Below are positions 1 to 64,000 of a stretch of DNA of 64,000 nt, piece after piece. The DNA is from Alphaproteobacteria bacterium (GTDB taxonomy: Bacteria; Pseudomonadota; Alphaproteobacteria; UBA9219). Location of the stretch: NCBI GenBank assembly GCA_028866275.1, contig JAGWIK010000005.1, forward strand, positions 1 to 64,000, written 5' to 3'. Made by a program: the position numbers and the translations under genes. The notes under the pieces were generated by a model. It made no database searches, was not told the origin of the DNA, and saw nothing but the letters and a program-made list of their open reading frames with translations. The stretch's first letter is position 1, and every line of letters begins with the position of its first letter.

Positions 1-3
1 TAA

Positions 4-252
4 ATGGCGGGGCCGGGCAAAAAACTGGTCGCGCAAAAACAGGGCGGGTTGCCCGCGCAAGGCGGGCCGCGTCCGCCGCAGCCGGAGGCATCGCTGCCCA
101 ACGCCACCGTGGTTTACGGCATCGGCGCAAGCTTCATGTTCGTGGCGGCGGTGTTTTTGCTGATCAACGGGCGATGGTTTTCGGCATTGGGTGTTATCGC
201 TCTGGGGCTGGGCCTGACCGGCTTCGCGGTGCATCTAATGAAACATAGATAA
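4..252 (+). CDS. Small membrane protein of the dot/icm cluster, unknown function
   Basis: This 82-residue protein has a Pro/Gly/Lys-rich cytosolic N-terminus of about 35 residues. Two closely spaced hydrophobic helices follow, at about 36-55 and 58-76, and it ends in HLMKHR. Its start codon directly follows a TAA at bases 1-3, which is probably the stop of the preceding gene, so it looks like an internal operon gene. It precedes dotD by about 30 bases. That position suggests a small inner-membrane component of the type IVB secretion system, but I recognise no family and would not assign an Icm name. Confidence 0.6.
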   Translation: MAGPGKKLVAQKQGGLPAQGGPRPPQPEASLPNATVVYGIGASFMFVAAVFLLINGRWFSALGVIALGLGLTGFAVHLMKHR

Positions 253-285
253 ACATGGCGATTGAATGAGGAAAGCGTGTCAGCT

Positions 286-843
286 ATGAATAAAATAAGC
301 GAATCACCAGCCGGGGCGACAAAAATGGCCATACGCGCAAGCATGTTAACACTGTCCGTGGCGGCCCTGATGCTGGCCGGATGCGCCGACATCGACAATG
401 CCTTTAATCCGCCGCCCAAGGTCGAGAATGTCGCGACCCAGCCGGATATCGTTTCCGTCAAGCTGGCGCAGGCCGCCGCCAAGGCGTCGAAAGCGCTGGA
501 CGAAATTTCCAACATCGAGCAGCAGAAAAACCCCGGCGTGCCGCCGGTGCAGGATGATTACAGCAATGTGCCGCCGAACCTGATGCAACCGGTTTCGGTG
601 CGTTGGTCGGGCCCGATCGAACAGATCGCGCGCACACTGGCCGACCGTGCGGGCATGCGTTTCCGCGTCAAGGGCCGCGAACCTGCCGCGCCGCTGATCG
701 TCAATGTCGATGCCTATCAGGAACCCATTATCCATATCCTGCGCGACGTCGGATTACAGGCCGGAACCCGCGCCGATCTGGACATCGATTCATCCGCGGG
801 CGTTGTCGAGGTGCGTTATGCCGCCCAAGATTATTCCCGTTAA
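286..843 (+). CDS. dotD: DotD/TraH-family outer-membrane lipoprotein of a type IVB secretion system
   Basis: DotD is one of the lipoproteins that build the outer-membrane core (with DotC and DotH) of Legionella-type Dot/Icm and IncI conjugation machines. The signal peptide ends in a clear lipobox, LAGC. After it comes a linker with several Ala/Lys residues, then a C-terminal globular domain from about 'PVSVRWSGPIEQIARTLA' onward. That domain resembles a secretin N-domain, as is known for DotD. Starts at 286 (behind GAGGAAAG) and at 325 (giving a compact 19-residue lipoprotein signal) are both plausible. dotC follows after four bases. Identification rests on lipobox, size, domain and the order dotD-dotC-dotB. 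Confidence 0.82.
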   Translation: MNKISESPAGATKMAIRASMLTLSVAALMLAGCADIDNAFNPPPKVENVATQPDIVSVKLAQAAAKASKALDEISNIEQQKNPGVPPVQDDYSNVPPNLMQPVSVRWSGPIEQIARTLADRAGMRFRVKGREPAAPLIVNVDAYQEPIIHILRDVGLQAGTRADLDIDSSAGVVEVRYAAQDYSR

Positions 844-847
844 GCCG

Positions 848-1774
848 ATGCGCACCATCATCGCCCGCACGGCGGCCCTGGCGGCCATTCTCTCGCTGGT
901 CATCGTGCCGGCCTATGCTTCCGATTCCAACCTGCATCTGGAAAGCAGCGCGGGCAGCAATGCCGGCACGGGAACCGCCGACGTGTCGGGCATCAAGATC
1001 ATTCCCGCCGACAGCGACAGCGGTGTATCGCCGCCGCCGCCGGAACTTTCCGACCTTGAAAACATGTCGTCGGACGGCGACGACGCCATCAAGCCGAATG
1101 CCGTCGGGTTGCAAATCCGCGCCGATGCCATGCGCGAAGCGGCCTTGTCCTACGGCGCGCGCGGCGGGTTGGCCCACCGCACCTTCGAAATCCAGCGCCG
1201 GTTGGCCGAATATGACGCCAGCCTGTCGAAAACCTTCGATTTCAAGCGGTTGCTGATCACCGCCCCGTCGAATTTATTGATCGAGCCGCCCATCGTATCG
1301 GAAGCCGACCGCGCCGTTCTGGTCAACGGCAACGGCCAGCAGGCCGCCGTCGCCGACCGCATTTATAGCATCAACCGCGCCGCGCGCATCGTCACCGCCG
1401 CGCGTGACTGGCATTTGTATCTGGAACGCGACTGGGGCCGCGTCGATCCGCCGCCCGCCGTTTTGTTGCCCAAGACCGACGAGGAAAAAGCGGCGTGGGC
1501 CGCCTATGTCAAACAGGGATGGGACGCCGGCGTCAAGCAGGCCGACGATATTTTTGAATCCGACCTTGACCGCATGACCAACGATTTCGTCGGTATGGTG
1601 CGGTATCGCGTGTTGCTGGCCCAGGGCATGATTTCCGCGCCCTATGCGCTGGCGGAAAATCGCGGCGTCACCGGCGGCGGCAATGAAATGCGCATCGGCG
1701 ACCGCGGCGTGTCGATCACCGGCCAGTCGCAGCTGATTCCGCAAAGCGGGTCGTGGACCCCGGCGACGAGGTAG
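848..1774 (+). CDS. dotC: DotC/TraI-family periplasmic core protein of a type IVB secretion system
   Basis: This 308-residue protein matches the DotC/TraI family in size and in conserved stretches (LENMSSDGDDAIKPNAVGLQ near the N-terminus, DWGRVDPPPAVLLPKT and AYVKQGWDAGVKQADDIFE in the middle). DotC helps place DotH in the outer membrane. I start it at 848, which begins a good signal peptide ending VIVPAYAS. Upstream in-frame starts lie inside dotD. Unlike Legionella DotC, no lipobox cysteine follows the signal, so a soluble or differently anchored periplasmic protein is implied. It sits between dotD and dotB with almost no spacing. Confidence 0.82.
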   Translation: MRTIIARTAALAAILSLVIVPAYASDSNLHLESSAGSNAGTGTADVSGIKIIPADSDSGVSPPPPELSDLENMSSDGDDAIKPNAVGLQIRADAMREAALSYGARGGLAHRTFEIQRRLAEYDASLSKTFDFKRLLITAPSNLLIEPPIVSEADRAVLVNGNGQQAAVADRIYSINRAARIVTAARDWHLYLERDWGRVDPPPAVLLPKTDEEKAAWAAYVKQGWDAGVKQADDIFESDLDRMTNDFVGMVRYRVLLAQGMISAPYALAENRGVTGGGNEMRIGDRGVSITGQSQLIPQSGSWTPATR

Positions 1775-1779
1775 GCGCG

Positions 1780-3003
1780 ATGACAGACGCACCGTCTGAA
1801 AGCGAGCTGTTAAGCCAAAAGATTCAAGCCCTGACCGTGAAAATCGGGACATGGCCGGACGAGCCGTTGCGCATCGGCGAAGAGCATCTGGACGATTTGC
1901 TGTTATGGTGCGTCAAGCAGGGCGCGAGCGACACCTCGGTTCAGACCGATCGCCCGATTTATATCGAAGTCGACGGCATCCTGTTCCCCGTCACGCGCCG
2001 GCCTCTGGATTCCGCCGACATGGCCAATGTGCTGGCGCGGATTTACGGCCCCGACGCGCTGGCCAAGCTGGCGTCGGGCCGCGATCTGGATCTGTCTTAC
2101 GAAGTCCGCCCCGACCGCAATACCCGCGTGCGTTTTCGCGTCAATATCACCGCCATTCTCAGCCGCGGCCGCGATTCCGTGCAGGTCACGCTGCGCACGC
2201 TGCCCAACCTGCCGCCGACGCTGAAAGATCTGGGCATCGAAGAAAAAATCGTCGAAAACTGGGCGCCGCGTCAGGGCTTGATCTTGGTCACCGGCCCGAC
2301 GGGCAGCGGTAAATCGACCCTGCTGGCCGCCGGATGCCGCATGCTGATCGAACGCGAACAGGGATGCGGCAAGATGTTGGGCTATGAATCGCCCATCGAA
2401 TATGTCTATGACGCGATTACGGGGCCGCGATCCCTGGTGGCGCAATCGGAAATTCCCCGCCATTTGCCCAGTTTCGCCGCCGGCGTCCGTAATGCGCTGC
2501 GCCGCAAACCCAACATCATTCTGGTCGGCGAAGCGCGCGACCGCGAAACCGTGACGGCCGCCATCGAGGCGGGGCAAACCGGCCATTTGGTCTTTTCCAC
2601 CGTGCATACGATCGGCGTCGCCGCCACCGTGCGCCGCATGGTCAGCGTGTTCGACCCGGCCGAACGCACCGAACGCGCGTTCGCCATGATGGAAACCCTG
2701 CGCATGGTGGTGACGCAGGCCCTTGTGCCCAAAGTCGGCGGCGGGCGTTTGGGATTGCGCGAATTTCTGGTTTTCGACGAAAATGTCCGCGAAACCTTGC
2801 TGGATCTGCCCATCGAGAAATGGACGGCGGAAACGCAGCGTTTATTGACGCGTTACGGCCAGACGATGGAACAGACCGCGACCAAGGCGTTCAAAGCCGG
2901 CTTGATCGACCGCCGTTCCTATTTGCTGCTGACCAAGGGTTTTTCGGGCGACGAAGCCGATTACGGCCGCGACCCCGACGAATTGACCATCGACGATTTC
3001 TAA
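1780..3003 (+). CDS. dotB: DotB/TraJ-family secretion ATPase
   Basis: This is a cytosolic AAA+ hexameric ATPase of the VirB11/PilT superfamily that energises type IVB secretion. It has 407 residues from the ATG at 1780, six bases after the dotC stop. Visible motifs are the Walker A GPTGSGKST at about 172-180, an Asp-box region, the Walker B-like segment NIILVGEARD, and the His-box GQTGHLVFSTVHT. The N-terminal PAS-like domain begins at about residue 35. The order dotD-dotC-dotB is that of Legionella dotDCB and of IncI traHIJ. Its stop codon coincides with the end of the duplicated autotransporter fragment on the other strand. Confidence 0.9.
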   Translation: MTDAPSESELLSQKIQALTVKIGTWPDEPLRIGEEHLDDLLLWCVKQGASDTSVQTDRPIYIEVDGILFPVTRRPLDSADMANVLARIYGPDALAKLASGRDLDLSYEVRPDRNTRVRFRVNITAILSRGRDSVQVTLRTLPNLPPTLKDLGIEEKIVENWAPRQGLILVTGPTGSGKSTLLAAGCRMLIEREQGCGKMLGYESPIEYVYDAITGPRSLVAQSEIPRHLPSFAAGVRNALRRKPNIILVGEARDRETVTAAIEAGQTGHLVFSTVHTIGVAATVRRMVSVFDPAERTERAFAMMETLRMVVTQALVPKVGGGRLGLREFLVFDENVRETLLDLPIEKWTAETQRLLTRYGQTMEQTATKAFKAGLIDRRSYLLLTKGFSGDEADYGRDPDELTIDDF

Positions 3004-3293
3004 AACACATACCCCACGCCGGCAATAGCATGAACGCTCGTGCCGAGAGGGCCGGCGCCGGTGGTGCCGGTGATGCCGAGGGTGGCGGTGATGTGCTGGG
3101 GCAGGGCGGCGTTGAGCGTGGCCCCGAACTCGCCCCAGGTCTGGTTCGAGGCGTTGCCGGCAAAGCTGGCAGAGCCTATGGAGGCGACCATGCCGGCATG
3201 GGTGTCGAAGGCATGGGCCGCAGCCCCCGACAGGGTGACGCTGAGCGGGGCGTAAAGGTCGCGGCCGAGATTATGGGTATAGGACCCGCCAAT
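3000..3293 (-). pseudogene. Fragment of an autotransporter beta-barrel C-terminus
   Basis: On the minus strand this stretch encodes the last 90-odd residues of an autotransporter barrel, from about IGGSYTHNLGRDLYAPLSV to the terminal AGVGYVF. It is nearly identical to the end of the full autotransporter at 4972-7491. It has no plausible start, signal peptide or passenger. The reading frame is intact and most of the 14 nucleotide differences from the full copy are silent or conservative. It overlaps the dotB stop codon tail to tail. It is a remnant left by duplication or recombination, or a silent donor cassette. Confidence 0.75.
3002..3292. repeat. Direct repeat copy A (autotransporter 3' end), partner at 4974-5264
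   Basis: By hand alignment at a constant offset of 1972 bases, 3002-3292 and 4974-5264 match over 291 positions with 14 differences, about 95% identity. Similarity stops abruptly at 3293/5265 and at 3001/4973. The two copies are in the same orientation and enclose the two orphan genes at 3349-4662. Recombination between them would delete the intervening DNA. Confidence 0.85.
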
Positions 3294-3348
3294 CCGCACA
3301 AGGCTACATTTGATGGTTTTTGATGCGTGGAATGCGTAATGTACGTCG

Positions 3349-4197
3349 CTAGTGCGACGGCATTCCATGAATATACATGAAGGGATGACTGATATTATGG
3401 GCAGGTGGCAACGGCATAGCTTCATCAGAAATTTTTGGAGAAGGGGTCTGAATTGCTTTTATGGTCTCTTTGCGTTCAGCGATGAAGAATGCACGGCTAA
3501 CTTCATATTCTTCCTGCAAATCTTCAGCATTTTTCTTGGTCGCGGCAGAATTTCTGCGCGATCGAGCCAGTGCGGCTTCACCTTGGCAAATTTTACGGAA
3601 AGTCTGGTAGGTCGCGTCTTTTGCTTCTGAATAATAGATAGCTCTCAAGCGTTCAATGCTAACCCCGTTTATGGAACTAATTTTTTTATTCGCCATCAGG
3701 GCGGGTAGTTCTTTTGTATAAAATATGCCCCGCTCGTCGGCCCCACAAACTCGCGTCTCGACATCGCCCTTTGCAACGGAAACTAGAACCACGGACGCAA
3801 ACATCATAACGGCAGTAGCATATCGTTCATAAAGCAATCGCCCATTTTCATCCTTCTCGTTAGCGTATATGCCTTCAAGATAGGTGTAGATGTTTTTCTT
3901 GGCCACAAAGTTATCCAGCCTTCTGCCAATATAAGTTCTATCGATAATCGTATATTGGGCATCATCCATCCATGAAGCACGAGGGTGATTGCGCTCGAGT
4001 CCCATAAAGGCATTTGAGACGCTGCGGCGCGGGCCGGAGTAAAGCAGAAGCTTGCCGATTATTTTAAAGGCATCTTCGACACCTTTTTCGTTGATCCATG
4101 CTTGGACTGCAGGGATAATGTCTGCATCTGTCGGTCTATGCGGAAGCCGCAGATCATCGCTTGTTGACACTTCTGAGGCTGTTTCAGCCATCATCAT
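3349..4197 (-). CDS. Hypothetical protein, orphan gene inside the autotransporter island
   Basis: This protein of up to 282 residues has no signal peptide or membrane helix. It contains a central PALMANKKISSINGV segment and a charged, Lys/Arg/Glu-rich helical region at about 205-245 (SRRNSAATKKNAEDLQEEYEVSR) before a Pro-rich tail. I recognise no family. Base composition is more AT-rich than in the surrounding dot and mot genes, which suggests separate acquisition. It lies between the two copies of the autotransporter 3' end and is followed on the same strand by the barrel fragment. The next gene upstream (4225-4662) is 27 bases away, so the two are probably co-transcribed. A role tied to the surface protein is only a guess. 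Confidence 0.6.
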   Translation of the reverse strand: MMMAETASEVSTSDDLRLPHRPTDADIIPAVQAWINEKGVEDAFKIIGKLLLYSGPRRSVSNAFMGLERNHPRASWMDDAQYTIIDRTYIGRRLDNFVAKKNIYTYLEGIYANEKDENGRLLYERYATAVMMFASVVLVSVAKGDVETRVCGADERGIFYTKELPALMANKKISSINGVSIERLRAIYYSEAKDATYQTFRKICQGEAALARSRRNSAATKKNAEDLQEEYEVSRAFFIAERKETIKAIQTPSPKISDEAMPLPPAHNISHPFMYIHGMPSH

Positions 4198-4224
4198 TCT
4201 CCAATTGCAAAGATGATGATGGGA

Positions 4225-4662
4225 TTAGTGTAAACCGAGAGACAGACAGCGAGCAGAGCCAGCTGCTGCGCCCTTCGGTTCAGCGGGATTTAATTTCAGC
4301 TTTTTTTTAAAGTTGTTGGGATTGTTGTCATATTCCTGTATCGCGGTCCTGAGTGCTTCGGGAACAGGTTCCGCGGTGAACCTGTTTTTACGGGCGGTAT
4401 TGTAAAAATTATCGCCCTCGCTTCCGAGAGCAACAAAATGCAGATAGCGATAATCCAGTCCGCCAACTTCGGAATCGTGAAGCGCAAAAACTTCTCGCAT
4501 ACGCCCATCGATCAACACGGCATATGAATAGCCTTCGGGCTGCCCCAAGGCAATGCCGGGCTGATTGCGCGTAATGCGATCAAGAACTTTTGGCGTGTCT
4601 GTCATGAATGTCTGCCAAATAGCTACAAAGGGCTTTTTAAAAGTTTGCGTCAGAGGCAACAT
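4225..4662 (-). CDS. Hypothetical protein, orphan gene inside the autotransporter island
   Basis: This 145-residue protein is soluble, with no signal peptide. It has an ordered core (YSYAVLIDGRMREVFALHDSEVGGLDYRYLH in two adjoining parts) and a basic, Lys/Asn-rich segment near residue 115 (NPNNFKKKLKLNP). I recognise no family. It is on the same strand as and just upstream of the 282-residue orphan. It is probably the first gene of a two-gene unit driven from the AT-rich spacer at 4663-4971. Composition is AT-rich compared with the flanking core genes. Confidence 0.55.
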   Translation of the reverse strand: MLPLTQTFKKPFVAIWQTFMTDTPKVLDRITRNQPGIALGQPEGYSYAVLIDGRMREVFALHDSEVGGLDYRYLHFVALGSEGDNFYNTARKNRFTAEPVPEALRTAIQEYDNNPNNFKKKLKLNPAEPKGAAAGSARCLSLGLH

Positions 4663-4971
4663 AGTCTTTCTCCCGCCGTTTTTGAAATGGTTTCACAAAA
4701 ATTAATGTCCAAAAATAGGCTGCAATTTTATTATTTCATTATCCGACATCATGACATCAAAATTAATTTTATAAATCAATAATTTAAAAAGAATTAATAC
4801 GCCTATAAGTGGTGGTTTTTTAACAGCAGAAGTAAACCCAATAAGAGGATGTGGTCTTAGTGCAAGCCATTGGTAAATTTTTGTATTTTTATCTGTGTCC
4901 GTTTTTACTCGAATGTCCTGAGCTGTCTTTGCCGTCCTCCAAGTGTTAAGTATAGTTCTGTTGGATGTCCT
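4663..4971. other. AT-rich intergenic spacer
   Basis: This stretch is conspicuously richer in A and T than the rest of the window and holds no credible ORF. It lies between the orphan gene pair and the stop of the autotransporter. It probably contains the promoter of the orphan pair (minus strand) and the end of the autotransporter transcript. I see no strong hairpin-plus-T-tract terminator. Confidence 0.5.
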
Positions 4972-7491
4972 TCAAAACACATACCCCACCCCCGCAATAC
5001 CGTGGACGCTCGTGCCGAGGGGACCGGCGCCTGTGGTGCCGGTGATGCCGAGGGTGGCGGTGATGTGTTGGGTCAGGGCGGCGTTGAGCGTGGCCCCGAA
5101 CTCGCCCCAGGTCTGGTTCGAGGCATTGCCGGCAAAGCTGGCAGAGCCTATGGAGGCGACCATGCCGGCATGGGTGTCGAAGGCATGGGCCGCAGCTCCC
5201 GACAGGGTGACGCTGAGCGGGGCGTAAAGGTCGCGGCCGAGATTATGGGTGTACGACCCGCCAAAGCGCATGATGTCATACCGCATCACCCCGCCATCGA
5301 TGGTGGCCAGGAACGGGCCGCCGGTTTCGGTATAGCCGGCGTAACGCAGCCTCTGCTGCCCGACCTCGCCATAGGCCGTGGCCTGATTGTCATTGTCGAT
5401 ATCCCAGCGCAGCCCCGCGCGGGCGTAATCGGCCCATTGCATGCCGCGCGTGTTGCCGGTCGAGCTCTGTTGTCCGCTATAGGTGCTGTAATCCCGGGTA
5501 AAGCCGTACCTGTCGTCGGGCGTGACCCAGCCCCCCAGCTCGGCATAGGGGCGCAGGGCTTTGTCTTCGTCCCCGAACGGGTCGTCAAACGTATAGCGCA
5601 TGGCAGCCGCCACCGTGGGGGCGTCGTCCTCGGTCATATTGGTGAAGTCCTGATGCCCGTAGGCCAGACCGCCCAGCAGCGTCACGGCTCCTTTTGAAGC
5701 CTGTCCCCCCACCATGCCTTCGGCGCTGCCGAACATGGAAGACGCAAACACATAGTTCTGCGCCGTCACCGGCCGTTCGAAGCCCAGCAGCTCGTTCCCC
5801 ACCGCCCGGCTGGCCACCATGGCCGCCTGCGTATCGCCGGCCATGCCGTTCAAGGACGATGTCTGCTGCGTCCCCGACGACAGGTTGGCCCCCGGGGCGA
5901 CATAGGTGGTGCCGAAGAACTGGCTCAGATTGCCGGTCAGGACGGTGCTGCCCGCCAGAAACTCGACAAGGCCGTTGCCGGTGATCGCGGGACTGAACAC
6001 ATAATCCTTGCTCGTATGATTGAACACCAGCGTGCCCGTCCCCGCCCCAAACGCCACCGTATTGGCCTCCAGCGTTCCCGGCGCCACTGCGGCCGACCCG
6101 GCGGGGGATCCGATGTTCAGCGTGCCGGTGCTGCCAGATGCGTAGGCGATGTAGACGGTGCTGGTGCTGGTCGTGGTAACGCCATTGTTTGTATAGGTCT
6201 GGCCGCTGCCTGTCGTAACGGTTCCCCCGTCGGAGATCGTCAGGGTGCCGGTGCCGCTGTAGCCGATATTAAGGTCGCCGCTGTTGTTCCAGATCGACCC
6301 CATCCCTGACACTATTGCAGTACCGCCCCCCGTTGACAGATCTCCTATATAACCTCCAACACTATTGACAATACCGCCGTCTGTTACGTCCAACGTTCCC
6401 GCACCAAATTCGCCGATATGCATTCGACCATATGTCGTTAATCGGCCCCCGCTCTGGATAGCGATTGTTCCAATGCTACCCGCGTATGTACCATCATTGA
6501 TATCGGCCTGACCTGTGCTTGCAAGGGGGTTACCGGAGCCGACAGTGACTAAAGCATCACTGCTTACTGTTAGAGAACCGGTCCCATGAAATCCGACGAA
6601 GACGTTCGCTACGCTGTTCCAGTTTGATCCAGCGCCAGTCACCATCACACTGCCTGATGAACCGCTGCTGTTACCAACGTAACCATTATTGGCCTGCACA
6701 TTTCCACCATTCTCGATATTCACTGTGCCGGTGCCGCCCGCTCCGACATAGAGACCGCCGTTGTTGGTCCAACTCGACCCGCTGCTTGTCACAGTCGCCG
6801 TGCCGACGGAGCCAGCCTGACTGCCGACGAAGCCGTTGGCATCGCTTACCGTGCCTTCATTACGAACAACCAGAGTTCCCGTTCCAGCAAAAGCGACAGT
6901 AAGAGAGCCGGCACTGGACCAGCTCGAGCCAGAACCGTCAACGATTGCAGTTCCGGTTGTGCCTGCACTGGTGACAATGTAACCAGTGTTATCCGTGACT
7001 TTGCCGCCATTTAATATGTCGAGAGTACCGTTTCCGCTATTGCCGACTCGCATGTCGCCGGAATTGACCCATGCAGAGCCTGTGCCGGTCACGGTGGCTG
7101 TTCCGGTCGAATTTCCTACCCATCCAATCAGACCATTGGTATCGGTAACCGTGCCGCCGCTGTTGATAGTTAGGTTCCCCGTTCCGCCGGATGACGCACC
7201 GAGATTAATGTATGTTGCCACCGCACCCTGTGTACTAATGGTTGCGCCAGTGACGGTGTTGATATCTGCCGTATCTGATGTCCCCGGCACACCATTCGGT
7301 GACCAGTTGGTCGATGTCGACCAGTCAGAGTTTGTGGTACCTGTCCATGTGTAGGTTGTGGCTGCTTGGGCTGATGCGGGAAGGGCGGCACAAATGGCAA
7401 CGGCAAGCGCAAGAACAGATATGCCCGCCGCGCGTTTTGGGCGTCGGGGGTAAAAATGTTTGAAAAGGCATGCATGGGCGACAAACTGCAT
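4972..7491 (-). CDS. Autotransporter (type Va) with repeat-rich passenger and C-terminal beta-barrel
   Basis: This is a predicted surface-exposed or secreted protein of about 839 residues from the ATG at 7491. An in-frame start at 7593 would add an unconvincing extension. A long signal peptide ends ALPASAQA. The passenger (about 45-540) is built from five or six degenerate units of about 50 residues, each with G-S-x-W, then V/I-G-x-x-G-x-G-T-L and G-G-x-V, typical of beta-helical autotransporter passengers. The autotransporter barrel domain runs from about 545 to the end and finishes with AGVGYVF, a standard barrel C-terminus with final Phe. It shows no catalytic triad, so adhesin is more likely than protease. 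It separates dotB from icmT, and its last 291 bp are duplicated next to dotB. Confidence 0.88.
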   Translation of the reverse strand: MQFVAHACLFKHFYPRRPKRAAGISVLALAVAICAALPASAQAATTYTWTGTTNSDWSTSTNWSPNGVPGTSDTADINTVTGATISTQGAVATYINLGASSGGTGNLTINSGGTVTDTNGLIGWVGNSTGTATVTGTGSAWVNSGDMRVGNSGNGTLDILNGGKVTDNTGYIVTSAGTTGTAIVDGSGSSWSSAGSLTVAFAGTGTLVVRNEGTVSDANGFVGSQAGSVGTATVTSSGSSWTNNGGLYVGAGGTGTVNIENGGNVQANNGYVGNSSGSSGSVMVTGAGSNWNSVANVFVGFHGTGSLTVSSDALVTVGSGNPLASTGQADINDGTYAGSIGTIAIQSGGRLTTYGRMHIGEFGAGTLDVTDGGIVNSVGGYIGDLSTGGGTAIVSGMGSIWNNSGDLNIGYSGTGTLTISDGGTVTTGSGQTYTNNGVTTTSTSTVYIAYASGSTGTLNIGSPAGSAAVAPGTLEANTVAFGAGTGTLVFNHTSKDYVFSPAITGNGLVEFLAGSTVLTGNLSQFFGTTYVAPGANLSSGTQQTSSLNGMAGDTQAAMVASRAVGNELLGFERPVTAQNYVFASSMFGSAEGMVGGQASKGAVTLLGGLAYGHQDFTNMTEDDAPTVAAAMRYTFDDPFGDEDKALRPYAELGGWVTPDDRYGFTRDYSTYSGQQSSTGNTRGMQWADYARAGLRWDIDNDNQATAYGEVGQQRLRYAGYTETGGPFLATIDGGVMRYDIMRFGGSYTHNLGRDLYAPLSVTLSGAAAHAFDTHAGMVASIGSASFAGNASNQTWGEFGATLNAALTQHITATLGITGTTGAGPLGTSVHGIAGVGYVF
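4974..5264. repeat. Direct repeat copy B (autotransporter 3' end), partner at 3002-3292
   Basis: This is the 3' end of the full-length autotransporter gene and the parental-looking copy of the 291-bp direct repeat described at 3002-3292. It covers about the last 97 codons, i.e. the final strands of the beta-barrel. Confidence 0.85.
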
Positions 7492-7569
7492 ACGCCCATG
7501 CAACAAAATTGCTTTTAAGATATCGTTAAACAATGCACATATCGGCGGACATATTGGCACAAGCAAGCT

Positions 7570-7772
7570 CCCCCCTTCCGGCAATGCGGGCAAAGGTCAC
7601 CAGAGGAGGATCCTCTGGTGAACTGGGAGTTCGAAAATCGCTATCAGGCGATTGCAATGGCCTTTAAGACTCCGGCGGACCGGAAGCTCTGGACATGCGC
7701 CACTGCCTCCCAGTCCGTTGGACCGAGGGCAGCGTTATGACGGCAACGCCCTGCACACGCCGACGGAAAGCC
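7570..7772 (-). ncRNA. ssrS: Candidate 6S RNA (ssrS)
   Basis: No protein gene fits here, but the minus strand folds and reads like 6S RNA, the regulator that binds sigma70 RNA polymerase. (1) A hairpin TCCGG-TCCG-CCGGA followed by GTCTTAAAGG (near 7665-7685) closely matches the CUCGGUCCGUCCGAG...CCUUAAA segment of E. coli 6S. (2) A GTGGCGC motif lies just 5' of it, as in E. coli. (3) 3' of it, an 11-bp hairpin (7597-7621) matches the bubble hairpin of E. coli 6S in position. (4) The closing stem pairs CGGCGTGTGCAGGGC (7762-7748) with GCCCGCATTGCCG. The ends are approximate. The call rests on recall and hand folding, not a covariance search. Confidence 0.6.
7597..7621 (-). repeat. Perfect 11-bp inverted repeat (hairpin within the 6S candidate)
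   Basis: TCACCAGAGGA (7597-7607) and TCCTCTGGTGA (7611-7621) are perfect reverse complements around a GGA loop. No T-tract follows on either strand, so it is not a standard terminator. Its position matches the small hairpin on the 3' side of the central bubble of E. coli 6S RNA. Confidence 0.75.
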
Positions 7773-8058
7773 GACGTCACAGGTCCCATGAAACGATGTT
7801 CGAAAACGAATCCTGTTTTCGGACAGGCTTCATACGACTAACCGCTGATAGTGAGGTTTCGACACCCCCGAGATCGAACAAGGCATCCGCCGATATTCGA
7901 CCTGTCACGCAAAGATGCCAGAGCAACGGTAAATGACAGGTTAAAGAATTGCGCGGCCGCGCCATGTTGGGGCCGCGCCTTGCCGCCGCCGCGATTTTCA
8001 GTAATTATTAGCCATTCATCGGTCATTCTTGAATCCGCACCTGTCATCGGAACGCATC
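7773..8058. other. Intergenic region with two inverted repeats, before icmT
   Basis: I see no gene here. Two inverted repeats stand out: CGAAAAC/GTTTTCG around seven bases (7801-7821), which lies just upstream of the presumed 6S 5' end, and GCGCGGCC/GGCCGCGC around twelve bases (7951-7978). The first could be part of the 6S promoter region. The second is a strong GC hairpin without a clear T-run. The promoter of icmT should also lie here. Confidence 0.45.
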
Positions 8059-8325
8059 ATGGATCTTCACTGGCGCAATACGCAAAAACCGGCGCGATTT
8101 TTCGCGCTGGACGCGCGCGCCTTCGCCGCCGTTCTGGTGTTTTTGGTTCATGCGCGGCTGTGGACTTTCGGTCTTGTCGTTATCGTGATGTTGATCTTCT
8201 GGATCGCGGAACGGCGCGGATTGACTTTCGAAGCCGCGTTACGGGCCTTGCGGGCGTGGCTGGCGGGCGCGCGGCGTCCGGCGTTGCGGTCGACCCTGCG
8301 CCGTCATTGGACGGATTTCGGTTAA
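8059..8325 (+). CDS. icmT: IcmT/TraK-family type IVB secretion protein
   Basis: This 88-residue protein matches IcmT along its whole length. The N-terminal HWRNTQKPARFFALDARA is the family signature. It is followed by a hydrophobic stretch (about 22-50, with HARLWTFGLVVIVMLIFW) and an amphipathic basic tail (ALRALRAWLAGARRP). IcmT/TraK is a small inner-membrane protein needed for Dot/Icm function. The start at 8059 puts the signature at the N-terminus as in known homologues. In IncI plasmids traK follows traJ (dotB) directly. Here about 5 kb with the autotransporter intervenes. Confidence 0.88.
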   Translation: MDLHWRNTQKPARFFALDARAFAAVLVFLVHARLWTFGLVVIVMLIFWIAERRGLTFEAALRALRAWLAGARRPALRSTLRRHWTDFG

Positions 8326-8401
8326 GAATTTTCGCCGTTAAAGCCATTTTAACCCTTGGCGCGCGACAATTGGGCGTAACTTTTGCGCGAAGTCTTCCCC
8401 C

Positions 8402-9274
8402 ATGAATCTGATTATCGGCATCCTGACCGTCGTCGGCTGTACCATCGGCGGTTATATGTTCGAAGGCGGCAGCATCGAAGTGCTGATCAAGGCCGCGCCG
8501 CTGGAAATCGTCATCATGGGCGGCACGGCGGCGGGCGGTTTTATCATCGCCAACCCCAATGTCGTCATTCGCCGCACCGGGCGCGCGATGGGTTTGCTGT
8601 TGAAAAAACCGAAATATGACAAGAAGGCCTTCGTCGAGCTTCTGTGCATGATGTATCAGGTGTTCAAACTGGCCAAGACCAAGGGTTTGCTGGCGCTGGA
8701 ACAGCATATCGAAAAACCGGAAGACAGTTCGCTGTTCGCGCAATTCCCCACTTTTTTGCATGACCATCATGCGGTCAGTTTTTTCTGCGATTATCTGCGT
8801 CTGGTGACGTTGGGCGCCGACAAACCCTATGAACTTGAAGCTTTGATGGATGAGGAGCTGGAAGTCCATCACAGCGAGGACGCCGCCGTCGTCACCGCGG
8901 TTCAAAATATCGCCGACAGCATGCCCGCCATCGGTATCGTCGCCGCGGTGCTGGGCGTCATTCACACTATGGCGTCGATTACCGAGCCGCCCGAGGTTCT
9001 GGGCCGTTTGATCGGCGGCGCGCTGGTCGGGACATTCATGGGCGTGTGGACGGCCTATGGCGCGATCGGCCCCATGGCCAATTCGCTGCATGCCATTCTG
9101 GAGGCCGAAAGCAAATATACGCAATGCCTGAAGGTCGGCATTCTGGCGCATCTGCAGGGTTGCGCGCCGTCGGTATCCATCGAATATGCCCGCAAGGCGA
9201 TGATGAGCGACGTGCGCCCGACTTTCGCGGAAGTGGAAGAAGCGACCGGCGCCCTGCCCGCGCCGACAGCCTAA
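8402..9274 (+). CDS. motA: Flagellar motor stator protein MotA
   Basis: MotA forms with MotB the proton-conducting stator of the flagellar motor. At 290 residues it has the usual length. Four membrane helices are visible (two near the N-terminus from residue 2 to 50, two at about 170-220) with the large cytosolic loop between. The C-terminal half has the conserved ADSMPAIGIVAAVLGVIHTM and GALVGTFMGVW segments of alphaproteobacterial MotA. motB follows after nine bases, so the two form one operon. The upstream 75 bases probably hold its promoter. Confidence 0.96.
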   Translation: MNLIIGILTVVGCTIGGYMFEGGSIEVLIKAAPLEIVIMGGTAAGGFIIANPNVVIRRTGRAMGLLLKKPKYDKKAFVELLCMMYQVFKLAKTKGLLALEQHIEKPEDSSLFAQFPTFLHDHHAVSFFCDYLRLVTLGADKPYELEALMDEELEVHHSEDAAVVTAVQNIADSMPAIGIVAAVLGVIHTMASITEPPEVLGRLIGGALVGTFMGVWTAYGAIGPMANSLHAILEAESKYTQCLKVGILAHLQGCAPSVSIEYARKAMMSDVRPTFAEVEEATGALPAPTA

Positions 9275-9283
9275 GGGAAAAAG

Positions 9284-10303
9284 ATGGCCGACCAGCAAGC
9301 CCCCGTCATCATCATCCGCCGCAAGAAAAAAGGCGGCCATGCCGCGCATCACGGTGGCGCGTGGAAGGTCGCCTATGCCGACTTTGTCACCGCGATGATG
9401 TCGTTTTTCCTGTTGTTATGGCTGTTAAACGTCACCACCGACATTCAACGCAAGGGCATTGCCGATTACTTTGCCCCGGCCAGCGTATCGAAATCGGAAT
9501 CGGGCGCGGGCGGCATTTTCGGCGGCCAGACCATCACGTCACCCGGCGCGGAAATTTCCGACACGTCGCAGCCCACGACGCAGGACGTCGCCATACCCAC
9601 CGTCGGCAAGGGCGATCAGGGCGACGAAGACACGATGGGCAAGGATTCGGACGCGGGCGGCAATGCCACCGACGGCCCCAGCGCCAAGACCCCCAATAAC
9701 CAGGGCGATACCGCCAGCGGCGCCAGCACGTTGAGCAAGAACGAACAGGCCATGGTCGCGGCGATGGAAAGGGAAAAAACCGCATTCGACAGCGCCGAAC
9801 AGGCATTGAAAAAAGCCATTATGGACAGCGCCGAATTGCGCCCCTATGCCAACCAGATCATCATCGACCGCACGCCCGAAGGTTTGCGCATCCAGATCGT
9901 CGACCGCGATAAATTTTCACTGTTCCCGTCGGGCAGCGCCATCCCCTATGAACGCGGACAGGAATTGCTGACGCTGGTCGGGCGCGTCATCGCCCGTTTG
10001 CCCAATAAAATATCGGTGACGGGCCATACCGACAGCATGCCCTTTACCGCAGGATCGGGACGCGACAACTGGACACTGTCGACCGAACGCGCCAATGTCA
10101 GCCGCGAAATTCTGGTCAAAGCCGGCGTCGACGAAGACCATATCGCGCGCGTATCCGGTCTGGCCGACCGCGAACCTTTCGTGCCCGATCCCAAAGATCC
10201 GCGCAACCGCCGCATCAGCATCGTGCTGCTGCGCCAGGCCATACCGCCCGCGCCCGCAACGCCGTCCCCGCCGGCGGCGGACGCGCCGCCGATCGCGCCG
10301 TAA
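9284..10303 (+). CDS. motB: Flagellar motor stator protein MotB
   Basis: MotB couples proton flow to torque and anchors the stator to peptidoglycan. The 339-residue protein begins with a basic stretch, then the single membrane helix (about 28-46) preceded by the conserved AYADFVTAMMSFFLLLWLLN, whose Asp is the proton-binding residue. A long Gly/Asp/Thr-rich periplasmic linker follows (about 60-150). The OmpA-like peptidoglycan-binding domain runs from about 185 to 320, with VTGHTDSMPF and RNRRISIVL. It ends in a Pro/Ala-rich tail. It is co-transcribed with motA. Confidence 0.95.
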   Translation: MADQQAPVIIIRRKKKGGHAAHHGGAWKVAYADFVTAMMSFFLLLWLLNVTTDIQRKGIADYFAPASVSKSESGAGGIFGGQTITSPGAEISDTSQPTTQDVAIPTVGKGDQGDEDTMGKDSDAGGNATDGPSAKTPNNQGDTASGASTLSKNEQAMVAAMEREKTAFDSAEQALKKAIMDSAELRPYANQIIIDRTPEGLRIQIVDRDKFSLFPSGSAIPYERGQELLTLVGRVIARLPNKISVTGHTDSMPFTAGSGRDNWTLSTERANVSREILVKAGVDEDHIARVSGLADREPFVPDPKDPRNRRISIVLLRQAIPPAPATPSPPAADAPPIAP

Positions 10304-10387
10304 CGGCTTGTGATAACTTGTTGAATCCTATGCACCGACAGGCCATAATTCGGCTTCCGTTTTTCGTGTCCGTATCCCCTAGCTGCA

Positions 10388-11464
10388 ATGTCCGACCCCA
10401 GATCTTCGAAGTTCGACCTGCCGCCGCGCCGCGAAACCGTGCTGGCGCGCATGCCGCGCAACGTCAAAATGGTAGGGACGGTTATTTTGCTGGCGCTTGC
10501 CATTTTGCCGCCGGCATGGATGCACGGCCGCAAACTGCATGCCGGCACTGGCTTTCATGAAAAAGCCTTTCCCGATGCCCTGAATACGTCCGGCGCAGGC
10601 GATGGTCAGGGCGAGATCGTCAAAACCGATATTACCGCCCCCGCGCTGAACGACCAGAATGACCGCAGCGTTAAACTGCTGCCCGCGCCCGACATGCGCC
10701 TGACGGCGGACGACGCGCTGGGCAGTTTGCCGCGCATCGCCGACGACGGCACGCAGCCCTGGCGCGCTTATGCCCGTCCTTTTGACACCGCGGATCGCCG
10801 GCCGCGTCTGGCTATTGTCATCACCGGTCTGGGGTTGTCGCGCGCCATGACCGACGAGATTATCGACCAGACGCCCCCCACCGTGACTTTGTCATTTTCC
10901 GCCCAATCGCCCGTGGTCGGCGCGTGGATCGCGCGCGCGCGCCAGCAGGGGCATGAGGCGTTGCTGCAAATTCCCATGGAACCGTTCGATTACCCGCGCA
11001 GCGATCCGGGAGCCGGCACCCTGTTAACCAGCCTGCCCAACAGCGACAATCTGGAAAGGCTGCAGAATTTCATGCGCCGCGCCTCGGGCTATGTCGGCAT
11101 TACCACTTTGTCGGGGTCGCGCTTCACCACCGACCCCGACAAAATGCAAAGCGTGTTGCAGGAAATGCATGATCGCGGGTTGATGATATTGGACGCGCGC
11201 GTCGCGCCGCACAGCGACGTCACCGATCTGGCCCGCGAAGACGGCGTGCCCGTGGCCACGGCCACGCAAAGAATCGACACCGACCTGTCCCCTGCTGCCA
11301 TCGCTGCGGCGCTGAGCGATCTGGAAAAAACCGCCATTTTACGGGGCCGCGCCGTCGGCGTGGCGGCGGCGACCCCGGTATTGCTTGACCAATTGCAGAT
11401 ATGGGCCAAAACTCTGCCCCAGCATGGCGTCGCCTTGGCCCCCGTCAGCGCTATGGTAAGGTAA
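10388..11464 (+). CDS. Divergent polysaccharide deacetylase family protein (YibQ-like)
   Basis: This 358-residue protein is a cytosolic N-terminus, one membrane helix (about 32-50), and a periplasmic NodB-fold domain from about 138. It shows the family motifs RLAIVITGLGLS, GHEALLQIPMEPFDYP, GYVGITTLSGSRF and RGLMILDAR. In many members the first motif carries an Asp (IDDLG), which is Thr-Gly here. These proteins often lie near cell-envelope genes such as ctpA/envC and rppH, and rppH follows here. The substrate is unknown. Confidence 0.85.
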   Translation: MSDPRSSKFDLPPRRETVLARMPRNVKMVGTVILLALAILPPAWMHGRKLHAGTGFHEKAFPDALNTSGAGDGQGEIVKTDITAPALNDQNDRSVKLLPAPDMRLTADDALGSLPRIADDGTQPWRAYARPFDTADRRPRLAIVITGLGLSRAMTDEIIDQTPPTVTLSFSAQSPVVGAWIARARQQGHEALLQIPMEPFDYPRSDPGAGTLLTSLPNSDNLERLQNFMRRASGYVGITTLSGSRFTTDPDKMQSVLQEMHDRGLMILDARVAPHSDVTDLAREDGVPVATATQRIDTDLSPAAIAAALSDLEKTAILRGRAVGVAAATPVLLDQLQIWAKTLPQHGVALAPVSAMVR

Positions 11465-11493
11465 TCGTCAATAATCATCGCAGCAGGTTTTTT

Positions 11494-12045
11494 ATGTCCG
11501 GCACCCCCATCGATTTACGCAACCTGCCCTATCGCCGCGGCGTCGGGGTCTGTCTGTTCAACGCGCAAGGGCTGGTCTTGGTGGCGGAACGCCGCGACCG
11601 CGCCGGGGCGTGGCAAATGCCGCAAGGCGGCGTGCAGGGCGACGAAGACATCGCCGTGACGGCGTTGCGCGAAATGAAAGAGGAAATCGGCACCGACCGC
11701 GCGCGGATTATCGCCAAGCTGCCGCAGAAAACCACCTATGAATTTCCCGACTGGCTGCAAAACCGGCGCATGACCAGCGGCGGGGTGTTTCGCGGCAAAT
11801 ATCGGGGACAGGAACAGGACTGGTTCGCCTTGATGTTCGAAGGACAGGATTCCGACATCGACCTGTCCGGCGAACACGAACCCGAATTTCCGGAATTCGT
11901 GGCATGGAAATGGGTGGAACTGCAAGAAACGCCGAACCTCATCGTGCCGTTCAAAAAACCAGTTTACGACGCCGTGGCCGCGGGTTTCGCCTCCGTCGCC
12001 GCCGCCATACGGCGCGGCGAGACGCTGCCGCCGTGGAAAGGGTAA
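11494..12045 (+). CDS. rppH: RNA pyrophosphohydrolase (Nudix hydrolase)
   Basis: RppH removes the 5'-pyrophosphate of mRNAs and so starts their decay by RNase E. The 183-residue length and the N-terminal LPYRRGVGVCLFNAQGLVLVAERRD are typical of alphaproteobacterial RppH (formerly IalA/NudH). The Nudix box GGVQGDEDIAVTALREMKEEIG is complete, with the REMKEE metal ligands, at about residues 46-68. I chose the ATG at 11494. The longer frame from 11401 overlaps the deacetylase gene and lacks similarity there. Confidence 0.93.
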   Translation: MSGTPIDLRNLPYRRGVGVCLFNAQGLVLVAERRDRAGAWQMPQGGVQGDEDIAVTALREMKEEIGTDRARIIAKLPQKTTYEFPDWLQNRRMTSGGVFRGKYRGQEQDWFALMFEGQDSDIDLSGEHEPEFPEFVAWKWVELQETPNLIVPFKKPVYDAVAAGFASVAAAIRRGETLPPWKG

Positions 12046-12056
12046 GGGTGAGGGTG

Positions 12057-13328
12057 ATGAAGAAATTTATGACCGCCACGATGCTTGCGCTGATGGCTTG
12101 CGTACCGGCCTATACCCCCGCTTGCGCCGACGACGCCGGGATGAACGGTTCGGGCGATACCATCGCCGCCGTGGTCAATGACAGCGTCATCACCACCGTC
12201 GATCTTGACCAGCGCATGACCTTGGCCATTTTGTCGTCGGGCCTGCCCGACAACGACGATGTGCGCAGCCATTTGTTGCCGCAGATCCTGCGCGCCATGA
12301 TCGACGAACAGCTGGAAGTGCAGGAAGCGCACCGGCTCGACCTGAGCGTCAGCGACAGCGAGGTCGACGCCGCGCTGGATAAGATCGCCCACGACAACAA
12401 TATTCAGGGCGGCATGCGCGCCTTTATCGCCGCGCGGGGCGGGTCACCCGACGCGCTGGCGACGCAGGTGCGCGATGCATTGCTGTGGAATAAAGTGGTG
12501 CAGCGCGAGTTGCGCCCCAAGGTGGAAATCGGCGACGACGAAATCGACGCCGTCATCGCGCGCCAGCGCGCCAATGCGGGGAAACAGGAATTTTTGCTGA
12601 GCGAAATCTTCCTGCCCGTCGAAAACGCGCATGATGACGGCCAGGTTCACGATCTGGCCGAAAAGCTTCTGGGGCAATTGCGCAACGGCGCGAATTTTCC
12701 CGCCGTCGCCCGTCAATTTTCGCAAAGCGCCGACGCCGCGCAGGGCGGCGATATGGGGTGGATTCAACGCGGCCAATTGCCGCCCGAGCTCGACCGCGCG
12801 TTGAACGGCGCGGCCCCGGGCGAGATCAGCGACCCCATTCGCGCCGCCGACGGTTATTACATTCTGGGCGTGCGCGACCACCGCACCGTCAGCGTCGGCG
12901 ACGGCACGGTAACGCTTGAACTGACGCAGGCCTTTCATCCCTACAACGCGGCAAACAAAGATGCGGTGATGGCCGACGCCGCCCGTTTGCGCCATGCCTT
13001 TAAAAGCTGCACGACGTTGAACGCCACGGCGGCGGCGTTCCCCGGCTGGACGATTCAGAAACTCGGCGCCATGGATCCCGCCAAAGCCCCGCCATGGCTG
13101 GCCGCCACGGTGCGCGATGTCGCCGCGGGCGGCAGCAGCGCGCCCCTGGCCACCAATAAAGGCGCGGCGATTTTATTCGTATGCGGCCGCAGCGAAGGCG
13201 ATCAAGCCGATCGCAACGCCATTTTGCAATCGATCGGCACGGAAAAAATGGAATTGCAGGCGCGCGGGCTTTTGCGCGACCTGCGCCGCAACGCCTATAT
13301 CGATATCAGGCTTGGGAAACATTCATAA
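12057..13328 (+). CDS. surA: SurA-like periplasmic peptidyl-prolyl isomerase/chaperone
   Basis: This protein assists outer-membrane protein folding. The 423-residue product from the ATG at 12057 starts with a signal peptide (to about AYTPACA). The SurA N-domain follows (DTIAAVVNDSVITTVDLDQRM, then QILRAMIDEQLEVQEA), then a parvulin domain at about 185-290 (FLLSEIFLPVEN ... GGDMGWIQRGQLPPELDRAL). A second, more diverged C-terminal part lacks a recognisable active parvulin. The size fits SurA (about 430). The frame from 11904 is longer but overlaps rppH. Its end overlaps the converging TPR gene by 23 bases. Confidence 0.85.
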   Translation: MKKFMTATMLALMACVPAYTPACADDAGMNGSGDTIAAVVNDSVITTVDLDQRMTLAILSSGLPDNDDVRSHLLPQILRAMIDEQLEVQEAHRLDLSVSDSEVDAALDKIAHDNNIQGGMRAFIAARGGSPDALATQVRDALLWNKVVQRELRPKVEIGDDEIDAVIARQRANAGKQEFLLSEIFLPVENAHDDGQVHDLAEKLLGQLRNGANFPAVARQFSQSADAAQGGDMGWIQRGQLPPELDRALNGAAPGEISDPIRAADGYYILGVRDHRTVSVGDGTVTLELTQAFHPYNAANKDAVMADAARLRHAFKSCTTLNATAAAFPGWTIQKLGAMDPAKAPPWLAATVRDVAAGGSSAPLATNKGAAILFVCGRSEGDQADRNAILQSIGTEKMELQARGLLRDLRRNAYIDIRLGKHS

Positions 13329-15096
13329 GGGCCGCCTTGACGTCGGCCACCACCGACGTCCAATCTCCCTGCCGGGGTTGACGGAACAAACGCGCGGTCG
13401 GATACCACACCGTGTCGGCGCGGCCCGTCAGCCAGCGCCAGTCGGGCGCGAAGGGCAACAAAATCCATACCGGCTTGCCAAGCCCGCCCGCCAGATGCGC
13501 CGTCGCGGTGTCGCAGGTGATGACCAGATCCATTTGCCCGATCAGCCGCGCCGCCGCCGCAAAATCTTTCAGCGCGGGCGCGAGATTTTCGACCGGCAGG
13601 CGGGGCAGCAATGCCGCATCGCCTTCTTTCATATCGCGGTTGAAGCTGTAAAACGCGGCGCCCGGCGTGTCGAACAGTTTCGCCATCAGACGCAACGGAA
13701 CCGAACGTTTTGCATCGCCTTTATGCAAAGCGCTGCCGCCCCAGACCACCCCGATTTTGCGCGCCATGCCCGCCGCCGGCAAAAACGTATCGGCGTCAGG
13801 CGATAACACCGGCAGATAAGGCACGGCCGCGGGCACGGTGTCGCGCGTAACGCCAAGCCAATAAGGCAGATCGAACGACGAGCAATGAAAATCGCAAGGC
13901 GGCACCTGGCCTTCATGGGCGATGACGGCATCGGCGCCGTCCCAATCCGCGAAAAAGCTTTTCAAAACAGGATGCACGGAAAATACGACCCGCGCGCCGC
14001 GCGCGCGCAGGACGGGCAGAAACCGCGCCAGCATCAGCGTATCGCCGAAACCCTGTTCGTCACAGACCAGAAGCGTCTTGCCGGTCAAATCCTCGCCCCG
14101 CCATAACGGAAACGGCATCGACAGGCGTTTGAGTTCGGGGATGCTTTTGAAGCGCGCGCGATAATGGGCGAAGCCCGATTTGTAATCGCCGCGCAGCAAT
14201 TCGACCAGACCCAGATGCCAATGGCGGTTGCCATATTCTTCTTCATCCACCGCGCGCGCGCCGTCGCCCACGATAGCCTGTCCCGCGACATCGACGGCCT
14301 GACGATAGGCGTCATAGGCTTTGTCGAGTTCGTTCATCGATTGATAGCTTTGCGCGATATTGTCCCAGATGTCGGCGCGCCCCGGCTCCAACGCCAAAGC
14401 GCGGGTATAGGCGTCAATCGCGTCGGCATCGCGGTTCAACCGGTTCAACGCCACGCCATAGCCGAACCAGGCGTAATGGTTTTGCGGCGCAATCTCGATC
14501 GCGCGCCGGCCGGCGGAAAGGGCCAGACGATAATCGCCGGTTTTTTCCGCGACATTGCACAAAGTAATCCAGCCTTCGCCGTAACCGGGAACGCGCGCCG
14601 TCAGGTCGGACGCGATGATTTGCGCTTCCTCGATCTGCTTTTCATGCACCAGCGACAAAGCGAGGTTATTGGCGGTGTCCGGCGAGGCCGGATCGAGAGC
14701 CAGAGCGGCGCGATAAGAATCGATGGCCCGCGGCCAGTCGCCGGCGGCGCGCAACGCGTTGGCAAGATTGTAATGAACCTGCGCCATATTCGGCTGCAAG
14801 GCGCGCGCTTGTTCAAGCGCGGCAATCGCATCGGGCAATTTCTGCGCCGCCATCAACACGTTGCCGCGATGGAAATGCAAAAGGCCTGAAGCCGGATCGA
14901 TGACAACCGCGCGATCGGCATAACGCAGGGCGTCGTCGAACGCGCCGCGCGCGCCCAGAACAACGGCCAGCAACGCACAGGCATCGGCATGGCCGGGATT
15001 ATCGTTCAGCACGGCGCGGTACAGCCTTTCGGCATCGGCCATAGCGCCGCGGCGATGCGCGGCGATGGCGGCGTCCAGCGTTCCGGCGGCGTCCAT
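13306..15096 (-). CDS. TPR protein with C-terminal glycosyltransferase-like domain
   Basis: This 596-residue soluble protein has an N-terminal half (about 5-280) of tetratricopeptide repeats of 34 residues (for example QVHYNLANALRAAGDWPRAI and DIWDNIAQSYQSMNELDKAY). The C-terminal 270 residues resemble ADP-heptose-type (GT-9/GT-B) transferases, with KTLLVCDEQGFGDTLMLARFLP, IGVVWGGSALHKGD and VITCDTATAHLAGGLGKPVW. The combination is common in alphaproteobacteria, where it is proposed to act in protein or surface glycosylation. The acceptor is unknown. It is followed by pyk upstream on the same strand, four bases apart. Confidence 0.85.
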   Translation of the reverse strand: MDAAGTLDAAIAAHRRGAMADAERLYRAVLNDNPGHADACALLAVVLGARGAFDDALRYADRAVVIDPASGLLHFHRGNVLMAAQKLPDAIAALEQARALQPNMAQVHYNLANALRAAGDWPRAIDSYRAALALDPASPDTANNLALSLVHEKQIEEAQIIASDLTARVPGYGEGWITLCNVAEKTGDYRLALSAGRRAIEIAPQNHYAWFGYGVALNRLNRDADAIDAYTRALALEPGRADIWDNIAQSYQSMNELDKAYDAYRQAVDVAGQAIVGDGARAVDEEEYGNRHWHLGLVELLRGDYKSGFAHYRARFKSIPELKRLSMPFPLWRGEDLTGKTLLVCDEQGFGDTLMLARFLPVLRARGARVVFSVHPVLKSFFADWDGADAVIAHEGQVPPCDFHCSSFDLPYWLGVTRDTVPAAVPYLPVLSPDADTFLPAAGMARKIGVVWGGSALHKGDAKRSVPLRLMAKLFDTPGAAFYSFNRDMKEGDAALLPRLPVENLAPALKDFAAAARLIGQMDLVITCDTATAHLAGGLGKPVWILLPFAPDWRWLTGRADTVWYPTARLFRQPRQGDWTSVVADVKAALMNVSQA

Positions 15097-15099
15097 CCG

Positions 15100-16527
15100 T
15101 CACACTACCGCGAGACGCAGCACATTCGTCGCCCCCGGCGTGCCGAAGGGAACGCCAGCGGTAACGACGATGGATTGCCCCGGTTTGGCCAGCCCGTCGC
15201 GCGCGGCGATGGCCGTCGCCTTGTCGACCATTTCGCTGAAGGTGGCGACATCGGCGGTGCACACCGCATGCACGCCGAACGACAGCATCATGCGCCGCGC
15301 GGTTTCCAGTTTCGATGTCAGGCATAAAATGGGCACATCGGGCCGTTCGCGCGCCGCGCGCAGCGTGGTCGACCCCGATGTCGTATAGGTCGCAATCGCC
15401 ACCGCGCCCACGGTTTCCGCGACTTGCCGCGCCGCCGCGGTAATGGCATCGGCGGCGGTATGTTGCGCGGGTTGATGCTGGGCCGCCAGGCTGGTGTGAT
15501 AAAAGGGATCGTTCTGGGTATGGGTGGCGATGCGGTTCATCATCGCCACCGCGTCGACGGGATAGTCGCCGCTGGCGCTTTCCGCCGACAGCATGACGGC
15601 GTCAGCACCGTCATAAACGGCAGTGGCGACGTCCGAGGCTTCGGCGCGGGTCGGCGTGGGGCTGGTGATCATCGATTCCAGCATCTGCGTCGCGACGATC
15701 ACTGGTTTGCCGGCGCGGCGCGCTTCGCGCACGATCAGTTTCTGCGTGCGCGGCACGTCTTCGGGCGGCATTTCGACGCCCAGATCGCCGCGCGCCACCA
15801 TTACCGCGTCGGCCAGTTCGACAATCGCCTGCACATTCTTGACCGCCGCCGGCTTTTCCAGCTTGGCGATGATCGCGGCGCGCGCACCGATGATCGCCCG
15901 CGCCGCGGTGATGTCTTCGGGCCGTTGCACAAAGGACAACGCGATCCAGTCCACGCCCATATCAAGCGCGGCGGCCAGATCGGCGCGATCCTTGTCCGTC
16001 AGCGGCGACAGCGGCAACACGACATCGGGGACATTGACGCCCTTGCGGTCGGACAGGGCGGTTCCCGCCACCACCACGGTGTCGGCGAAATCGGGGCCGC
16101 ATGTCTCGACACGCAGCCGCACTTTGCCATCGTCGCACAAAATCTCGCATCCCGGCGTCAGGGCCGCAAAAATTTCCGCATGCGGCAGACACACGCGGGT
16201 TTCGTCGCCCGGCGTCGCGTTGCGATCAAAACGGAATTTCTGTCCGGCGCGCAAATCGATGCGCCCCCGCGCAAAAGTACCGACGCGCAATTTGGGCCCC
16301 TGCAGATCGGCCACCACGGGAATGGGCCGTCCGGTTTCGCTTTCGATGGCGCGGATCATCTGCAAGCGCGCGCGATGGTCGTCCGCCGTGCCGTGGCTGA
16401 AATTCAGCCGGAACATGTCGGCCCCGGCGTCGAATAACGCGCGGATGCGTTCGGGCGTGGATGATGCCGGCCCGAGCGTGGCGATAATTTTGGTTTGGCG
16501 TTCGCGATGCAGGGCGGAAACGGTCAT
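15100..16527 (-). CDS. pyk: Pyruvate kinase
   Basis: This enzyme converts phosphoenolpyruvate and ADP to pyruvate and ATP, the last step of glycolysis. The 475-residue protein has the family's usual length and all main motifs: TKIIATLGPASS at the N-terminus, MFRLNFSHG, VADLQGPKLRVG, the active-site IIAKLEKPAAVKN and AVMVARGDLGVEMP, and RAEASDVATAVYDGADAVMLSAESA. The C-terminal effector domain is complete. It precedes the TPR-glycosyltransferase gene by four bases, so the two are probably cotranscribed. Confidence 0.97.
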   Translation of the reverse strand: MTVSALHRERQTKIIATLGPASSTPERIRALFDAGADMFRLNFSHGTADDHRARLQMIRAIESETGRPIPVVADLQGPKLRVGTFARGRIDLRAGQKFRFDRNATPGDETRVCLPHAEIFAALTPGCEILCDDGKVRLRVETCGPDFADTVVVAGTALSDRKGVNVPDVVLPLSPLTDKDRADLAAALDMGVDWIALSFVQRPEDITAARAIIGARAAIIAKLEKPAAVKNVQAIVELADAVMVARGDLGVEMPPEDVPRTQKLIVREARRAGKPVIVATQMLESMITSPTPTRAEASDVATAVYDGADAVMLSAESASGDYPVDAVAMMNRIATHTQNDPFYHTSLAAQHQPAQHTAADAITAAARQVAETVGAVAIATYTTSGSTTLRAARERPDVPILCLTSKLETARRMMLSFGVHAVCTADVATFSEMVDKATAIAARDGLAKPGQSIVVTAGVPFGTPGATNVLRLAVV

Positions 16528-16547
16528 GACAGCCTCGACAACAGGGG

Positions 16548-16964
16548 TCAGAAACAGGGGAAGGAACAGGCAGACGGCGCGGTCAGGCTGTCCACCGATC
16601 CCCCGCAGGATTTATAGCATGAATTATAAGGGCTTTCGCAATCGGCCAGACAGGCGTTGCGATTGGCATTGCATGTGCCGTCTTGTTCGAAACTGCTGGG
16701 GTCGCGGTCGACCGGCAGCTGCGCATTGAATCGTTGCTGCGCATAGCGGTCGAAGGCTTTCGTGCTCATGGCCTGCATGTCGTTGATGCAGGCGCGGTAA
16801 TCAAGCCCGCAGGATTGCGCGCAAAAATCGTGCGATTTCCGGCACTGGTCGACGCACATCATGCCGCCCGGCGTCAAAGGCGGCGTATAGGCGTAAAAAA
16901 CCCGCGCCGTATCGCCGCCGCAAGCCGCAAGCATAAATATCAGGGCGAGGAGAAAACAGCGCAT
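16548..16964 (-). CDS. Cysteine-rich lipoprotein, unknown function
   Basis: From the ATG at 16964 this is a 138-residue protein with a short signal and lipobox LAAC (MRCFLLALIFMLAACGG). The mature part has eleven or so cysteines in pairs (CVDQCRKSHDFCAQSCGLDYRAC, then CNANRNACLADCESPYNSCYKSC, given here as separate blocks), implying several disulfides or metal sites. I recognise no named family. An upstream in-frame start at 17048 would bury the lipobox. It diverges from mreC, with a spacer of about 120 bases. Confidence 0.7.
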   Translation of the reverse strand: MRCFLLALIFMLAACGGDTARVFYAYTPPLTPGGMMCVDQCRKSHDFCAQSCGLDYRACINDMQAMSTKAFDRYAQQRFNAQLPVDRDPSSFEQDGTCNANRNACLADCESPYNSCYKSCGGSVDSLTAPSACSFPCF

Positions 16965-17095
16965 GGGGAAAAGGACGGGAACAAACGAATCACCCCCGAC
17001 CATAACATGGATAAAAAAGATTTTGGGGGTTGGCATCCCCCCGAACATGGGGTAGAAGTCGTTAACTTCTTGTTCATCTTTTGCCGTTCCGTCTT

Positions 17096-17998
17096 ATGCT
17101 GGTTCGCCGTTCCCGCTCTTCTGGATGGTCGTTTGCCGCGGCCCTGATGCCGTGGCGCAGCTTCGGCCAGCGTTTTTCCTTTTATTTTTTTGCCGGCATC
17201 TCCTTGGCGTTGCTGGCTGCAGCTCAAATGCAACCAGAAGTTGCATCAAACATGCGCACGCATGTCATGGACACGGTAGCGCCGGTTCTGGACGCCGTGG
17301 CGCGGCCCGTCGCCGCCGTTGAAAGCCTTGCCGCCTCCATCCACGACACGCTGGCCTTGCGCGCCGACAATGAAAGATTGCGCGCCGAAAACGCCCATCT
17401 GGTCGAATGGCAAAATGCCGTCGTTCAGCTGGAAAAAGAAAACCGCGATTTGCGGAATCTGCTGCATTTCAAGGCCGAACCCGGATCCGCCTATATTTCC
17501 GCGCGCGTCATTGCCGATACCGGCGGCGCCTACGCGCGCAGCCTGATCGTGACCGCAGGCAAAACCGACGGCGTGCGCGACGGCATGGCGGCCATGACCG
17601 GCGACGGGCTGGTCGGCCGCGTCGCCGAAACCGGCGATTGGTCATCGCGCGTGCTGATGATCACCGATTTGAATTCCCGCATTCCCGTGATCGTCGCCGA
17701 AACCGGCGACCGCGCCATTCTGGCAGGCGACAATTCGTCTCAACCCAAATTATTGTTTTTACCGCGCGACGCCGCGGTGCGCGACGGCATGCATATTCTG
17801 ACATCGGGTCATGGCGGCGTATTCCCGCCCGATCTGCCGGTCGGCACCTTGCACGAAACCGCGCAAGGCGAGGTCGACGTCGTGCCGTCGGCCGATTTGG
17901 GACGGATCAACGATATCCGCCTGATCGATTTCGATTTGAAAGGCGGGTCATTCAACACCATCAACGCCCGCCTTCACGCTGAAGGCCGCGCACAATAA
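17096..17998 (+). CDS. mreC: Rod shape-determining protein MreC
   Basis: MreC is a bitopic membrane protein that links MreB to the elongation synthase PBP2. It has about 300 residues: one membrane helix at about 24-43, a coiled coil (about 75-115, LRADNERLRAENAHLVEWQ), then the beta-domain pair with ARVIADTGGAYARSLIVTAG and GDGLVGRVAETGDWSSRVLMITD. A TTG five codons upstream (17081) is an alternative start. Its TAA overlaps the ATG of mreD by one base. mreB is not upstream, which is unusual because mreBCD usually lie together. Confidence 0.93.
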   Translation: MLVRRSRSSGWSFAAALMPWRSFGQRFSFYFFAGISLALLAAAQMQPEVASNMRTHVMDTVAPVLDAVARPVAAVESLAASIHDTLALRADNERLRAENAHLVEWQNAVVQLEKENRDLRNLLHFKAEPGSAYISARVIADTGGAYARSLIVTAGKTDGVRDGMAAMTGDGLVGRVAETGDWSSRVLMITDLNSRIPVIVAETGDRAILAGDNSSQPKLLFLPRDAAVRDGMHILTSGHGGVFPPDLPVGTLHETAQGEVDVVPSADLGRINDIRLIDFDLKGGSFNTINARLHAEGRAQ

Positions 17999-18510
17999 TG
18001 GACGCCTTTTGGCAAAGGCTCGATTTGTGGCTGCGCCACATCATGCCGACAGCCGTGGCATTGATCATGGTTTTGCTGAGCGTCGTGGCATGGCCCTTGC
18101 CCTATCTGGGTTCGGTCATGCCGCCTTTGGGTTTTATCGCGCTTTATTACTGGGCGACGCATCGGCCCGACCTGTTTCCGGCAGGGGCAGCCTTTACCGT
18201 CGGCCTTCTGACCGATCTTATCAACGGCTTGCCGTTGGGGGTTTCGGCTTTTTTATTCACGGTGGCGCATCATGTCATCCTGCGCCAGCGCCGTTTCTTC
18301 GCGGGCCATTCGTTTCCCATGCTGTGGTCCGGTTTTGCGCTGGCCGCCGGCGTCCTGACGATAGCGCAATGGCTTGCCGTCAGCCTGACGGGATGGCAGA
18401 TTGCGCCTTTCGCGCCGGTTCTGGCGCAAACGGTTTTGGGGGTCGCCCTTTTCCCGTTGCCCTGCTGGGCGTTTATTTTGATGCAGCGCGCGGCGTTGAC
18501 CGCCGTTTAG
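17998..18510 (+). CDS. mreD: Rod shape-determining protein MreD
   Basis: This 170-residue integral membrane protein has about five hydrophobic helices. It contains LPYLGSVMPPLGFIALYYWATHRPDLFPAG and FTVGLLTDLINGLPLGVSAF (shown in part), the typical MreD region. It works with MreC and PBP2 in the elongasome. Its start overlaps the mreC stop by one base and mrdA follows after seven bases, so mreC-mreD-mrdA form one operon. Confidence 0.9.
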   Translation: MDAFWQRLDLWLRHIMPTAVALIMVLLSVVAWPLPYLGSVMPPLGFIALYYWATHRPDLFPAGAAFTVGLLTDLINGLPLGVSAFLFTVAHHVILRQRRFFAGHSFPMLWSGFALAAGVLTIAQWLAVSLTGWQIAPFAPVLAQTVLGVALFPLPCWAFILMQRAALTAV

Positions 18511-18517
18511 GACAAAC

Positions 18518-20353
18518 ATGGCCGGGGATAACGACAAATCGCGTACCTTTACCCGCCGTGCCGTGATGATCGGCGCGGGACAGGTCGGGCTGTTCGCGTT
18601 GCTGGCCGGACGTCTTTATTACCTGCAGGTGGTCGAAGGCGCGAAATATCATGAAATGGCCGAGGAAAACCGCGTCAGCCTGCGCGTCATCGCGCCCGCG
18701 CGCGGCCGCATTCTCGACCGCGGCGATGTGCCGCTGGCCCTGAACGACCAGACCTATCGGGTCGTCTTGCTGCCCGAACAGGTCGAAGATCTTGCCGATA
18801 CGCTGGACAAAATAAACGACTATATCCCGCTGGACGACGACACGCGCCAGCGCATAACGCGCGAATTCAAAAATCGCGACGGGTTCAACGAAATTGTCGT
18901 GCGCGACGATTTGACCCGCGACCAGATGGACGTGATCGCGGTGCGCACGCCCGACATGCCCGGCGTCGATATCGACGCGGGCGAAGTGCGGTCCTACCCT
19001 TATGGCGCCACGACGGCGCATATACTGGGTTATGTCGGCACGGTGTCGCAACGCGATCTGGACAATGAAGATGACGACGACAAAGGCGTGTTGAGCGTGC
19101 CCGGTTTTCGCGTCGGCAAAAACGGCATCGAAAAACAATATGAAGACGAATTGCGCGGCACGGCGGGCGACGTCGAGTTGGAAGTCAACGCGCGCGGCCG
19201 CGTGGTCGAGGAAATGGCGCGCCACGACCCCGTAGCCGGCGACGACCTCACATTGGCCGTCGATATCGGATTGCAGCAATTCACCCAGCAAAGGCTGGCG
19301 CGCGAAGAAGGCGGCGCGGCGGTCGTGCTGGACATCGCCAGCGGCGCCGTGCTGGCATTGGTCTCGCAACCCGGCTTCGATCCCAATTTGTTTACCTTCG
19401 GCATCAGCCAGGCCGATTGGGACGCGCTGAACAACGACATCCATGCGCCGCTGCTCAACAAGGCGATTTCCGGCGTCTATGCCCCCGGGTCGACATTCAA
19501 ACCCATCGCCGCGATGGCCGGTCTGGAAGCCGATATCATCGACCCCGACGCCACCGTTTATTGCCCGGGCTATTATCAATTGGGCGATCATAAATTTCAT
19601 TGCTGGAAACATAGCGGCCACGGCAACGTCAACATGGCCCAGGCCATCGCGCAGTCGTGCGACACTTATTTTTACGATCTGGGCCGCCGCACCGGCATCG
19701 ATAAAATGCAGGCGATGGCCATGCGTTTCGGCCTGGGCCACAGGCTGGGCATCGACTTGCCGCACGAACGGCCCGGCCTTGTGCCCAGCCGCGCATGGAA
19801 AATGGCGACGCAACACGAAGAATGGCAACAGGGCGAAAGCCTGATCGCCGCCATCGGCCAGGGTTACACCTTGGCAACGCCGTTACAATTGGCGGTCATG
19901 GCGGCGCGCATCGCCAATGGCGGTATGGCGATCACGCCACACGTCGCGCAAAAAGTAGGCACATTACCCATTGCTGCCCCGTCCGCGCCCGTCATGGGGT
20001 TTGATCCCGCGCATCTGGCCGTCGTGCGCCGCGGCATGGAAGACGTCATCAATTCGCCGTCGGGCACGGCCTATGCCGCACGCATTCTGACGCCGGGCAT
20101 GGAAATGGCAGGCAAAACCGGCACGGCGCAGGTGCGGCATCTCAGCGAAGCGCAGCGCGCCAGCGGCGAAGGCATCAATGCCGATATCCCGTGGAAAGAC
20201 CGCGACCACGCTTTGTTCGCAGGCTATGCGCCCATATCCGCGCCGCGTTTTGCCATCGGCGTCATCGTCGAACATGGCGGCAGCGGCGCGCACATCGCCG
20301 TGCCCATCGCCCGCGATATCCTGATCGAATGCCAGACGCGGTTTAAGGTTTAG
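18518..20353 (+). CDS. mrdA: Penicillin-binding protein 2 (peptidoglycan transpeptidase)
   Basis: This is the class B PBP of the elongation complex. The 611-residue protein has a basic cytosolic start, a membrane helix (about 14-34) and the PBP dimerisation domain (NRVSLRVIAPARGRILDRG). The transpeptidase domain contains SxxK as STFK in GVYAPGSTFKPIAAM, SxN as SCD (AQSCDTYFYDLG), and KTGTAQV. The operon lacks rodA (mrdB), which often follows. The end overlaps the converging M48 peptidase gene by 11 bases. Confidence 0.96.
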   Translation: MAGDNDKSRTFTRRAVMIGAGQVGLFALLAGRLYYLQVVEGAKYHEMAEENRVSLRVIAPARGRILDRGDVPLALNDQTYRVVLLPEQVEDLADTLDKINDYIPLDDDTRQRITREFKNRDGFNEIVVRDDLTRDQMDVIAVRTPDMPGVDIDAGEVRSYPYGATTAHILGYVGTVSQRDLDNEDDDDKGVLSVPGFRVGKNGIEKQYEDELRGTAGDVELEVNARGRVVEEMARHDPVAGDDLTLAVDIGLQQFTQQRLAREEGGAAVVLDIASGAVLALVSQPGFDPNLFTFGISQADWDALNNDIHAPLLNKAISGVYAPGSTFKPIAAMAGLEADIIDPDATVYCPGYYQLGDHKFHCWKHSGHGNVNMAQAIAQSCDTYFYDLGRRTGIDKMQAMAMRFGLGHRLGIDLPHERPGLVPSRAWKMATQHEEWQQGESLIAAIGQGYTLATPLQLAVMAARIANGGMAITPHVAQKVGTLPIAAPSAPVMGFDPAHLAVVRRGMEDVINSPSGTAYAARILTPGMEMAGKTGTAQVRHLSEAQRASGEGINADIPWKDRDHALFAGYAPISAPRFAIGVIVEHGGSGAHIAVPIARDILIECQTRFKV

Positions 20354-21368
20354 ACGCAGGCGGCGATTGATCGGGCGCGGCCGGAATTTGGACGCCGTCG
20401 CCATTGTCGGGCGCAGCATCCTGATCGCCCATGCCGGCATCCGGCGCCAGCATGATGCCGGCTTGGGAAAATCTTTCTTGCTCTTTATAAAAATATTCGA
20501 CGGCGCCATAGATCAGCGCCGCAGGCACGGCAGCCCACAACAGCACGATCAGCAACGCGCCCACGGTCGGCACGATATGGCTGCGCGGCGGCGTCGCGCG
20601 CAAATCCGGGACAAGGACGCGCACGCGGCGCGCAAGGCTGGGATAAAAAGAAAGCCAGCATCCTATTTTCATCAGGGAGGTTTCAAGCGTTTCTTCCTGA
20701 CCGACAAAGGCCTGCATATTGACTGCGGGCGCATAGGTCTTTGACGCCGCCAGCAGCGCCAGCGCATTGGCCGCATGCTGCGGCGCGCTGCAAACGGCGG
20801 CGCCGTATCTGTCGCAGGTATGTTCGCAGGCGCGGCTGTAGGCCGCCCCCAGAAACGGGACGATATAGGCCGGCGCGCGCAACCATCTCCAGCTCAAATG
20901 GCCCCGGTCGAGATGGCCGATTTCATGGGCGATGACAAAATCCAATGCGTCCGTATCGGACCCGCACGCGGCAAGAATATCGCTGTGCAGTACGATAAAA
21001 CGGCGCGACCCCAGCTTTGTCGCGAAAGCGTTGAGAACGCCGTTCGATTGCATAAGATAAATGTCGGGAACCTTTGTGCCGAAACGCCCGCACAACGCAA
21101 CGACGCGCTGATAAAGGCCGGGCATCTGGTCGGGGCCAAGCTTGACCGCCGAGCCGCGTATATGGGCGATCAGCACGACATGGGAAAAAAACAGGATGAC
21201 CGCGATAAAGAGGGCATAAACAAGCGGAAAGATCGATATGGCAATCGCCGCCCACAACAGCAGGCCCATGAGACTCATCACGATTTTGAGCGGGATTTCG
21301 CTCCCCCACGGCTTGACCCGAACCGGTGTCATATCGGAAGAAACCGTGGCGGCGTCGGCAAAAGTCAT
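20343..21368 (-). CDS. M48-family membrane zinc metallopeptidase
   Basis: About 341 residues from the ATG at 21368, or 353 from 21404. It has two adjoining N-terminal membrane helices (about 28-68), the zinc-binding motif HEIGH within VIAHEIGHLDRGHLSW at about 165-180, further helices (about 185 and 270-290) and a Pro/Asp-rich tail. The architecture resembles HtpX/YcaL-type peptidases, which are probably involved in quality control of membrane proteins. It is not part of the mre operon but converges on it. The substrate is unknown. Confidence 0.85.
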   Translation of the reverse strand: MTFADAATVSSDMTPVRVKPWGSEIPLKIVMSLMGLLLWAAIAISIFPLVYALFIAVILFFSHVVLIAHIRGSAVKLGPDQMPGLYQRVVALCGRFGTKVPDIYLMQSNGVLNAFATKLGSRRFIVLHSDILAACGSDTDALDFVIAHEIGHLDRGHLSWRWLRAPAYIVPFLGAAYSRACEHTCDRYGAAVCSAPQHAANALALLAASKTYAPAVNMQAFVGQEETLETSLMKIGCWLSFYPSLARRVRVLVPDLRATPPRSHIVPTVGALLIVLLWAAVPAALIYGAVEYFYKEQERFSQAGIMLAPDAGMGDQDAAPDNGDGVQIPAAPDQSPPASKP

Positions 21369-21440
21369 CGTCTTGGCTCCATGCAAAAAGGGCGCCCCGA
21401 GCATGCCGAGAAAGACCTAAGAAAGAATTAATCCTTGCCT

Positions 21441-22928
21441 CTAGGCGGTAAAAGCCGGCTTTGCATTAAACATGGCCGCTTTTTCCAACGCCGCCGCCGC
21501 CGTGAACAAGGTGGCTTCGTCAAACGCGCGGCCGATCAATTGCAGCCCCATCGGCAGGCCGTTCTGCGCCACGCCCACCGGCACGCAAATGCCGGGCAGT
21601 CCCGCCAGATTCAACGTCACGGTGAAAACGTCTTCCAGATACATTTGCAACGGGTCGTCCTGTTTTTCGCCGATGGCAAAAGCCGTGCCGGGCGAAGCGG
21701 GCGTCAGTATCGCGTCGCATTGTTTGAACGCGTCGAGAAAGTCGTTGCGGATCAGGCGGCGCACGCGCTGCGCCTTGCGATAATAGGCGTCGTAATACCC
21801 CGCCGACAAAACATAGGTGCCGATCAGGATACGACGGCGCACTTCCTTGCCGAAACCGGCAAAACGCGTCGCGGCATACATGTCGTTAAGATTTTCGCCC
21901 GGCATGCGCAACCCGAACCGCACGCCGTCATAGCGCGCCAGATTCGACGACGCTTCGGCCGGCGCGATGATGTAATAAACCGGCAACGCATATTTGGTAT
22001 GCGGCAAGGTAATGTCGATAATTTCCGCCCCGGCGTCGCGCAACATTTGCGCGCCCTTCTGCCATAACGCGTCGGTTTCCGGATTGATGCCGTCAATGCG
22101 GTATTCGCGGGGAATACCGATTTTCATGCCTTTGACCGACCCGCCCAGCGCCGCGACATAATCGGGCACCGGCGTGTCGATCGATGTCGAGTCTTTTTCA
22201 TCGAAGCCCGCCATGACGCGCATCATCAACGCGGCGTCGGCGACGCTGCGCGTTATCGGCCCGGCCTGATCGAGCGACGAGGCAAAGGCGATGATGCCGT
22301 AACGCGAACACCGGCCATAAGTCGGTTTTATGCCCACCGTGCCGGTAACAGACGCCGGTTGACGGATCGACCCGCCGGTATCCGTGCCCGTCGCGCCCAT
22401 GGCCAGCCGCGCCGCGACCGAAGCCGACGACCCGCTGGACGACCCGCCGGGAACCAGATGGCGCGCCGCCGCGGCCGGGTTGGGGCCCGACCACGGGCTG
22501 ATAGTCGGTTTGAACGCGCTGGTGACGCCGCCGGAACCCATGGCGAATTCGTCCATATTGACTTTGCCCAGCATGACGGCGCCGGCGTCGAACAATTTCT
22601 GCGTCACCGTCGATTCATAAGTCGGCACAAAATTATCGAGAATGCGGCTGGCCGCCGTGGTGCGCACGCCCTTGGTGCAATAAAGATCCTTGATCGCCAG
22701 CGGAATGCCATCCATATCGCCGGCCTGACCCGCGGCGCGGCGCGCGTCGGATTGTTTGGCCTGCGCCCGCGCGATATCGGGCGTTTCGAGCGTGAAAATA
22801 TTCATGCCGCGCGCGTCGGGACGTTCCATGGCCGCCAGATGCGCATCGGTCAGTTCCACCGCGCTGAATTTCTTGGCAGCCAGTCCCGCGACGGCTTCGG
22901 TAATGGTAAGATCGGTAAGTTTCGTCAT
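21441..22928 (-). CDS. gatA: Aspartyl/glutamyl-tRNA amidotransferase subunit A
   Basis: GatA is the glutaminase/amidase subunit of GatCAB, which converts Glu-tRNA(Gln) or Asp-tRNA(Asn) to the correct amide. At 495 residues it has full length and carries the amidase signature with its Ser-cisSer-Lys triad: Lys in [14 protein letters not shown] and the Ser residues in [16 protein letters not shown] and [13 protein letters not shown]. gatC lies 34 bases upstream on the same strand. gatB is not in the window. Confidence 0.97.
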
Positions 22929-22962
22929 GTCATTCCTTTTTTATCCGGGCGCGGCGGCGTCC

Positions 22963-23250
22963 TTATTCAATAACCTTGGGCACGGTGAAGAAATCCGCCG
23001 TTTTCGACGGCGCGTTGGCAAGGATATCGGCAGGTTTGCCGCCGTCGGTAATGACATCGGCGCGCAAACGCAAATGGGCGTCGTTCGGGTTGGCCAGAGG
23101 TTCGACGCCGGCGACATCCACTTCGTTCAGTTGCGCGACCCAGTCGAGGATTTTGTTCAATTCGCCGCCCACCGCGATTTGTTCGTCGACGGGGATTTTC
23201 AGGCGCGCCAGATTGGCGATTTTGGCGACGGTTTTTTGGTCGATAGTCAT
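22963..23250 (-). CDS. gatC: Aspartyl/glutamyl-tRNA amidotransferase subunit C
   Basis: This 95-residue small subunit stabilises GatAB. The start MTIDQKTVAKIANLARLKI at 23250 is the conserved beginning of GatC. A longer frame from 23316 reaches into the divergent ruvX gene. The C-terminal DVITDGGKPADILANAPSKTADFFTVPKVIE region (given in part) is typical. gatC and gatA are co-transcribed. The 52-base gap to ruvX should hold divergent promoters. Confidence 0.95.
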   Translation of the reverse strand: MTIDQKTVAKIANLARLKIPVDEQIAVGGELNKILDWVAQLNEVDVAGVEPLANPNDAHLRLRADVITDGGKPADILANAPSKTADFFTVPKVIE

Positions 23251-23302
23251 GAAGGTCGTGCTTTCGGTTTGCGCAAATAACCCATTACCCCTATCATTCC
23301 TT

Positions 23303-23797
23303 ATGCTTATTCGCAACCTGTCCGAACTGCCCGCACGGCTGAAAAAAGGCCAAACCGTTATCGGTATCGATTACGGCAGCAGGATTATCGGCGTCGCCAT
23401 ATCCGACCCCGGGCTGACCGTGGCGTCACCGGTCGCCGCGCTGATACGGCGCAGTTTTGCCGAAGACGCAGCGTTTTTGGTTAATCTTGTCGCGGAACGC
23501 AATGCCGGGGCTTTCATCGTCGGTTTGCCGCGCGGGCTGGACGGCAAGGACAGCAAAATGGCGCAGGCGGCCCGCGCCTTTATCCGCACTCTTTTCGAAC
23601 GCGGCGGCTTGCCCGATCCCGATATGCCGGTGGCGTTCTGGGACGAACGGTTTTCGACCGCCGCCGTGCAGCGTTTTATGCTGGAAGACGATATGTCGCG
23701 GCAACGCCGCGCCGCAACGATCGACAAGGCCGCGGCGGCCTATATCCTGCAAGGCGCGCTGGACGCGATGCGTCGGAACAATCAGGGCCGACCCTAA
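23303..23797 (+). CDS. ruvX: Putative Holliday junction resolvase / pre-16S rRNA nuclease YqgF
   Basis: This 164-residue RNase H-fold protein has the family motifs GIDYGSRIIGVAISD (catalytic Asp), FIVGLPRGLDG and PVAFWDERFSTAAVQR. YqgF homologues process the 5' end of 16S rRNA and were earlier named a Holliday junction resolvase. The start at 23303 gives the usual N-terminus. The frame from 22976 runs through gatC and is not coding there. It is divergent from gatC and converges with pilR, overlapping by four bases. Confidence 0.92.
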   Translation: MLIRNLSELPARLKKGQTVIGIDYGSRIIGVAISDPGLTVASPVAALIRRSFAEDAAFLVNLVAERNAGAFIVGLPRGLDGKDSKMAQAARAFIRTLFERGGLPDPDMPVAFWDERFSTAAVQRFMLEDDMSRQRRAATIDKAAAAYILQGALDAMRRNNQGRP

Positions 23798-24891
23798 CCC
23801 CCGCCGCCGCCGGGTTTGGTCAATTCGCCCACCACATTGAAGATCGACGACATGACCCAGGCGATGATACTGCCGACGACAGCCATGCCAAGATTCCGCG
23901 CCACGACGGCCTGAGCCTTCAATGTCAGGATCTGTTCGTTGATCCATTCTTCGGTGACCTGTTCGATCACCTGGCCGACATCGGCGCGTTCGGACAGAAT
24001 TTCAAGATCGATCACGACGGCAGGATCGGGAAAATTCATGCCGCTGATACGCAACGACTCGCCCAGATTACGCCCGCGCAGCACCTGTTGCCGCGCCGCG
24101 CTGATGCGTTCCTTGATCCACGGATTGCCTTGTTCTTCGAGAATTTCCAAAGACCGTTTCAACGGCACCTGCGCGCCGAGCAGCGACGACAGGCCCAGCA
24201 AAAACCCGCTGCCCTGCAATACGCGATACCACGCCCACGGCGGATACAGATCGAATTTGGCGCGGATCGATCCGCGCCATACCGACAGCGTCGACGCGAT
24301 CAGTACCGCCAGCACAACAATCGCCAGCACGACATAAAGCCCGTAGGCGGTGATGAAATCGGAAAAAGCCGCAACGCTTCCCATGGCCGCGACGACATGC
24401 GCGGGCGCATTGGCGCGCATGTTGGCGATCAGGTTGACGCCGAAGGTGTAAACAACGAACGACACCAGAATGAACATGAAGACCGGATAGCCGATGGCGT
24501 AGGTTACCGCTTCCTTCATTTCTTTTGATTTTTCGCCCATCATCTGGATCGACGACAGGGCCTTGGCCAAGGTGCCGGATTCTTCGCCCGACCGGATCAT
24601 GTACAATTCGCCGGTCGGGACCCACCCTTCCATCGCTTGCGACAGGGTTACGCCGGCGCGGTCTTTCAAAAACCATTCCTTCAACGCGATGGCCGCCGGC
24701 TTGTTGGGATATTTGCCCATTTCCGAGGTGTTTTGATACAGCCGGTCAAGCGCGCGCGACAAGGCTTCGTTGGTTTTCAACATGCCTTCGAGTTTGCGAT
24801 AGATGCGAAAACGGTTTTTGCGGTTGGAACGGAATTGCAGCTTGATAAGCTTGGTTTGCAATTCGTCGAGGGATTGTGAAAGTTCGCTCAT
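23794..24891 (-). CDS. pilR: Type IVb pilus inner-membrane platform protein (PilR/GspF-like)
   Basis: This polytopic protein anchors the pilus assembly machine and is acted on by the PilQ ATPase. The 365 residues contain two GspF/T2SSF domains, each followed by membrane helices (about 125-150, 175-200 and 335-355). The first domain has GVTLSQAMEGWVPTGELYMI and SGTLAKALSSI. The second has LLGLSSLLGAQVPLKRSLEIL and NPWIKERISAARQ. The name follows R64 thin-pilus pilR because of the pilN-O-P-Q order upstream. Its ATG overlaps the pilQ stop as ATGA. Confidence 0.85.
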   Translation of the reverse strand: MSELSQSLDELQTKLIKLQFRSNRKNRFRIYRKLEGMLKTNEALSRALDRLYQNTSEMGKYPNKPAAIALKEWFLKDRAGVTLSQAMEGWVPTGELYMIRSGEESGTLAKALSSIQMMGEKSKEMKEAVTYAIGYPVFMFILVSFVVYTFGVNLIANMRANAPAHVVAAMGSVAAFSDFITAYGLYVVLAIVVLAVLIASTLSVWRGSIRAKFDLYPPWAWYRVLQGSGFLLGLSSLLGAQVPLKRSLEILEEQGNPWIKERISAARQQVLRGRNLGESLRISGMNFPDPAVVIDLEILSERADVGQVIEQVTEEWINEQILTLKAQAVVARNLGMAVVGSIIAWVMSSIFNVVGELTKPGGGGG

Positions 24892-26780
24892 CGCATCGGC
24901 CCCAGTTTCTGTTCGACGTCCAGAACTTCGCGTTCGCGCGCGAAGGGGCCGAGTTCGAATTCGGCATCATCGGGCGACACTTCGCCCAGCGCGGTCTTTT
25001 CCATACCCCGCCACAGCATGGTAATGCCGTTCAGGCCCGCGGGCGACAGCCAGTATTGTTCGGCTTCTTCCATGCGGTTGTCCTGAAGCAGTTCCATCAA
25101 TTTGATATCGGTTTCGATAATTTCGGCGCAAACGGTGCGGCCGGAACGGCCTTTATAGCATTTGGGGCAGCCGTCGGGATTGGCGACATAGACATTGCCG
25201 AGATCGGGTTCGACCAGACATTCCAGCGGCGGCTTGCCGGCATTGGCGGGGTTGCGCCGCGCCTTCATCAAGGCCAGACCCGCGCGCAGGCGGCGCGCCA
25301 GCTCGATCATCGGATAATTGAAAGATTGCGTCATTTCCTTCAAGGGAATGCGGCAATGCTGGCACTGGCTGCGTAACAAACGCTGGCACGCCATACCGCG
25401 CACCAGATGGTGGTCGTAAACGATATAGGGTTCGATGCCGATGTCGCGTAACCGTTTCGGCGTCGCCAGCGCCGAATAAACGTGGCCGGTCGTATAAACC
25501 TGTCGCCCCGTCAGGGCGAGGCGGAAGGCGAATTTGGCCGTCTGCAAGTCGCGGATTTCGCCGAGCATGACGATGTCGGGATCGAGGCGCAGCGCGCAGC
25601 GCATGATTTCGACGAACGTTTTTTCGCGCTGTTCGTCTTTGACCGACGCCGACACGCCGATCTGGCGCGCGCCGATGATGCCGCCTTCAGGGGGGTCTTC
25701 GATCAAAAGACAGTTCAGCCGCATTTCCGTTTCGGACATGCGGCGGTTCAACGTGACGCGCAACGTCGTGGTTTTCCCCTGATTGACGGGGCCGGAAAAA
25801 ATACGCAAACCGCCCGGCGACGCGCGCAGCGACTGCACGACCTTGAGCTGTTCTTGCGAAAAACCCAGCGAGTCGACATCGGCCATGACGAAATTCTCGC
25901 CGAACAGATGCGCCGAGTCATATTGCAAGCGCATGTCCAGATAGCGCCCGTCATTCGCCAGCGGAACCCATTGGCACCGCACGGAAATAACGCCCTTGGG
26001 CAGGGCAATGACTTCCTTGCCGCGCGCGTCGGATGTCAGCATCGCGGCTTGCGGTTCCTGCCAGTTGGCGGTCGCGCCCGACTGGCCGATGGAATGCGAA
26101 TAGACGGCGGCGAGGAATTGTTCGCCTTCGCGCTGCGTCCATGACTCGATCTGGCGCAACGCGCCATCGATGCGATATTGCACCACGGCGCGCCCGTTGA
26201 CGGACTCGATATGGATATCGTTGGCCCCCATCTGCACGGCCTGATCGAGCGTGGCCACGATGCGGCGGCGTACGGCGTTGTCGTCGAATTGCGACGCATT
26301 GTTTTTACGGTCGGCGTATAAATAGGCCTGAACGATAATATTGGGCGTGACATAACGCGGTTCGTCGACCTTGATGCCCTGACGCTTGGCGGCCTGCGCC
26401 ACCGAGGTCACCAAGGGCGACCGGCGATGCGACGCGCTGACAAGCCATAAACCGTTGCTGAACAAAGCGCAGAAGCTACGCGCTTCTTCCGGAACTTTAA
26501 GCTCGCCGCCTTCGGCGGTCAGAACGTCGCCGTTAAAAGACAGCGCGATTTTACGTTCGTCTTCAATCTTGACGGCGTTGTCGGCCTGCGCCTGAACGGC
26601 CGCCGCCTGATTTTGCGCCTGATCGGTCGAAGCAGGCAGCGATTTTTTAAATGTTTTTCCTGCGGGTGGCGATGCCCCGGTCGAGACGGCAGGCGCGGAT
26701 TGCTTGGCAGGCGTCGGCGCGGGCTGCTTTTTACCCAGCCCTTTCAGTTTTTCTCCCCATTGTTCGATCAAATTAGACAC
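24888..26780 (-). CDS. pilQ: Type IVb pilus assembly ATPase (PilQ/GspE-like)
   Basis: This 630-residue ATPase powers thin-pilus assembly. The N-terminal 80 residues are a Pro/Ala/Gln-rich linker. The core has GANDIHIE (the ASDIH-type motif), a Walker A GPVNQGKTT, Asp/Walker B segments (LLIEDPPEGGIIGA and DIVMLGEIRD), and GRQVYTTGHVYSA. A C-terminal tetracysteine zinc site (QCQHC then CPKC) is present as in GspE. The Walker A has Val-Asn-Gln where relatives have Thr-Gly-Ser. It still fits G-x4-G-K-T. pilP ends 59 bases upstream. Confidence 0.88.
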   Translation of the reverse strand: MSNLIEQWGEKLKGLGKKQPAPTPAKQSAPAVSTGASPPAGKTFKKSLPASTDQAQNQAAAVQAQADNAVKIEDERKIALSFNGDVLTAEGGELKVPEEARSFCALFSNGLWLVSASHRRSPLVTSVAQAAKRQGIKVDEPRYVTPNIIVQAYLYADRKNNASQFDDNAVRRRIVATLDQAVQMGANDIHIESVNGRAVVQYRIDGALRQIESWTQREGEQFLAAVYSHSIGQSGATANWQEPQAAMLTSDARGKEVIALPKGVISVRCQWVPLANDGRYLDMRLQYDSAHLFGENFVMADVDSLGFSQEQLKVVQSLRASPGGLRIFSGPVNQGKTTTLRVTLNRRMSETEMRLNCLLIEDPPEGGIIGARQIGVSASVKDEQREKTFVEIMRCALRLDPDIVMLGEIRDLQTAKFAFRLALTGRQVYTTGHVYSALATPKRLRDIGIEPYIVYDHHLVRGMACQRLLRSQCQHCRIPLKEMTQSFNYPMIELARRLRAGLALMKARRNPANAGKPPLECLVEPDLGNVYVANPDGCPKCYKGRSGRTVCAEIIETDIKLMELLQDNRMEEAEQYWLSPAGLNGITMLWRGMEKTALGEVSPDDAEFELGPFAREREVLDVEQKLGPMR

Positions 26781-26838
26781 GCCGTTTCCTTCTCAGGCCA
26801 CCATCCCTCGCTGCCGCCGGCGGCGGCGAGGCGGGCGA

Positions 26839-27579
26839 TCAATTCATCGCGCTGTAGATAGCGTCGATGTTCTTGATATGCAGGCTGCGCATCGACCCGC
26901 CGTCTTCAAGCTGTACCGACGACGGCGAGATCGCACGCACCGTGCCAAGCCCGGCAATGCGGTCGCCGAGGCGGGCGATTTTGGTGTCGCCGGCAATCTT
27001 GATCGCCGCGACATAGTTGCCGTCGACTCCGGTGATGCGCTCAAGTGTCGCTCCCGACGACGCATGCACGACAGGCTGCACCGCACCTTGCGGTTTGGCT
27101 TCGGGCGCGGATTGGGCGAATGTGCCCGCCGCCGGCGCCAGCGCGCTGGCCGGAATGGCGGCGGCGAAATTATGGCTTCCGCCCATGCGGTCGTTCCGGA
27201 CTTTTTCGAAATCGGCGAGTTCTTTTTCAACGGCGATCATCGCCTGCAACCGCGCCACGGCTTGGCGCGCGGTGTTGATGTCCTGAAGCGTCGTGGTGTC
27301 GGAATCGCTGTCCAACTGCTTGACGACATCCCTGGCTTCCTTGGCGGCGCGATCCTCGGCGCCGTTCATGGTCTTGGAAATATCGGCTTCGGCCTTGCCG
27401 CTATCGTCGTTGCCCGTCAATGACGCCGGCATGGCCGGCACGGGCAGCGTCGCGGGCGCGGCGGCGGCGGCCGGCTGAAATCCGGCGGCCGGTTCGGCAC
27501 GCACCCCCGCCCCGGACAACGCGACCGCAAAGACCGCGGCAAACCCGATCACGGGGATTTTTTTATTTACGGTTTTCAT
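26839..27579 (-). CDS. pilP: Type IV pilus biogenesis protein PilP
   Basis: From the ATG at 27579 this is a 246-residue protein with a signal or membrane anchor (KIPVIGFAAVFAVALSGAGVRA), a Pro/Ala/Gly-rich linker, a helical section (ARQAVARLQAMIAVEKELADF) and a C-terminal beta-domain (GNYVAAIKIAGDTKIARLGDRIAGLGTVRAI) like PilP of thin pili, which contacts secretin and inner-membrane proteins. The longer frame from 27702 is inside pilO. The start overlaps the pilO end by 17 bases. Confidence 0.8.
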   Translation of the reverse strand: MKTVNKKIPVIGFAAVFAVALSGAGVRAEPAAGFQPAAAAAPATLPVPAMPASLTGNDDSGKAEADISKTMNGAEDRAAKEARDVVKQLDSDSDTTTLQDINTARQAVARLQAMIAVEKELADFEKVRNDRMGGSHNFAAAIPASALAPAAGTFAQSAPEAKPQGAVQPVVHASSGATLERITGVDGNYVAAIKIAGDTKIARLGDRIAGLGTVRAISPSSVQLEDGGSMRSLHIKNIDAIYSAMN

Positions 27580-28837
27580 AGATAACCCCCTGAATATCCC
27601 ACGCGGATTGGGGGCTGTTGGGCTCGACGCTTGTCCTTGTGACAATAACGCCGGGCAGGCCAGACAACAGACCATCCGCTTCTGCCGGGAATTGTGATAC
27701 ACGAAGGGTAAAGGAACGCTTAATCCATGGCGGCGGCGGCGGATTCCACGGCCCGTTGTAATTGGGCGGCTTCGGCGGCGGCGGATCGTCGTTCATTTCG
27801 GCGATCGTCCCGGGCCAGTCCTGCATTAAATACTGTTTAATGACCGCATCCGGATTGACCAGATCCTGAGGGCCGCGCGGATGCAAGGCGGGCAAAACGA
27901 CATTTTGCGACCCCGCCGTGCCGCTGGCATTCAGCGTAACGCCGGGCGGGGGGGCGGACATGCCCTTTTCCCGCGCCCATTGCAGATTGATCGCCTGACC
28001 GTCGCATTGAAGACCGGTAATACGCCAGCCGGCAACCGCCGCAGGGATTTTCGCCAATCCCCGGGCGCATGCGTCAAACACGGCCGACGGAGACGGTTTG
28101 CTTTCCCAGACGCGGTCATATTTGGGCTCGGGCGGTGCTTGTTGCGGCATGCCGGGAATGCCCTGCGTGACATTTTGCAACATGCGCAACCGTTCGGCCT
28201 CGGCGGCCGCCGCGGCCGCGTCATCCGCGACTTTTTCCTGCCAGAACCAGACACCGCCGACAACGACGGCGAAAAAGACAATGCCGCCCAGAATGGCGAT
28301 CTTGGCCTTTTGCGATATTTCGACGGCCTGAAGCTTGATATCCTTGCGATCATCCAGCAAAAGGGTCAGGGGGATGCTGTCGGCGCTGGGAATCGACCAG
28401 GCTTCCGGCGCATAAGTGCTTTGCAGGCCGCCGAAGCCGATTTCCTGAATCAACCGGTCGCGCGCTTCGGCTTCGTCGGCAAAAAAGAGATCGCCGTCGG
28501 GCACGATAAGATCATCGCGTACGATAACGACAACAATGCCTTCGTTAAGCCGGAAAGCCCCCGCCCACGACCCCGGAATTTGTCCGGCAAGACAGGCCGC
28601 CAGCACGGGCATGCCGGCTTCCTGACCCTGCACGCCGCCGCTCAACCCGAATTGGGGAATACGCCCGCTTTTGTTACCGGGACGCACCGCAAAAAAGCGT
28701 GCAGGCTCCCCAGACTGTTTTGATTGCGCGGCCGCTTCGCGGGCGATCTGCGCCACGCGGCCCGTGCCGGGACTGTTTTCCCAGTAAAGCCCGGTGGCGT
28801 AGCGGCGGCTTCCGACGGTGACGATGCCGGATGGCAT
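27563..28837 (-). CDS. pilO: Type IVb pilus inner-membrane protein PilO2
   Basis: This 424-residue protein matches the R64 PilO2 family. The N-terminal cytosolic domain starts MPSGIVTVGSRRYATGLYWE and includes FAVRPGNKSGRIPQFGLS. A single membrane helix lies at about 185-205 (ILGGIVFFAVVVGGVWFW), followed by a coiled segment rich in Ala/Glu and a periplasmic domain with Pro-rich stretches (NDDPPPPKPPNYNGPW). It is thought to bridge PilQ/PilR and the secretin. The ATG shares one base with the secretin stop. Confidence 0.83.
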   Translation of the reverse strand: MPSGIVTVGSRRYATGLYWENSPGTGRVAQIAREAAAQSKQSGEPARFFAVRPGNKSGRIPQFGLSGGVQGQEAGMPVLAACLAGQIPGSWAGAFRLNEGIVVVIVRDDLIVPDGDLFFADEAEARDRLIQEIGFGGLQSTYAPEAWSIPSADSIPLTLLLDDRKDIKLQAVEISQKAKIAILGGIVFFAVVVGGVWFWQEKVADDAAAAAAEAERLRMLQNVTQGIPGMPQQAPPEPKYDRVWESKPSPSAVFDACARGLAKIPAAVAGWRITGLQCDGQAINLQWAREKGMSAPPPGVTLNASGTAGSQNVVLPALHPRGPQDLVNPDAVIKQYLMQDWPGTIAEMNDDPPPPKPPNYNGPWNPPPPPWIKRSFTLRVSQFPAEADGLLSGLPGVIVTRTSVEPNSPQSAWDIQGVIYENRK

Positions 28838-30615
28838 TAACTGTGATCCCCTTGCGGATTCATCACTTGCGGCGTGATGGCGATGAACATCATTATGTGG
28901 TTGCTGTTGCTGGCCGTGCCGCCGCCCAGCAGGAAGTTGTCGGGACTGCCGACGCCCTGCTTGGTTTGTTGCATGCTTTCCTGATCGACGCCGCCGATGA
29001 TCAGCGTCGACCCGCTGCGCAGCATCGATTGCTGGACGAAAATACGGTTATCCGTCGTGGGAAGCTGGATGCCGTAGGTCGTATTTGTGGTCATATTATC
29101 AAGCCCGATAAGGCTGAGCGAATATTGCAGCAAGATGCGCCCGTCGTCGAGCAGACGCGGCGTCAGCTGCAACGAAAAGCCCTGATGAACCGTGCCCACG
29201 GTCGGCGTATAGGTGTTTTGGGTCGATGTGCTGGTAATGGTGCTTTGCGTCACGCTGGAGATATAGGACGTGTCCGTCCCGACGCGCCGCGAGACCGGGC
29301 GGTTGTTCAACGTCGTCATCGGGAATTGGGCCACATTGGTGGTGTCGCCGATCGCCGACAGCGCGTTGAATACGTCGCCGACATGGGCCGTAGGATCGTT
29401 GGGGCCGTTAAGGATCGCGATCCCCAAAGACCCAAGATAGGACGACCCCAGCGAGCTGGACGTCAGGGCGCCGGTGGCGTCGCTTGGCGCCGAGGCGGAC
29501 GTGTAATTCAGGCCGGAAAATTTCGAGAGATTTTTCAAAAACGCCGTAAAGGCGACGTTGAAATCTTCGCTTTGCTGCAAATTGACCGCGTAAATCTTGA
29601 CATTAAGCGCGATCTGTTGCGACAGGCGGTTATTTTCTTTCTTCAGATAGTCCGACACCGTCTCCATAACCTCGGGCGTCGTCGTCACCGTTACCGTGCC
29701 GATGGAGGGTGAAACCACCACATTACCCTGCGACCCGACCAACGAGTTCAGCACTTGCGTCAATTCATCCCAGTATTTGAATCCCATCGTGGTTTTCGAA
29801 TTCTGGGTCAGTGTATTGGTGGAGCCTGACGTGCCGCCCGACGTGCTGGAGCTTGTCCCGCCGGAGGACCCCGAAGACGAACCGCCAGTGCCGGTGTTGC
29901 TGCTGCTATTATCGTCCTGCATGCCTTCGTTGATTTCTTCCGTCCCCGGCAAGGCATCGACGGTGAAAATGCGCGTCTGGTAGCGCGAGATCAGAATCGA
30001 CGACCCGTCATAGTTCCACGCGATGCCGAAATAGGCCGCGACGCGCTCCAAAAGCCCCGACAGCGGACCTTCATAGGAAATGGGCATTGCTTTATCGGCA
30101 TCGCCCGTATCCGGCTTGGCCGCAGGTTGAAACCCGGTGGTTGGCGCACTATGTCCGAAGGACAACATACCCAGCGCGGAAGATGAAGATGAATCGGCTT
30201 GTACGCCGTGATGTGGCGATAAGGTCAACGCGGAAGCGCGGACGGGAATGCCGGTTTGCGCGCCGATGGCATCGATAATTTGCGACAGGGTCATGGGGTC
30301 GGACGACACCAGTGTAATGCCCTTGGGCGATTGATAACGATCCGGCAACGGCATGCCGTGACGCATGCGAATGGCGACATCGCCGCCCCACACTTTGTTA
30401 GTGACGGTCAAAGGATCGTAATTGACCGGATTTTTCGGCGTATGTTGGGCGGCATCCAGCCCCTGCTGGGCCTGGGCCGCGCGTTCATCAATCATGCTGC
30501 GGGTTTTTTCGGTCTGCGCGCACGAACTGAGCGACAAGCCCACCCCTGCCACAAGGGCGCAAGCCGCCATCCGTCCGGTGAAAGAGCGGGGTCGGGACAT
30601 CCGGGTGGGACGCAT
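28837..30615 (-). CDS. pilN: Type IVb pilus secretin lipoprotein PilN
   Basis: This is an outer-membrane channel for the pilus. The 592-residue protein has a signal and lipobox ending LSSC (about residue 32). N-domains follow with GITLVSSDPMTLSQIIDAIG and ISYEGPLSGLLERVAAYFGI. A low-complexity Ser/Gly/Thr linker spans about 245-275. The C-terminal secretin domain contains VHQGFSLQLTPRLLDDGRILLQYSLSL (in part) and SGSTLIIGGVDQ. Lipoprotein secretins of this type are known for R64 PilN and BfpB. It follows the TcpQ/PilL-like gene after 18 bases. Confidence 0.9.
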   Translation of the reverse strand: MRPTRMSRPRSFTGRMAACALVAGVGLSLSSCAQTEKTRSMIDERAAQAQQGLDAAQHTPKNPVNYDPLTVTNKVWGGDVAIRMRHGMPLPDRYQSPKGITLVSSDPMTLSQIIDAIGAQTGIPVRASALTLSPHHGVQADSSSSSALGMLSFGHSAPTTGFQPAAKPDTGDADKAMPISYEGPLSGLLERVAAYFGIAWNYDGSSILISRYQTRIFTVDALPGTEEINEGMQDDNSSSNTGTGGSSSGSSGGTSSSTSGGTSGSTNTLTQNSKTTMGFKYWDELTQVLNSLVGSQGNVVVSPSIGTVTVTTTPEVMETVSDYLKKENNRLSQQIALNVKIYAVNLQQSEDFNVAFTAFLKNLSKFSGLNYTSASAPSDATGALTSSSLGSSYLGSLGIAILNGPNDPTAHVGDVFNALSAIGDTTNVAQFPMTTLNNRPVSRRVGTDTSYISSVTQSTITSTSTQNTYTPTVGTVHQGFSLQLTPRLLDDGRILLQYSLSLIGLDNMTTNTTYGIQLPTTDNRIFVQQSMLRSGSTLIIGGVDQESMQQTKQGVGSPDNFLLGGGTASNSNHIMMFIAITPQVMNPQGDHS

Positions 30616-30633
30616 GCGCTTCTCCTAATCCAT

Positions 30634-31626
30634 TTATGTGTTGCCGCGGGCCTGAACAACCAGAACCTTTTGTCCGGCGCCCGCATTCGTGTGCAATGCG
30701 GCCACGGGTTGGGGCTGGGCCGTTGCGAATCCGGCCAGAAGCTGGCGCACGGCATCTTCGAAACTGCCGCTGAAATCGGCGGATGCTTCAAGCGGATAGT
30801 CATATTCCGCCAGCCATTGCAGCTGAACGCCGTCACGCGCGCACCAGTTGGTCAGAACCTTGCGCAGCGTGTCGCCGCGTTCTGCGCTCCACCCTTCAGG
30901 CGCGCCGACATTAACCATCGGCAAAGCGTCGGGAGCCGCGGAGACAATCTGCGGCGCGGGCGCGCTTAAAGGAACGACTGCGGGAGCCGCCGGCGCCGGC
31001 GCCCCGGCAGCCGCCACCATATGGGTTATGGTGACGTCATCGCCTTGTTGATGGAAAGCCAGCCCCAGCGGGGTCAGCATGGCGCTGAGCGTGTCCTGCC
31101 ACGGCAAGCCGCCTTTATAGGAGACCAAAGTGTCCATATCGACGCCCTGATCGATCGAAAAATTATAGCCTGAAGGCAAAATCTGCCGCAAAGCCAGCGC
31201 CAAGGGGATTTGCGCGGCAAAACCCTGAACCACGCCGGGCGCGGAAGAAGCGGGCATGCTGATTGTCGCCGTTGCCAGATCGGTCGAAGGCGGCGGGGCA
31301 GCGGGTTCGGCGGCGGCGGGCGATGAAGACACAACCGACGTCTGCGATTCATCATTATTTTGATTGTTTTGCGGCGCGGCATCCACCGGCGCCGATGGCG
31401 TTCCCGATATGATAACGGGCGAAATCACTTCGGGGGCGGCGGTAGCCACAGGCGGCGCGCCCTCGATAATGAGCGGTTGTTGCGGCGGCACGTAGGCGGG
31501 GGCGGGCGCTGTCGCAGCAGGAGATGACGGCGCAACCCATTCAAAGCCAGCCTGCGCGCAGGTTGTCGTCAAAGACAAGGTCACAGCGGCAAGTCCGGCG
31601 GCGTAAGCGAGGCGTTTTTTCAACAT
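30634..31626 (-). CDS. pilL: TcpQ/PilL-like type IVb pilus protein
   Basis: This 330-residue exported protein has an N-terminal signal (LAYAAGLAAVTLSLTTTCAQA), long Pro/Ala-rich low-complexity stretches (about 40-125 and 205-235), and two folded parts. One has GFAAQIPLALALRQILPSGYN and FSIDQGVDMDTLVSY, resembling a secretin-associated N-domain. The other is the C-terminal TcpQ domain (APEGWSAERGDTLRKVLTNW and EYDYPLEASADFSG). It is the first gene of the pil operon, as pilL is in IncI plasmids. The name is by domain and position. No clear lipobox is seen. Confidence 0.75.
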   Translation of the reverse strand: MLKKRLAYAAGLAAVTLSLTTTCAQAGFEWVAPSSPAATAPAPAYVPPQQPLIIEGAPPVATAAPEVISPVIISGTPSAPVDAAPQNNQNNDESQTSVVSSSPAAAEPAAPPPSTDLATATISMPASSAPGVVQGFAAQIPLALALRQILPSGYNFSIDQGVDMDTLVSYKGGLPWQDTLSAMLTPLGLAFHQQGDDVTITHMVAAAGAPAPAAPAVVPLSAPAPQIVSAAPDALPMVNVGAPEGWSAERGDTLRKVLTNWCARDGVQLQWLAEYDYPLEASADFSGSFEDAVRQLLAGFATAQPQPVAALHTNAGAGQKVLVVQARGNT

Positions 31627-31885
31627 CAGGGCGGCTCTTGTGTTTCAGGGCAAACAGGCGTGGGACAAAAGCATATGTAAAGTGATTCGGAAGCTTACCT
31701 GCTGCCCCGTCTCTCGGCAACAGACTTCACGCATCAAAGGCCCCAAAGGAAAAGATGTGCCCCAAATACCACGGCCGCAGAATGAGGGGGTCATGCCCCT
31801 TGGAAATGGGGCGTCCTGACAGGCATAGCCCAAACCGGTCACGAGCGGTTGCGGGGAACCGGACGTTCGCCGGACCAAAGAAACA
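31627..31885. other. Intergenic region upstream of the pil operon
   Basis: No convincing gene is present and the frames here are shadows. The minus strand should carry the promoter and leader of the pil operon. A stem of eight pairs (CTGCTGCC at 31699-31706 with GGCAACAG at 31716-31723, one G-U pair on the minus RNA) lies about 75 bases before pilL. It could belong to a leader structure. I cannot match it to a known riboswitch. Confidence 0.4.
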
Positions 31886-31938
31886 GGAAAAACCCAAGGC
31901 TCGGCCCGGCCAACGGGCGGCGAGACGCAGAGCCCTTG
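31886..31938 (-). terminator. Probable terminator of the tRNA-Leu transcript
   Basis: On the minus strand CAAGGGCTC (31938-31930) pairs with GAGCCTTG (31902-31895) through eight pairs and one bulged G, with a GC-rich interior (GGCCGGGCC). Shortly after comes a run of five T (31892-31888). It lies about 45 bases downstream of tRNA-Leu. Confidence 0.4.
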
Positions 31939-31980
31939 AAGCCCTCCCCCGGTTCATCACCCGGTGATCGTCCACACAAA

Positions 31981-32067
31981 TGGTGCGGTCGAGAAGACTC
32001 GAACTTCCACGAGATTTCTCCCACAGCGACCTCAACGCTGCGCGTCTACCAATTCCGCCACGACCGC
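31981..32067 (-). tRNA. tRNA-Leu(GAG)
   Basis: The 87-base cloverleaf reads on the minus strand from GCGGTCG (acceptor, 32067) through TGGCGGAATTGGTAGACGCG (D arm) to the anticodon stem CAGCG-TTGAGGT-CGCTG with anticodon GAG. A long variable arm follows (TGGGAGAAATCTCGTG, typical of leucine tRNAs), then the T arm GAAGTTCGAGTCTTC, the 3' acceptor CGACCGC, discriminator A and an encoded CCA. Confidence 0.95.
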
Positions 32068-32152
32068 ACGCCGAGCAAGGTAGGGGCATGCCAATAGCAG
32101 ACCGCCGCCATCCCCGCAACCGGAGAATCGCCCGCCGACGGCGTCAAATGGC

Positions 32153-32767
32153 CTACGGCTTCAAAGACTTAAAGAAGGCCTCGACACAGGCCGCGCCGGT
32201 GGTGGCCAGATCAAACCCGTCGCGTTGTTCCAGCGCGCCGATAATAAGCCCGGTCATCAGGGCCTGCAAAGCCACCGCGGCCTTGCGCGGCGACCAATGC
32301 GCGGCCAGCGCTTTTTGTTTGCGCGCCAGGGTCAAAAGCTTTTCCGACGATGCCAGCATGCGGTTTTTGCATTCGGTGCGGCGGTCCATAATCGACGCCA
32401 TACCTTCGGTATATTCGCAACGCAGGAACATAATGGAACAAACATCCTGCCGCCGTTTATCCGTCGACATCAGTTTTAACGCGTGCAGGCATGATTTCTT
32501 CAAATCCGCCAGCGGCGCCGCCGACGGGCTGGCCGCCAGTTCGGCCAGCATATCTTCATGCGGCAAAAACACCCGCATCATCATGGCCGTGCATAATTCG
32601 GTTTTATCGTTGAAATGCCAATAGACCGCGCCGCGCGTCACCCCTGCGGCCTCGGCGATCTGTTCCAGCGAGGTACGCGTCACGCCGTTGGCATAAAAAA
32701 CCCGTTCCGCCGCGTCCAGAATGGCGTTGCGGGTTTTTTCGGCTTCGTCTTTGGTTTTTCTCGCCAT
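32153..32767 (-). CDS. TetR/AcrR-family repressor, probable regulator of the adjacent RND pump
   Basis: This 204-residue protein has an N-terminal helix-turn-helix of the AcrR/TtgR type: TRNAILDAAERVFYANGV, TSLEQIAEAAGVTRGAVYWHF and NDKTELC. The C-terminal ligand domain is typical in length. It is divergent from the RND operon, with a spacer of 188 bases that holds an AcrR-like palindrome. By analogy with AcrR, it would repress the pump genes and be released by toxic ligands. The inducers are unknown. Confidence 0.9.
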   Translation of the reverse strand: MARKTKDEAEKTRNAILDAAERVFYANGVTRTSLEQIAEAAGVTRGAVYWHFNDKTELCTAMMMRVFLPHEDMLAELAASPSAAPLADLKKSCLHALKLMSTDKRRQDVCSIMFLRCEYTEGMASIMDRRTECKNRMLASSEKLLTLARKQKALAAHWSPRKAAVALQALMTGLIIGALEQRDGFDLATTGAACVEAFFKSLKP

Positions 32768-32895
32768 CGTCGTATGATGCCTTTTCTTGTATATAATATC
32801 CGCGTTGTCGTTCCGGTTGTCGCTCTGCCTGCCTTGGCTGTCTTTCCTGTTTGCCGTCTTTCCTGTTTTTTTGAAACAGGACTGATTTTATCCTT

Positions 32896-32919
32896 TACAT
32901 ACATTCATGGATGCATGTA
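32896..32919. promoter_or_regulatory. AcrR-like operator palindrome
   Basis: The half-sites TACATACATTCA and TGGATGCATGTA are reverse complements at 10 of 12 positions. This closely resembles the known 24-bp AcrR operator of E. coli (TACATACATTTG / TGAATGTATGTA as remembered). It lies 36 bases before the start of the outer-membrane factor gene and within the divergent promoter region. Confidence 0.75.
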
Positions 32920-32955
32920 TATTCCCTTCCAGACCGCCTGTAAAGGTTATACCGT

Positions 32956-34494
32956 ATGCCCGCCTCCACATTGTCGCGACAGTCGCACGCACGCTTTTCC
33001 ACCCCCTTGACGCTTGCTCTGGCCGCGCTGCTGGCGGGGTGCGCCGTCGGGCCCGATTTCACGCCGCCCCCCGCCCCGGATGCGCCGACCTATGGCGCGC
33101 AAACCCCGCCCTGCGTCACGGCGGACGGCGCGCAAATTCTGCAACCGGGTGCCGACATTCCCGCCGCGTGGTGGGATCTGTTCCGGTCACCCGCCCTGAC
33201 CCGTCTGGTCACGCAGGCGGTCAAAAACAACCCCGACCTTCAGGCCGCCGATGCCGCGCTGCGCGTCGCGCAAGACGATCTGTCCGCGGGCGACGGCGCG
33301 CTGTTCCCCACCGTCAGCGCCAGCTATGCCGGGCAACGCGAAAAAACATCGGGCGCGGCAAACAACAATTTATTCCCCGGCTTTATCTATTCGTTGCACA
33401 ACGCGTCGGTCAGCGTGTCCTATGGCGTCGATATTTTCGGCGGCACGCGCCGCGCCATCGAAGAATTACAGGCGCAGACCGATTATGCGCAATTCGAACA
33501 ACGCGCGGCGTGGCTGAGCCTGACCGGCAATGTCGTCACCACCGCAATTGATGAAGCATCGCTGCGCGACCAGATCGCGGCGACCACAGCCAGCATCGCC
33601 GATCAGGAAAAAGTCCTGAACCTGCTGCAAAAACGTTTCGCGGCAGGCGCCGTGGCGCAAAGTGCCGTCGCCCAGCAACAGGCGACGCTGGCCGCATCGC
33701 AAGCCGCTTTGCCGCCGCTGCAACATCAACTGGCGGTGGCGCGCCACGCGCTGGCGACGCTGGCCGGGCGTCTGCCGTCACAAGGCGCGGGGGAATCCTT
33801 TACGCTGGCCGACTTGCATTTGCCGCGTCAGATTCCGTTGTCGCTGCCGTCACAACTGGTGGCGCAACGTCCCGACATCCGCGCGGCGCAGGAAAACCTG
33901 CACGCCGCCAGCGCCGCCATCGGCGTCGCGGTGGCCGCGCGCCTGCCCGACGTCACCCTGACCGCCGATATAGGCACAATGGCGACGCAGTTCGGCAAGC
34001 TGTTCACCCCGGGCAGCGGCTTGTGGGATTGGGGCGGCAGCGTCAGCGAAACCATTTTCGACGCCGGGACGCTGGCCGACAAGGAACAGGGGGCGCGCGA
34101 CGCCTATATCGAAGCCGCAGCGCAATATCGCAAAACGGTCTTGGCGGCCTATCAGGACGTCGCCGACACGCTGCACGCCCTGCAATCCGATGCCGAATTG
34201 CTGAAGGACAGGGCGGCGGCAGAACGCGCGGCGGCCACCAGCCTGACGCTGGCCAAGGTGCAATTCACCGCAGGCGCGATCGCCGCCAGCGATTTAATGA
34301 CCGCCGAAGCGACGGAAAACACCGCCCGCGCCGATTTAGTCGCCGCCCAGGCCCAGCGTTATGCCGACACCGCGGCGTTATTCGTCGCGCTGGGCGGCGG
34401 CTGGTGGCATGACGCCGCGCACGCCGCGACCGGCACAATCGCTTCGAACACGCCCCAGACAGATGAGTCCACGAAAGGCCCCGACCATGATTAA
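32956..34494 (+). CDS. RND efflux outer-membrane factor lipoprotein (NodT/OprM family)
   Basis: This is a TolC-like channel of 512 residues. The signal peptide ends in the lipobox LAGC (LLAGCAVGPDFTPP), with the family's AVGPDY-like start after it. Two repeated outer-membrane efflux domains follow (WWDLFRSPALTRLVTQAVKNNPDL and RQIPLSLPSQLVAQRPDIRAA, typical of OprM). It is the first gene of the operon, whereas in most such operons it is last. Its stop overlaps the adaptor start by eight bases. It is probably controlled by the divergent TetR protein. Confidence 0.92.
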   Translation: MPASTLSRQSHARFSTPLTLALAALLAGCAVGPDFTPPPAPDAPTYGAQTPPCVTADGAQILQPGADIPAAWWDLFRSPALTRLVTQAVKNNPDLQAADAALRVAQDDLSAGDGALFPTVSASYAGQREKTSGAANNNLFPGFIYSLHNASVSVSYGVDIFGGTRRAIEELQAQTDYAQFEQRAAWLSLTGNVVTTAIDEASLRDQIAATTASIADQEKVLNLLQKRFAAGAVAQSAVAQQQATLAASQAALPPLQHQLAVARHALATLAGRLPSQGAGESFTLADLHLPRQIPLSLPSQLVAQRPDIRAAQENLHAASAAIGVAVAARLPDVTLTADIGTMATQFGKLFTPGSGLWDWGGSVSETIFDAGTLADKEQGARDAYIEAAAQYRKTVLAAYQDVADTLHALQSDAELLKDRAAAERAAATSLTLAKVQFTAGAIAASDLMTAEATENTARADLVAAQAQRYADTAALFVALGGGWWHDAAHAATGTIASNTPQTDESTKGPDHD

Positions 34495-35602
34495 GCGCAT
34501 GATTTTGATGCTGTTCGCCGTCACCCTTATTCTGGGCGGCATTCTGGGCTTTAAATATATGATGGCGATGGGAACGAAAAAATTCCTGTCGTCGATGCCC
34601 GTGCCGGCGCAAACCGTGTCGACCGCCAAGGCCGATATGGAAGACTGGCAGAAAACCATCGACGCCGTCGGCACGGCGCGCGCCGTCAACGGCGCGGACA
34701 TATCGTCCGAAGAACCGGGTATCGTCGAAAGCCTGTCATTCAAATCGGGCGACGATGTCGCCGCGGGCGCGGTTCTGGCCCATTTGCGCGACGATGACGA
34801 CATCGCCAAATTAAAGGCGTTGCAGGCCACCGAAAAACTCGCCGAAATCACGCTGGCCCGCGATCAGAAGCAATTAAAGGCGCAGGCCATCAGCCAGGCC
34901 ACCGTCGACACCGATGTCGCCACGCTTAACAGCGACAAGGCGCAGGTCGACGAACAACAGGCCGTCATCGACAAAAAAACCATCCGCGCGCCTTTCGCCG
35001 GGCATCTGGGCATCCGTCAGGTCGATATCGGCCAATATCTGGCGGCGGGCACGGCGATTGTCACGCTGCAGCAGCTCGACCCCATTTATGTCGATTTCAA
35101 TTTACCCGAACAGGATCTGGCGCAAATCGCCGACGGGCAAAAAGTCGCGGCCCGTATCGACGCCGCACCGGGGGTCAGTTTCGACGGCACCATCGACGCC
35201 GCCGACGCCAAAATCGACGAAGCCACCCGCAATGTCCAGGTGCGCGCCAGTTTCACCAACCCCGATCACAAATTGTTGCCCGGCATGTTCGCGCATGTCG
35301 CCATCAATGTCGGCGCGCCGCAAAAACTGGTGACGCTGCCGGCGACCGCCATCACCTATAACCCCTATGGCGACACCGTGTTCGTGGTCGACAAGGATAA
35401 AGACGGCAAACTGATCGCCAAACAGATTCTGGTTACCCCCGGCGACACGCGCGGCGATCAGGTCAGCATTCTGTCCGGCGTCACGGCGGGCGATGAAGTC
35501 GTGACAAGCGGCCAGTTGAAATTGCGCAACGGTGCGCCGGTCAAAGTCGACAACGAAATCCAGCCGCTGAACGATGCCAACCCGACGGTCAAGGATCAAT
35601 AA
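34487..35602 (+). CDS. RND efflux periplasmic adaptor (membrane fusion protein)
   Basis: This 371-residue adaptor from the ATG at 34487 has an N-terminal anchor helix (about 3-24) and a lipoyl half-motif (GIVESLSFKSGDDVAAGAVLAHL). A short alpha-hairpin follows (about 100-140), then the second lipoyl half (IRAPFAGHLGIRQVDIGQYL), a beta-barrel (GVSFDGTIDAADAKIDEATR) and a membrane-proximal domain. It links the pump to the outer-membrane factor. The frame from 34361 runs back into the previous gene and is not needed. Confidence 0.92.
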   Translation: MIKRMILMLFAVTLILGGILGFKYMMAMGTKKFLSSMPVPAQTVSTAKADMEDWQKTIDAVGTARAVNGADISSEEPGIVESLSFKSGDDVAAGAVLAHLRDDDDIAKLKALQATEKLAEITLARDQKQLKAQAISQATVDTDVATLNSDKAQVDEQQAVIDKKTIRAPFAGHLGIRQVDIGQYLAAGTAIVTLQQLDPIYVDFNLPEQDLAQIADGQKVAARIDAAPGVSFDGTIDAADAKIDEATRNVQVRASFTNPDHKLLPGMFAHVAINVGAPQKLVTLPATAITYNPYGDTVFVVDKDKDGKLIAKQILVTPGDTRGDQVSILSGVTAGDEVVTSGQLKLRNGAPVKVDNEIQPLNDANPTVKDQ

Positions 35603-35644
35603 CCGCAGTCAAGCCGGAACAAGCCGTCCATCAAGGTCACCGCC

Positions 35645-38600
35645 ATGAAATTCACCGACATCTTTATCCGCCGCCCGGTTCTGGCTACCGTTGTCAGCCT
35701 GCTGATCCTGGTCGTCGGGTTGCGCGCGCTGGTATCTCTGCCCGTTTTGCAATTCCCGCGCACCGAAAACGCGGTCGTCACCGTGTCCACGACTTATTAC
35801 GGCGCCGATGCCGACACCGTCGCCGGCTTTATCACCACGCCTTTGGAAACCGCAATCGCGCAGGCCAACGGCATCGATTACATGACGTCGACCAGCGAGA
35901 ACGGCACCAGCACCATCACCGTCAATCTGCGCCTGAATTACGACCCCGACAAAGCCCTGACCGAAATCAGCGCGAAAATTTCCGCCGTGCGCAATCAATT
36001 GCCCGCCGCGGCGCAGCAACCCGTCCTGACCGTGCAGATCGGCCAGACCATCGACGCCATGTATATCGGCTTCAACAGCGATGTCCTGCCGCAAAACAAA
36101 ATCACCGATTACATCACCCGCGTGGTGCAGCCGCGCCTGCAATCGGTCGAAGGCGTGCAAACGGCGGAAATTCTGGGCGCGCAGAATTTCGCCCTGCGCG
36201 CGTGGCTCGATCCGCAGAAACTCGCGGCCTACGGCCTGACCGCCGCCGATGTCAGCACGGCCCTGGCCGCCAACAACTACATCTCCGGCCTCGGCAACAC
36301 CAAGGGCCAGATGGTGCAGATCAACCTCAACGCCTCGACCGACCTGCATTCGCTGGAAGATTTCCGCAATCTGATCGTCAAGGAAAAGAACGGCGCGCTG
36401 GTGCGGCTGAAAGACGTCGCCAACGTGACGCTGGGGTCAGACGATTACGAATCCCGCGTCGGGTTCGACGGCAAGCAGGCGGTCTATATCGGCATTCAGG
36501 TCGCCCCCGGCGCCAACCTTCTGGACGTCGTCGCCGGCATCCGCAAAATCTTCCCCGACATTCAGGCGCAATTGCCGCAGGGTCTGCACGGACGCATCGT
36601 TTACGATTCGACCAAATTCGTGTCCAGCTCTATCAACGAAGTCGAAAGCACGCTGGGCAAGGCCGTCGGCATCGTCGCGCTGGTCGTGTTTCTTTTCCTC
36701 GGCTCGCCGCGATCGGTCGTCATTCCCGTCATCGCCATTCCGTTGTCGCTGATCGGCGCGTTCATTTTTATGCTGGCCCTCGGTTTTTCCATCAATCTTC
36801 TGACGCTGCTGGCGCTGGTGCTGGCCATCGGGCTTGTCGTCGACGACGCCATCATCGTGGTCGAAAACGTCAACCGCCATATCGAGGACGGGATGAAACC
36901 GATGGACGCCGCCATTCAGGCGGCGCGCGAGCTGGGCGGGCCGATTCTGACCATGACCACGGTTTTGATCGCCGTTTACGTGCCCATCGGTTTCGAAGGC
37001 GGCCTGACGGGCGCGCTGTTCACGGAGTTCGCCTTTACCCTGGTGGGCGCGGTGATCATTTCCGCTATCGTCGCGCTGACCCTGTCGCCGATGATGTGCG
37101 GGCGTTTTTTCAAGCCGCACCGCGATACGGCGACAAGCTGGGACGAAAAATTGACGGCGCAACTGGACCGCGCCTTCAACCGGCTGCATCGCGCCTATGA
37201 ACGCCTGCTGAGATCGAGCCTCAATTACATGCCCGTGACGCTGTTATTCGCGGCCATTGTTTTGGGCAGCATCTATTTTCTTTACACCAGCGCGCGCACC
37301 GAATTGTCGCCGCAGGAAGACCAAGGCGTCGATATCGCACTGCTAACTTCGGCCCCCACCGCCACGCTGCAACAGCGCCTGATGTACGACCGCAAGGTTT
37401 ACCAGATCTTCGCCGGCTATCCCGAAACCGACCATGTGTTCCAGCTTGACACGCCCGGCCAGTCGATCGCGGGCGCCGTGCTGAAACCGTGGGACGAACG
37501 CACGCGCACATCGAACGACCTGCAGCCCTTGATGCAAAACGCCCTGAACGGCATCGCCGGCGTGCGCGCCGCCGTGTTCCAGCCGCCGCCCCTGCCGGGC
37601 AGCCGCGGTTTGCCGGTGCAGTTCGTCATCACCTCGACCCAACCGTTCGAACGCATGAACGACGTCGTGCAAAATTTCATGGCCGATGCCCAGAAAAGCG
37701 GTTTGTTCCTGTTTCTGGACAACGACCTGAAAATCGACGAACCGCAGGCCACCGTCGTCATAGACCGCGACAAGACGGCACAGTTCGGCCTGACCATGCA
37801 GGATGTCGGCAACGCCTTGTCCGACATGCTGGGCGGCGGCTATGTCAATTATTTCACGCTGGACGGGCGGTCGTACAAGGTCATTCCGCAAGTCGCGCAA
37901 ATGTCGCGCCTGACCACGCAGCAATTGGACAATTACTACATCCATACCGCAACGGGCGATCCCATCGCGTTGTCGACGCTGGCGCATATCGTGACCAAGA
38001 CCGTGCCGGAATCGCTGAACCATTTCCAGCAGGCCAATGCCGCGACGATATCGGGCGTCATGTTCCCCGGCGTGGCGCTGGGCGACGCGCTCAAAGCCTT
38101 GCAGGGCATCGCGGCGCGCGATCTGCCCGAAGGATACAGCTTCGATTTCGGCGGCCAGTCACGCCAGTTCGAGCAGGAATCCAGCGGTTTCGTCATGACC
38201 TTCGCCTTCGCGCTCATCATCATTTTCCTGGCGCTGGCGGCGCAGTTTGAATCCTTCCGCGATCCGCTCATCATCCTGGTGTCGGTGCCGATGTCGATCG
38301 CTGGCGCGTTGTTCTTCATCAGCCTCGACAGCACCGACGCCAACGCCATCAAGGCCATGCCGCACGCGGTAGGATGGTTTCTGGAAACGCTGGGCCTCGG
38401 CGGGATCGGCAAGGCCAGCATCAACATCTATACGCAGGTCGGGCTGGTCACGCTGATGGGGCTTATCAGCAAACACGGCATTCTGATCACCGAATTCGCC
38501 AACAATCTGCAAAAAACGGGGCGCAGCAAACACGACGCCATCATCGAAGCCGCCGCCATCCGCTTGCGCCCGATTTTGATGACGACGGCGGCGATGGTGC

Positions 38601-38761
38601 TGGGGGTTGTGCCGTTGATCACATCCACCGGCGCGGGCGCGCTGTCGCGCTTTAACATGGGGCTGGTCATCGCCACGGGTCTGGCGGTCGGGACATTTTT
38701 CACCCTGTTCGTCGTGCCCGCGATGTATATGCTGCTGGGGGCCGAACATCACAGGGAATAA
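35645..38761 (+). CDS. RND-family multidrug efflux pump (HAE1 type)
   Basis: This 1038-residue inner-membrane pump has twelve membrane helices and two large periplasmic loops. The N-terminus is MKFTDIFIRRPVLATVVSLL. The proton-relay region of helix 4 has GLVVDDAIIVVENVNRH with the two essential adjacent Asp residues. GVVPLITSTGAGALSRFNMG near the C-terminus is a family motif. It is driven by the proton motive force. The substrate is unknown. The operon order here is channel, adaptor, pump. Confidence 0.95.
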   Translation: MKFTDIFIRRPVLATVVSLLILVVGLRALVSLPVLQFPRTENAVVTVSTTYYGADADTVAGFITTPLETAIAQANGIDYMTSTSENGTSTITVNLRLNYDPDKALTEISAKISAVRNQLPAAAQQPVLTVQIGQTIDAMYIGFNSDVLPQNKITDYITRVVQPRLQSVEGVQTAEILGAQNFALRAWLDPQKLAAYGLTAADVSTALAANNYISGLGNTKGQMVQINLNASTDLHSLEDFRNLIVKEKNGALVRLKDVANVTLGSDDYESRVGFDGKQAVYIGIQVAPGANLLDVVAGIRKIFPDIQAQLPQGLHGRIVYDSTKFVSSSINEVESTLGKAVGIVALVVFLFLGSPRSVVIPVIAIPLSLIGAFIFMLALGFSINLLTLLALVLAIGLVVDDAIIVVENVNRHIEDGMKPMDAAIQAARELGGPILTMTTVLIAVYVPIGFEGGLTGALFTEFAFTLVGAVIISAIVALTLSPMMCGRFFKPHRDTATSWDEKLTAQLDRAFNRLHRAYERLLRSSLNYMPVTLLFAAIVLGSIYFLYTSARTELSPQEDQGVDIALLTSAPTATLQQRLMYDRKVYQIFAGYPETDHVFQLDTPGQSIAGAVLKPWDERTRTSNDLQPLMQNALNGIAGVRAAVFQPPPLPGSRGLPVQFVITSTQPFERMNDVVQNFMADAQKSGLFLFLDNDLKIDEPQATVVIDRDKTAQFGLTMQDVGNALSDMLGGGYVNYFTLDGRSYKVIPQVAQMSRLTTQQLDNYYIHTATGDPIALSTLAHIVTKTVPESLNHFQQANAATISGVMFPGVALGDALKALQGIAARDLPEGYSFDFGGQSRQFEQESSGFVMTFAFALIIIFLALAAQFESFRDPLIILVSVPMSIAGALFFISLDSTDANAIKAMPHAVGWFLETLGLGGIGKASINIYTQVGLVTLMGLISKHGILITEFANNLQKTGRSKHDAIIEAAAIRLRPILMTTAAMVLGVVPLITSTGAGALSRFNMGLVIATGLAVGTFFTLFVVPAMYMLLGAEHHRE

Positions 38762-38769
38762 GGCCGTTA

Positions 38770-39273
38770 TCAGGGATCCCGGCGGGGGGCGGGGCCGCGC
38801 ACGACGGGCGCGTTCTTCGAACGCTGTGCCGTGTTGCGATCCTGCCGCATTGAAAACAGCAAATTGCCGCCCATCCCGATAGCGCCGCCGCAAACTGCGG
38901 CGACGGCAAAGGCGACCAGATCCTGCGGATTCTGAAACGGGGCCCAAATCTGGCCGGGCTGTAAGCCCTGCGAAAAAGAAACCGCCGCCGCCACGGAAGC
39001 CGCCACCACCACGCCGGTCTTCAAACGCGATGTCAGGGCCGCTGCGGCCGCACCGAAGCCGGCGCTTATCATGGCCAGCGAACCGTTGAAATTATCATAA
39101 CCCGCTTCGGCAAAAGCGCTAAGGGTCGAATAGGACACGCCGGAACTTACCGGAACATTATCGGCCAGCACGCATGTGCAGATATAAGCCCCGGCTGTCG
39201 CAAAAGCCGCACCGGCAAGCGGCGATATCAACAGGCTTCTGATCGTGTGGTTGCCTTCTTCAAAACTGGACAT
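38770..39273 (-). CDS. Hypothetical membrane protein
   Basis: This 167-residue protein has several hydrophobic, Ala/Gly-rich segments: about 12-37 (LLISPLAGAAFATAGAYIC), 62-80 (LAMISAGFGAAAAALTS), 86-100, and 120-140 (VAFAVAAVCGGAIGMG). The C-terminal tail is basic and Pro-rich. It converges on the RND pump gene, with eight bases between. I recognise no family and cannot suggest a function. Confidence 0.6.
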   Translation of the reverse strand: MSSFEEGNHTIRSLLISPLAGAAFATAGAYICTCVLADNVPVSSGVSYSTLSAFAEAGYDNFNGSLAMISAGFGAAAAALTSRLKTGVVVAASVAAAVSFSQGLQPGQIWAPFQNPQDLVAFAVAAVCGGAIGMGGNLLFSMRQDRNTAQRSKNAPVVRGPAPRRDP

Positions 39274-39557
39274 GAAACGCTCTCTAAAATTTCATAAATC
39301 GATGGATGGCTCCTTATAACTTTCCTTGCCCCGTTGTTAATTGCTTTCATACCCTTCCATGTAAAAATAATCGCGCCGTTAACCAATGAAAGCGGTTTCG
39401 GCAATAGATTCAATGCCGGATATTTTTGATAACTAATGGAAAGATATGAATAAATATGCAGGCGCAAGCTTTCTTTCACCGATATTTAAGATTTTAGATA
39501 AATAATGGGAACATTAGAGACGCATTTTGCAAAAACGCCATTTTAACGGAGACATCC
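39274..39557. other. AT-rich intergenic region
   Basis: This is about 280 bases of comparatively AT-rich DNA between a minus-strand gene and a small plus-strand gene, so it should hold divergent promoters. A short frame on the minus strand overlaps the start of the neighbour and lacks coding character. I see no clear terminator or RNA gene. Confidence 0.45.
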
Positions 39558-39773
39558 ATGATTTTGTCGCACACCAGCATCGATGTTTTAAGCGACCTGA
39601 TTGAAAACCGCCTGGCCATCATGAGCATCGGCGATCAGGACGATCTGCGCGAAAAAATAGCCCTGAAACGCGCCCTGGCCGAATTGCGTGGCGGCGACAT
39701 GCCCGCCGGCGTATTACAGGAATTCAACGACATCCCGCGCCGTGGCCGCCGCCGCAAAGTCGGCACGGTCTGA
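39558..39773 (+). CDS. Small basic hypothetical protein
   Basis: This 71-residue protein starts at an ATG behind a good ribosome site (ACGGAG, about seven bases before). The first two-thirds looks helical (LSDLIENRLAIMSIGDQDDLREKIALKRALAELR) and the end is strongly basic (PRRGRRRKVG). It could bind nucleic acid or a partner, but I recognise no family. It stands alone, upstream of cpoB. Confidence 0.55.
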   Translation: MILSHTSIDVLSDLIENRLAIMSIGDQDDLREKIALKRALAELRGGDMPAGVLQEFNDIPRRGRRRKVGTV

Positions 39774-39854
39774 CATCCATTTTTTGAAACTTTGACTTTT
39801 GCGCAATGGCGCATAAACTCGCGGGGCTTTCTTTTTTCTTTCCCCCGTGACGCG

Positions 39855-40742
39855 ATGAAATTTTCTTTTTTTCCCACCGTGATGCTTGGCATCATTCTGT
39901 GCGCCGCGCCCGCCTTGGCGCAGGATGATTCCGGCTATCAGGATAACGGAACCCAAAGCGGCGGCGCGCAGTCTTCGGCCGAACGTCTGGAAACGCGCAT
40001 TTCATCGCTGGAAGACCAGATGCGCGCGATGAATGGCAGCATCGAGCAGGTACAGTTCGAAACCCACCAGCTTGAACAAACGCTGCAACGCATGCAAACC
40101 GACTATGACGCCCGCCTGACCCGTCTGGAAACGGCGCAGGCGCAACAGGCCCAGCAGGCGCAGGCCGCAACAGCCCCGCCGCAGCAGCCCGCGACAACGC
40201 CCGCCGCCGGCACAACAACAGCCGCGCCGCCGCAAAACCCCGCGCCGGACGGCACGCTGGGCGCATTGAAAGTACAAAATGGCAGAGTGGTCGGCGGCGT
40301 CGATAACCCGCATGCGCCGCCTTTGCCCGCAACCCCGCCCGATTACGGATTGACGGTGCAGGAACAATATGACCGCGCTTTCGGTCTTTTGCGCCAGACC
40401 GACTATGCCGACGCGGAAAAAGCTTTCAAGGATTTCATCGACAAAAACCCCAAGGACAAACTGACCGAAAACGCCAAATACTGGTACGGCGAATCTCTGT
40501 ATGTACAGGCCAAATTCGACGCGGCCGCGGTGGCTTTCGCCGATGCCTATCAACAGGATCCGCGCGGCAACAAAGCCCCCGACAGTTTGTTGAAACTCGC
40601 CATGTCGCTGCAGGCCTTGAAAAAAATACCGGACGCCTGCGTTACCTTGCAAGAACTGAAGGTCAAATATCCGTCGGCGTCGGCGGCTATAAAAGCGCGC
40701 GCCGCGGATGAACGCCGCCAGATGAAATGTCCGGCGCGTTAA
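39855..40742 (+). CDS. cpoB: Tol-Pal system protein CpoB (YbgF)
   Basis: This is a periplasmic coordinator of outer-membrane constriction and peptidoglycan synthesis. The 295-residue protein from the ATG at 39855 has a signal peptide (ILCAAPALA). A coiled coil follows (about 38-95, LETRISSLEDQMRAMNGSIEQ), then a Gln/Ala/Pro-rich linker. The C-terminal TPR domain (about 180-290) has EQYDRAFGLLRQTDYADAEKAFKDFI (in part), AKYWYGESLYVQ and ALKKIPDACVTL. tolB and pal are not in the window. tilS overlaps its end by 16 bases. Confidence 0.9.
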   Translation: MKFSFFPTVMLGIILCAAPALAQDDSGYQDNGTQSGGAQSSAERLETRISSLEDQMRAMNGSIEQVQFETHQLEQTLQRMQTDYDARLTRLETAQAQQAQQAQAATAPPQQPATTPAAGTTTAAPPQNPAPDGTLGALKVQNGRVVGGVDNPHAPPLPATPPDYGLTVQEQYDRAFGLLRQTDYADAEKAFKDFIDKNPKDKLTENAKYWYGESLYVQAKFDAAAVAFADAYQQDPRGNKAPDSLLKLAMSLQALKKIPDACVTLQELKVKYPSASAAIKARAADERRQMKCPAR

Positions 40743-42013
40743 ACGCCGTCGACGCCGACGATTTTGCCGGTTTGCTGCGCCCGTTTCTGCCGTTATCGAA
40801 TCCGGTGGCCGTGGCCGTTTCCGGCGGGCCGGACAGCATGGCCTTGGCTTTTTGCGCGCATCGCTGGGCGCAACAGAACGGCCATCGCTGCATCGGCCTG
40901 ATCGTCGACCACAATTTGCGGCCCGACGCGGCGGCCGAGGCCGCGCAAACGCGCGACCGGCTGGCGGCCATCGGCATGGAATCCGATATCCTGCGCTGGG
41001 ATCACGCCCCGATCGCCAGCCGTTTGCACGAACAGGCCCGCGCGGCGCGTTACCGATTGCTGGCCGGCGCCTGCCGCCGCCACGGCGCGCGCGATCTTCT
41101 GATCGCCCATCACCGCGACGATCAGGCCGAAACCATCTTGATGCGTCTGGCCAAGGGCAGCGGCATCGACGGTCTGGCAGGCATGGCGGCGCAACGCATC
41201 GACGACAGCGACGCCGGAAATCCGGTGCGCATCCTGCGCCCGTTTCTGTCGGTGGCGCGCGCGCGTCTGGCCGCGACATGCGCCGCGGCCGGCCTTCCTT
41301 TCGTAACGGATCCCAGCAATGCATCGGACAAATTCGCCCGCGGGCGATTGCGCGCCGTCATGCCGCTTCTGGCGCCGGAGGGATTCGACGCGGATCGCCT
41401 GATCGATTTGGGCGCGCGCGCCACCGAAGCCGCCGACGCCATCGATTTCTACGCGCGCGCCCTGTTGCGCGACCATGCGTCTTTTGAAACGGGCGGATCG
41501 ATTACGCTCGGCCTCGATGCGTTGCGCGAAACGCCAAAAGCCGTGGCGGCGCGCGCCGTCGTTTTATGCCTGCGCCACATCCATGACGACGGCCCCGCGC
41601 CGGAACGCGCAAGCCTAAGCGCGTTGCTCGACGCCATAATGAACGGCCTTGACGCGCCGCGCACCCTGCATGGCTGCATCCTGTCGCCGGGCGCGCGCGC
41701 CGTCACGATTCTGCGCGAAGCCGGAACCATCACCGATGCCCAACCTTTCCGCGACGGCGACCGGATCGTCTGGGACAAAAGGTGGTGCGTCGAGGGCCAC
41801 GCCGGATGCGGCGACGGTATCCTGCGCGCGCTGGGAACGCCGCCGCACGACGACATCGACCGGCTCGCCCCCGGCCTGCGCCGTCTGGTGCCGCAGGGCC
41901 GCGTGCGCGCCGCCTTGCCCGCCTTGTGGCGCGACGGGGCCATCGCCGCCATTCCGGCTTTCGATAAAGAGGCGGCGTTTCGTCTGCGCTATCGAAAACA
42001 GCCCTTTCCCTGA
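40727..42013 (+). CDS. tilS: tRNA(Ile)-lysidine synthase
   Basis: TilS modifies C34 of tRNA(Ile2) to lysidine, switching it to read AUA. The 428-residue protein has the PP-loop signature SGGPDS near residue 33 and other N-domain motifs (GLIVDHNLRPDA, AARYRLLAGACRRHG and AHHRDDQAETILMRL). The C-terminal part is diverged, as usual for alphaproteobacteria. It follows cpoB with overlap, a common arrangement near tol-pal in this class. ftsH, which often follows, is replaced here by a pseudokinase gene. Confidence 0.93.
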   Translation: MSGALNAVDADDFAGLLRPFLPLSNPVAVAVSGGPDSMALAFCAHRWAQQNGHRCIGLIVDHNLRPDAAAEAAQTRDRLAAIGMESDILRWDHAPIASRLHEQARAARYRLLAGACRRHGARDLLIAHHRDDQAETILMRLAKGSGIDGLAGMAAQRIDDSDAGNPVRILRPFLSVARARLAATCAAAGLPFVTDPSNASDKFARGRLRAVMPLLAPEGFDADRLIDLGARATEAADAIDFYARALLRDHASFETGGSITLGLDALRETPKAVAARAVVLCLRHIHDDGPAPERASLSALLDAIMNGLDAPRTLHGCILSPGARAVTILREAGTITDAQPFRDGDRIVWDKRWCVEGHAGCGDGILRALGTPPHDDIDRLAPGLRRLVPQGRVRAALPALWRDGAIAAIPAFDKEAAFRLRYRKQPFP

Positions 42014-42062
42014 ACAGGGAAAATGATTTAAAATCCGCCAGCTTCTTTCACCCCCTGTCGTT

Positions 42063-44096
42063 ATGGCCTATCAAACTCCGCAAAACTCGACCGGCGCCGG
42101 CGGCGTGACGCTGGGGGCGCGCATCGACATTTTCCCGTCGATGCCCTTGCCCGAACTCGACACGCCGGGCGGCAAGGCCTATGCCGCGCGCTATAAATCC
42201 GAAGCAAGTTCCGACCTGTACGCCATCATCTGCCAGTCCGCGCTGCCGCCGCGTATCGACGCCATCACGGGGCTACGCTCTCTCGACAACCCAAGTCTGG
42301 TGCGCTTCATCGATTCCGGCGTCGTGACATGGGCCGATAACGCGCGCGCCTATGCTTTTGTTTATCAAAGACCGTTGGCCCCGCAGATGATAAACAACCT
42401 TGACGAAACGCGGACGCCGCTCAGCGAAGACGCCATCCACCACCATTTTATCACGCCGATGATCGGCGCGCTGAATGCCTTGATGGTATCGGGCGTGGCG
42501 CATAACGCCATCAGGCCGAATAATATTTTCTGGCGCATCGGCAACGCCGCCCCGCCGCAAATCGGCGAATGTTTGTCGACGCCCGCGGGCATGGGGCAAC
42601 CTGTGGCGGTCGAACCGATAGAAAGGGCCATGGCCCTGCCTTTGGGGCGCGGCACGGGATCACATGCCGATGATTGCTATGCCTTCGGCGTCGTGCTGGC
42701 TTTCCTCGTTCTGGGCCGCAACCCGTTTCAGGGCATGGACGACGCCGCGATCATTGATTTGAAAATGCAACGCGGCAGTTTCGCCGCCATTGTCGGCAAC
42801 AGCCGGTTGTCGCCGGCGCATATCGAGATTTTGCGCGGGCTTCTGTCCGACGATGCGCGGCAACGATGGACGGCGTCCAATCTGGAGCAATGGTTAAACG
42901 GCCGGCGCATGACGCCCAAAGGATCGGATGCCGGACGCCGCGCCACCCGTCATTTCGATTTCATGGGAAGTGAATATTGGCAAGCCGCGCCCTTGGCCGG
43001 CGCCATGGCCGCCAATGTCACCGATGCCGCCAAAATTATTGAAAATGATTCTTTGGGCAAATGGCTGCGCCGGTCGTTAAACGACGAAGAACGCGCCAAT
43101 GACGTCGCAAACGTCGTCAACGAATTGAAACAAAGCGGCAAAAGCAGCAGATACGAGGATCAGCTGGTCACGCGCGTGTGCATCGTTCTGGACCGTGCCG
43201 CCCCCATTCGTTACCGCGGGTTGTCGGTCATGCCCGGCGGCATCGCCCCGTTGCTGGCCGAAGCCGCCGCAACGCCGGGTTCACCCAATATCCAGCTTTT
43301 GTCCGAAATCATCGCCAGCCAATTGCCGGCCCTGTGGGTCGATATGCAAAAAGACCCGACGCCGGACCAGGTTGCCTTGATCCAAACTTTTGACCGCATG
43401 AAGGGTTTTCTGGAAAAAGCCGCGATGGGCAACGGTATCGAGCGCGTGACCTACGAACTCAACCCCGGCCTGCCGTGCCTCAGCCCCATTCTGCGCGGGC
43501 AATATGTCGCCACGCCCAAAATGTTGCTGTCGTCGCTGGAACGCGTCGCGGCAAACGGCAACCGCCCGCGCGAGCCCATCGACCGCCATATTGCCGCGTT
43601 CCTGATCGTGCGCGACAAACGCGGGGAAAACATGTTCGCGCCGATGACCGCGCCCGAAGGATCGGTCAGGCGGGGCCTCGGTCTTTTGGCTTTGTTCGCC
43701 GAACTGCAATACCGCCATGGCCCCGAAAACACGCCGCAACTGGCCGGCTGGCTGTCGCCCGTCGTCGAGCCCGCGCTGCGCCGCTTTCTCGGCAAGGCTT
43801 TGCGCGAACATTTGCAAAAACAGGCCAAGGAAGCGGTCGCCACAGGCAATCTGGGCGCGATGCTGCGCCTGATCGACGACCCGCGCCGTCTTGAAACCGA
43901 CCGGCAGGAATTCATAGCCGCGCGGCTTTTATATCTCAGCATCCAAAAAGAAATCGCCGGTCTTGAATCGACCAACCGCGACAGCGTCATGCGCGGGTCG
44001 GGCAAAGCGATGGCCGCGAATATCAGCAGCCTTCTGGCCATTATCTTAATATGCGCGGCCATTCTGCGTGCCATGGCCGGCGCACTCTTCCAATAA
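42063..44096 (+). CDS. Membrane-anchored protein pseudokinase
   Basis: This 677-residue protein has an N-terminal third (about 30-285) that follows the Hanks-kinase layout: a hinge-like FVYQRPLAP, then a degenerate catalytic loop SGVAHNAIRPNNIFW, and later DDCYAFGVVLAFLVLGRNPFQG, which matches the helix F 'D-x-W/Y-S-x-G' region. The HRD motif is HNA, so the catalytic Asp is absent, and no DFG is seen (IGEC instead). That indicates a pseudokinase. The middle section is helical and unassigned. A single membrane helix lies at the very C-terminus (about 655-674). It starts 49 bases after tilS. The function is unknown. Confidence 0.72.
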   Translation: MAYQTPQNSTGAGGVTLGARIDIFPSMPLPELDTPGGKAYAARYKSEASSDLYAIICQSALPPRIDAITGLRSLDNPSLVRFIDSGVVTWADNARAYAFVYQRPLAPQMINNLDETRTPLSEDAIHHHFITPMIGALNALMVSGVAHNAIRPNNIFWRIGNAAPPQIGECLSTPAGMGQPVAVEPIERAMALPLGRGTGSHADDCYAFGVVLAFLVLGRNPFQGMDDAAIIDLKMQRGSFAAIVGNSRLSPAHIEILRGLLSDDARQRWTASNLEQWLNGRRMTPKGSDAGRRATRHFDFMGSEYWQAAPLAGAMAANVTDAAKIIENDSLGKWLRRSLNDEERANDVANVVNELKQSGKSSRYEDQLVTRVCIVLDRAAPIRYRGLSVMPGGIAPLLAEAAATPGSPNIQLLSEIIASQLPALWVDMQKDPTPDQVALIQTFDRMKGFLEKAAMGNGIERVTYELNPGLPCLSPILRGQYVATPKMLLSSLERVAANGNRPREPIDRHIAAFLIVRDKRGENMFAPMTAPEGSVRRGLGLLALFAELQYRHGPENTPQLAGWLSPVVEPALRRFLGKALREHLQKQAKEAVATGNLGAMLRLIDDPRRLETDRQEFIAARLLYLSIQKEIAGLESTNRDSVMRGSGKAMAANISSLLAIILICAAILRAMAGALFQ

Positions 44097-44110
44097 TATT
44101 TATCGTTAAA

Positions 44111-44164
44111 AGTGCAGAAACCCTGTCGTCGCATGCCGGCGCAAAATGATGGTTTTGCTGCACT
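44111..44164. repeat. Inverted repeat upstream of acsA
   Basis: AGTGCAG (44111-44117) and CTGCACT (44158-44164) are perfect complements, and the adjoining AAACC/GGTTT can extend the stem. No T-tract follows. It may be a weak terminator of the pseudokinase transcript or a site in the acsA control region. Confidence 0.45.
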
Positions 44165-44242
44165 GCAAGAACGATTCTTCAACGATTGATCAACCTTGTT
44201 GCGCTACACTTCGTTTGTCATCCAACAACCAGTGGTCGCATC

Positions 44243-46177
44243 ATGGATGTTTTTCCCGTCTCTTCGCAAGCCGCATCCTCATCATGGATCGACGCCGGCA
44301 CCTATGACCGGATGTATGCCGCATCGATCAACGAACCTGAAAAATTCTGGGGCGAACAGGGGCGTTATCTGGACTGGATCAAACCCTATACCAGGGTCAA
44401 AAGCGGCGATTTTACCGGCGACGTCCAGGTCAAATGGTTCGAAGACGGCACGTTGAACGTCGCGGCCAATTGTCTGGACCGCCATCTGGCCGAGCGCGGC
44501 GATAAAACCGCTATCATATGGGAACCCGACGAAGCGACGGACGCGCCGCTGCATATCACCTATGCCGAATTGCACCGTAAAGTCGGGATATTCGCCAATG
44601 TCCTGAAACGCCACGGCGTCGTCAAAGGCGACCGCGTCGTCATTTACCTGCCGATGATTCCCGAAGCCGCCTATGCCATGCTGGCCTGCGCGCGGATAGG
44701 GGCCGTCCATTCCGTGGTGTTTGCCGGTTTTTCGCCGCACAGCCTGCGCGACCGCATCATCGATTGCGGCGCGCGGGTCGTCATCACCGCCGACGAAGCG
44801 CGGCGCGGCGGCAAGAAAACGCCATTAAAAGCCAATATGGACGAGGCCATATCGTCCTGCCCCGACGTGCGTAAATGCATCACCGTGCGTCACACGGGGG
44901 GCGTTGTGTCGTGGCAGGCCGGGCGCGACGTCTGGCTGCACGACGAGGCAGAGAAAGTTTCCAGCCTCTGTCCGGCGCAAGAAATGAACGCCGAAGACCC
45001 CTTGTTTATTTTGTACACATCGGGGTCCACCGGCACGCCCAAGGGCGTCGTGCATACCACCGGCGGATACCTGCTTTACGCCGCGCTGACCCATAAATGG
45101 GTGTTCGATTATCATGACGAAGACATTTACTGGTGCGCCGCCGATATCGGCTGGGTCACGGGCCACAGCTACATCATCTATGGGCCGCTGGCCAACGGCG
45201 CCACGACCCTGATGTATGAAGGCGTGCCCAACCACCCCGACCCGTCGCGTTTCTGGCGCATCATCGACAAGCATCAAGTCACGTTATTCTACACCGCGCC
45301 TACCGCCATTCGCGCGCTGATGCGCGAGGGCGAGGACTGGGTGCGCAAAACCGGCCGCGGTTCCTTGCGCCTGCTGGCTTCCGTCGGCGAACCCATCAAT
45401 CCCGAAGCGTGGCTGTGGTATCATCGTGAAGTCGGCGGCAACCGCTGCCCCGTTATCGACACCTGGTGGCAGACCGAAACCGGCGGCCATATGATCGCGC
45501 CCCTGCCCGGCGCTACCGCCCTGAAACCCGGATCGGCGACACGGCCCTTTTTCGGCGTCAAACCCGTTATCGTCGATACCGACGGCCATATATTGGATGG
45601 CGCCTGCGAGGGCATTTTATGCATCGACGGCCCGTGGCCCGGCATGATGCGCACGCTGTACAACAATCACGACCGTTTCGTGAAAGGCTATTTCAGCACC
45701 TATAAGGGCATGTATTTCACCGGCGACGGATGCCGCCGCGACGAAGACGGTTATTACTGGATCACGGGCCGCGTCGACGATGTCATTAACGTCGCGGGCC
45801 ATCGCTTATCCACGGCGGAAATCGAAAGCACCTGCGTGACCCATCCGCTGGTCGCCGAAGCCGCCGTCGTCGGATGTCATCACGACATCAAGGGTCAGGG
45901 CATTTATGTTTTCGTCACGCTGAAGTCAGGGGTCGACGGCAGCGACATGTTGCGCCGTGAATTAATCCATCTGGTCCGGCAAACCATCAGCCCGATCGCC
46001 ACGCCCGATTACATCCAATGGGCGCCGGGTCTGCCGAAAACGCGATCGGGCAAGATCATGCGCCGCATCTTGCGCAAAATCGCAACGGGCGAAGCCGATA
46101 ATCTGGGCGACATCTCAACCCTGGCGGATCCGTCGGTCGTCGACAGTCTGATCAAAGGCTGCCTGATTGGGAAATAG
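44243..46177 (+). CDS. acsA: Acetyl-CoA synthetase
   Basis: This enzyme activates acetate with ATP and CoA to acetyl-CoA. The 644-residue protein matches the family length (about 650). Motifs are [19 protein letters not shown], the AMP-binding P-loop [23 protein letters not shown], and near the C-terminus [12 protein letters not shown], whose Lys is the usual acetylation site. The ATG at 44243 gives the normal N-terminus. The end overlaps the converging ppsR by 26 bases. Confidence 0.96.
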
Positions 46178-46988
46178 CTTCTTTTCTTTGCGCCAGAAGC
46201 GTCATGATCTCCGCCGCCGTTTCTTCAATCGACCGGCGCGATACGTCGATCACGGGACAGCCGAGGCGGGCAAAGAACCGCCGCGCTTCTTGCAATTCCT
46301 CGCGCACTTTTTCCGGATCGACATAGGATGTTTCCCGGTTTTCGCTTAACAGATGCAAGCGATTGCGGCGAATGGCGACAAGACTGTCGGCGTCTTTGGT
46401 CAGGCCGACGATCAACGGTTTTTTCAATTGCTTCAATTCGTCCGGCATCAGATGGCCGGGGACGAAAGGAATATTGGCGGCGCGAATGCCGCGTCCGGCC
46501 AGATAAACGCATGTCGGGGTTTTCGACGTGCGCGAGACGCCCAGAATCACCACATCGGCGTCTTGCAGCCGGTCGATGCCGTGGCCGTCATCCTGCGCCA
46601 GAGCGAAATCCATCGCATCGATACGGGCGAAATAGCCTTCGTCCAGAATATGCTGGCGCCCCGGCATATGGCTTGGATTCTTTCCGAACAGGGCCGCCAT
46701 GCCCGCCAGCACGGGCCGCAAGACGGATACGCAGGGAATGTCATTGTCGCGGCAGAAGCTTTCCAGCTGCGCCCGCAATTCCTCATCCACGAATGTGTAA
46801 AGCACAAGACCGCGGTTTTTTTGTATGCCGTCGATCACGGTTTGAAGCAGCCGCGGCGACCGTATCATGTTCCAGACATGTTCGCGGCATTCGACATCGC
46901 TGAATTGCGCCAGACAGGCGCGCGACATCGCCGCAATGGTTTCGCCGGTCGAATCCGACACCAGATGAAGATGAAAATCGACGGTCAT
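46152..46988 (-). CDS. ppsR: PEP synthase / pyruvate-phosphate dikinase regulatory protein (DUF299)
   Basis: This bifunctional kinase/pyrophosphorylase controls phosphoenolpyruvate synthase or pyruvate phosphate dikinase. The 278-residue protein starts with [20 protein letters not shown]. It has the ATP-binding loop [21 protein letters not shown] (in part) and the closing [12 protein letters not shown]. It is divergent from hemE, with the origin-like spacer between, the arrangement known at the replication origins of Caulobacter and Rickettsia (RP001 is this family, as I recall). Confidence 0.93.
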
Positions 46989-47188
46989 GTGCTGGGTGTT
47001 ATTTCTTCAGGAACTTTTAATCGAAAAGCGGGGATAGTGGGGATAAGTCAATCTTTATGCGTGGCGTCTTTTTTTGGTACCCGTTGCCGCTTTCTTATCC
47101 CACAACAGAAACAAGCGGGAGAAAATTTTCATCCTGTTCGTGAAAAACGGGGATAAAACGGCTTCTCTTTTTTTCCTTATTTTCCCCG

Positions 47189-47197
47189 TTATTCACA
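47189..47197 (+). promoter_or_regulatory. DnaA box TTATTCACA
   Basis: The sequence fits the DnaA consensus TTWTNCACA exactly. It lies 18 bases before the first CtrA site within the candidate origin. Confidence 0.6.
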
Positions 47198-47215
47198 GAA
47201 AGGGTGGAACAATTA

Positions 47216-47230
47216 TTAAAATTGCCTTAA
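47216..47230. promoter_or_regulatory. CtrA binding site, TTAA-N7-TTAA
   Basis: TTAA-AATTGCC-TTAA is an exact match to the CtrA consensus, with the required seven-base spacer. CtrA represses origin firing in Caulobacter and also controls cell-cycle genes. Confidence 0.7.
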
Positions 47231-47373
47231 TAGATATTTACGAACAGGGTTGTCCGTTAACCGTTTATTATCAATTTAAATCATCGACAGCGAAATTCGT
47301 GGATGAAATTTGTACAATCGCTGCCTATATTTAATCCCCATTACCCCCTTGGCCAACCTACTACCTCTAACTC

Positions 47374-47388
47374 TTAATATATAATTAA
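47374..47388. promoter_or_regulatory. CtrA binding site, TTAA-N7-TTAA, next to hemE
   Basis: TTAA-TATATAA-TTAA is a second exact match, ending ten bases before the hemE start and before its ribosome site (TAAGGA). Such placement would block hemE transcription as well as acting on the origin. Confidence 0.68.
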
Positions 47389-47398
47389 GAAGTAAGGA

Positions 47399-48436
47399 AT
47401 GCGCGTGGACAAAACCCGTAAACCCCTTCTCGACGTGCTTCGCGGCGAGGTTCCCGAACGACTTCCCATTTGGCTGATGCGGCAAGCGGGCCGCTATCTT
47501 CCTGAATATCGGGATTTAAGGGCTAAATCTAAAAATTTCCTTAACATGTGTTTGACGCCGGCGCTTGCCACCGAAATCACGATGCAACCCATCCGCCGGT
47601 TTGGCATGGATGGCGCCATTCTATTCGCCGACATTCTTCTGATTCCGATGGCCTTGGGCCTGTCTTTGGATTTCCGCGAAGGCGAAGGCCCGGTCTTGCA
47701 GCGTGTCGCCAGCCGCGACGATCTTATGGGCCTGACTTATAACCCGGACAAAGTATTGCCGGTTTTCGAAACTGTGCGTCGCGTTAAAAACACGATGCCG
47801 GAAAAAACGGCGCTTATCGGATTCTGCGGCGCGCCCTGGACCGTCGCTTGTTATATGATCGACGGCAACAGCAAAAACGATTTTACCGCCGCCAAAGAAT
47901 GGGTGCGCGAAAAACCGCAGGATCTTGACGCGCTGATCGCCATACTGATCGACGCCAGTGAAAAATACCTGTCCGCGCAAATCGAAGCCGGGGCCGAAGC
48001 GGTGCAAATTTTCGACAGCTGGGCTGGATTGATTTCCGGTGACGATTTTACCCGCTTCATCATCGGCCCCACACGGGAACTTGTCAGCCGTATCAAGAAA
48101 AACTATCCCGACATTCCGATCATCGGCTTTCCCCGTGAAGCCGGCGATGATTACGAACCCTATATCCGCCAAACCGGCGTCGACGCCCTGAGCATCGATA
48201 CCAAGGTCGATATTCAATGGGCGAAACGGCAATTACAGCCCGTCAAACCATTGCAAGGCAATCTCGATCCCGATCTTCTGGTGCGCGGCGGCGAGGATAT
48301 GAAAAATGCGGCTCGCCACATCATATCCACGCTGGGCCCGCGCCATATCTTCAATCTGGGCCACGGCGTCGTGCCGCAAACCCCGCCGGAGCATGTCGCC
48401 GAACTGGTTTCCATCATCAGGAATTTTTCCGCATGA
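47399..48436 (+). CDS. hemE: Uroporphyrinogen decarboxylase
   Basis: HemE converts uroporphyrinogen III to coproporphyrinogen III in heme synthesis. The 345-residue protein has the signature RLPIWLMRQAGRYLPEYR near residue 22 and FCGAPWTVACYMIDG, plus GNLDPDLLVRGG. The length is typical. hemH starts in the same ATGA as its stop, then hemJ and rho follow, an arrangement seen in many alphaproteobacteria. Confidence 0.97.
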   Translation: MRVDKTRKPLLDVLRGEVPERLPIWLMRQAGRYLPEYRDLRAKSKNFLNMCLTPALATEITMQPIRRFGMDGAILFADILLIPMALGLSLDFREGEGPVLQRVASRDDLMGLTYNPDKVLPVFETVRRVKNTMPEKTALIGFCGAPWTVACYMIDGNSKNDFTAAKEWVREKPQDLDALIAILIDASEKYLSAQIEAGAEAVQIFDSWAGLISGDDFTRFIIGPTRELVSRIKKNYPDIPIIGFPREAGDDYEPYIRQTGVDALSIDTKVDIQWAKRQLQPVKPLQGNLDPDLLVRGGEDMKNAARHIISTLGPRHIFNLGHGVVPQTPPEHVAELVSIIRNFSA

Positions 48437-49425
48437 CAAAAACAGCCGTTATTTTGTTCAATCTCGGCGGGCCGGACGCGCAAGAGTCCGTCCGCCCGTT
48501 TTTATTCAACCTGTTCAACGATGAAGCCATTATCCGCGTGCCGCAACCGTTGCGCTGGTTTATCGCCACGATGATCTCATCACGACGCGCCCCCATCGCC
48601 CGCGCTATTTACAAACAAATGGGCGGCGGATCGCCGATCATGCCCAACACGCAGGCGCAGGCAGATGCGCTGGAAAACGCGCTTAATGAAAAATCATCGA
48701 CCCGCTATAAATGCTTTATCGCCATGCGGTACTGGCACCCGTTCGCCGGCGAAGCCGCGCGGGCGGTCAAGGATTATGGTCCGGATAACATCATCCTGTT
48801 ACCGCTTTACCCGCAATTTTCGACGACGACGACGCAATCTTCCTTCAAGGATTGGCATCGGGCCGCCGCCAAGGCCGGCATCGCCGCGCCGACCCAAAGC
48901 ATCTGTTGCTATCCGCAACTGGACGGGTTCGTTTCCGCGCTGGCCGCCGCCATTCGCCCTGTTTACGCCGAGGCGCAAAAATACGGCGCGCCGCGCATCC
49001 TTTTTTCCGCGCATGGCTTGCCGGAAAAAATTGTCAAGGCGGGCGACCCTTATGCCGATCAATGCGCCGCGACGGCCGACGCGTTAAGGCGCGCCCTTGC
49101 CGTCGACAAACGCGACAGCGTTTTATGTTTTCAAAGCCGCGTCGGCCCGTTGAAATGGATCGGGCCGTCAACCGACGACGAAGTGCGCCGCGCGGGACGC
49201 GACAAGGTGCCGCTGGTCGTCGTGCCCATCGCCTTTGTGTCGGATCATTCGGAAACCTTGGTCGAAATCAATATCGAATACCGCCATCTGGCCGCGCAAG
49301 GCGGCGCGCCCTTTTTCGGTTTCGTGCCTGCGGTCGGTGCCGCGCCCGCATTCATCGACGGGCTGGCGCAGCTGGTGCGTCAGGGCTGCAAAAATTGCGA
49401 TTGCGCTTTCGCCGCCAAAACGTAA
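48433..49425 (+). CDS. hemH: Ferrochelatase
   Basis: HemH inserts iron into protoporphyrin IX. The 330-residue protein from the ATG overlapping the hemE stop (ATGA) starts TKTAVILFNLGGPDAQESV. It carries GGGSPIMPNTQAQADALE, the metal-ligand segment LFSAHGLPEKI, and FQSRVGPLKWIGPSTDDEV. Its C-terminus QGCKNCDCAF has a few cysteines but no clear iron-sulfur motif. The frame from 48217 runs back into hemE. Confidence 0.96.
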   Translation: MTKTAVILFNLGGPDAQESVRPFLFNLFNDEAIIRVPQPLRWFIATMISSRRAPIARAIYKQMGGGSPIMPNTQAQADALENALNEKSSTRYKCFIAMRYWHPFAGEAARAVKDYGPDNIILLPLYPQFSTTTTQSSFKDWHRAAAKAGIAAPTQSICCYPQLDGFVSALAAAIRPVYAEAQKYGAPRILFSAHGLPEKIVKAGDPYADQCAATADALRRALAVDKRDSVLCFQSRVGPLKWIGPSTDDEVRRAGRDKVPLVVVPIAFVSDHSETLVEINIEYRHLAAQGGAPFFGFVPAVGAAPAFIDGLAQLVRQGCKNCDCAFAAKT

Positions 49426-49434
49426 AGTACGGCC

Positions 49435-49896
49435 ATGCCTTACATCTGGATCAAAGCCTTGCATGTTATTGCCGTCATCAGCTGGATGGCGGGCATGCTG
49501 TATCTGCCGCGTTTGTTCGTCTATCACACGCAGGCCAAACCCGGATCCGACCTGTCGGAAACATTGAAAATCATGGAACGGCGCCTGCTGCGCTATATCA
49601 TGAACCCGGCGATGATCGTCAGCTTTGCCACCGGCTTTGCCATGCTGGAAACGAACGACGCGTTAAAGGCCCAGCTGTTCATGCATATCAAAATGGTTTC
49701 CGTGCTGGCGATGGCCGGCGTGCACGGCATGCTGGCGCGCTATCGCCGCGCCTTCGCCGAAGACCGCAACATTCATTCGGGCAAATTTTACCGCATCCTG
49801 AACGAAGCCCCGACGGTTCTGATGATCGTCATCGTTATCATGATCATCGTCAAACCGTGGCAAGGCCATTATTTATGGTTAATACCTGGTTTATAA
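49435..49896 (+). CDS. hemJ: Protoporphyrinogen oxidase HemJ
   Basis: HemJ oxidises protoporphyrinogen IX to protoporphyrin IX in most alphaproteobacteria. The 153-residue membrane protein has four helices and the family motif IKALHVIAVISWMAGMLYLPRLFVYH (given in two parts), with its conserved His at about residue 10. The remaining conserved part ends MIIVKPWQGHY. It is ten bases after hemH, completing hemE-hemH-hemJ. Confidence 0.95.
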   Translation: MPYIWIKALHVIAVISWMAGMLYLPRLFVYHTQAKPGSDLSETLKIMERRLLRYIMNPAMIVSFATGFAMLETNDALKAQLFMHIKMVSVLAMAGVHGMLARYRRAFAEDRNIHSGKFYRILNEAPTVLMIVIVIMIIVKPWQGHYLWLIPGL

Positions 49897-49915
49897 GGTT
49901 TTTTCCAATAAAAGC

Positions 49916-49944
49916 TTGACCCGCGCGCGTCCTTTTGGTATAAA
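49916..49944 (+). promoter_or_regulatory. Consensus-like sigma70 promoter of rho
   Basis: TTGACC (49916-49921) and TATAAA (49939-49944) lie exactly 17 bases apart, one of the best promoter matches in the window. Transcription would start near 49951, leaving about 130 bases of leader before rho. Rho leaders are commonly used for autoregulation. Confidence 0.75.
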
Positions 49945-50083
49945 GTTCAAAATCCGGCGTGATTATTTTATCCGCTAAGCGATTTTGCAAGCGTCGGAAC
50001 CCTCCCCCCACTTGGCGAGAACGACTCCGTAAAAGCGGACTTTCGTACGCCCTTTATCTCAATACAAACGAGTGAACGATACA

Positions 50084-51460
50084 ATGACATCGACTAATTT
50101 ACGCGAATTAAAGGCCAAAACGCCGGCCGAACTCCTCGTCATGGCCGAAAAGCTCGGCATCGAAGGCGCCAGCGCGATGCGCAAGCAGGATATGCTGTTC
50201 GCCATTTTGAAAATCACCGGCGAACAGCCGAACCAGACCATTACCGGCGACGGCGTTCTGGAAGTGTTGCCGGACGGGTTCGGCTTCCTGCGTTCGCCCG
50301 AAGCGAACTATCTGCCCGGCCCCGACGATATTTACGTTTCGCCGTCACAGGTGCGCAAATTCAACCTGCGCACGGGCGACACGGTCGAAGGCGAAATCCG
50401 GTCGCCCAAGGAAGGCGAGCGTTATTTTGCCCTGCTTAAAGTCAACAAAATCAATTTCGACGAGCCGGAAAAGGCCCGCCACCGCGTCGGTTTCGACAAT
50501 CTGACGGCGCTGTATCCGACCAAGCATCTGAAACTGGAACTGCCCGATCCGACCAAGAAAGATTACACCGCGCGCATCATCGACCTGGTCGCCCCGATGG
50601 GCAAGGGCCAGCGCGGCCTTATCGTCGCGCCGCCGCGCACCGGCAAAACCGTGATGATGCAAAGCATCGCGCACGCCATCACCACCAATCATCCCGAAGT
50701 TTACCTGATCGTCCTGCTGATCGACGAACGCCCCGAAGAAGTCACGGACATGGCGCGGTCGGTCAAGGGCGAGGTTATCAGTTCGACCTTCGACGAACCG
50801 GCGACGCGCCATGTGCAGGTCGCCGAAATGGTGATCGAAAAGGCCAAGCGTCTGGTCGAACATAAACGCGACGTCGTTATTTTGCTGGACAGCATCACCC
50901 GTCTGGCCCGTGCCTATAACACCGTCGTGCCGTCGTCGGGCAAGGTCTTGACCGGCGGTGTCGACGCCAACGCGTTGCAGCGTCCGAAGCGTTTCTTCGG
51001 CGCGGCCCGCAATATCGAGGAAGGCGGGTCGTTGACCATCATCGCCACCGCCCTGATCGATACCGGCAGCCGCATGGACGAAGTCATCTTCGAAGAATTC
51101 AAGGGCACGGGTAATTCCGAACTGATCCTTGACCGCAAATTGTCCGACCGCCGCACCTTCCCTGCCATCGACATCACCAAGTCGGGCACCCGCAAGGAAG
51201 AATTGCTGGTCGACAAGGCGACCATGTCGAAAATGTGGGTTCTGCGCCGCGTGTTGCAACCGATGGGCACGACCGACGCGATGGAATTCCTGCTCGACAA
51301 GCTTAAATACGCCAAAACCAATGCCGATTTCTTTGAAAGCATGGGTTCGGGCGGCGGCGGTAACGAAAGTGGCGGCGGTTCGTCCGGCCCGACGGTTCAG
51401 CGCGCCACCATTGCGCGGCGCAGCAGTTCGTCCGGATCGACCAATTCCGACAAGGAATAG
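50084..51460 (+). CDS. rho: Transcription termination factor Rho
   Basis: This hexameric RNA helicase ends transcription. The 458-residue protein from the ATG at 50084 has the N-terminal cold-shock RNA-binding domain ([19 protein letters not shown]), the Walker A APPRTGKT, Walker [13 protein letters not shown] and the Q/R-loop region. The C-terminal 30 residues are an additional Gly/Ser-rich tail ([16 protein letters not shown]), longer than in E. coli. It follows hemJ as a separate transcription unit with its own promoter. Confidence 0.97.
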
Positions 51461-51566
51461 GTTCCGGCAAGGAATAAACCGTCGAGGATTGAGGCTTGCG
51501 GCGCGCGCGATTTTTCGCGACAATGCCGCCGCGATAATTCCAATCAACCGAAGACGGGTGTTTGTC

Positions 51567-52280
51567 ATGAAAAAAACCATGAAAAAGAACGCGTATGCTT
51601 TTTTGCTGTCCGGCCTTTCAATGGCCTTGCTGGTGACGATGCCGCACGGCGCCAACGCGGAGGCGGTCGTGTCGCAAACCAAGGCGGGCAGTCTGGAAAT
51701 CAGCGACGCGCACATGGTTTACAAAAAAGATTCTCTCGACATCTATCTGACCATCAAAAATACCGGCAAGGTTGACGAACAGCTGGGCGGGTTCGACACG
51801 CCGATCGCCCATGAAAATCTGGTCGAAGTCGTGGATAAAGACGGCAAGGACGTGCAGGTTCTGGCCAACGAAACCCTGCCCGCCGGCAAGGAAGTCGAAT
51901 TTTCGCGCGGCGACAAATGGCTGCGCATCGTCGGCGTCAAGGAACCGCGTGAAACCGACATTATTCCTATCAGCCTGTTTTTCCGCCGGTCGCCTAACGC
52001 CAATCTGAAACTCGCTCTGGATACGTCCGAAGCGGACAAGCATCCGACGGCGGCGCCCACGGCCTCGTCGCCGGCGCCGTCCGCACCGACCAAGGAAGAA
52101 GCCTTCGCGCCCAAGCCCAAACCCGTGCCCGCGCCGGCCAAACCCGTGGTGCCCGGCGCGCCCAAAGCCCCGGCCGCGCCTGTGCCGCCGTCGTCTTCAG
52201 CATCGACGCCTTCGGCCTCTGCGCCTGAAACGCCTGCATCCACGACGCATCATTCGTGGCTCGACTGGTTCAAGAAATAA
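51567..52280 (+). CDS. Periplasmic PCuAC-like (DUF461) protein with Pro/Ala-rich tail
   Basis: This 237-residue protein from the ATG at 51567 has a signal peptide (ending MPHGANA). A beta-sandwich domain at about 30-155 resembles PCu(A)C copper chaperones ([21 protein letters not shown] and [18 protein letters not shown]). The long C-terminal tail is rich in Pro, Ala and Ser (about 160-225). The expected copper ligands are not evident: where relatives have His and Met residues it has ENLVEVV and DKWLRIV. So a copper role is doubtful. The frame from 51129 overlaps rho and is a shadow. It overlaps queH by one base. Confidence 0.72.
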
Positions 52281-52939
52281 TGGGAACCGCAGGTGGAATG
52301 CCGGTAACGCGTATCGCCCTGCCCGTGCCGGGCGGGGTTGACCGCGTGTTGCTGCATTCCTGCTGCGCGCCCTGTTCGGGCGAGGTGATGGAAGCGATGC
52401 AGGCATCCGGCCTGGACATCACCATCTATTTCTATAATCCCAATATCCACCCGCGCGAAGAATATGACATCCGCAAGGAGGAAAATATCCGCTTTGCCCG
52501 GAAAATGAACATTCCCTTTATCGACGCCGATTATGACAGCGACAACTGGTTCGCCCGCGTCAAGGGGTTGGAATGGGAACCGGAACGCGGCGCGCGCTGC
52601 ACATCATGTTTCGACATGCGGTTTGAACGCACGGCGTTGTATGCGCATGAACACGGGTTTCCGCTGTTCACGTCGTGCCTTGGCATTTCGCGCTGGAAAA
52701 ATATGGAACAGATCAATGATTGCGGCCGCCGCGCCGCCGCGCGGTACGAAGGCCTGTCTTATTGGGATTATAACTGGCGCAAGGGCGGCGGAGCCAACCG
52801 CATGATCGAGATTTCCAAGCGCGAACATTTTTATCAGCAGGAATATTGCGGCTGCATCTATTCCTTGCGCGACACCAACAAACATCGCCGCGATACCGGC
52901 CGCGACAATATCGCCATCGGTCAGGTTTTTTACGAATAA
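52280..52939 (+). CDS. queH: Epoxyqueuosine reductase QueH (DUF208)
   Basis: QueH performs the last step of queuosine synthesis in tRNA and is a metal-dependent non-homologous replacement for QueG. The 219-residue protein has the conserved cysteine motifs [17 protein letters not shown] and YCGCIYS, and SREEY-like [11 protein letters not shown]. Its ATG shares one base with the stop of the previous gene (TAATG), so they are translationally linked. The frame from 52256 is eight codons longer and less likely. Confidence 0.93.
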
Positions 52940-52940
52940 C

Positions 52941-53978
52941 CTAAAATTCGCGCTCCACCGTGAAATTCACGATATCGAGCAACGCCTGTTTGACGGGATG
53001 TTCGCCGAACAGGCCCAACGCGTCGCGCGCGATGCAGGCGTAATGCTGAGCCCGTTCCAGCGCGTCGCGCAACGTGTTGTGACGGCGCAGCAAATCCTGG
53101 GCATGGGCCAGATCGCCGTCGCGTTGTTCGCTGTCGTCCAGCGTGCGTTTCCAGAAAGCGCGCTCCGCCTCCGACCCGCGATGAATGGCCAGAATGACGG
53201 GCAGCGTCACCTTGCCTTCGCGAAAGTCGTCGCCGACGGTTTTGCCCAGATTTTCCTGATCGGCGGTATAGTCCAGAATATCGTCCACGATCTGGAACGC
53301 GATGCCGAGATTAAGGCCGAAGGTGCGCAAGGCTTCTTCCTCCGACGAAGGGCGACCGGCAACCACCGCGCCGATGCGGCATGCCGCGGCAAACAATTCG
53401 GCGGTCTTGGCGCGCACGACTTCCAGATAGGCTTGTTCGCTGGTGGTGCTGTCGCCCTGCGTCGTTAATTGCAGCACTTCGCCTTCGGCAATGACGGCCG
53501 ACGCATGCGACAGAATGCGCAACACGTCGATGGATCCGTCTTCGACCATCATTTCAAACGCGCGGCTGAACAGAAAATCGCCGACCAGAACGCTGGCCTC
53601 GTTGCCGAACAGGGCGTTGGCCGACGGGCTGCCGCGGCGCATCGTGCTGTCATCCACCACATCGTCATGCAACAACGTCGCGGTATGGATGAATTCGACG
53701 CAGGAGGCGAGCTTGATATGCCGTTGCCCCTGATAGCCGCACAGCCGCGCCGCCGCCAGCGTCAATACGGGGCGCATGCGTTTGCCGCCCGCCGCGATCA
53801 AATGCCCGGCCAATTGGGGGATCATCGCCACGCGGCTTTCCATGCGTTGGATGATAAGCTGGTTGACGGCGGCCATATCGTCGGCGACCAGCGCGGCCAG
53901 CGTATCGAGCGCGGCGGTTTTGCGGCGGCGCGGCGGTTGTTCAAGGGGAATGATGGTGGCCATGACGGGGCTGGGCAT
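52941..53978 (-). CDS. ispB: Long-chain polyprenyl diphosphate synthase (octaprenyl/decaprenyl)
   Basis: This enzyme builds the side chain of ubiquinone. The 345-residue prenyltransferase has both Asp-rich metal motifs, LLHDDVVDDSTMRRG and IVDDILDYTAD, and GNEASVLVGDFLFSRAF. The size and sequence are typical of alphaproteobacterial octaprenyl/decaprenyl synthases. The chain length is not readable by eye. A start five codons later (53963) is possible. The end lies next to the converging queH. Confidence 0.92.
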   Translation of the reverse strand: MPSPVMATIIPLEQPPRRRKTAALDTLAALVADDMAAVNQLIIQRMESRVAMIPQLAGHLIAAGGKRMRPVLTLAAARLCGYQGQRHIKLASCVEFIHTATLLHDDVVDDSTMRRGSPSANALFGNEASVLVGDFLFSRAFEMMVEDGSIDVLRILSHASAVIAEGEVLQLTTQGDSTTSEQAYLEVVRAKTAELFAAACRIGAVVAGRPSSEEEALRTFGLNLGIAFQIVDDILDYTADQENLGKTVGDDFREGKVTLPVILAIHRGSEAERAFWKRTLDDSEQRDGDLAHAQDLLRRHNTLRDALERAQHYACIARDALGLFGEHPVKQALLDIVNFTVEREF

Positions 53979-53998
53979 GAGGGGTTGGGATAGGCCTG

Positions 53999-54028
53999 TT
54001 TGTTAACACAGGGTTTGTTAACACAGGG
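53999..54028. repeat. Perfect tandem repeat, two 15-bp units, upstream of ispB
   Basis: TTTGTTAACACAGGG occurs twice in a row (53999-54013 and 54014-54028). Together with the preceding CCTG it forms an imperfect palindrome around GTTAAC. Placed 20 bases before the start of ispB, it could be an operator or just slipped-strand duplication. Confidence 0.65.
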
Positions 54029-54071
54029 ACGGATGGAAGAAAATCACTCTTTGCCATCGTTATCGACGGGG

Positions 54072-54752
54072 TCAGGACAGCGCAGGATAGCCTACCCTTT
54101 CGCGCCAGCAATTGATCCATCTTTTCGTGCGATCGGGCAAAAAGAACAAAGCCGGAGCATGCAGCCACGGCTGTTCGGGCTCGTCCTCACAAAACGGCTT
54201 GGCGATTTTTAACAAATCTGCGGCCAGTTCGTAATATGCGTTTGTCGCCGTATGGGCGAAAACCGGCGCATCGTCATTGTCGTCCGCCATATAGGCGGCA
54301 CGCGATCTGATCCGTTTAACCTGGGCCTTGAGCGCCCCAAGGCCCCGGGTATTTCTGGTCGTGATAGGATAGAGCAGCGCCCCGGCGACCAGATCGTCGC
54401 ATTCGAGCCGGCGTATGACATCCAGCATGTTGTGAGCATTATGCGTCGCGACCGAAAGCCGTTGCGCCGTATCGACGCGCCGGGCCGATATGCCGTGCGT
54501 GGGCGCTCTGCGCGTTCTTGTTTTTTCCGTTAAATTCTCAATATCGGCCAGAAGAACCTGCGCGGCGCGGCGGAACGCGATATAGGCTTCCTCGGGCGTA
54601 GGGAGGAAGTCGATATCTTCCGGTATTAATTCCGTTACTGTCGCGTCGCATTCCTCATCGCAGCCTTCATAGTATCTGGCCAGCAGATGATCGATAGCTT
54701 CGTCGGCGTCGATGGACGCGCTGAGTTTTCGCGTGGATAATCTTTGGGCCAT
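54072..54752 (-). CDS. Hypothetical protein
   Basis: This 226-residue soluble protein is acidic at the start (DEAIDHLLARYYEGCDEECDATVTELIPE), mostly helical, and lacks signal and membrane segments. Segments such as PTPEEAYIAFRRAAQVLLADIENL and TATNAYYELAADLLKIAKPF suggest a helical bundle. I recognise no family. It stands alone between ispB and DUF1192, and upstream are only about 85 bases before the next gene. Confidence 0.6.
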   Translation of the reverse strand: MAQRLSTRKLSASIDADEAIDHLLARYYEGCDEECDATVTELIPEDIDFLPTPEEAYIAFRRAAQVLLADIENLTEKTRTRRAPTHGISARRVDTAQRLSVATHNAHNMLDVIRRLECDDLVAGALLYPITTRNTRGLGALKAQVKRIRSRAAYMADDNDDAPVFAHTATNAYYELAADLLKIAKPFCEDEPEQPWLHAPALFFLPDRTKRWINCWRERVGYPALS

Positions 54753-54837
54753 AAAAATAAGTTCTGGAAAAAATTTAATGCGGCATTTTATCTATAAATC
54801 CCCGTTCAAACAAGGTTCTTCATATCCGCGTCACGCT

Positions 54838-55029
54838 TTAACCTTTACCAAACAACCCCTCAATCCCCGCTTTGTGGGCCTGTTTCTTGGCAATCGCCTC
54901 GTCGGCGCGGACAATTTCGGCCTCCAGCGCGGCGATATACTCTTCCAGTTCATGCACCGACATATTTTGCAGGTCGCGCGGTTTCGCCTTGCCGGGCCGC
55001 GGTTCAAATTCGTCCGGGTTAATCATCAT
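54838..55029 (-). CDS. DUF1192 family protein
   Basis: This 63-residue protein carries the compact DUF1192 pattern: a Pro/Arg-rich start, then MSVHELEEYIAALEAEIVRADEAIAKKQAHKAG (split here), a short coiled coil. The family is found in alphaproteobacteria and its function is unknown. It overlaps the end of the hemY-like gene by 11 bases, so it is probably the last gene of the hemC-hemD-Mic60-hemY unit. Confidence 0.8.
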   Translation of the reverse strand: MMINPDEFEPRPGKAKPRDLQNMSVHELEEYIAALEAEIVRADEAIAKKQAHKAGIEGLFGKG

Positions 55030-56344
55030 GACCCCCCGTCAACAAAGCCGCGCTTTTGCCCTGCCCCGGTTGCCGCCATTCGACGCTGTCGAACGCGCCG
55101 CAATGCACGCAAACCGGTTGCCATATTTTATGCGCGCCGCCGCACGACCGGCACGACCAGACAGAATCCGGCGCGGCGTCAGCCGATTTAATCATCCACG
55201 CGGCGGCGGCGCGATCATCGCCGCGTTCGCGCCGTTCCAGCCGCGCCAACAATTGGTAAACGCCGCGCGTCGCCGTGCCGTCATTGACGCAGGCCGTCAA
55301 ATGCCGCCGCGCTTCGCCCCATATATCGGCATCAAGCGCCGCCAGCGCCAGAGCCATACGGCTTTCGAGGCTGTTTTCGCGACTCCGGCATAAATGCTCG
55401 GTCTGTTTATAGGCATCGAGCCTGTCCTGCGCCAGACCGCGCAGAATATCGGCCAGTTGCGGATGCGGCATTTCTTTCCATGCTCGTTCAATGGCGCGCC
55501 GCGCCGCGCGGGCATTATCGGTGGCGGCCAGCGTTTCGGCCAGATTGATTTGCGCGGGCAGCCAATGCGGAGCCTGTTGCGCAGCCTGTTCGGCGGCGCG
55601 CAGCGCCGCGTCTTTGTTTCCCGTCGCCAAGGCTTCACGTGATACCGCGATGCGCAAGGCGGCGCGCGTTTGCCGTCCGGCGGCGGGGTCCAGCAGGCGC
55701 GCCGCCGAAGCCTGCGTCAAAGCCTGCTCCGCCTCGCCCCATTGGCCGCGCCGCGCCGCGCTTTCCATCCGTATCAGGTTAAGCCACGGCGTTGCCGGTT
55801 TGGCGCGGCGGCATTCGTCGATCAGCCGGTCGACCTCGTCCCATTTGCCGGCTTTTTTGGCGTCGGCGATCAGCCCGCGATAGCCCAGCACGGCGGCGTC
55901 CGCATCGCTGGCCAGCGCGCGGAACAGGCTGCGCGCGCTTTGCGCATCTCCCGCCAATTGCGCGGCCTGCGCCTGCAGCCACAAAGCCAGCGCGGGATGC
56001 GCGGCGTTCTTGCGCGCCGCGACGGCCAGTTTTCCCGCCTCTGTCGCGTTGCCCGACGCCACGGCGACAAGCCCGCGCGCCAGCGCGTCATGCCCTTGCT
56101 GCAATTTGCCGATGCGCCGGCGCAGTTTCCAATGCACGGGCCCGTGGCGCAGAAAATGCCACAGCCGCCACAACAGATGCAGCGCGTAGGCGAAAATCAA
56201 AACGCACAGCCCCAAAAACGCGGCCGAGGTTTCGATAACCGTGCCATGCCAGACAATGCGCGCCGTGCCCGGTTTGTCGGCGAGCCACAAGGCAAGGGCC
56301 GCCAGCACGGCGATTTGAATAACGAAAACGAACAAACGTATCAT
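55019..56344 (-). CDS. hemY: HemY-domain membrane protein with TPR-like repeats
   Basis: This 441-residue protein from the ATG at 56344 has two N-terminal membrane helices (about 1-20 and 40-60). A helical HemY_N domain follows (HFLRHGPVHWKLRRRIGKLQQGHDALARGL, in part), then TPR-like repeats. The C-terminal end has a small zinc-ribbon-like motif (WSCRSCGGAHKIW and CVHCGAFD). HemY proteins lie in heme clusters but have no proven enzyme activity. The ATG overlaps the end of the Mic60-like gene by four bases. Confidence 0.85.
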   Translation of the reverse strand: MIRLFVFVIQIAVLAALALWLADKPGTARIVWHGTVIETSAAFLGLCVLIFAYALHLLWRLWHFLRHGPVHWKLRRRIGKLQQGHDALARGLVAVASGNATEAGKLAVAARKNAAHPALALWLQAQAAQLAGDAQSARSLFRALASDADAAVLGYRGLIADAKKAGKWDEVDRLIDECRRAKPATPWLNLIRMESAARRGQWGEAEQALTQASAARLLDPAAGRQTRAALRIAVSREALATGNKDAALRAAEQAAQQAPHWLPAQINLAETLAATDNARAARRAIERAWKEMPHPQLADILRGLAQDRLDAYKQTEHLCRSRENSLESRMALALAALDADIWGEARRHLTACVNDGTATRGVYQLLARLERRERGDDRAAAAWMIKSADAAPDSVWSCRSCGGAHKIWQPVCVHCGAFDSVEWRQPGQGKSAALLTGGHDD

Positions 56345-57279
56345 GGCGAAGCTCCGTCGTTGGAAGACGCGCCGAAATCCGTTGCCAGCCTGTTCAATGC
56401 GGCATCGACGGCAACGCGTTCCTGCAATTGCGCATCCCATGAAGCCAGATCTTTTTGCGCGTCATCGGGCAATCGGGTAAAGGCGCTTTGCGCCGCGGCT
56501 GCATCGCCTCGCGCCAAAGCGTCTTCCACCGCGTCGAACGCGGCGTTATGCACTGGCCGCACCGAGATCAGGCGCGACAAAGCATCCAGCGCGCGGGCTT
56601 TCCATTCTTCCCGCCATGACGACGCTTGATCGGCGGCGTCGGCAACCGGCGCGTTTGCGATCGCCGGTTCATGCGCCATCAAATCGGCGCGCAATTGCGC
56701 GGCCGTCGCCACGCCTGCGGTATGTGAAAACAAAATGGCGGTTTGCGTATCGATATCGGGCGCGTTGGCGGCGCTGCCCGCTTTGACCGCGTCATCGAAC
56801 GCGGCCAGCCGGGTGGCGAAAGGCGCGCCTGCGTCGACGGTCTGGCGCAAATCCCAAAAAGCCAGCGCGGCGGCGACCCATTGCCGGGTTTGTCGCTGCC
56901 TGTTGCGGCTTTCGCCCTGCAACTGCGCCACTTGCGCCTGCAGCGTCTTGACCGTATCGGCCAAGGCGTTCGCGGCCGTGCCGTCATTGCCGGCCGCCGG
57001 TTGTACGGGGGCGGCCGTGCGCGCTTCGAGCATGCGCACGCGGTCTTCCAGCGCGGCGATGGCGCGGGCATTTTGCACGCTTTGCGTATTCGGCATGACG
57101 GTCGCCGCGGGCGCGATAAAATGCTGCGTCACCCACGGACAGCGCAACGCGGCAACACCGCCCGCGCCCGCTATCAGAACCACAACCAATCCCATGCCCA
57201 GCATTTTGCGGGAACGGCTTTTTTTCCGGGGTGCGGCGGGGACAAGGTCGGTTGAGGCCGGGGACGAGGTCATGTGCAT
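56341..57279 (-). CDS. Mic60/mitofilin-like inner-membrane protein (COG4223)
   Basis: This 312-residue protein has a basic N-terminus, one membrane helix (about 28-46), then a coiled coil (about 68-130, AIAALEDRVRMLEARTAAP and ADTVKTLQAQVAQLQGESRN) and a C-terminal helical domain. Alphaproteobacterial homologues of mitochondrial Mic60, which shape intracytoplasmic membranes, have this layout and lie beside hemY/hemD, as here. The C-terminal mitofilin signature cannot be verified by eye, so the call rests on architecture and neighbours. Confidence 0.7.
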   Translation of the reverse strand: MHMTSSPASTDLVPAAPRKKSRSRKMLGMGLVVVLIAGAGGVAALRCPWVTQHFIAPAATVMPNTQSVQNARAIAALEDRVRMLEARTAAPVQPAAGNDGTAANALADTVKTLQAQVAQLQGESRNRQRQTRQWVAAALAFWDLRQTVDAGAPFATRLAAFDDAVKAGSAANAPDIDTQTAILFSHTAGVATAAQLRADLMAHEPAIANAPVADAADQASSWREEWKARALDALSRLISVRPVHNAAFDAVEDALARGDAAAAQSAFTRLPDDAQKDLASWDAQLQERVAVDAALNRLATDFGASSNDGASP

Positions 57280-57282
57280 TCC

Positions 57283-58026
57283 CTATAGATGGTCATGAAT
57301 CAGACAGTCGAGCATCGCTTCTTCGTTAGGCGCCGCGGCGACTTTTATTTGCCGCCACGGCAGAATATCCAGAATATCCGCGACCGCCTGACTTAAACCC
57401 GTGGCGGTGACGTCGCGGCAGGCCTCGGTCAGGTTTTCCCGCATCAATATCTCCGTCAGCAACGTCGCGCTGCGCGGCGAGAAAACAGGGACAGACGCGA
57501 TGCCGCCGGATGACAAAGCCTCGCGCGTTGCGGGCGCAAAGCCGGTTGCCGCCACCGCAGCGTAAACGCGCCACGCCGTCACGTCAAATCCGGCCTCGAT
57601 CAGGGTGTTTTCCATCGCTTCCCGCGCAACAGCGCCCGCAATATGCAGCAAAGACCTGGACGGCGAGGGCGGATGCGCGGCGATAACCTGCCGCGCCAAC
57701 GCCGCTCCATCCTTATCGCCGCATATGACATGCGAAAAGCCCGCGCGCCGCGCGGCATGGCCTGTTACCGCGCCCACGCAAAAACAGGGCAGGCCGGTTA
57801 ATCCGGCCAGCTCGCCCGCACGGGCGGCGAGGCTGTCGGGCGCGTGCGCCGAGGTTATCAGCACGGCGGCGAAGGATCCGGCGGGACGGGGCGTGTCAAG
57901 CCTATCGATGCGCAACAACGGGTCGATAAGGCAATCGAACCCATGTTGCTGCAGCAAGGCGGCCCAGCGTTCGCTGGCGGTGCGGGGCCGCGTCAGAAGA
58001 ATTTTTTTTGCGCCGCCGCGTTGCAT
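57283..58026 (-). CDS. hemD: Uroporphyrinogen-III synthase
   Basis: HemD cyclises hydroxymethylbilane to uroporphyrinogen III. The family is weakly conserved. The 247-residue size, the ILLTRPRTASERWAALLQQHGF beginning, AVLITSAHAPDSL, PVFSPRSATLLTEIL and the position directly after hemC support it. Its ATG shares its first base with the hemC stop (TGATG). A GTG one codon upstream is an alternative. Confidence 0.85.
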   Translation of the reverse strand: MQRGGAKKILLTRPRTASERWAALLQQHGFDCLIDPLLRIDRLDTPRPAGSFAAVLITSAHAPDSLAARAGELAGLTGLPCFCVGAVTGHAARRAGFSHVICGDKDGAALARQVIAAHPPSPSRSLLHIAGAVAREAMENTLIEAGFDVTAWRVYAAVAATGFAPATREALSSGGIASVPVFSPRSATLLTEILMRENLTEACRDVTATGLSQAVADILDILPWRQIKVAAAPNEEAMLDCLIHDHL

Positions 58027-58967
58027 CACGCCGCAAAAAGATCGGCGGGCGATTGCGCGCGCAATTCATGACCCAGCGCATAGCCGATAGCATCGGCATC
58101 GCGCGCCGCGCCGCGCGATGTCAGGCGTTTCATATCGGTGCCGTCGGCGCGGGCGACCAGCGCGTCGATATGGAGAACGCCTTCGGCATCGAGCGTGGCA
58201 TGCGCGCCGGCCGGCGTGTGGCACGACCCGTCGATGGCGCGCATCACCGCGCGTTCGGCGATAACGCAGGCCGATGTTTCGGCGTGGTTAAGCGGCGACA
58301 GCAAGGCGCGCATGGTATTGTCTTCGGTACGGATTTCGACGCCCAGCGCGCCCTGCCCCGCGGCAGGCACGATTTGCGTTGCCGAAAGAATTGACGTGGC
58401 GCGTTTTTCCATACCCAGGCGGGCCAGCCCGGCAAGGGCCAGCAATGTGGCGTCGGCGACGCCGTCGTCGATTTTTTGCAATCGCGTTTCGACATTTCCG
58501 CGCAACGGCACGACGCGCAGATCGGGTCGCAGCGCCAGAATTTGCGCCTGCCGCCGCAGGCTCGACGTGCCGACAACGCCGCCCGGCGGCATATCGGCGA
58601 GGGTCGAGGCTGTGCGGCCGATGAAAACGTCGCGGGGATCGTCGCGGGCGATGATCGCGCCGATGGCCAGGTTGGACGGCAACGCGCTGGCGACGTCTTT
58701 CATCGAATGCACCGCCATGTCGATATAACCCGACAGCAGCGCGTCTTCGATTTCCTTGGTGAACAGGCCCTTGTTGCCGCCCATATCGATAAAGCGGCGG
58801 TCTTTATGTTCGGGACGCCAATCGCCCGTGGTGCGAATGGGCACGATGTCGATCACGGTATCGTCGGCCAGAGAAGGGTGCGCAGCGAAAAGACGGCGGC
58901 GGATTTCTTCGGCCTGAATAAGGGCCAGCGGGCTGCCGCGCGTTCCCAAACGGATGGTTTTCTTCAT
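58026..58967 (-). CDS. hemC: Hydroxymethylbilane synthase (porphobilinogen deaminase)
   Basis: HemC polymerises four porphobilinogen units. At 313 residues it has the usual length. Motifs: IRLGTRGSPLALIQAEEIR at the start, VHSMKDVASALPSNLAIGA, GTSSLRRQAQIL and GNVETRLQKIDDG. The cofactor-attachment region is GSCHTPAGAHATL, whose Cys binds the dipyrromethane. It is first in the hemC-hemD-Mic60-hemY-DUF1192 unit. The promoter should lie in 58968-59264. Confidence 0.96.
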   Translation of the reverse strand: MKKTIRLGTRGSPLALIQAEEIRRRLFAAHPSLADDTVIDIVPIRTTGDWRPEHKDRRFIDMGGNKGLFTKEIEDALLSGYIDMAVHSMKDVASALPSNLAIGAIIARDDPRDVFIGRTASTLADMPPGGVVGTSSLRRQAQILALRPDLRVVPLRGNVETRLQKIDDGVADATLLALAGLARLGMEKRATSILSATQIVPAAGQGALGVEIRTEDNTMRALLSPLNHAETSACVIAERAVMRAIDGSCHTPAGAHATLDAEGVLHIDALVARADGTDMKRLTSRGAARDADAIGYALGHELRAQSPADLFAA

Positions 58968-59264
58968 TGCTTCCTGCGTTCTTTCTTTCCATCTTCCGGA
59001 CTGGTGGAAAGCACTTCGCCCCTTTTGCGTTTTATATCCCGTCAGAAAGTTCGGAAAAATCCGATCGATTGCGTAGATGCAGCCGGAAATTTTTCCGGAT
59101 TTTCAAGTCGATGAAGAACAGGATGGGCCGGAGACGCTGTATTAACAAATTTTTCACCATAGAATCAATTAATTAGTTTCTCGTTTTGCGGCTATTCTTG
59201 TCTATGTGGCAAGACATGGGCATGACAGGAGATAAAGCGAAACATGAGAACGGCAGGAAAAGGC
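58968..59264. other. Intergenic region upstream of hemC
   Basis: This stretch of nearly 300 bases has no supported gene. It contains a hairpin CCGGAAA/TTTCCGG (59091-59106) and an AT-rich part (59140-59180). The minus strand should carry the hemC promoter and the end of the small gene at 59265-59576. A plus-strand frame starting at 59244 is the shadow of that gene. Confidence 0.45.
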
Positions 59265-59576
59265 TTAAACGCTGATATTCACGGTCGTACCGCGTTCCTC
59301 GCCGTCGTTGGCGTCGCCATCGTCCTTTTCGCCGTTTTTGTCCTGTGCCGTATGTTTGTCTGGCGTTTGGTCTTTGTGGTCGCGGTTTTGGTAGGATTTT
59401 TCGCTTTTGGGGGCGGGATCGACGGCGTTTTGCACCAAAGGCGCCACGGCCTGCGGGGTAGCGACGGCCTTGGCCGCGATGTCCTGCGGCAAGGGAGCCG
59501 TCAAAATCGGCGGTGGTATCGACGGAATCTGCATGGGGCCAAAATTTCCGAAGCTAAGCGCGGCGAATATTATCAC
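59265..59576 (-). CDS. Small disordered hypothetical protein
   Basis: About 103 residues from a GTG at 59576, or 89 from the ATG at 59534. The N-terminal part is Pro/Ala-rich (MQIPSIPPPILTAPLPQDIAA) and the rest highly charged and probably disordered (KSYQNRDHKDQTPDKHTAQD then KNGEKDDGDANDGEERG). The codon positions look coding on this strand, while the overlapping plus-strand frame gives an implausible Arg-rich protein. I recognise no family. Confidence 0.5.
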   Translation of the reverse strand: MIIFAALSFGNFGPMQIPSIPPPILTAPLPQDIAAKAVATPQAVAPLVQNAVDPAPKSEKSYQNRDHKDQTPDKHTAQDKNGEKDDGDANDGEERGTTVNISV

Positions 59577-59719
59577 GCTACCAGAATAAATAAACCTTTA
59601 ACATTTCAGGGGGTATGCTGGGCTGTCCATAACCCCCAAGGCGAGGAAAGCCTTCGCATGCGCCTTTTTTTGAATAATTTATATATATCATCGACTTACA
59701 GTTTCCATAGGGGGACGGC

Positions 59720-60862
59720 ATGATGAGCATGGTCAAAGAAAAGCTGCCGACAATGTACGATCTGGCGCGCGACCGGTCGGAACCTGCGCGCATCGAACTG
59801 GCCGGCATGCTGGCCGATATTTTCCTGAACCCCGACGCGGTGTTGTCGCTGCGCGAAGAAGAAATGGCCAATGAACTGATCGATCAATTACTATTGGCCG
59901 GATCGGCGGCGGTGCGGTCGCAGCTGGTGCATAAATTTGCCGACATGTCGCGCATGCCGGCGCGCATTGCCAAGGCGTTGGCGCGCGACAGCATCGATGT
60001 CGCCGGCCCCGTTTTGCTGGCCAGCACATGTCTGGCCGATGATGATCTTATTCAGGTTGTCGATATGAAGGGCGGCGATCACGCGCTGGCGGTGGCCTCC
60101 CGCGCCGAAATCAGCGCAGCGGTGGCGGACGCGCTGGTCACGACCGGCGATATGCGCGTGATGATCGCGGTCGCGGAAAATCTGGGCGCGCATCTGTCCT
60201 ATCGCGCCGTTGATGTTTTGGCCGACGCCGCGCGTTACGCCGCGCCGTTGCGCGCGCCGGTGATGCGCCGCCCCGAATTGACCCCCGATGCGGCGATGAA
60301 GCTTTATTGGTGGGTCGAACAGGATCTGCGCCGCTATGCCCTGCAGCGCTTCGGCTTCAACGCGGGACAGATCGACCGCGCTTTGGCCGACACGGTCGCC
60401 GCGTTTCTGGGCGACCACGCGCATGAAAAAGACAATGACGCGGTGATGGCGCAGGTCGCCGACTGGATGGAAGCGCATGACGCGTTGACGCCGCAGGTTC
60501 TGCCGCAGGTTCTGCGCATGGGGCATTTCCGTTTGTTCAACATGTTGCTGTCGCGGATGTCGGGCCTGTCCCTGTCCTTGATCGACACCATCATAGCCGA
60601 AGTCGGGGGACGCGGTCTGGCCGCGATCTGCCGCACCATCGGCATCGACAAGCCCGGTTTCGTTTCGTTGTTCCTGTTGGCGCGCGGCGGCAGGCCGGGC
60701 GAGCATATCGTGCATCCGCGCGAATTGGCGCAAGCCCTGGCGGCGTTCGACCGCCTGTCGCCCGCGATTGCCGGCGATCTGTTGCACAGCTGGAAAGCGA
60801 ATCCCGATTATTTCGTCCGCCATATGCAGGAAGCGGCCGCCGAAAGCCGCACGCAGGTTTAA
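59720..60862 (+). CDS. DUF2336 domain protein
   Basis: This 380-residue, all-helical protein has the alphaproteobacterial DUF2336 pattern: DLARDRSEPARIELAGMLADIF at the start, LREEEMANELIDQLL and VLLASTCLADDDLIQVV. Repeats of about 35 residues resemble HEAT-like helices. No signal or membrane segment is present. The role is unknown. It converges on the prepilin peptidase gene with a four-base overlap. The start could be the second Met. Confidence 0.85.
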   Translation: MMSMVKEKLPTMYDLARDRSEPARIELAGMLADIFLNPDAVLSLREEEMANELIDQLLLAGSAAVRSQLVHKFADMSRMPARIAKALARDSIDVAGPVLLASTCLADDDLIQVVDMKGGDHALAVASRAEISAAVADALVTTGDMRVMIAVAENLGAHLSYRAVDVLADAARYAAPLRAPVMRRPELTPDAAMKLYWWVEQDLRRYALQRFGFNAGQIDRALADTVAAFLGDHAHEKDNDAVMAQVADWMEAHDALTPQVLPQVLRMGHFRLFNMLLSRMSGLSLSLIDTIIAEVGGRGLAAICRTIGIDKPGFVSLFLLARGGRPGEHIVHPRELAQALAAFDRLSPAIAGDLLHSWKANPDYFVRHMQEAAAESRTQV

Positions 60863-61392
60863 AAAAACCGCATATCCGCGAAACGCAGCGCGTAAATGCC
60901 GGCCGCAAGACCGGCGCATAAAAACGGCGCGAAAGTGACATGCGCGATGCGCCGCCGCGCGATATGCATGGCGGCGATCCACAAAACCGCCAGACACGCG
61001 CCGATTCCCCACGCCACGATCACAGCCTTCAACCCAAAGCATGCCGCCGCCAGCATCGACCATTTGGCATCGCCCATGCCCAGCGCATCATTTTTGAAAA
61101 ACAGCCGCCACATGAAATTGACCGCCCAGACGGCAAGGCCGGCCTCGATGCCGTGACGCAAATGCATCGCCGCGTCGGGCCATGATTTTTCCATGCCCAG
61201 CAACCCCGTCAGGGCCAGAAGCCCCAGAAAAATCGGCGCTTCCGGAATCGTGGTGGTGCGGATGTCGTGAAGGGCGGTCAGCGCAAGGACAAGAACCACG
61301 ATCGCCGTCGCCCACCACAAGGATGACGGTATCCCGGGCGCGGACTGAACCAGAACATGCCGGACGACGCCTTCATAGGGAAAAACGAGCAT
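60859..61392 (-). CDS. Prepilin peptidase (A24, CpaA/TadV-like)
   Basis: This membrane aspartyl protease cleaves type IV prepilins. The 177-residue protein from the ATG at 61392 has about five helices. Catalytic Asp residues are seen in ALHDIRTTTIPE and in the GMGDAKWSMLAA (GxGD) motif. No methylase zinc domain is present. It starts three bases after the stop of the pilin-like gene, so it probably processes that pilin and perhaps belongs with the type IVb pilus genes at 23.8-31.6 kb. Confidence 0.85.
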   Translation of the reverse strand: MLVFPYEGVVRHVLVQSAPGIPSSLWWATAIVVLVLALTALHDIRTTTIPEAPIFLGLLALTGLLGMEKSWPDAAMHLRHGIEAGLAVWAVNFMWRLFFKNDALGMGDAKWSMLAAACFGLKAVIVAWGIGACLAVLWIAAMHIARRRIAHVTFAPFLCAGLAAGIYALRFADMRFF

Positions 61393-61394
61393 CG

Positions 61395-62027
61395 TTACGG
61401 AACGCAATGGCTGTCGGGAGTCCCGCTGGCAGGCAGCGTGATCCAGACCACGAATTTCTGCGACGTGCTGGACGGGTCGTAAATCACTTCCGACGTTGCG
61501 CTGAAAGCGGTCGAGCTGTTGAATTTCGTCGCGGCGCGCGTCAGCCCGTCGACCACGGTGGGCGTGCTGCCCGATGTCGGCGTGGTCCAGAAGCAACGGC
61601 CGTGGTCGTCGCTGGGCGTCGCGCTCCACGCGTCGATATAGGTCCATTCGTTGAAACCCGATGTCGGCGGCGGCAGCAATTTATCGACCCACATCGGCGT
61701 GCCGCCCATGGGCGTGCAGGTGATGTTGCGCACGATCGTGCCGGTGCTGGTATCCGATGTCGGGTAATAATCGTTGCTGGCGGGCGGATTGACCGATCCC
61801 GTCGACACCGCCATTTTATATTGCAAATTGCATTCGTTGATGGTGTTGCGGATCAAATTGGCTTGGGCCACGACATCATTGGTGATGCGGTCTTCGCTGC
61901 CCGCCGTCTGAAATCCGCCGCCGCCCGAGGCCATCACGGCGGCAAGAACGCCAAGAAGGGCGAGCACAAATAAAATCGGCCCGATGGCGATGCCGGCGTT
62001 GGGAGAGAATTTTTGTTGCATGGCCAT
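61395..62027 (-). CDS. Type IVb-like major pilin (PilS-like)
   Basis: This protein of about 210 residues has a short leader (MAMQQKFSPNAG) that ends in Gly before a hydrophobic stretch IAIGPILFVLALLGVLAAVM, suitable for prepilin peptidase. An extended extracellular domain follows with several cysteines (NECNLQ, RNITCTPMGG, GRCFWTT, SHC), as in PilS-type pilins. The usual Glu at position 5 of the mature chain is not seen. I start it at 62027 because a GGGGA ribosome site precedes it. The peptidase gene follows directly. Confidence 0.65.
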   Translation of the reverse strand: MAMQQKFSPNAGIAIGPILFVLALLGVLAAVMASGGGGFQTAGSEDRITNDVVAQANLIRNTINECNLQYKMAVSTGSVNPPASNDYYPTSDTSTGTIVRNITCTPMGGTPMWVDKLLPPPTSGFNEWTYIDAWSATPSDDHGRCFWTTPTSGSTPTVVDGLTRAATKFNSSTAFSATSEVIYDPSSTSQKFVVWITLPASGTPDSHCVP

Positions 62028-62042
62028 GATGTTCCCCGACAA

Positions 62043-62222
62043 TCAATGGGCGCCGGCGGCGCCTTCCTTAAGCACATAGCGTTTGCCGCAATAGGGGCAA
62101 TCGGCGAATCCGTCCGGCCCCATCGTCAGGAAAACGCGCGGATGGGCGGAGTCCCTGTCGCCGTTGCAGGCGATTTTGGCGGTGTCGACGGTGATGGTTT
62201 CACGGGGAGCGGTGGCGATCAT
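62043..62222 (-). CDS. Zinc-finger protein of the zf-CHCC (NDUFS6-like) family
   Basis: This 59-residue protein runs MIATAPRETITVDTAKIACNG, then DSAHPRVFLTMGPDGFADCPYCGKRYVL (in part), ending EGAAGAH. The Cys-x-His-Cys-x2-Cys arrangement is that of the zf-CHCC family, whose mitochondrial member NDUFS6 belongs to complex I. It lies just upstream of the pilin gene on the same strand, 15 bases away. Confidence 0.8.
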   Translation of the reverse strand: MIATAPRETITVDTAKIACNGDRDSAHPRVFLTMGPDGFADCPYCGKRYVLKEGAAGAH

Positions 62223-62301
62223 GGGGATAAACAGGATGAATATATTGTCGCATATTGTCGCGAGGGCCGGACCGTGCGATTATCGCCGCGAACCAACCGA
62301 C

Positions 62302-63270
62302 ATGCAAGCACCGATGAACGTTTTTTCGCCTGAATCCGCCGGTCTTTCCCCCGCTGTGGAAATTGCCGATCTTACCAAGACCTATCGCGGCGGCAAAGGC
62401 CGCCCGCCCAAGGATGCGTTAAAGGGCATCAGCCTGTCGATCCCGCGCGGCAGTATTTTCGGCCTTCTGGGCCCCAACGGCGCGGGGAAATCGACGCTGA
62501 TCAATATTCTGGCCGGGCTGGTTCTGAAAACATCGGGCACGGCGAAAATCTGCGGTTATGACGTCGACGCCGATCAACGCATGGCGCGGTTGTCGATCGG
62601 GGTCGTGCCGCAGGAACTGAATCTCGACGCGTTTTTCACGCCGCGCGAATTGCTGGAACTGCAGGCGGGGTTGTACGGCGTGCGCCGCCGCGACCGCCGC
62701 ACCGACGAATTGCTGCGCGCCGTCGACCTGACCGACAAGGCCAATTCCTACGCCCGCACATTGTCCGGCGGCATGCGCCGCCGTTTGATGGTGGCCAAGG
62801 CGATGGTGCATGCGCCGCCGGTTCTTGTGCTGGACGAACCGACCGCGGGCGTCGATGTCGAATTGCGCCGGTCGTTATGGGCCTATGTGCGCGCCTTGAA
62901 CAAGGCGGGCGTCACCATTTTGCTGACCACCCATTATCTGGAAGAAGCGCAGGAACTGTGCGACCGCGTCGCCATCATCAATCACGGCCAGATCGTCGCC
63001 AACGACACCACGGCGAATTTGCTGGCGCGGCTCGATAATAAAAAACTCTGCGTCACGCTCGACGCCGATATGCCGGTTCTTCCCGATAATCTGCGCCAGC
63101 AAGGATGGGAACAAACCGGCCCGCGCCAGCTTGCCGTCGCCTATCGACCCAGCGAAGCGGCGGTCGGCAATTTATTGCGCGTGCTGCAAATGAACGGCGC
63201 GGGCATCGTCGATCTCAGCACCGACGAAGCCGATCTGGAGGACATTTTCCTGCAATTGACGCGGAAATAA
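62302..63270 (+). CDS. ABC transporter ATP-binding protein
   Basis: This 322-residue ATPase subunit has the Walker A GLLGPNGAGKST, signature LSGGMRRRLM, Walker B VLVLDEPTAGVDVE and H-loop TTHYLEEAQELCDR. The class is that of exporters such as YadG/YhfS-type or drug ABC systems. A C-terminal domain follows (about 245-320). No permease gene follows, since the next gene is on the other strand. A start at 62314 is possible. Confidence 0.92.
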   Translation: MQAPMNVFSPESAGLSPAVEIADLTKTYRGGKGRPPKDALKGISLSIPRGSIFGLLGPNGAGKSTLINILAGLVLKTSGTAKICGYDVDADQRMARLSIGVVPQELNLDAFFTPRELLELQAGLYGVRRRDRRTDELLRAVDLTDKANSYARTLSGGMRRRLMVAKAMVHAPPVLVLDEPTAGVDVELRRSLWAYVRALNKAGVTILLTTHYLEEAQELCDRVAIINHGQIVANDTTANLLARLDNKKLCVTLDADMPVLPDNLRQQGWEQTGPRQLAVAYRPSEAAVGNLLRVLQMNGAGIVDLSTDEADLEDIFLQLTRK

Positions 63271-63273
63271 ACG

Positions 63274-64000
63274 CTATTCCGGTTTTTCCGCTATTTCCAC
63301 CCGGTTGCGGCCGTTATTTTTGGCGGCATATAGCGCGGTGTCGGCGCGGCGGATCAAATCTTCAATGGTGCCGTCCCGGGCCGATAATTGCGCGATGCCG
63401 ATGCTGACGGTGCAGGGAATGACATTATGTTCGGCGATAAGGGGGCGGTTTTCGATATGTTTGCGCAGACGTTCGGCGACGTCATAGGCGGCGTCGATCC
63501 CCGTTTCCGGCAACAACACCGCGAATTCCTCGCCGCCCAGCCGGCCGATCGAATCCGACTGGCGCAGGCTTTCTTCGGCGCGTTTCACCACACCCTGAAT
63601 CACGGCGTCGCCCGCGGCATGGCCATAGGTGTCGTTGACGGGTTTGAAATGGTCGATATCGATCATCATCACCGTCATGTCGCGCGCGAAACGGCGGGCG
63701 CGGCGTAATTCCTGTTCGGCCTGGTTCTGGAAATAACGGCGGTTGCTGATGCCGGTCAGCGCGTCGGTCGAGGCCTGACGGAACAATTCCGCTTCCATTT
63801 CCTTGCGGTGCGAAACGTCGTTGAGCGCGACCAGCACCGCGGGCGTGTTATCATAATCGAGCGTGATGGCGGCCAGTTCCGCGGTGAAAATGCGGCCCTG
63901 ACCGGTTTTCATCTTGACCTCGATATCGCGCAGATCCGACACGCTTTCCAGCAGCCGGAAAACGCTGTCGCGGTCGGCGGATTCGACGAATAAATCGAAA
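63274..64000 (-). CDS. Sensor diguanylate cyclase (PAS-GGDEF), 5' part outside the window
   Basis: The frame is open to the window end, so the N-terminus is missing. The visible part has the end of a PAS domain (FDLFVESADRDSVFRLLE onward, then TGQGRIFTAELAAITLDYD) followed by a complete GGDEF domain. That domain has IDIDHFKPVNDTYGHAAGD and the active-site GGEEF within SIGRLGGEEFAVLLPE, and ends with DTALYAAKNNGRNRV. It makes cyclic di-GMP from GTP. The signal sensed is unknown. Confidence 0.93.
   Translation of the reverse strand, partial: FDLFVESADRDSVFRLLESVSDLRDIEVKMKTGQGRIFTAELAAITLDYDNTPAVLVALNDVSHRKEMEAELFRQASTDALTGISNRRYFQNQAEQELRRARRFARDMTVMMIDIDHFKPVNDTYGHAAGDAVIQGVVKRAEESLRQSDSIGRLGGEEFAVLLPETGIDAAYDVAERLRKHIENRPLIAEHNVIPCTVSIGIAQLSARDGTIEDLIRRADTALYAAKNNGRNRVEIAEKPE

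Follow-up and report, generated by a model that had tools for sequence, protein, structure and literature searches.

The 410-bp gap between ppsR and hemE in this alphaproteobacterial genome (46989–47398) holds no genes, and the question it raises is whether replication of the chromosome begins there. The window, a stretch of 64,000 nucleotides, is part of a 106-kb contig (C9) in a draft genome of 2.19 Mb in 78 contigs, and dnaA lies on a separate contig (C28). The initial annotation had proposed the spacer as a probable origin, describing it as gene-free and AT-rich and its flanking genes as those found at the Caulobacter and Rickettsia origins. Gene calls and composition agree with this description, as the spacer is 61% AT versus ~40% in its surroundings, and the flanking genes were confirmed as ppsR (PF03618) and hemE (PF01208), the same neighbors as at those two origins (PMC1914354). 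The start of hemE is most likely the GTG at 47405 rather than the ATG at 47399, because relatives do not share the ATG, which directly adjoins AAGGA; the spacer would therefore be ~6 bp longer than the gene calls indicate. At 410 bp it already exceeds the 300 bp taken as the lower limit for a spacer of this kind beside hemE and/or a COG1806 gene in alphaproteobacterial origins. No Rfam family scored above threshold when the spacer was searched for a non-coding RNA analogous to CcnA of Caulobacter. Separately, hemE-like proteins (26–66% identity) are encoded on 47 IMG/VR contigs with a viral classification, some of which may be mis-binned host DNA.

Predicted DnaA boxes and CtrA sites

The DnaA boxes of this species are weak. 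A consensus DnaA box had been claimed, and one match to TTATNCACA is present, the only one in the spacer; its sequence, TTATTCACA, is nevertheless one mismatch from TTATCCACA. The weaker DnaA-like sequences mentioned in the initial annotation were borne out by counting: beside the TTATNCACA and TTATCCCCA boxes there are four further boxes at 2 mismatches, a total of 6 at ≤2 mismatches where shuffled sequences yield 1.4 (p = 0.002). No IHF site (WATCAANNNNTTR) was found in the spacer at ≤1 mismatch.

Both exact CtrA sites (TTAA-N7-TTAA) reported previously are present. Exact matches to this pattern number 5 in the 64-kb window (0.28 expected) and 41 in the 2.19-Mb genome, versus 35 for a reversed control pattern; thus a pair within one spacer is unusual, whereas single sites are not. 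Only one other close pair of full CtrA sites occurs in the genome, on contig C74. The site nearest hemE, which had been singled out as placed to couple initiation with transcription, is poorly conserved, being exact only in this species and the congener G007, and falls inside the predicted AT-rich unwinding stretch. The well-conserved CtrA site is instead the one at 47216–47230, which is locked 18 bp from the DnaA box.

Table 1. Features of the putative origin and its flanks (window coordinates).
Feature	Position	Strand	Remarks
ppsR (DUF299/COG1806, Kinase-PPPase), left flank	46152–46988	−	PF03618, 305 bits
Putative chromosomal origin (oriC) spacer	46989–47404	none	From gene calls, site counts and relatives
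DnaA-like box TTATCCCCA	47038–47046	−	GGGGATAA invariant in genus alignment (7 species)
DnaA-like box TTATCCCCG	47148–47156	−	2 mismatches; GGGATAA kept in most of the genus
Best predicted DnaA box TTATTCACA	47189–47197	+	TTATCCACA at the aligned position in G006 and G009
Putative CtrA full site 1 (TTAA-N7-TTAA)	47216–47230	+	Exact; 18 bp after the DnaA box
Weak CtrA-like site TTAA-N7-TTAC	47227–47241	+	Overlaps site 1; 29 bp after the DnaA box
Conserved putative unwinding module (model R1)	47309–47398	+	Boxes, trio-like motif, AT-rich stretch
Weak DnaA box TAATCCCCA	47332–47340	+	TTATCCAC/TTATCCCC in some relatives
Weaker box TTACCCCCT	47342–47350		Follows the TAATCCCCA box
Trio-like CTACTACCTCTA	47358–47369	+	Complement of DnaA-trios (3'-GAT-5'); degenerate in this species
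Predicted AT-rich duplex-unwinding stretch	47361–47400	none	
Inverted repeat TCTTAAT-N5-ATTAAGA	47372–47390	none	Inside the unwinding stretch; statistically weak
Second exact TTAA-N7-TTAA	47374–47388	+	Exact in G007 as well; in the other congeners degenerate or missing
hemE (uroporphyrinogen decarboxylase), right flank	47405–48436	+	PF01208, 386 bits; likely GTG start, by comparison
hemH, hemJ (UPF0093), rho	48430–51460	+	Conserved origin-proximal gene order

Conservation of the spacer with and without hemE

Across 13 spacers between ppsR and hemE in the same family we counted 40 DnaA boxes at ≤1 mismatch, where 1.5 would be expected, along with 11 full CtrA sites against an expectation of 0.7; six spacers of the genus hold 8 full CtrA sites (0.34 expected). 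DnaA boxes were also enriched in 41 ppsR/hemE spacers of named alphaproteobacteria (89 versus 3.0 expected), with CtrA sites in only 2 of the 41. As the DnaA-box enrichment is class-wide and CtrA sites are this rare, the origin appears to be class-wide and its CtrA sites lineage-specific. Searching at the DNA level with the whole spacer returned only four congeners, each matching at the hemE-proximal end, and at class level one weak 40-bp match besides. A sequence model of 47309–47398 (R1) had a single match in each of 20 of the 24 family genomes, 10 of those 20 lying outside the training alignment.

As DnaA and CtrA also regulate promoters, the spacer could be only the divergent ppsR/hemE promoter region under the control of both proteins, with the origin elsewhere. 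The unwinding module directly adjoins the hemE ribosome-binding site, and a stricter DnaA-box cluster lies upstream of gcrA, both of which fit a promoter. We nonetheless consider this improbable, since the spacer ranks first for combined DnaA and CtrA sites among all 400-bp windows on three contigs of the genus (104 kb in this species, 260 kb in G002 and 173 kb in G005), is unique per genome, and persists where hemE has been lost. In G001 (contig C120), hemE, hemH and hemJ are absent from the locus and hemE from the whole assembly, yet ppsR is still followed by DnaA boxes, an exact CtrA site and the unwinding module, and then by rho. G003 (contig C6) also lacks hemE; after a local rearrangement its rho gene adjoins an origin-like spacer that holds three near-boxes and two CtrA sites and in which R1 scores below threshold. 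Retention of the element in both species without hemE argues strongly that it is not a hemE promoter. Haem synthesis has probably been lost in G001 and G003.

Two further properties of the spacer, the unwinding module and a fixed distance between DnaA box and CtrA site, were both missed in the initial annotation. In all 7 members of the genus that carry the pair (this species, G007, G005, G006, G009, G002 and G001), exactly 18 bp separate the DnaA box at 47189 from the CtrA site, although the intervening bases differ; the CtrA site is exact in six of these and has one mismatch in G007. The pair is absent from G003 and G004 of the same genus. In a sister genus (g2), a CtrA-like site lies 29 bp from the DnaA box in 5 of 5 cases, exact in four; this full-site slot corresponds to the weak site at 47227–47241 in our species, one 11-bp step beyond the 18-bp position. 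As the species share ancestry, the agreement in spacing is best taken from these alignments as conservation, not independent origin.

The predicted unwinding module beside hemE

Conservation in the spacer is highest over the final 90 bp before hemE. The layout there is weak boxes, a GC-rich bridge, CTAC or CTACTA, and then the AT stretch, which is the spacer's least stable 40-mer; of 103,960 positions on the contig, only 50 have a lower stability. Where this species has TAATCCCCA, relatives have TTATCCCCG or TTATCCACG. Of 18 family members, 17 have a CTAC 15–60 bp upstream of hemE, versus 17 of 452 control ORFs, and CTACTA is the complement of the DnaA-trios, 3'-GAT-5' (PMC8287927). The basal unwinding system (BUS) rule calls for DnaA boxes and ≥3 DnaA-trios within 16 bp (PMC8287927). 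Our species has only two strict trios in a row (CTA CTA, then CCT CTA), 17 bp from the better box and 7 bp from the weaker one, and so falls short of this rule, whereas G009 and others carry 3–4 consecutive trios and satisfy it. The module thus resembles the Bacillus subtilis type of system in its weak tandem boxes, short GC-rich spacer, CTACTA and unstable AT-rich stretch (PMC8287927), and differs from it in the shorter trio run of this species, longer runs being found in relatives.

When the inverted repeat inside the AT stretch was tested across the family, few individual species reached p < 0.05 (this species, 0.055), and the species are not independent. Several family members have a different sequence at the position of 47372–47390 that also forms an inverted repeat, again statistically weak.

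Probable position of the origin and comparison with known systems

Synteny, family-wide enrichment of DnaA boxes and CtrA sites, one conserved site per genome, fixed spacing and survival after hemE loss are all observed by computation, and together they support the initial proposal: the ppsR/hemE spacer is very probably the chromosomal replication origin (oriC). We infer from the arrangement of its sites how DnaA and CtrA would bind, where the duplex would melt and replication start, and in which direction CtrA would act. DnaA would bind the weak, dispersed boxes, best at 47189, load onto the weak boxes at 47332–47350 and oligomerize over the trio-like single-strand motifs at 47358–47369, and the AT stretch at 47361–47400 beside hemE would melt. 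CtrA would sit at 47216–47230, about three helical turns from the best DnaA box, where it would most likely hinder, and less likely help, DnaA assembly. Initiation would thereby be tied to the CtrA cell-cycle circuit.

A minimum of GC skew at the spacer had been expected, and a switch is found near it, not at it. The strand-corrected third-position skew changes sign ~10 kb downstream of hemE in this species (~57–60 kb), 17 kb downstream in G002 (140 kb) and 15–25 kb downstream in G005 (95–105 kb). We therefore read the skew as near-agreement, not proof, with an offset that is consistent within the genus. The true origin could accordingly lie 10–20 kb downstream, near mnmE, gidA, gidB and parAB. 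These genes follow the order mnmE-gidA-gidB-parA-parB (gidA and parB named by Pfam; mnmE, gidB and parA from gene order), with parB at C9:69001–69945 and parA/parB 21–22 kb from the spacer. Such a neighborhood is usual near alphaproteobacterial origins. We regard a downstream origin as slightly less probable still than the promoter explanation, as the stretches in which the skew switches hold no comparable cluster of DnaA and CtrA sites, and in the closed genome of a class-level relative (G041) the skew turns from minus to plus at 3.60–3.62 Mb, a range that includes the spacer (3.605 Mb). Within the genus the skew is weak and changes sign several times, and a recent rearrangement of gene order around the origin may disturb it: a 10-kb block at 52941–63270 (polyprenyl synthetase, hemD, hemC and neighbors) is inverted in G002 and found there on the other side of the spacer. 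Among other relatives, the skew of G029 changes sign near hemE at coarse sampling, and the sampled stretches of G046 and G044 show no clear switch at hemE.

The canonical parS sequence GTTNCACGTGNAAC, sought by motif search as an origin marker, is absent from nearly the whole family; in many class relatives it lies within ~16 kb of hemE. A single GTTTCCCGTGAAAC is present in this genome at C9:67422–67435, near the gidB start beside parAB, and is possibly an altered parS.

Origins linked to dnaA are common in other phyla. Three strict TTATNCACA boxes fall within 134 bp at a single place in the genome, C69:86611–86744, upstream of gcrA (PF07750). An origin beside dnaA (C28) or at this cluster was rejected and has a negligible probability, as only two scattered near-boxes lie upstream of dnaA, and no sign change of the GC skew occurs within tens of kb of the gcrA cluster. 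Because DnaA directly activates gcrA in Caulobacter (PMC3193534), the cluster is likely the same regulatory link.

The spacer compares most closely with the Caulobacter crescentus origin, Cori, which also lies between hemE and a COG1806 gene (PMC4468827, PMC1914354, PMC8959179). Both have weak DnaA boxes beside CtrA sites and an AT-rich stretch, and our genome encodes a CtrA ortholog 51 kb from the spacer on the same contig (C9:98779–99462), 70% identical to that of Caulobacter. CtrA is thought to exclude DnaA at Cori (PMC4468827), and the origin proposed here would work in a like manner. It has multiple full CtrA sites, as a Cori-type origin does, with two exact ones where Cori has five, but is not classed as Cori-type because it has no IHF site at ≤1 mismatch. 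Moreover, we did not find a fixed DnaA-CtrA spacing of 18 bp (29 bp in the sister genus) described for Cori, and the hemE tree, a single-gene tree with weak deep support, sets the order of this species apart from Caulobacterales. The Rickettsia prowazekii origin has the same flanking genes, a similar length (384 bp) and a high AT content (PMC1914354), which at 82% exceeds the 61% of our spacer; our species also differs in its genome of 2.2 Mb and the ~60% G+C of the window.

The proposed origin is of a known kind, and what is new is the conserved spacing and the presence of CtrA sites in an order placed apart from Caulobacterales. A 2015 review noted that CtrA sites had not been seen in alphaproteobacterial origins outside Caulobacter species and possibly Rickettsia (PMC4468827). 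We give even chances to the proposal that this order, which lies outside Caulobacterales, acquired CtrA control of its origin separately, by way of a rigid composite element. In that element, TTAA half-sites would form an array with 11-bp phasing that begins exactly 18 bp from a DnaA box, and the slot for the CtrA dimer would differ between genera by one helical turn (18 versus 29 bp). The congeners without hemE allow origin function to be told apart from transcription of hemE, two things that are difficult to disentangle in Caulobacter. A family in which DnaA box and CtrA site keep a conserved, helically phased distance would extend CtrA control of replication origins to a further lineage and give it a simple geometric rule.
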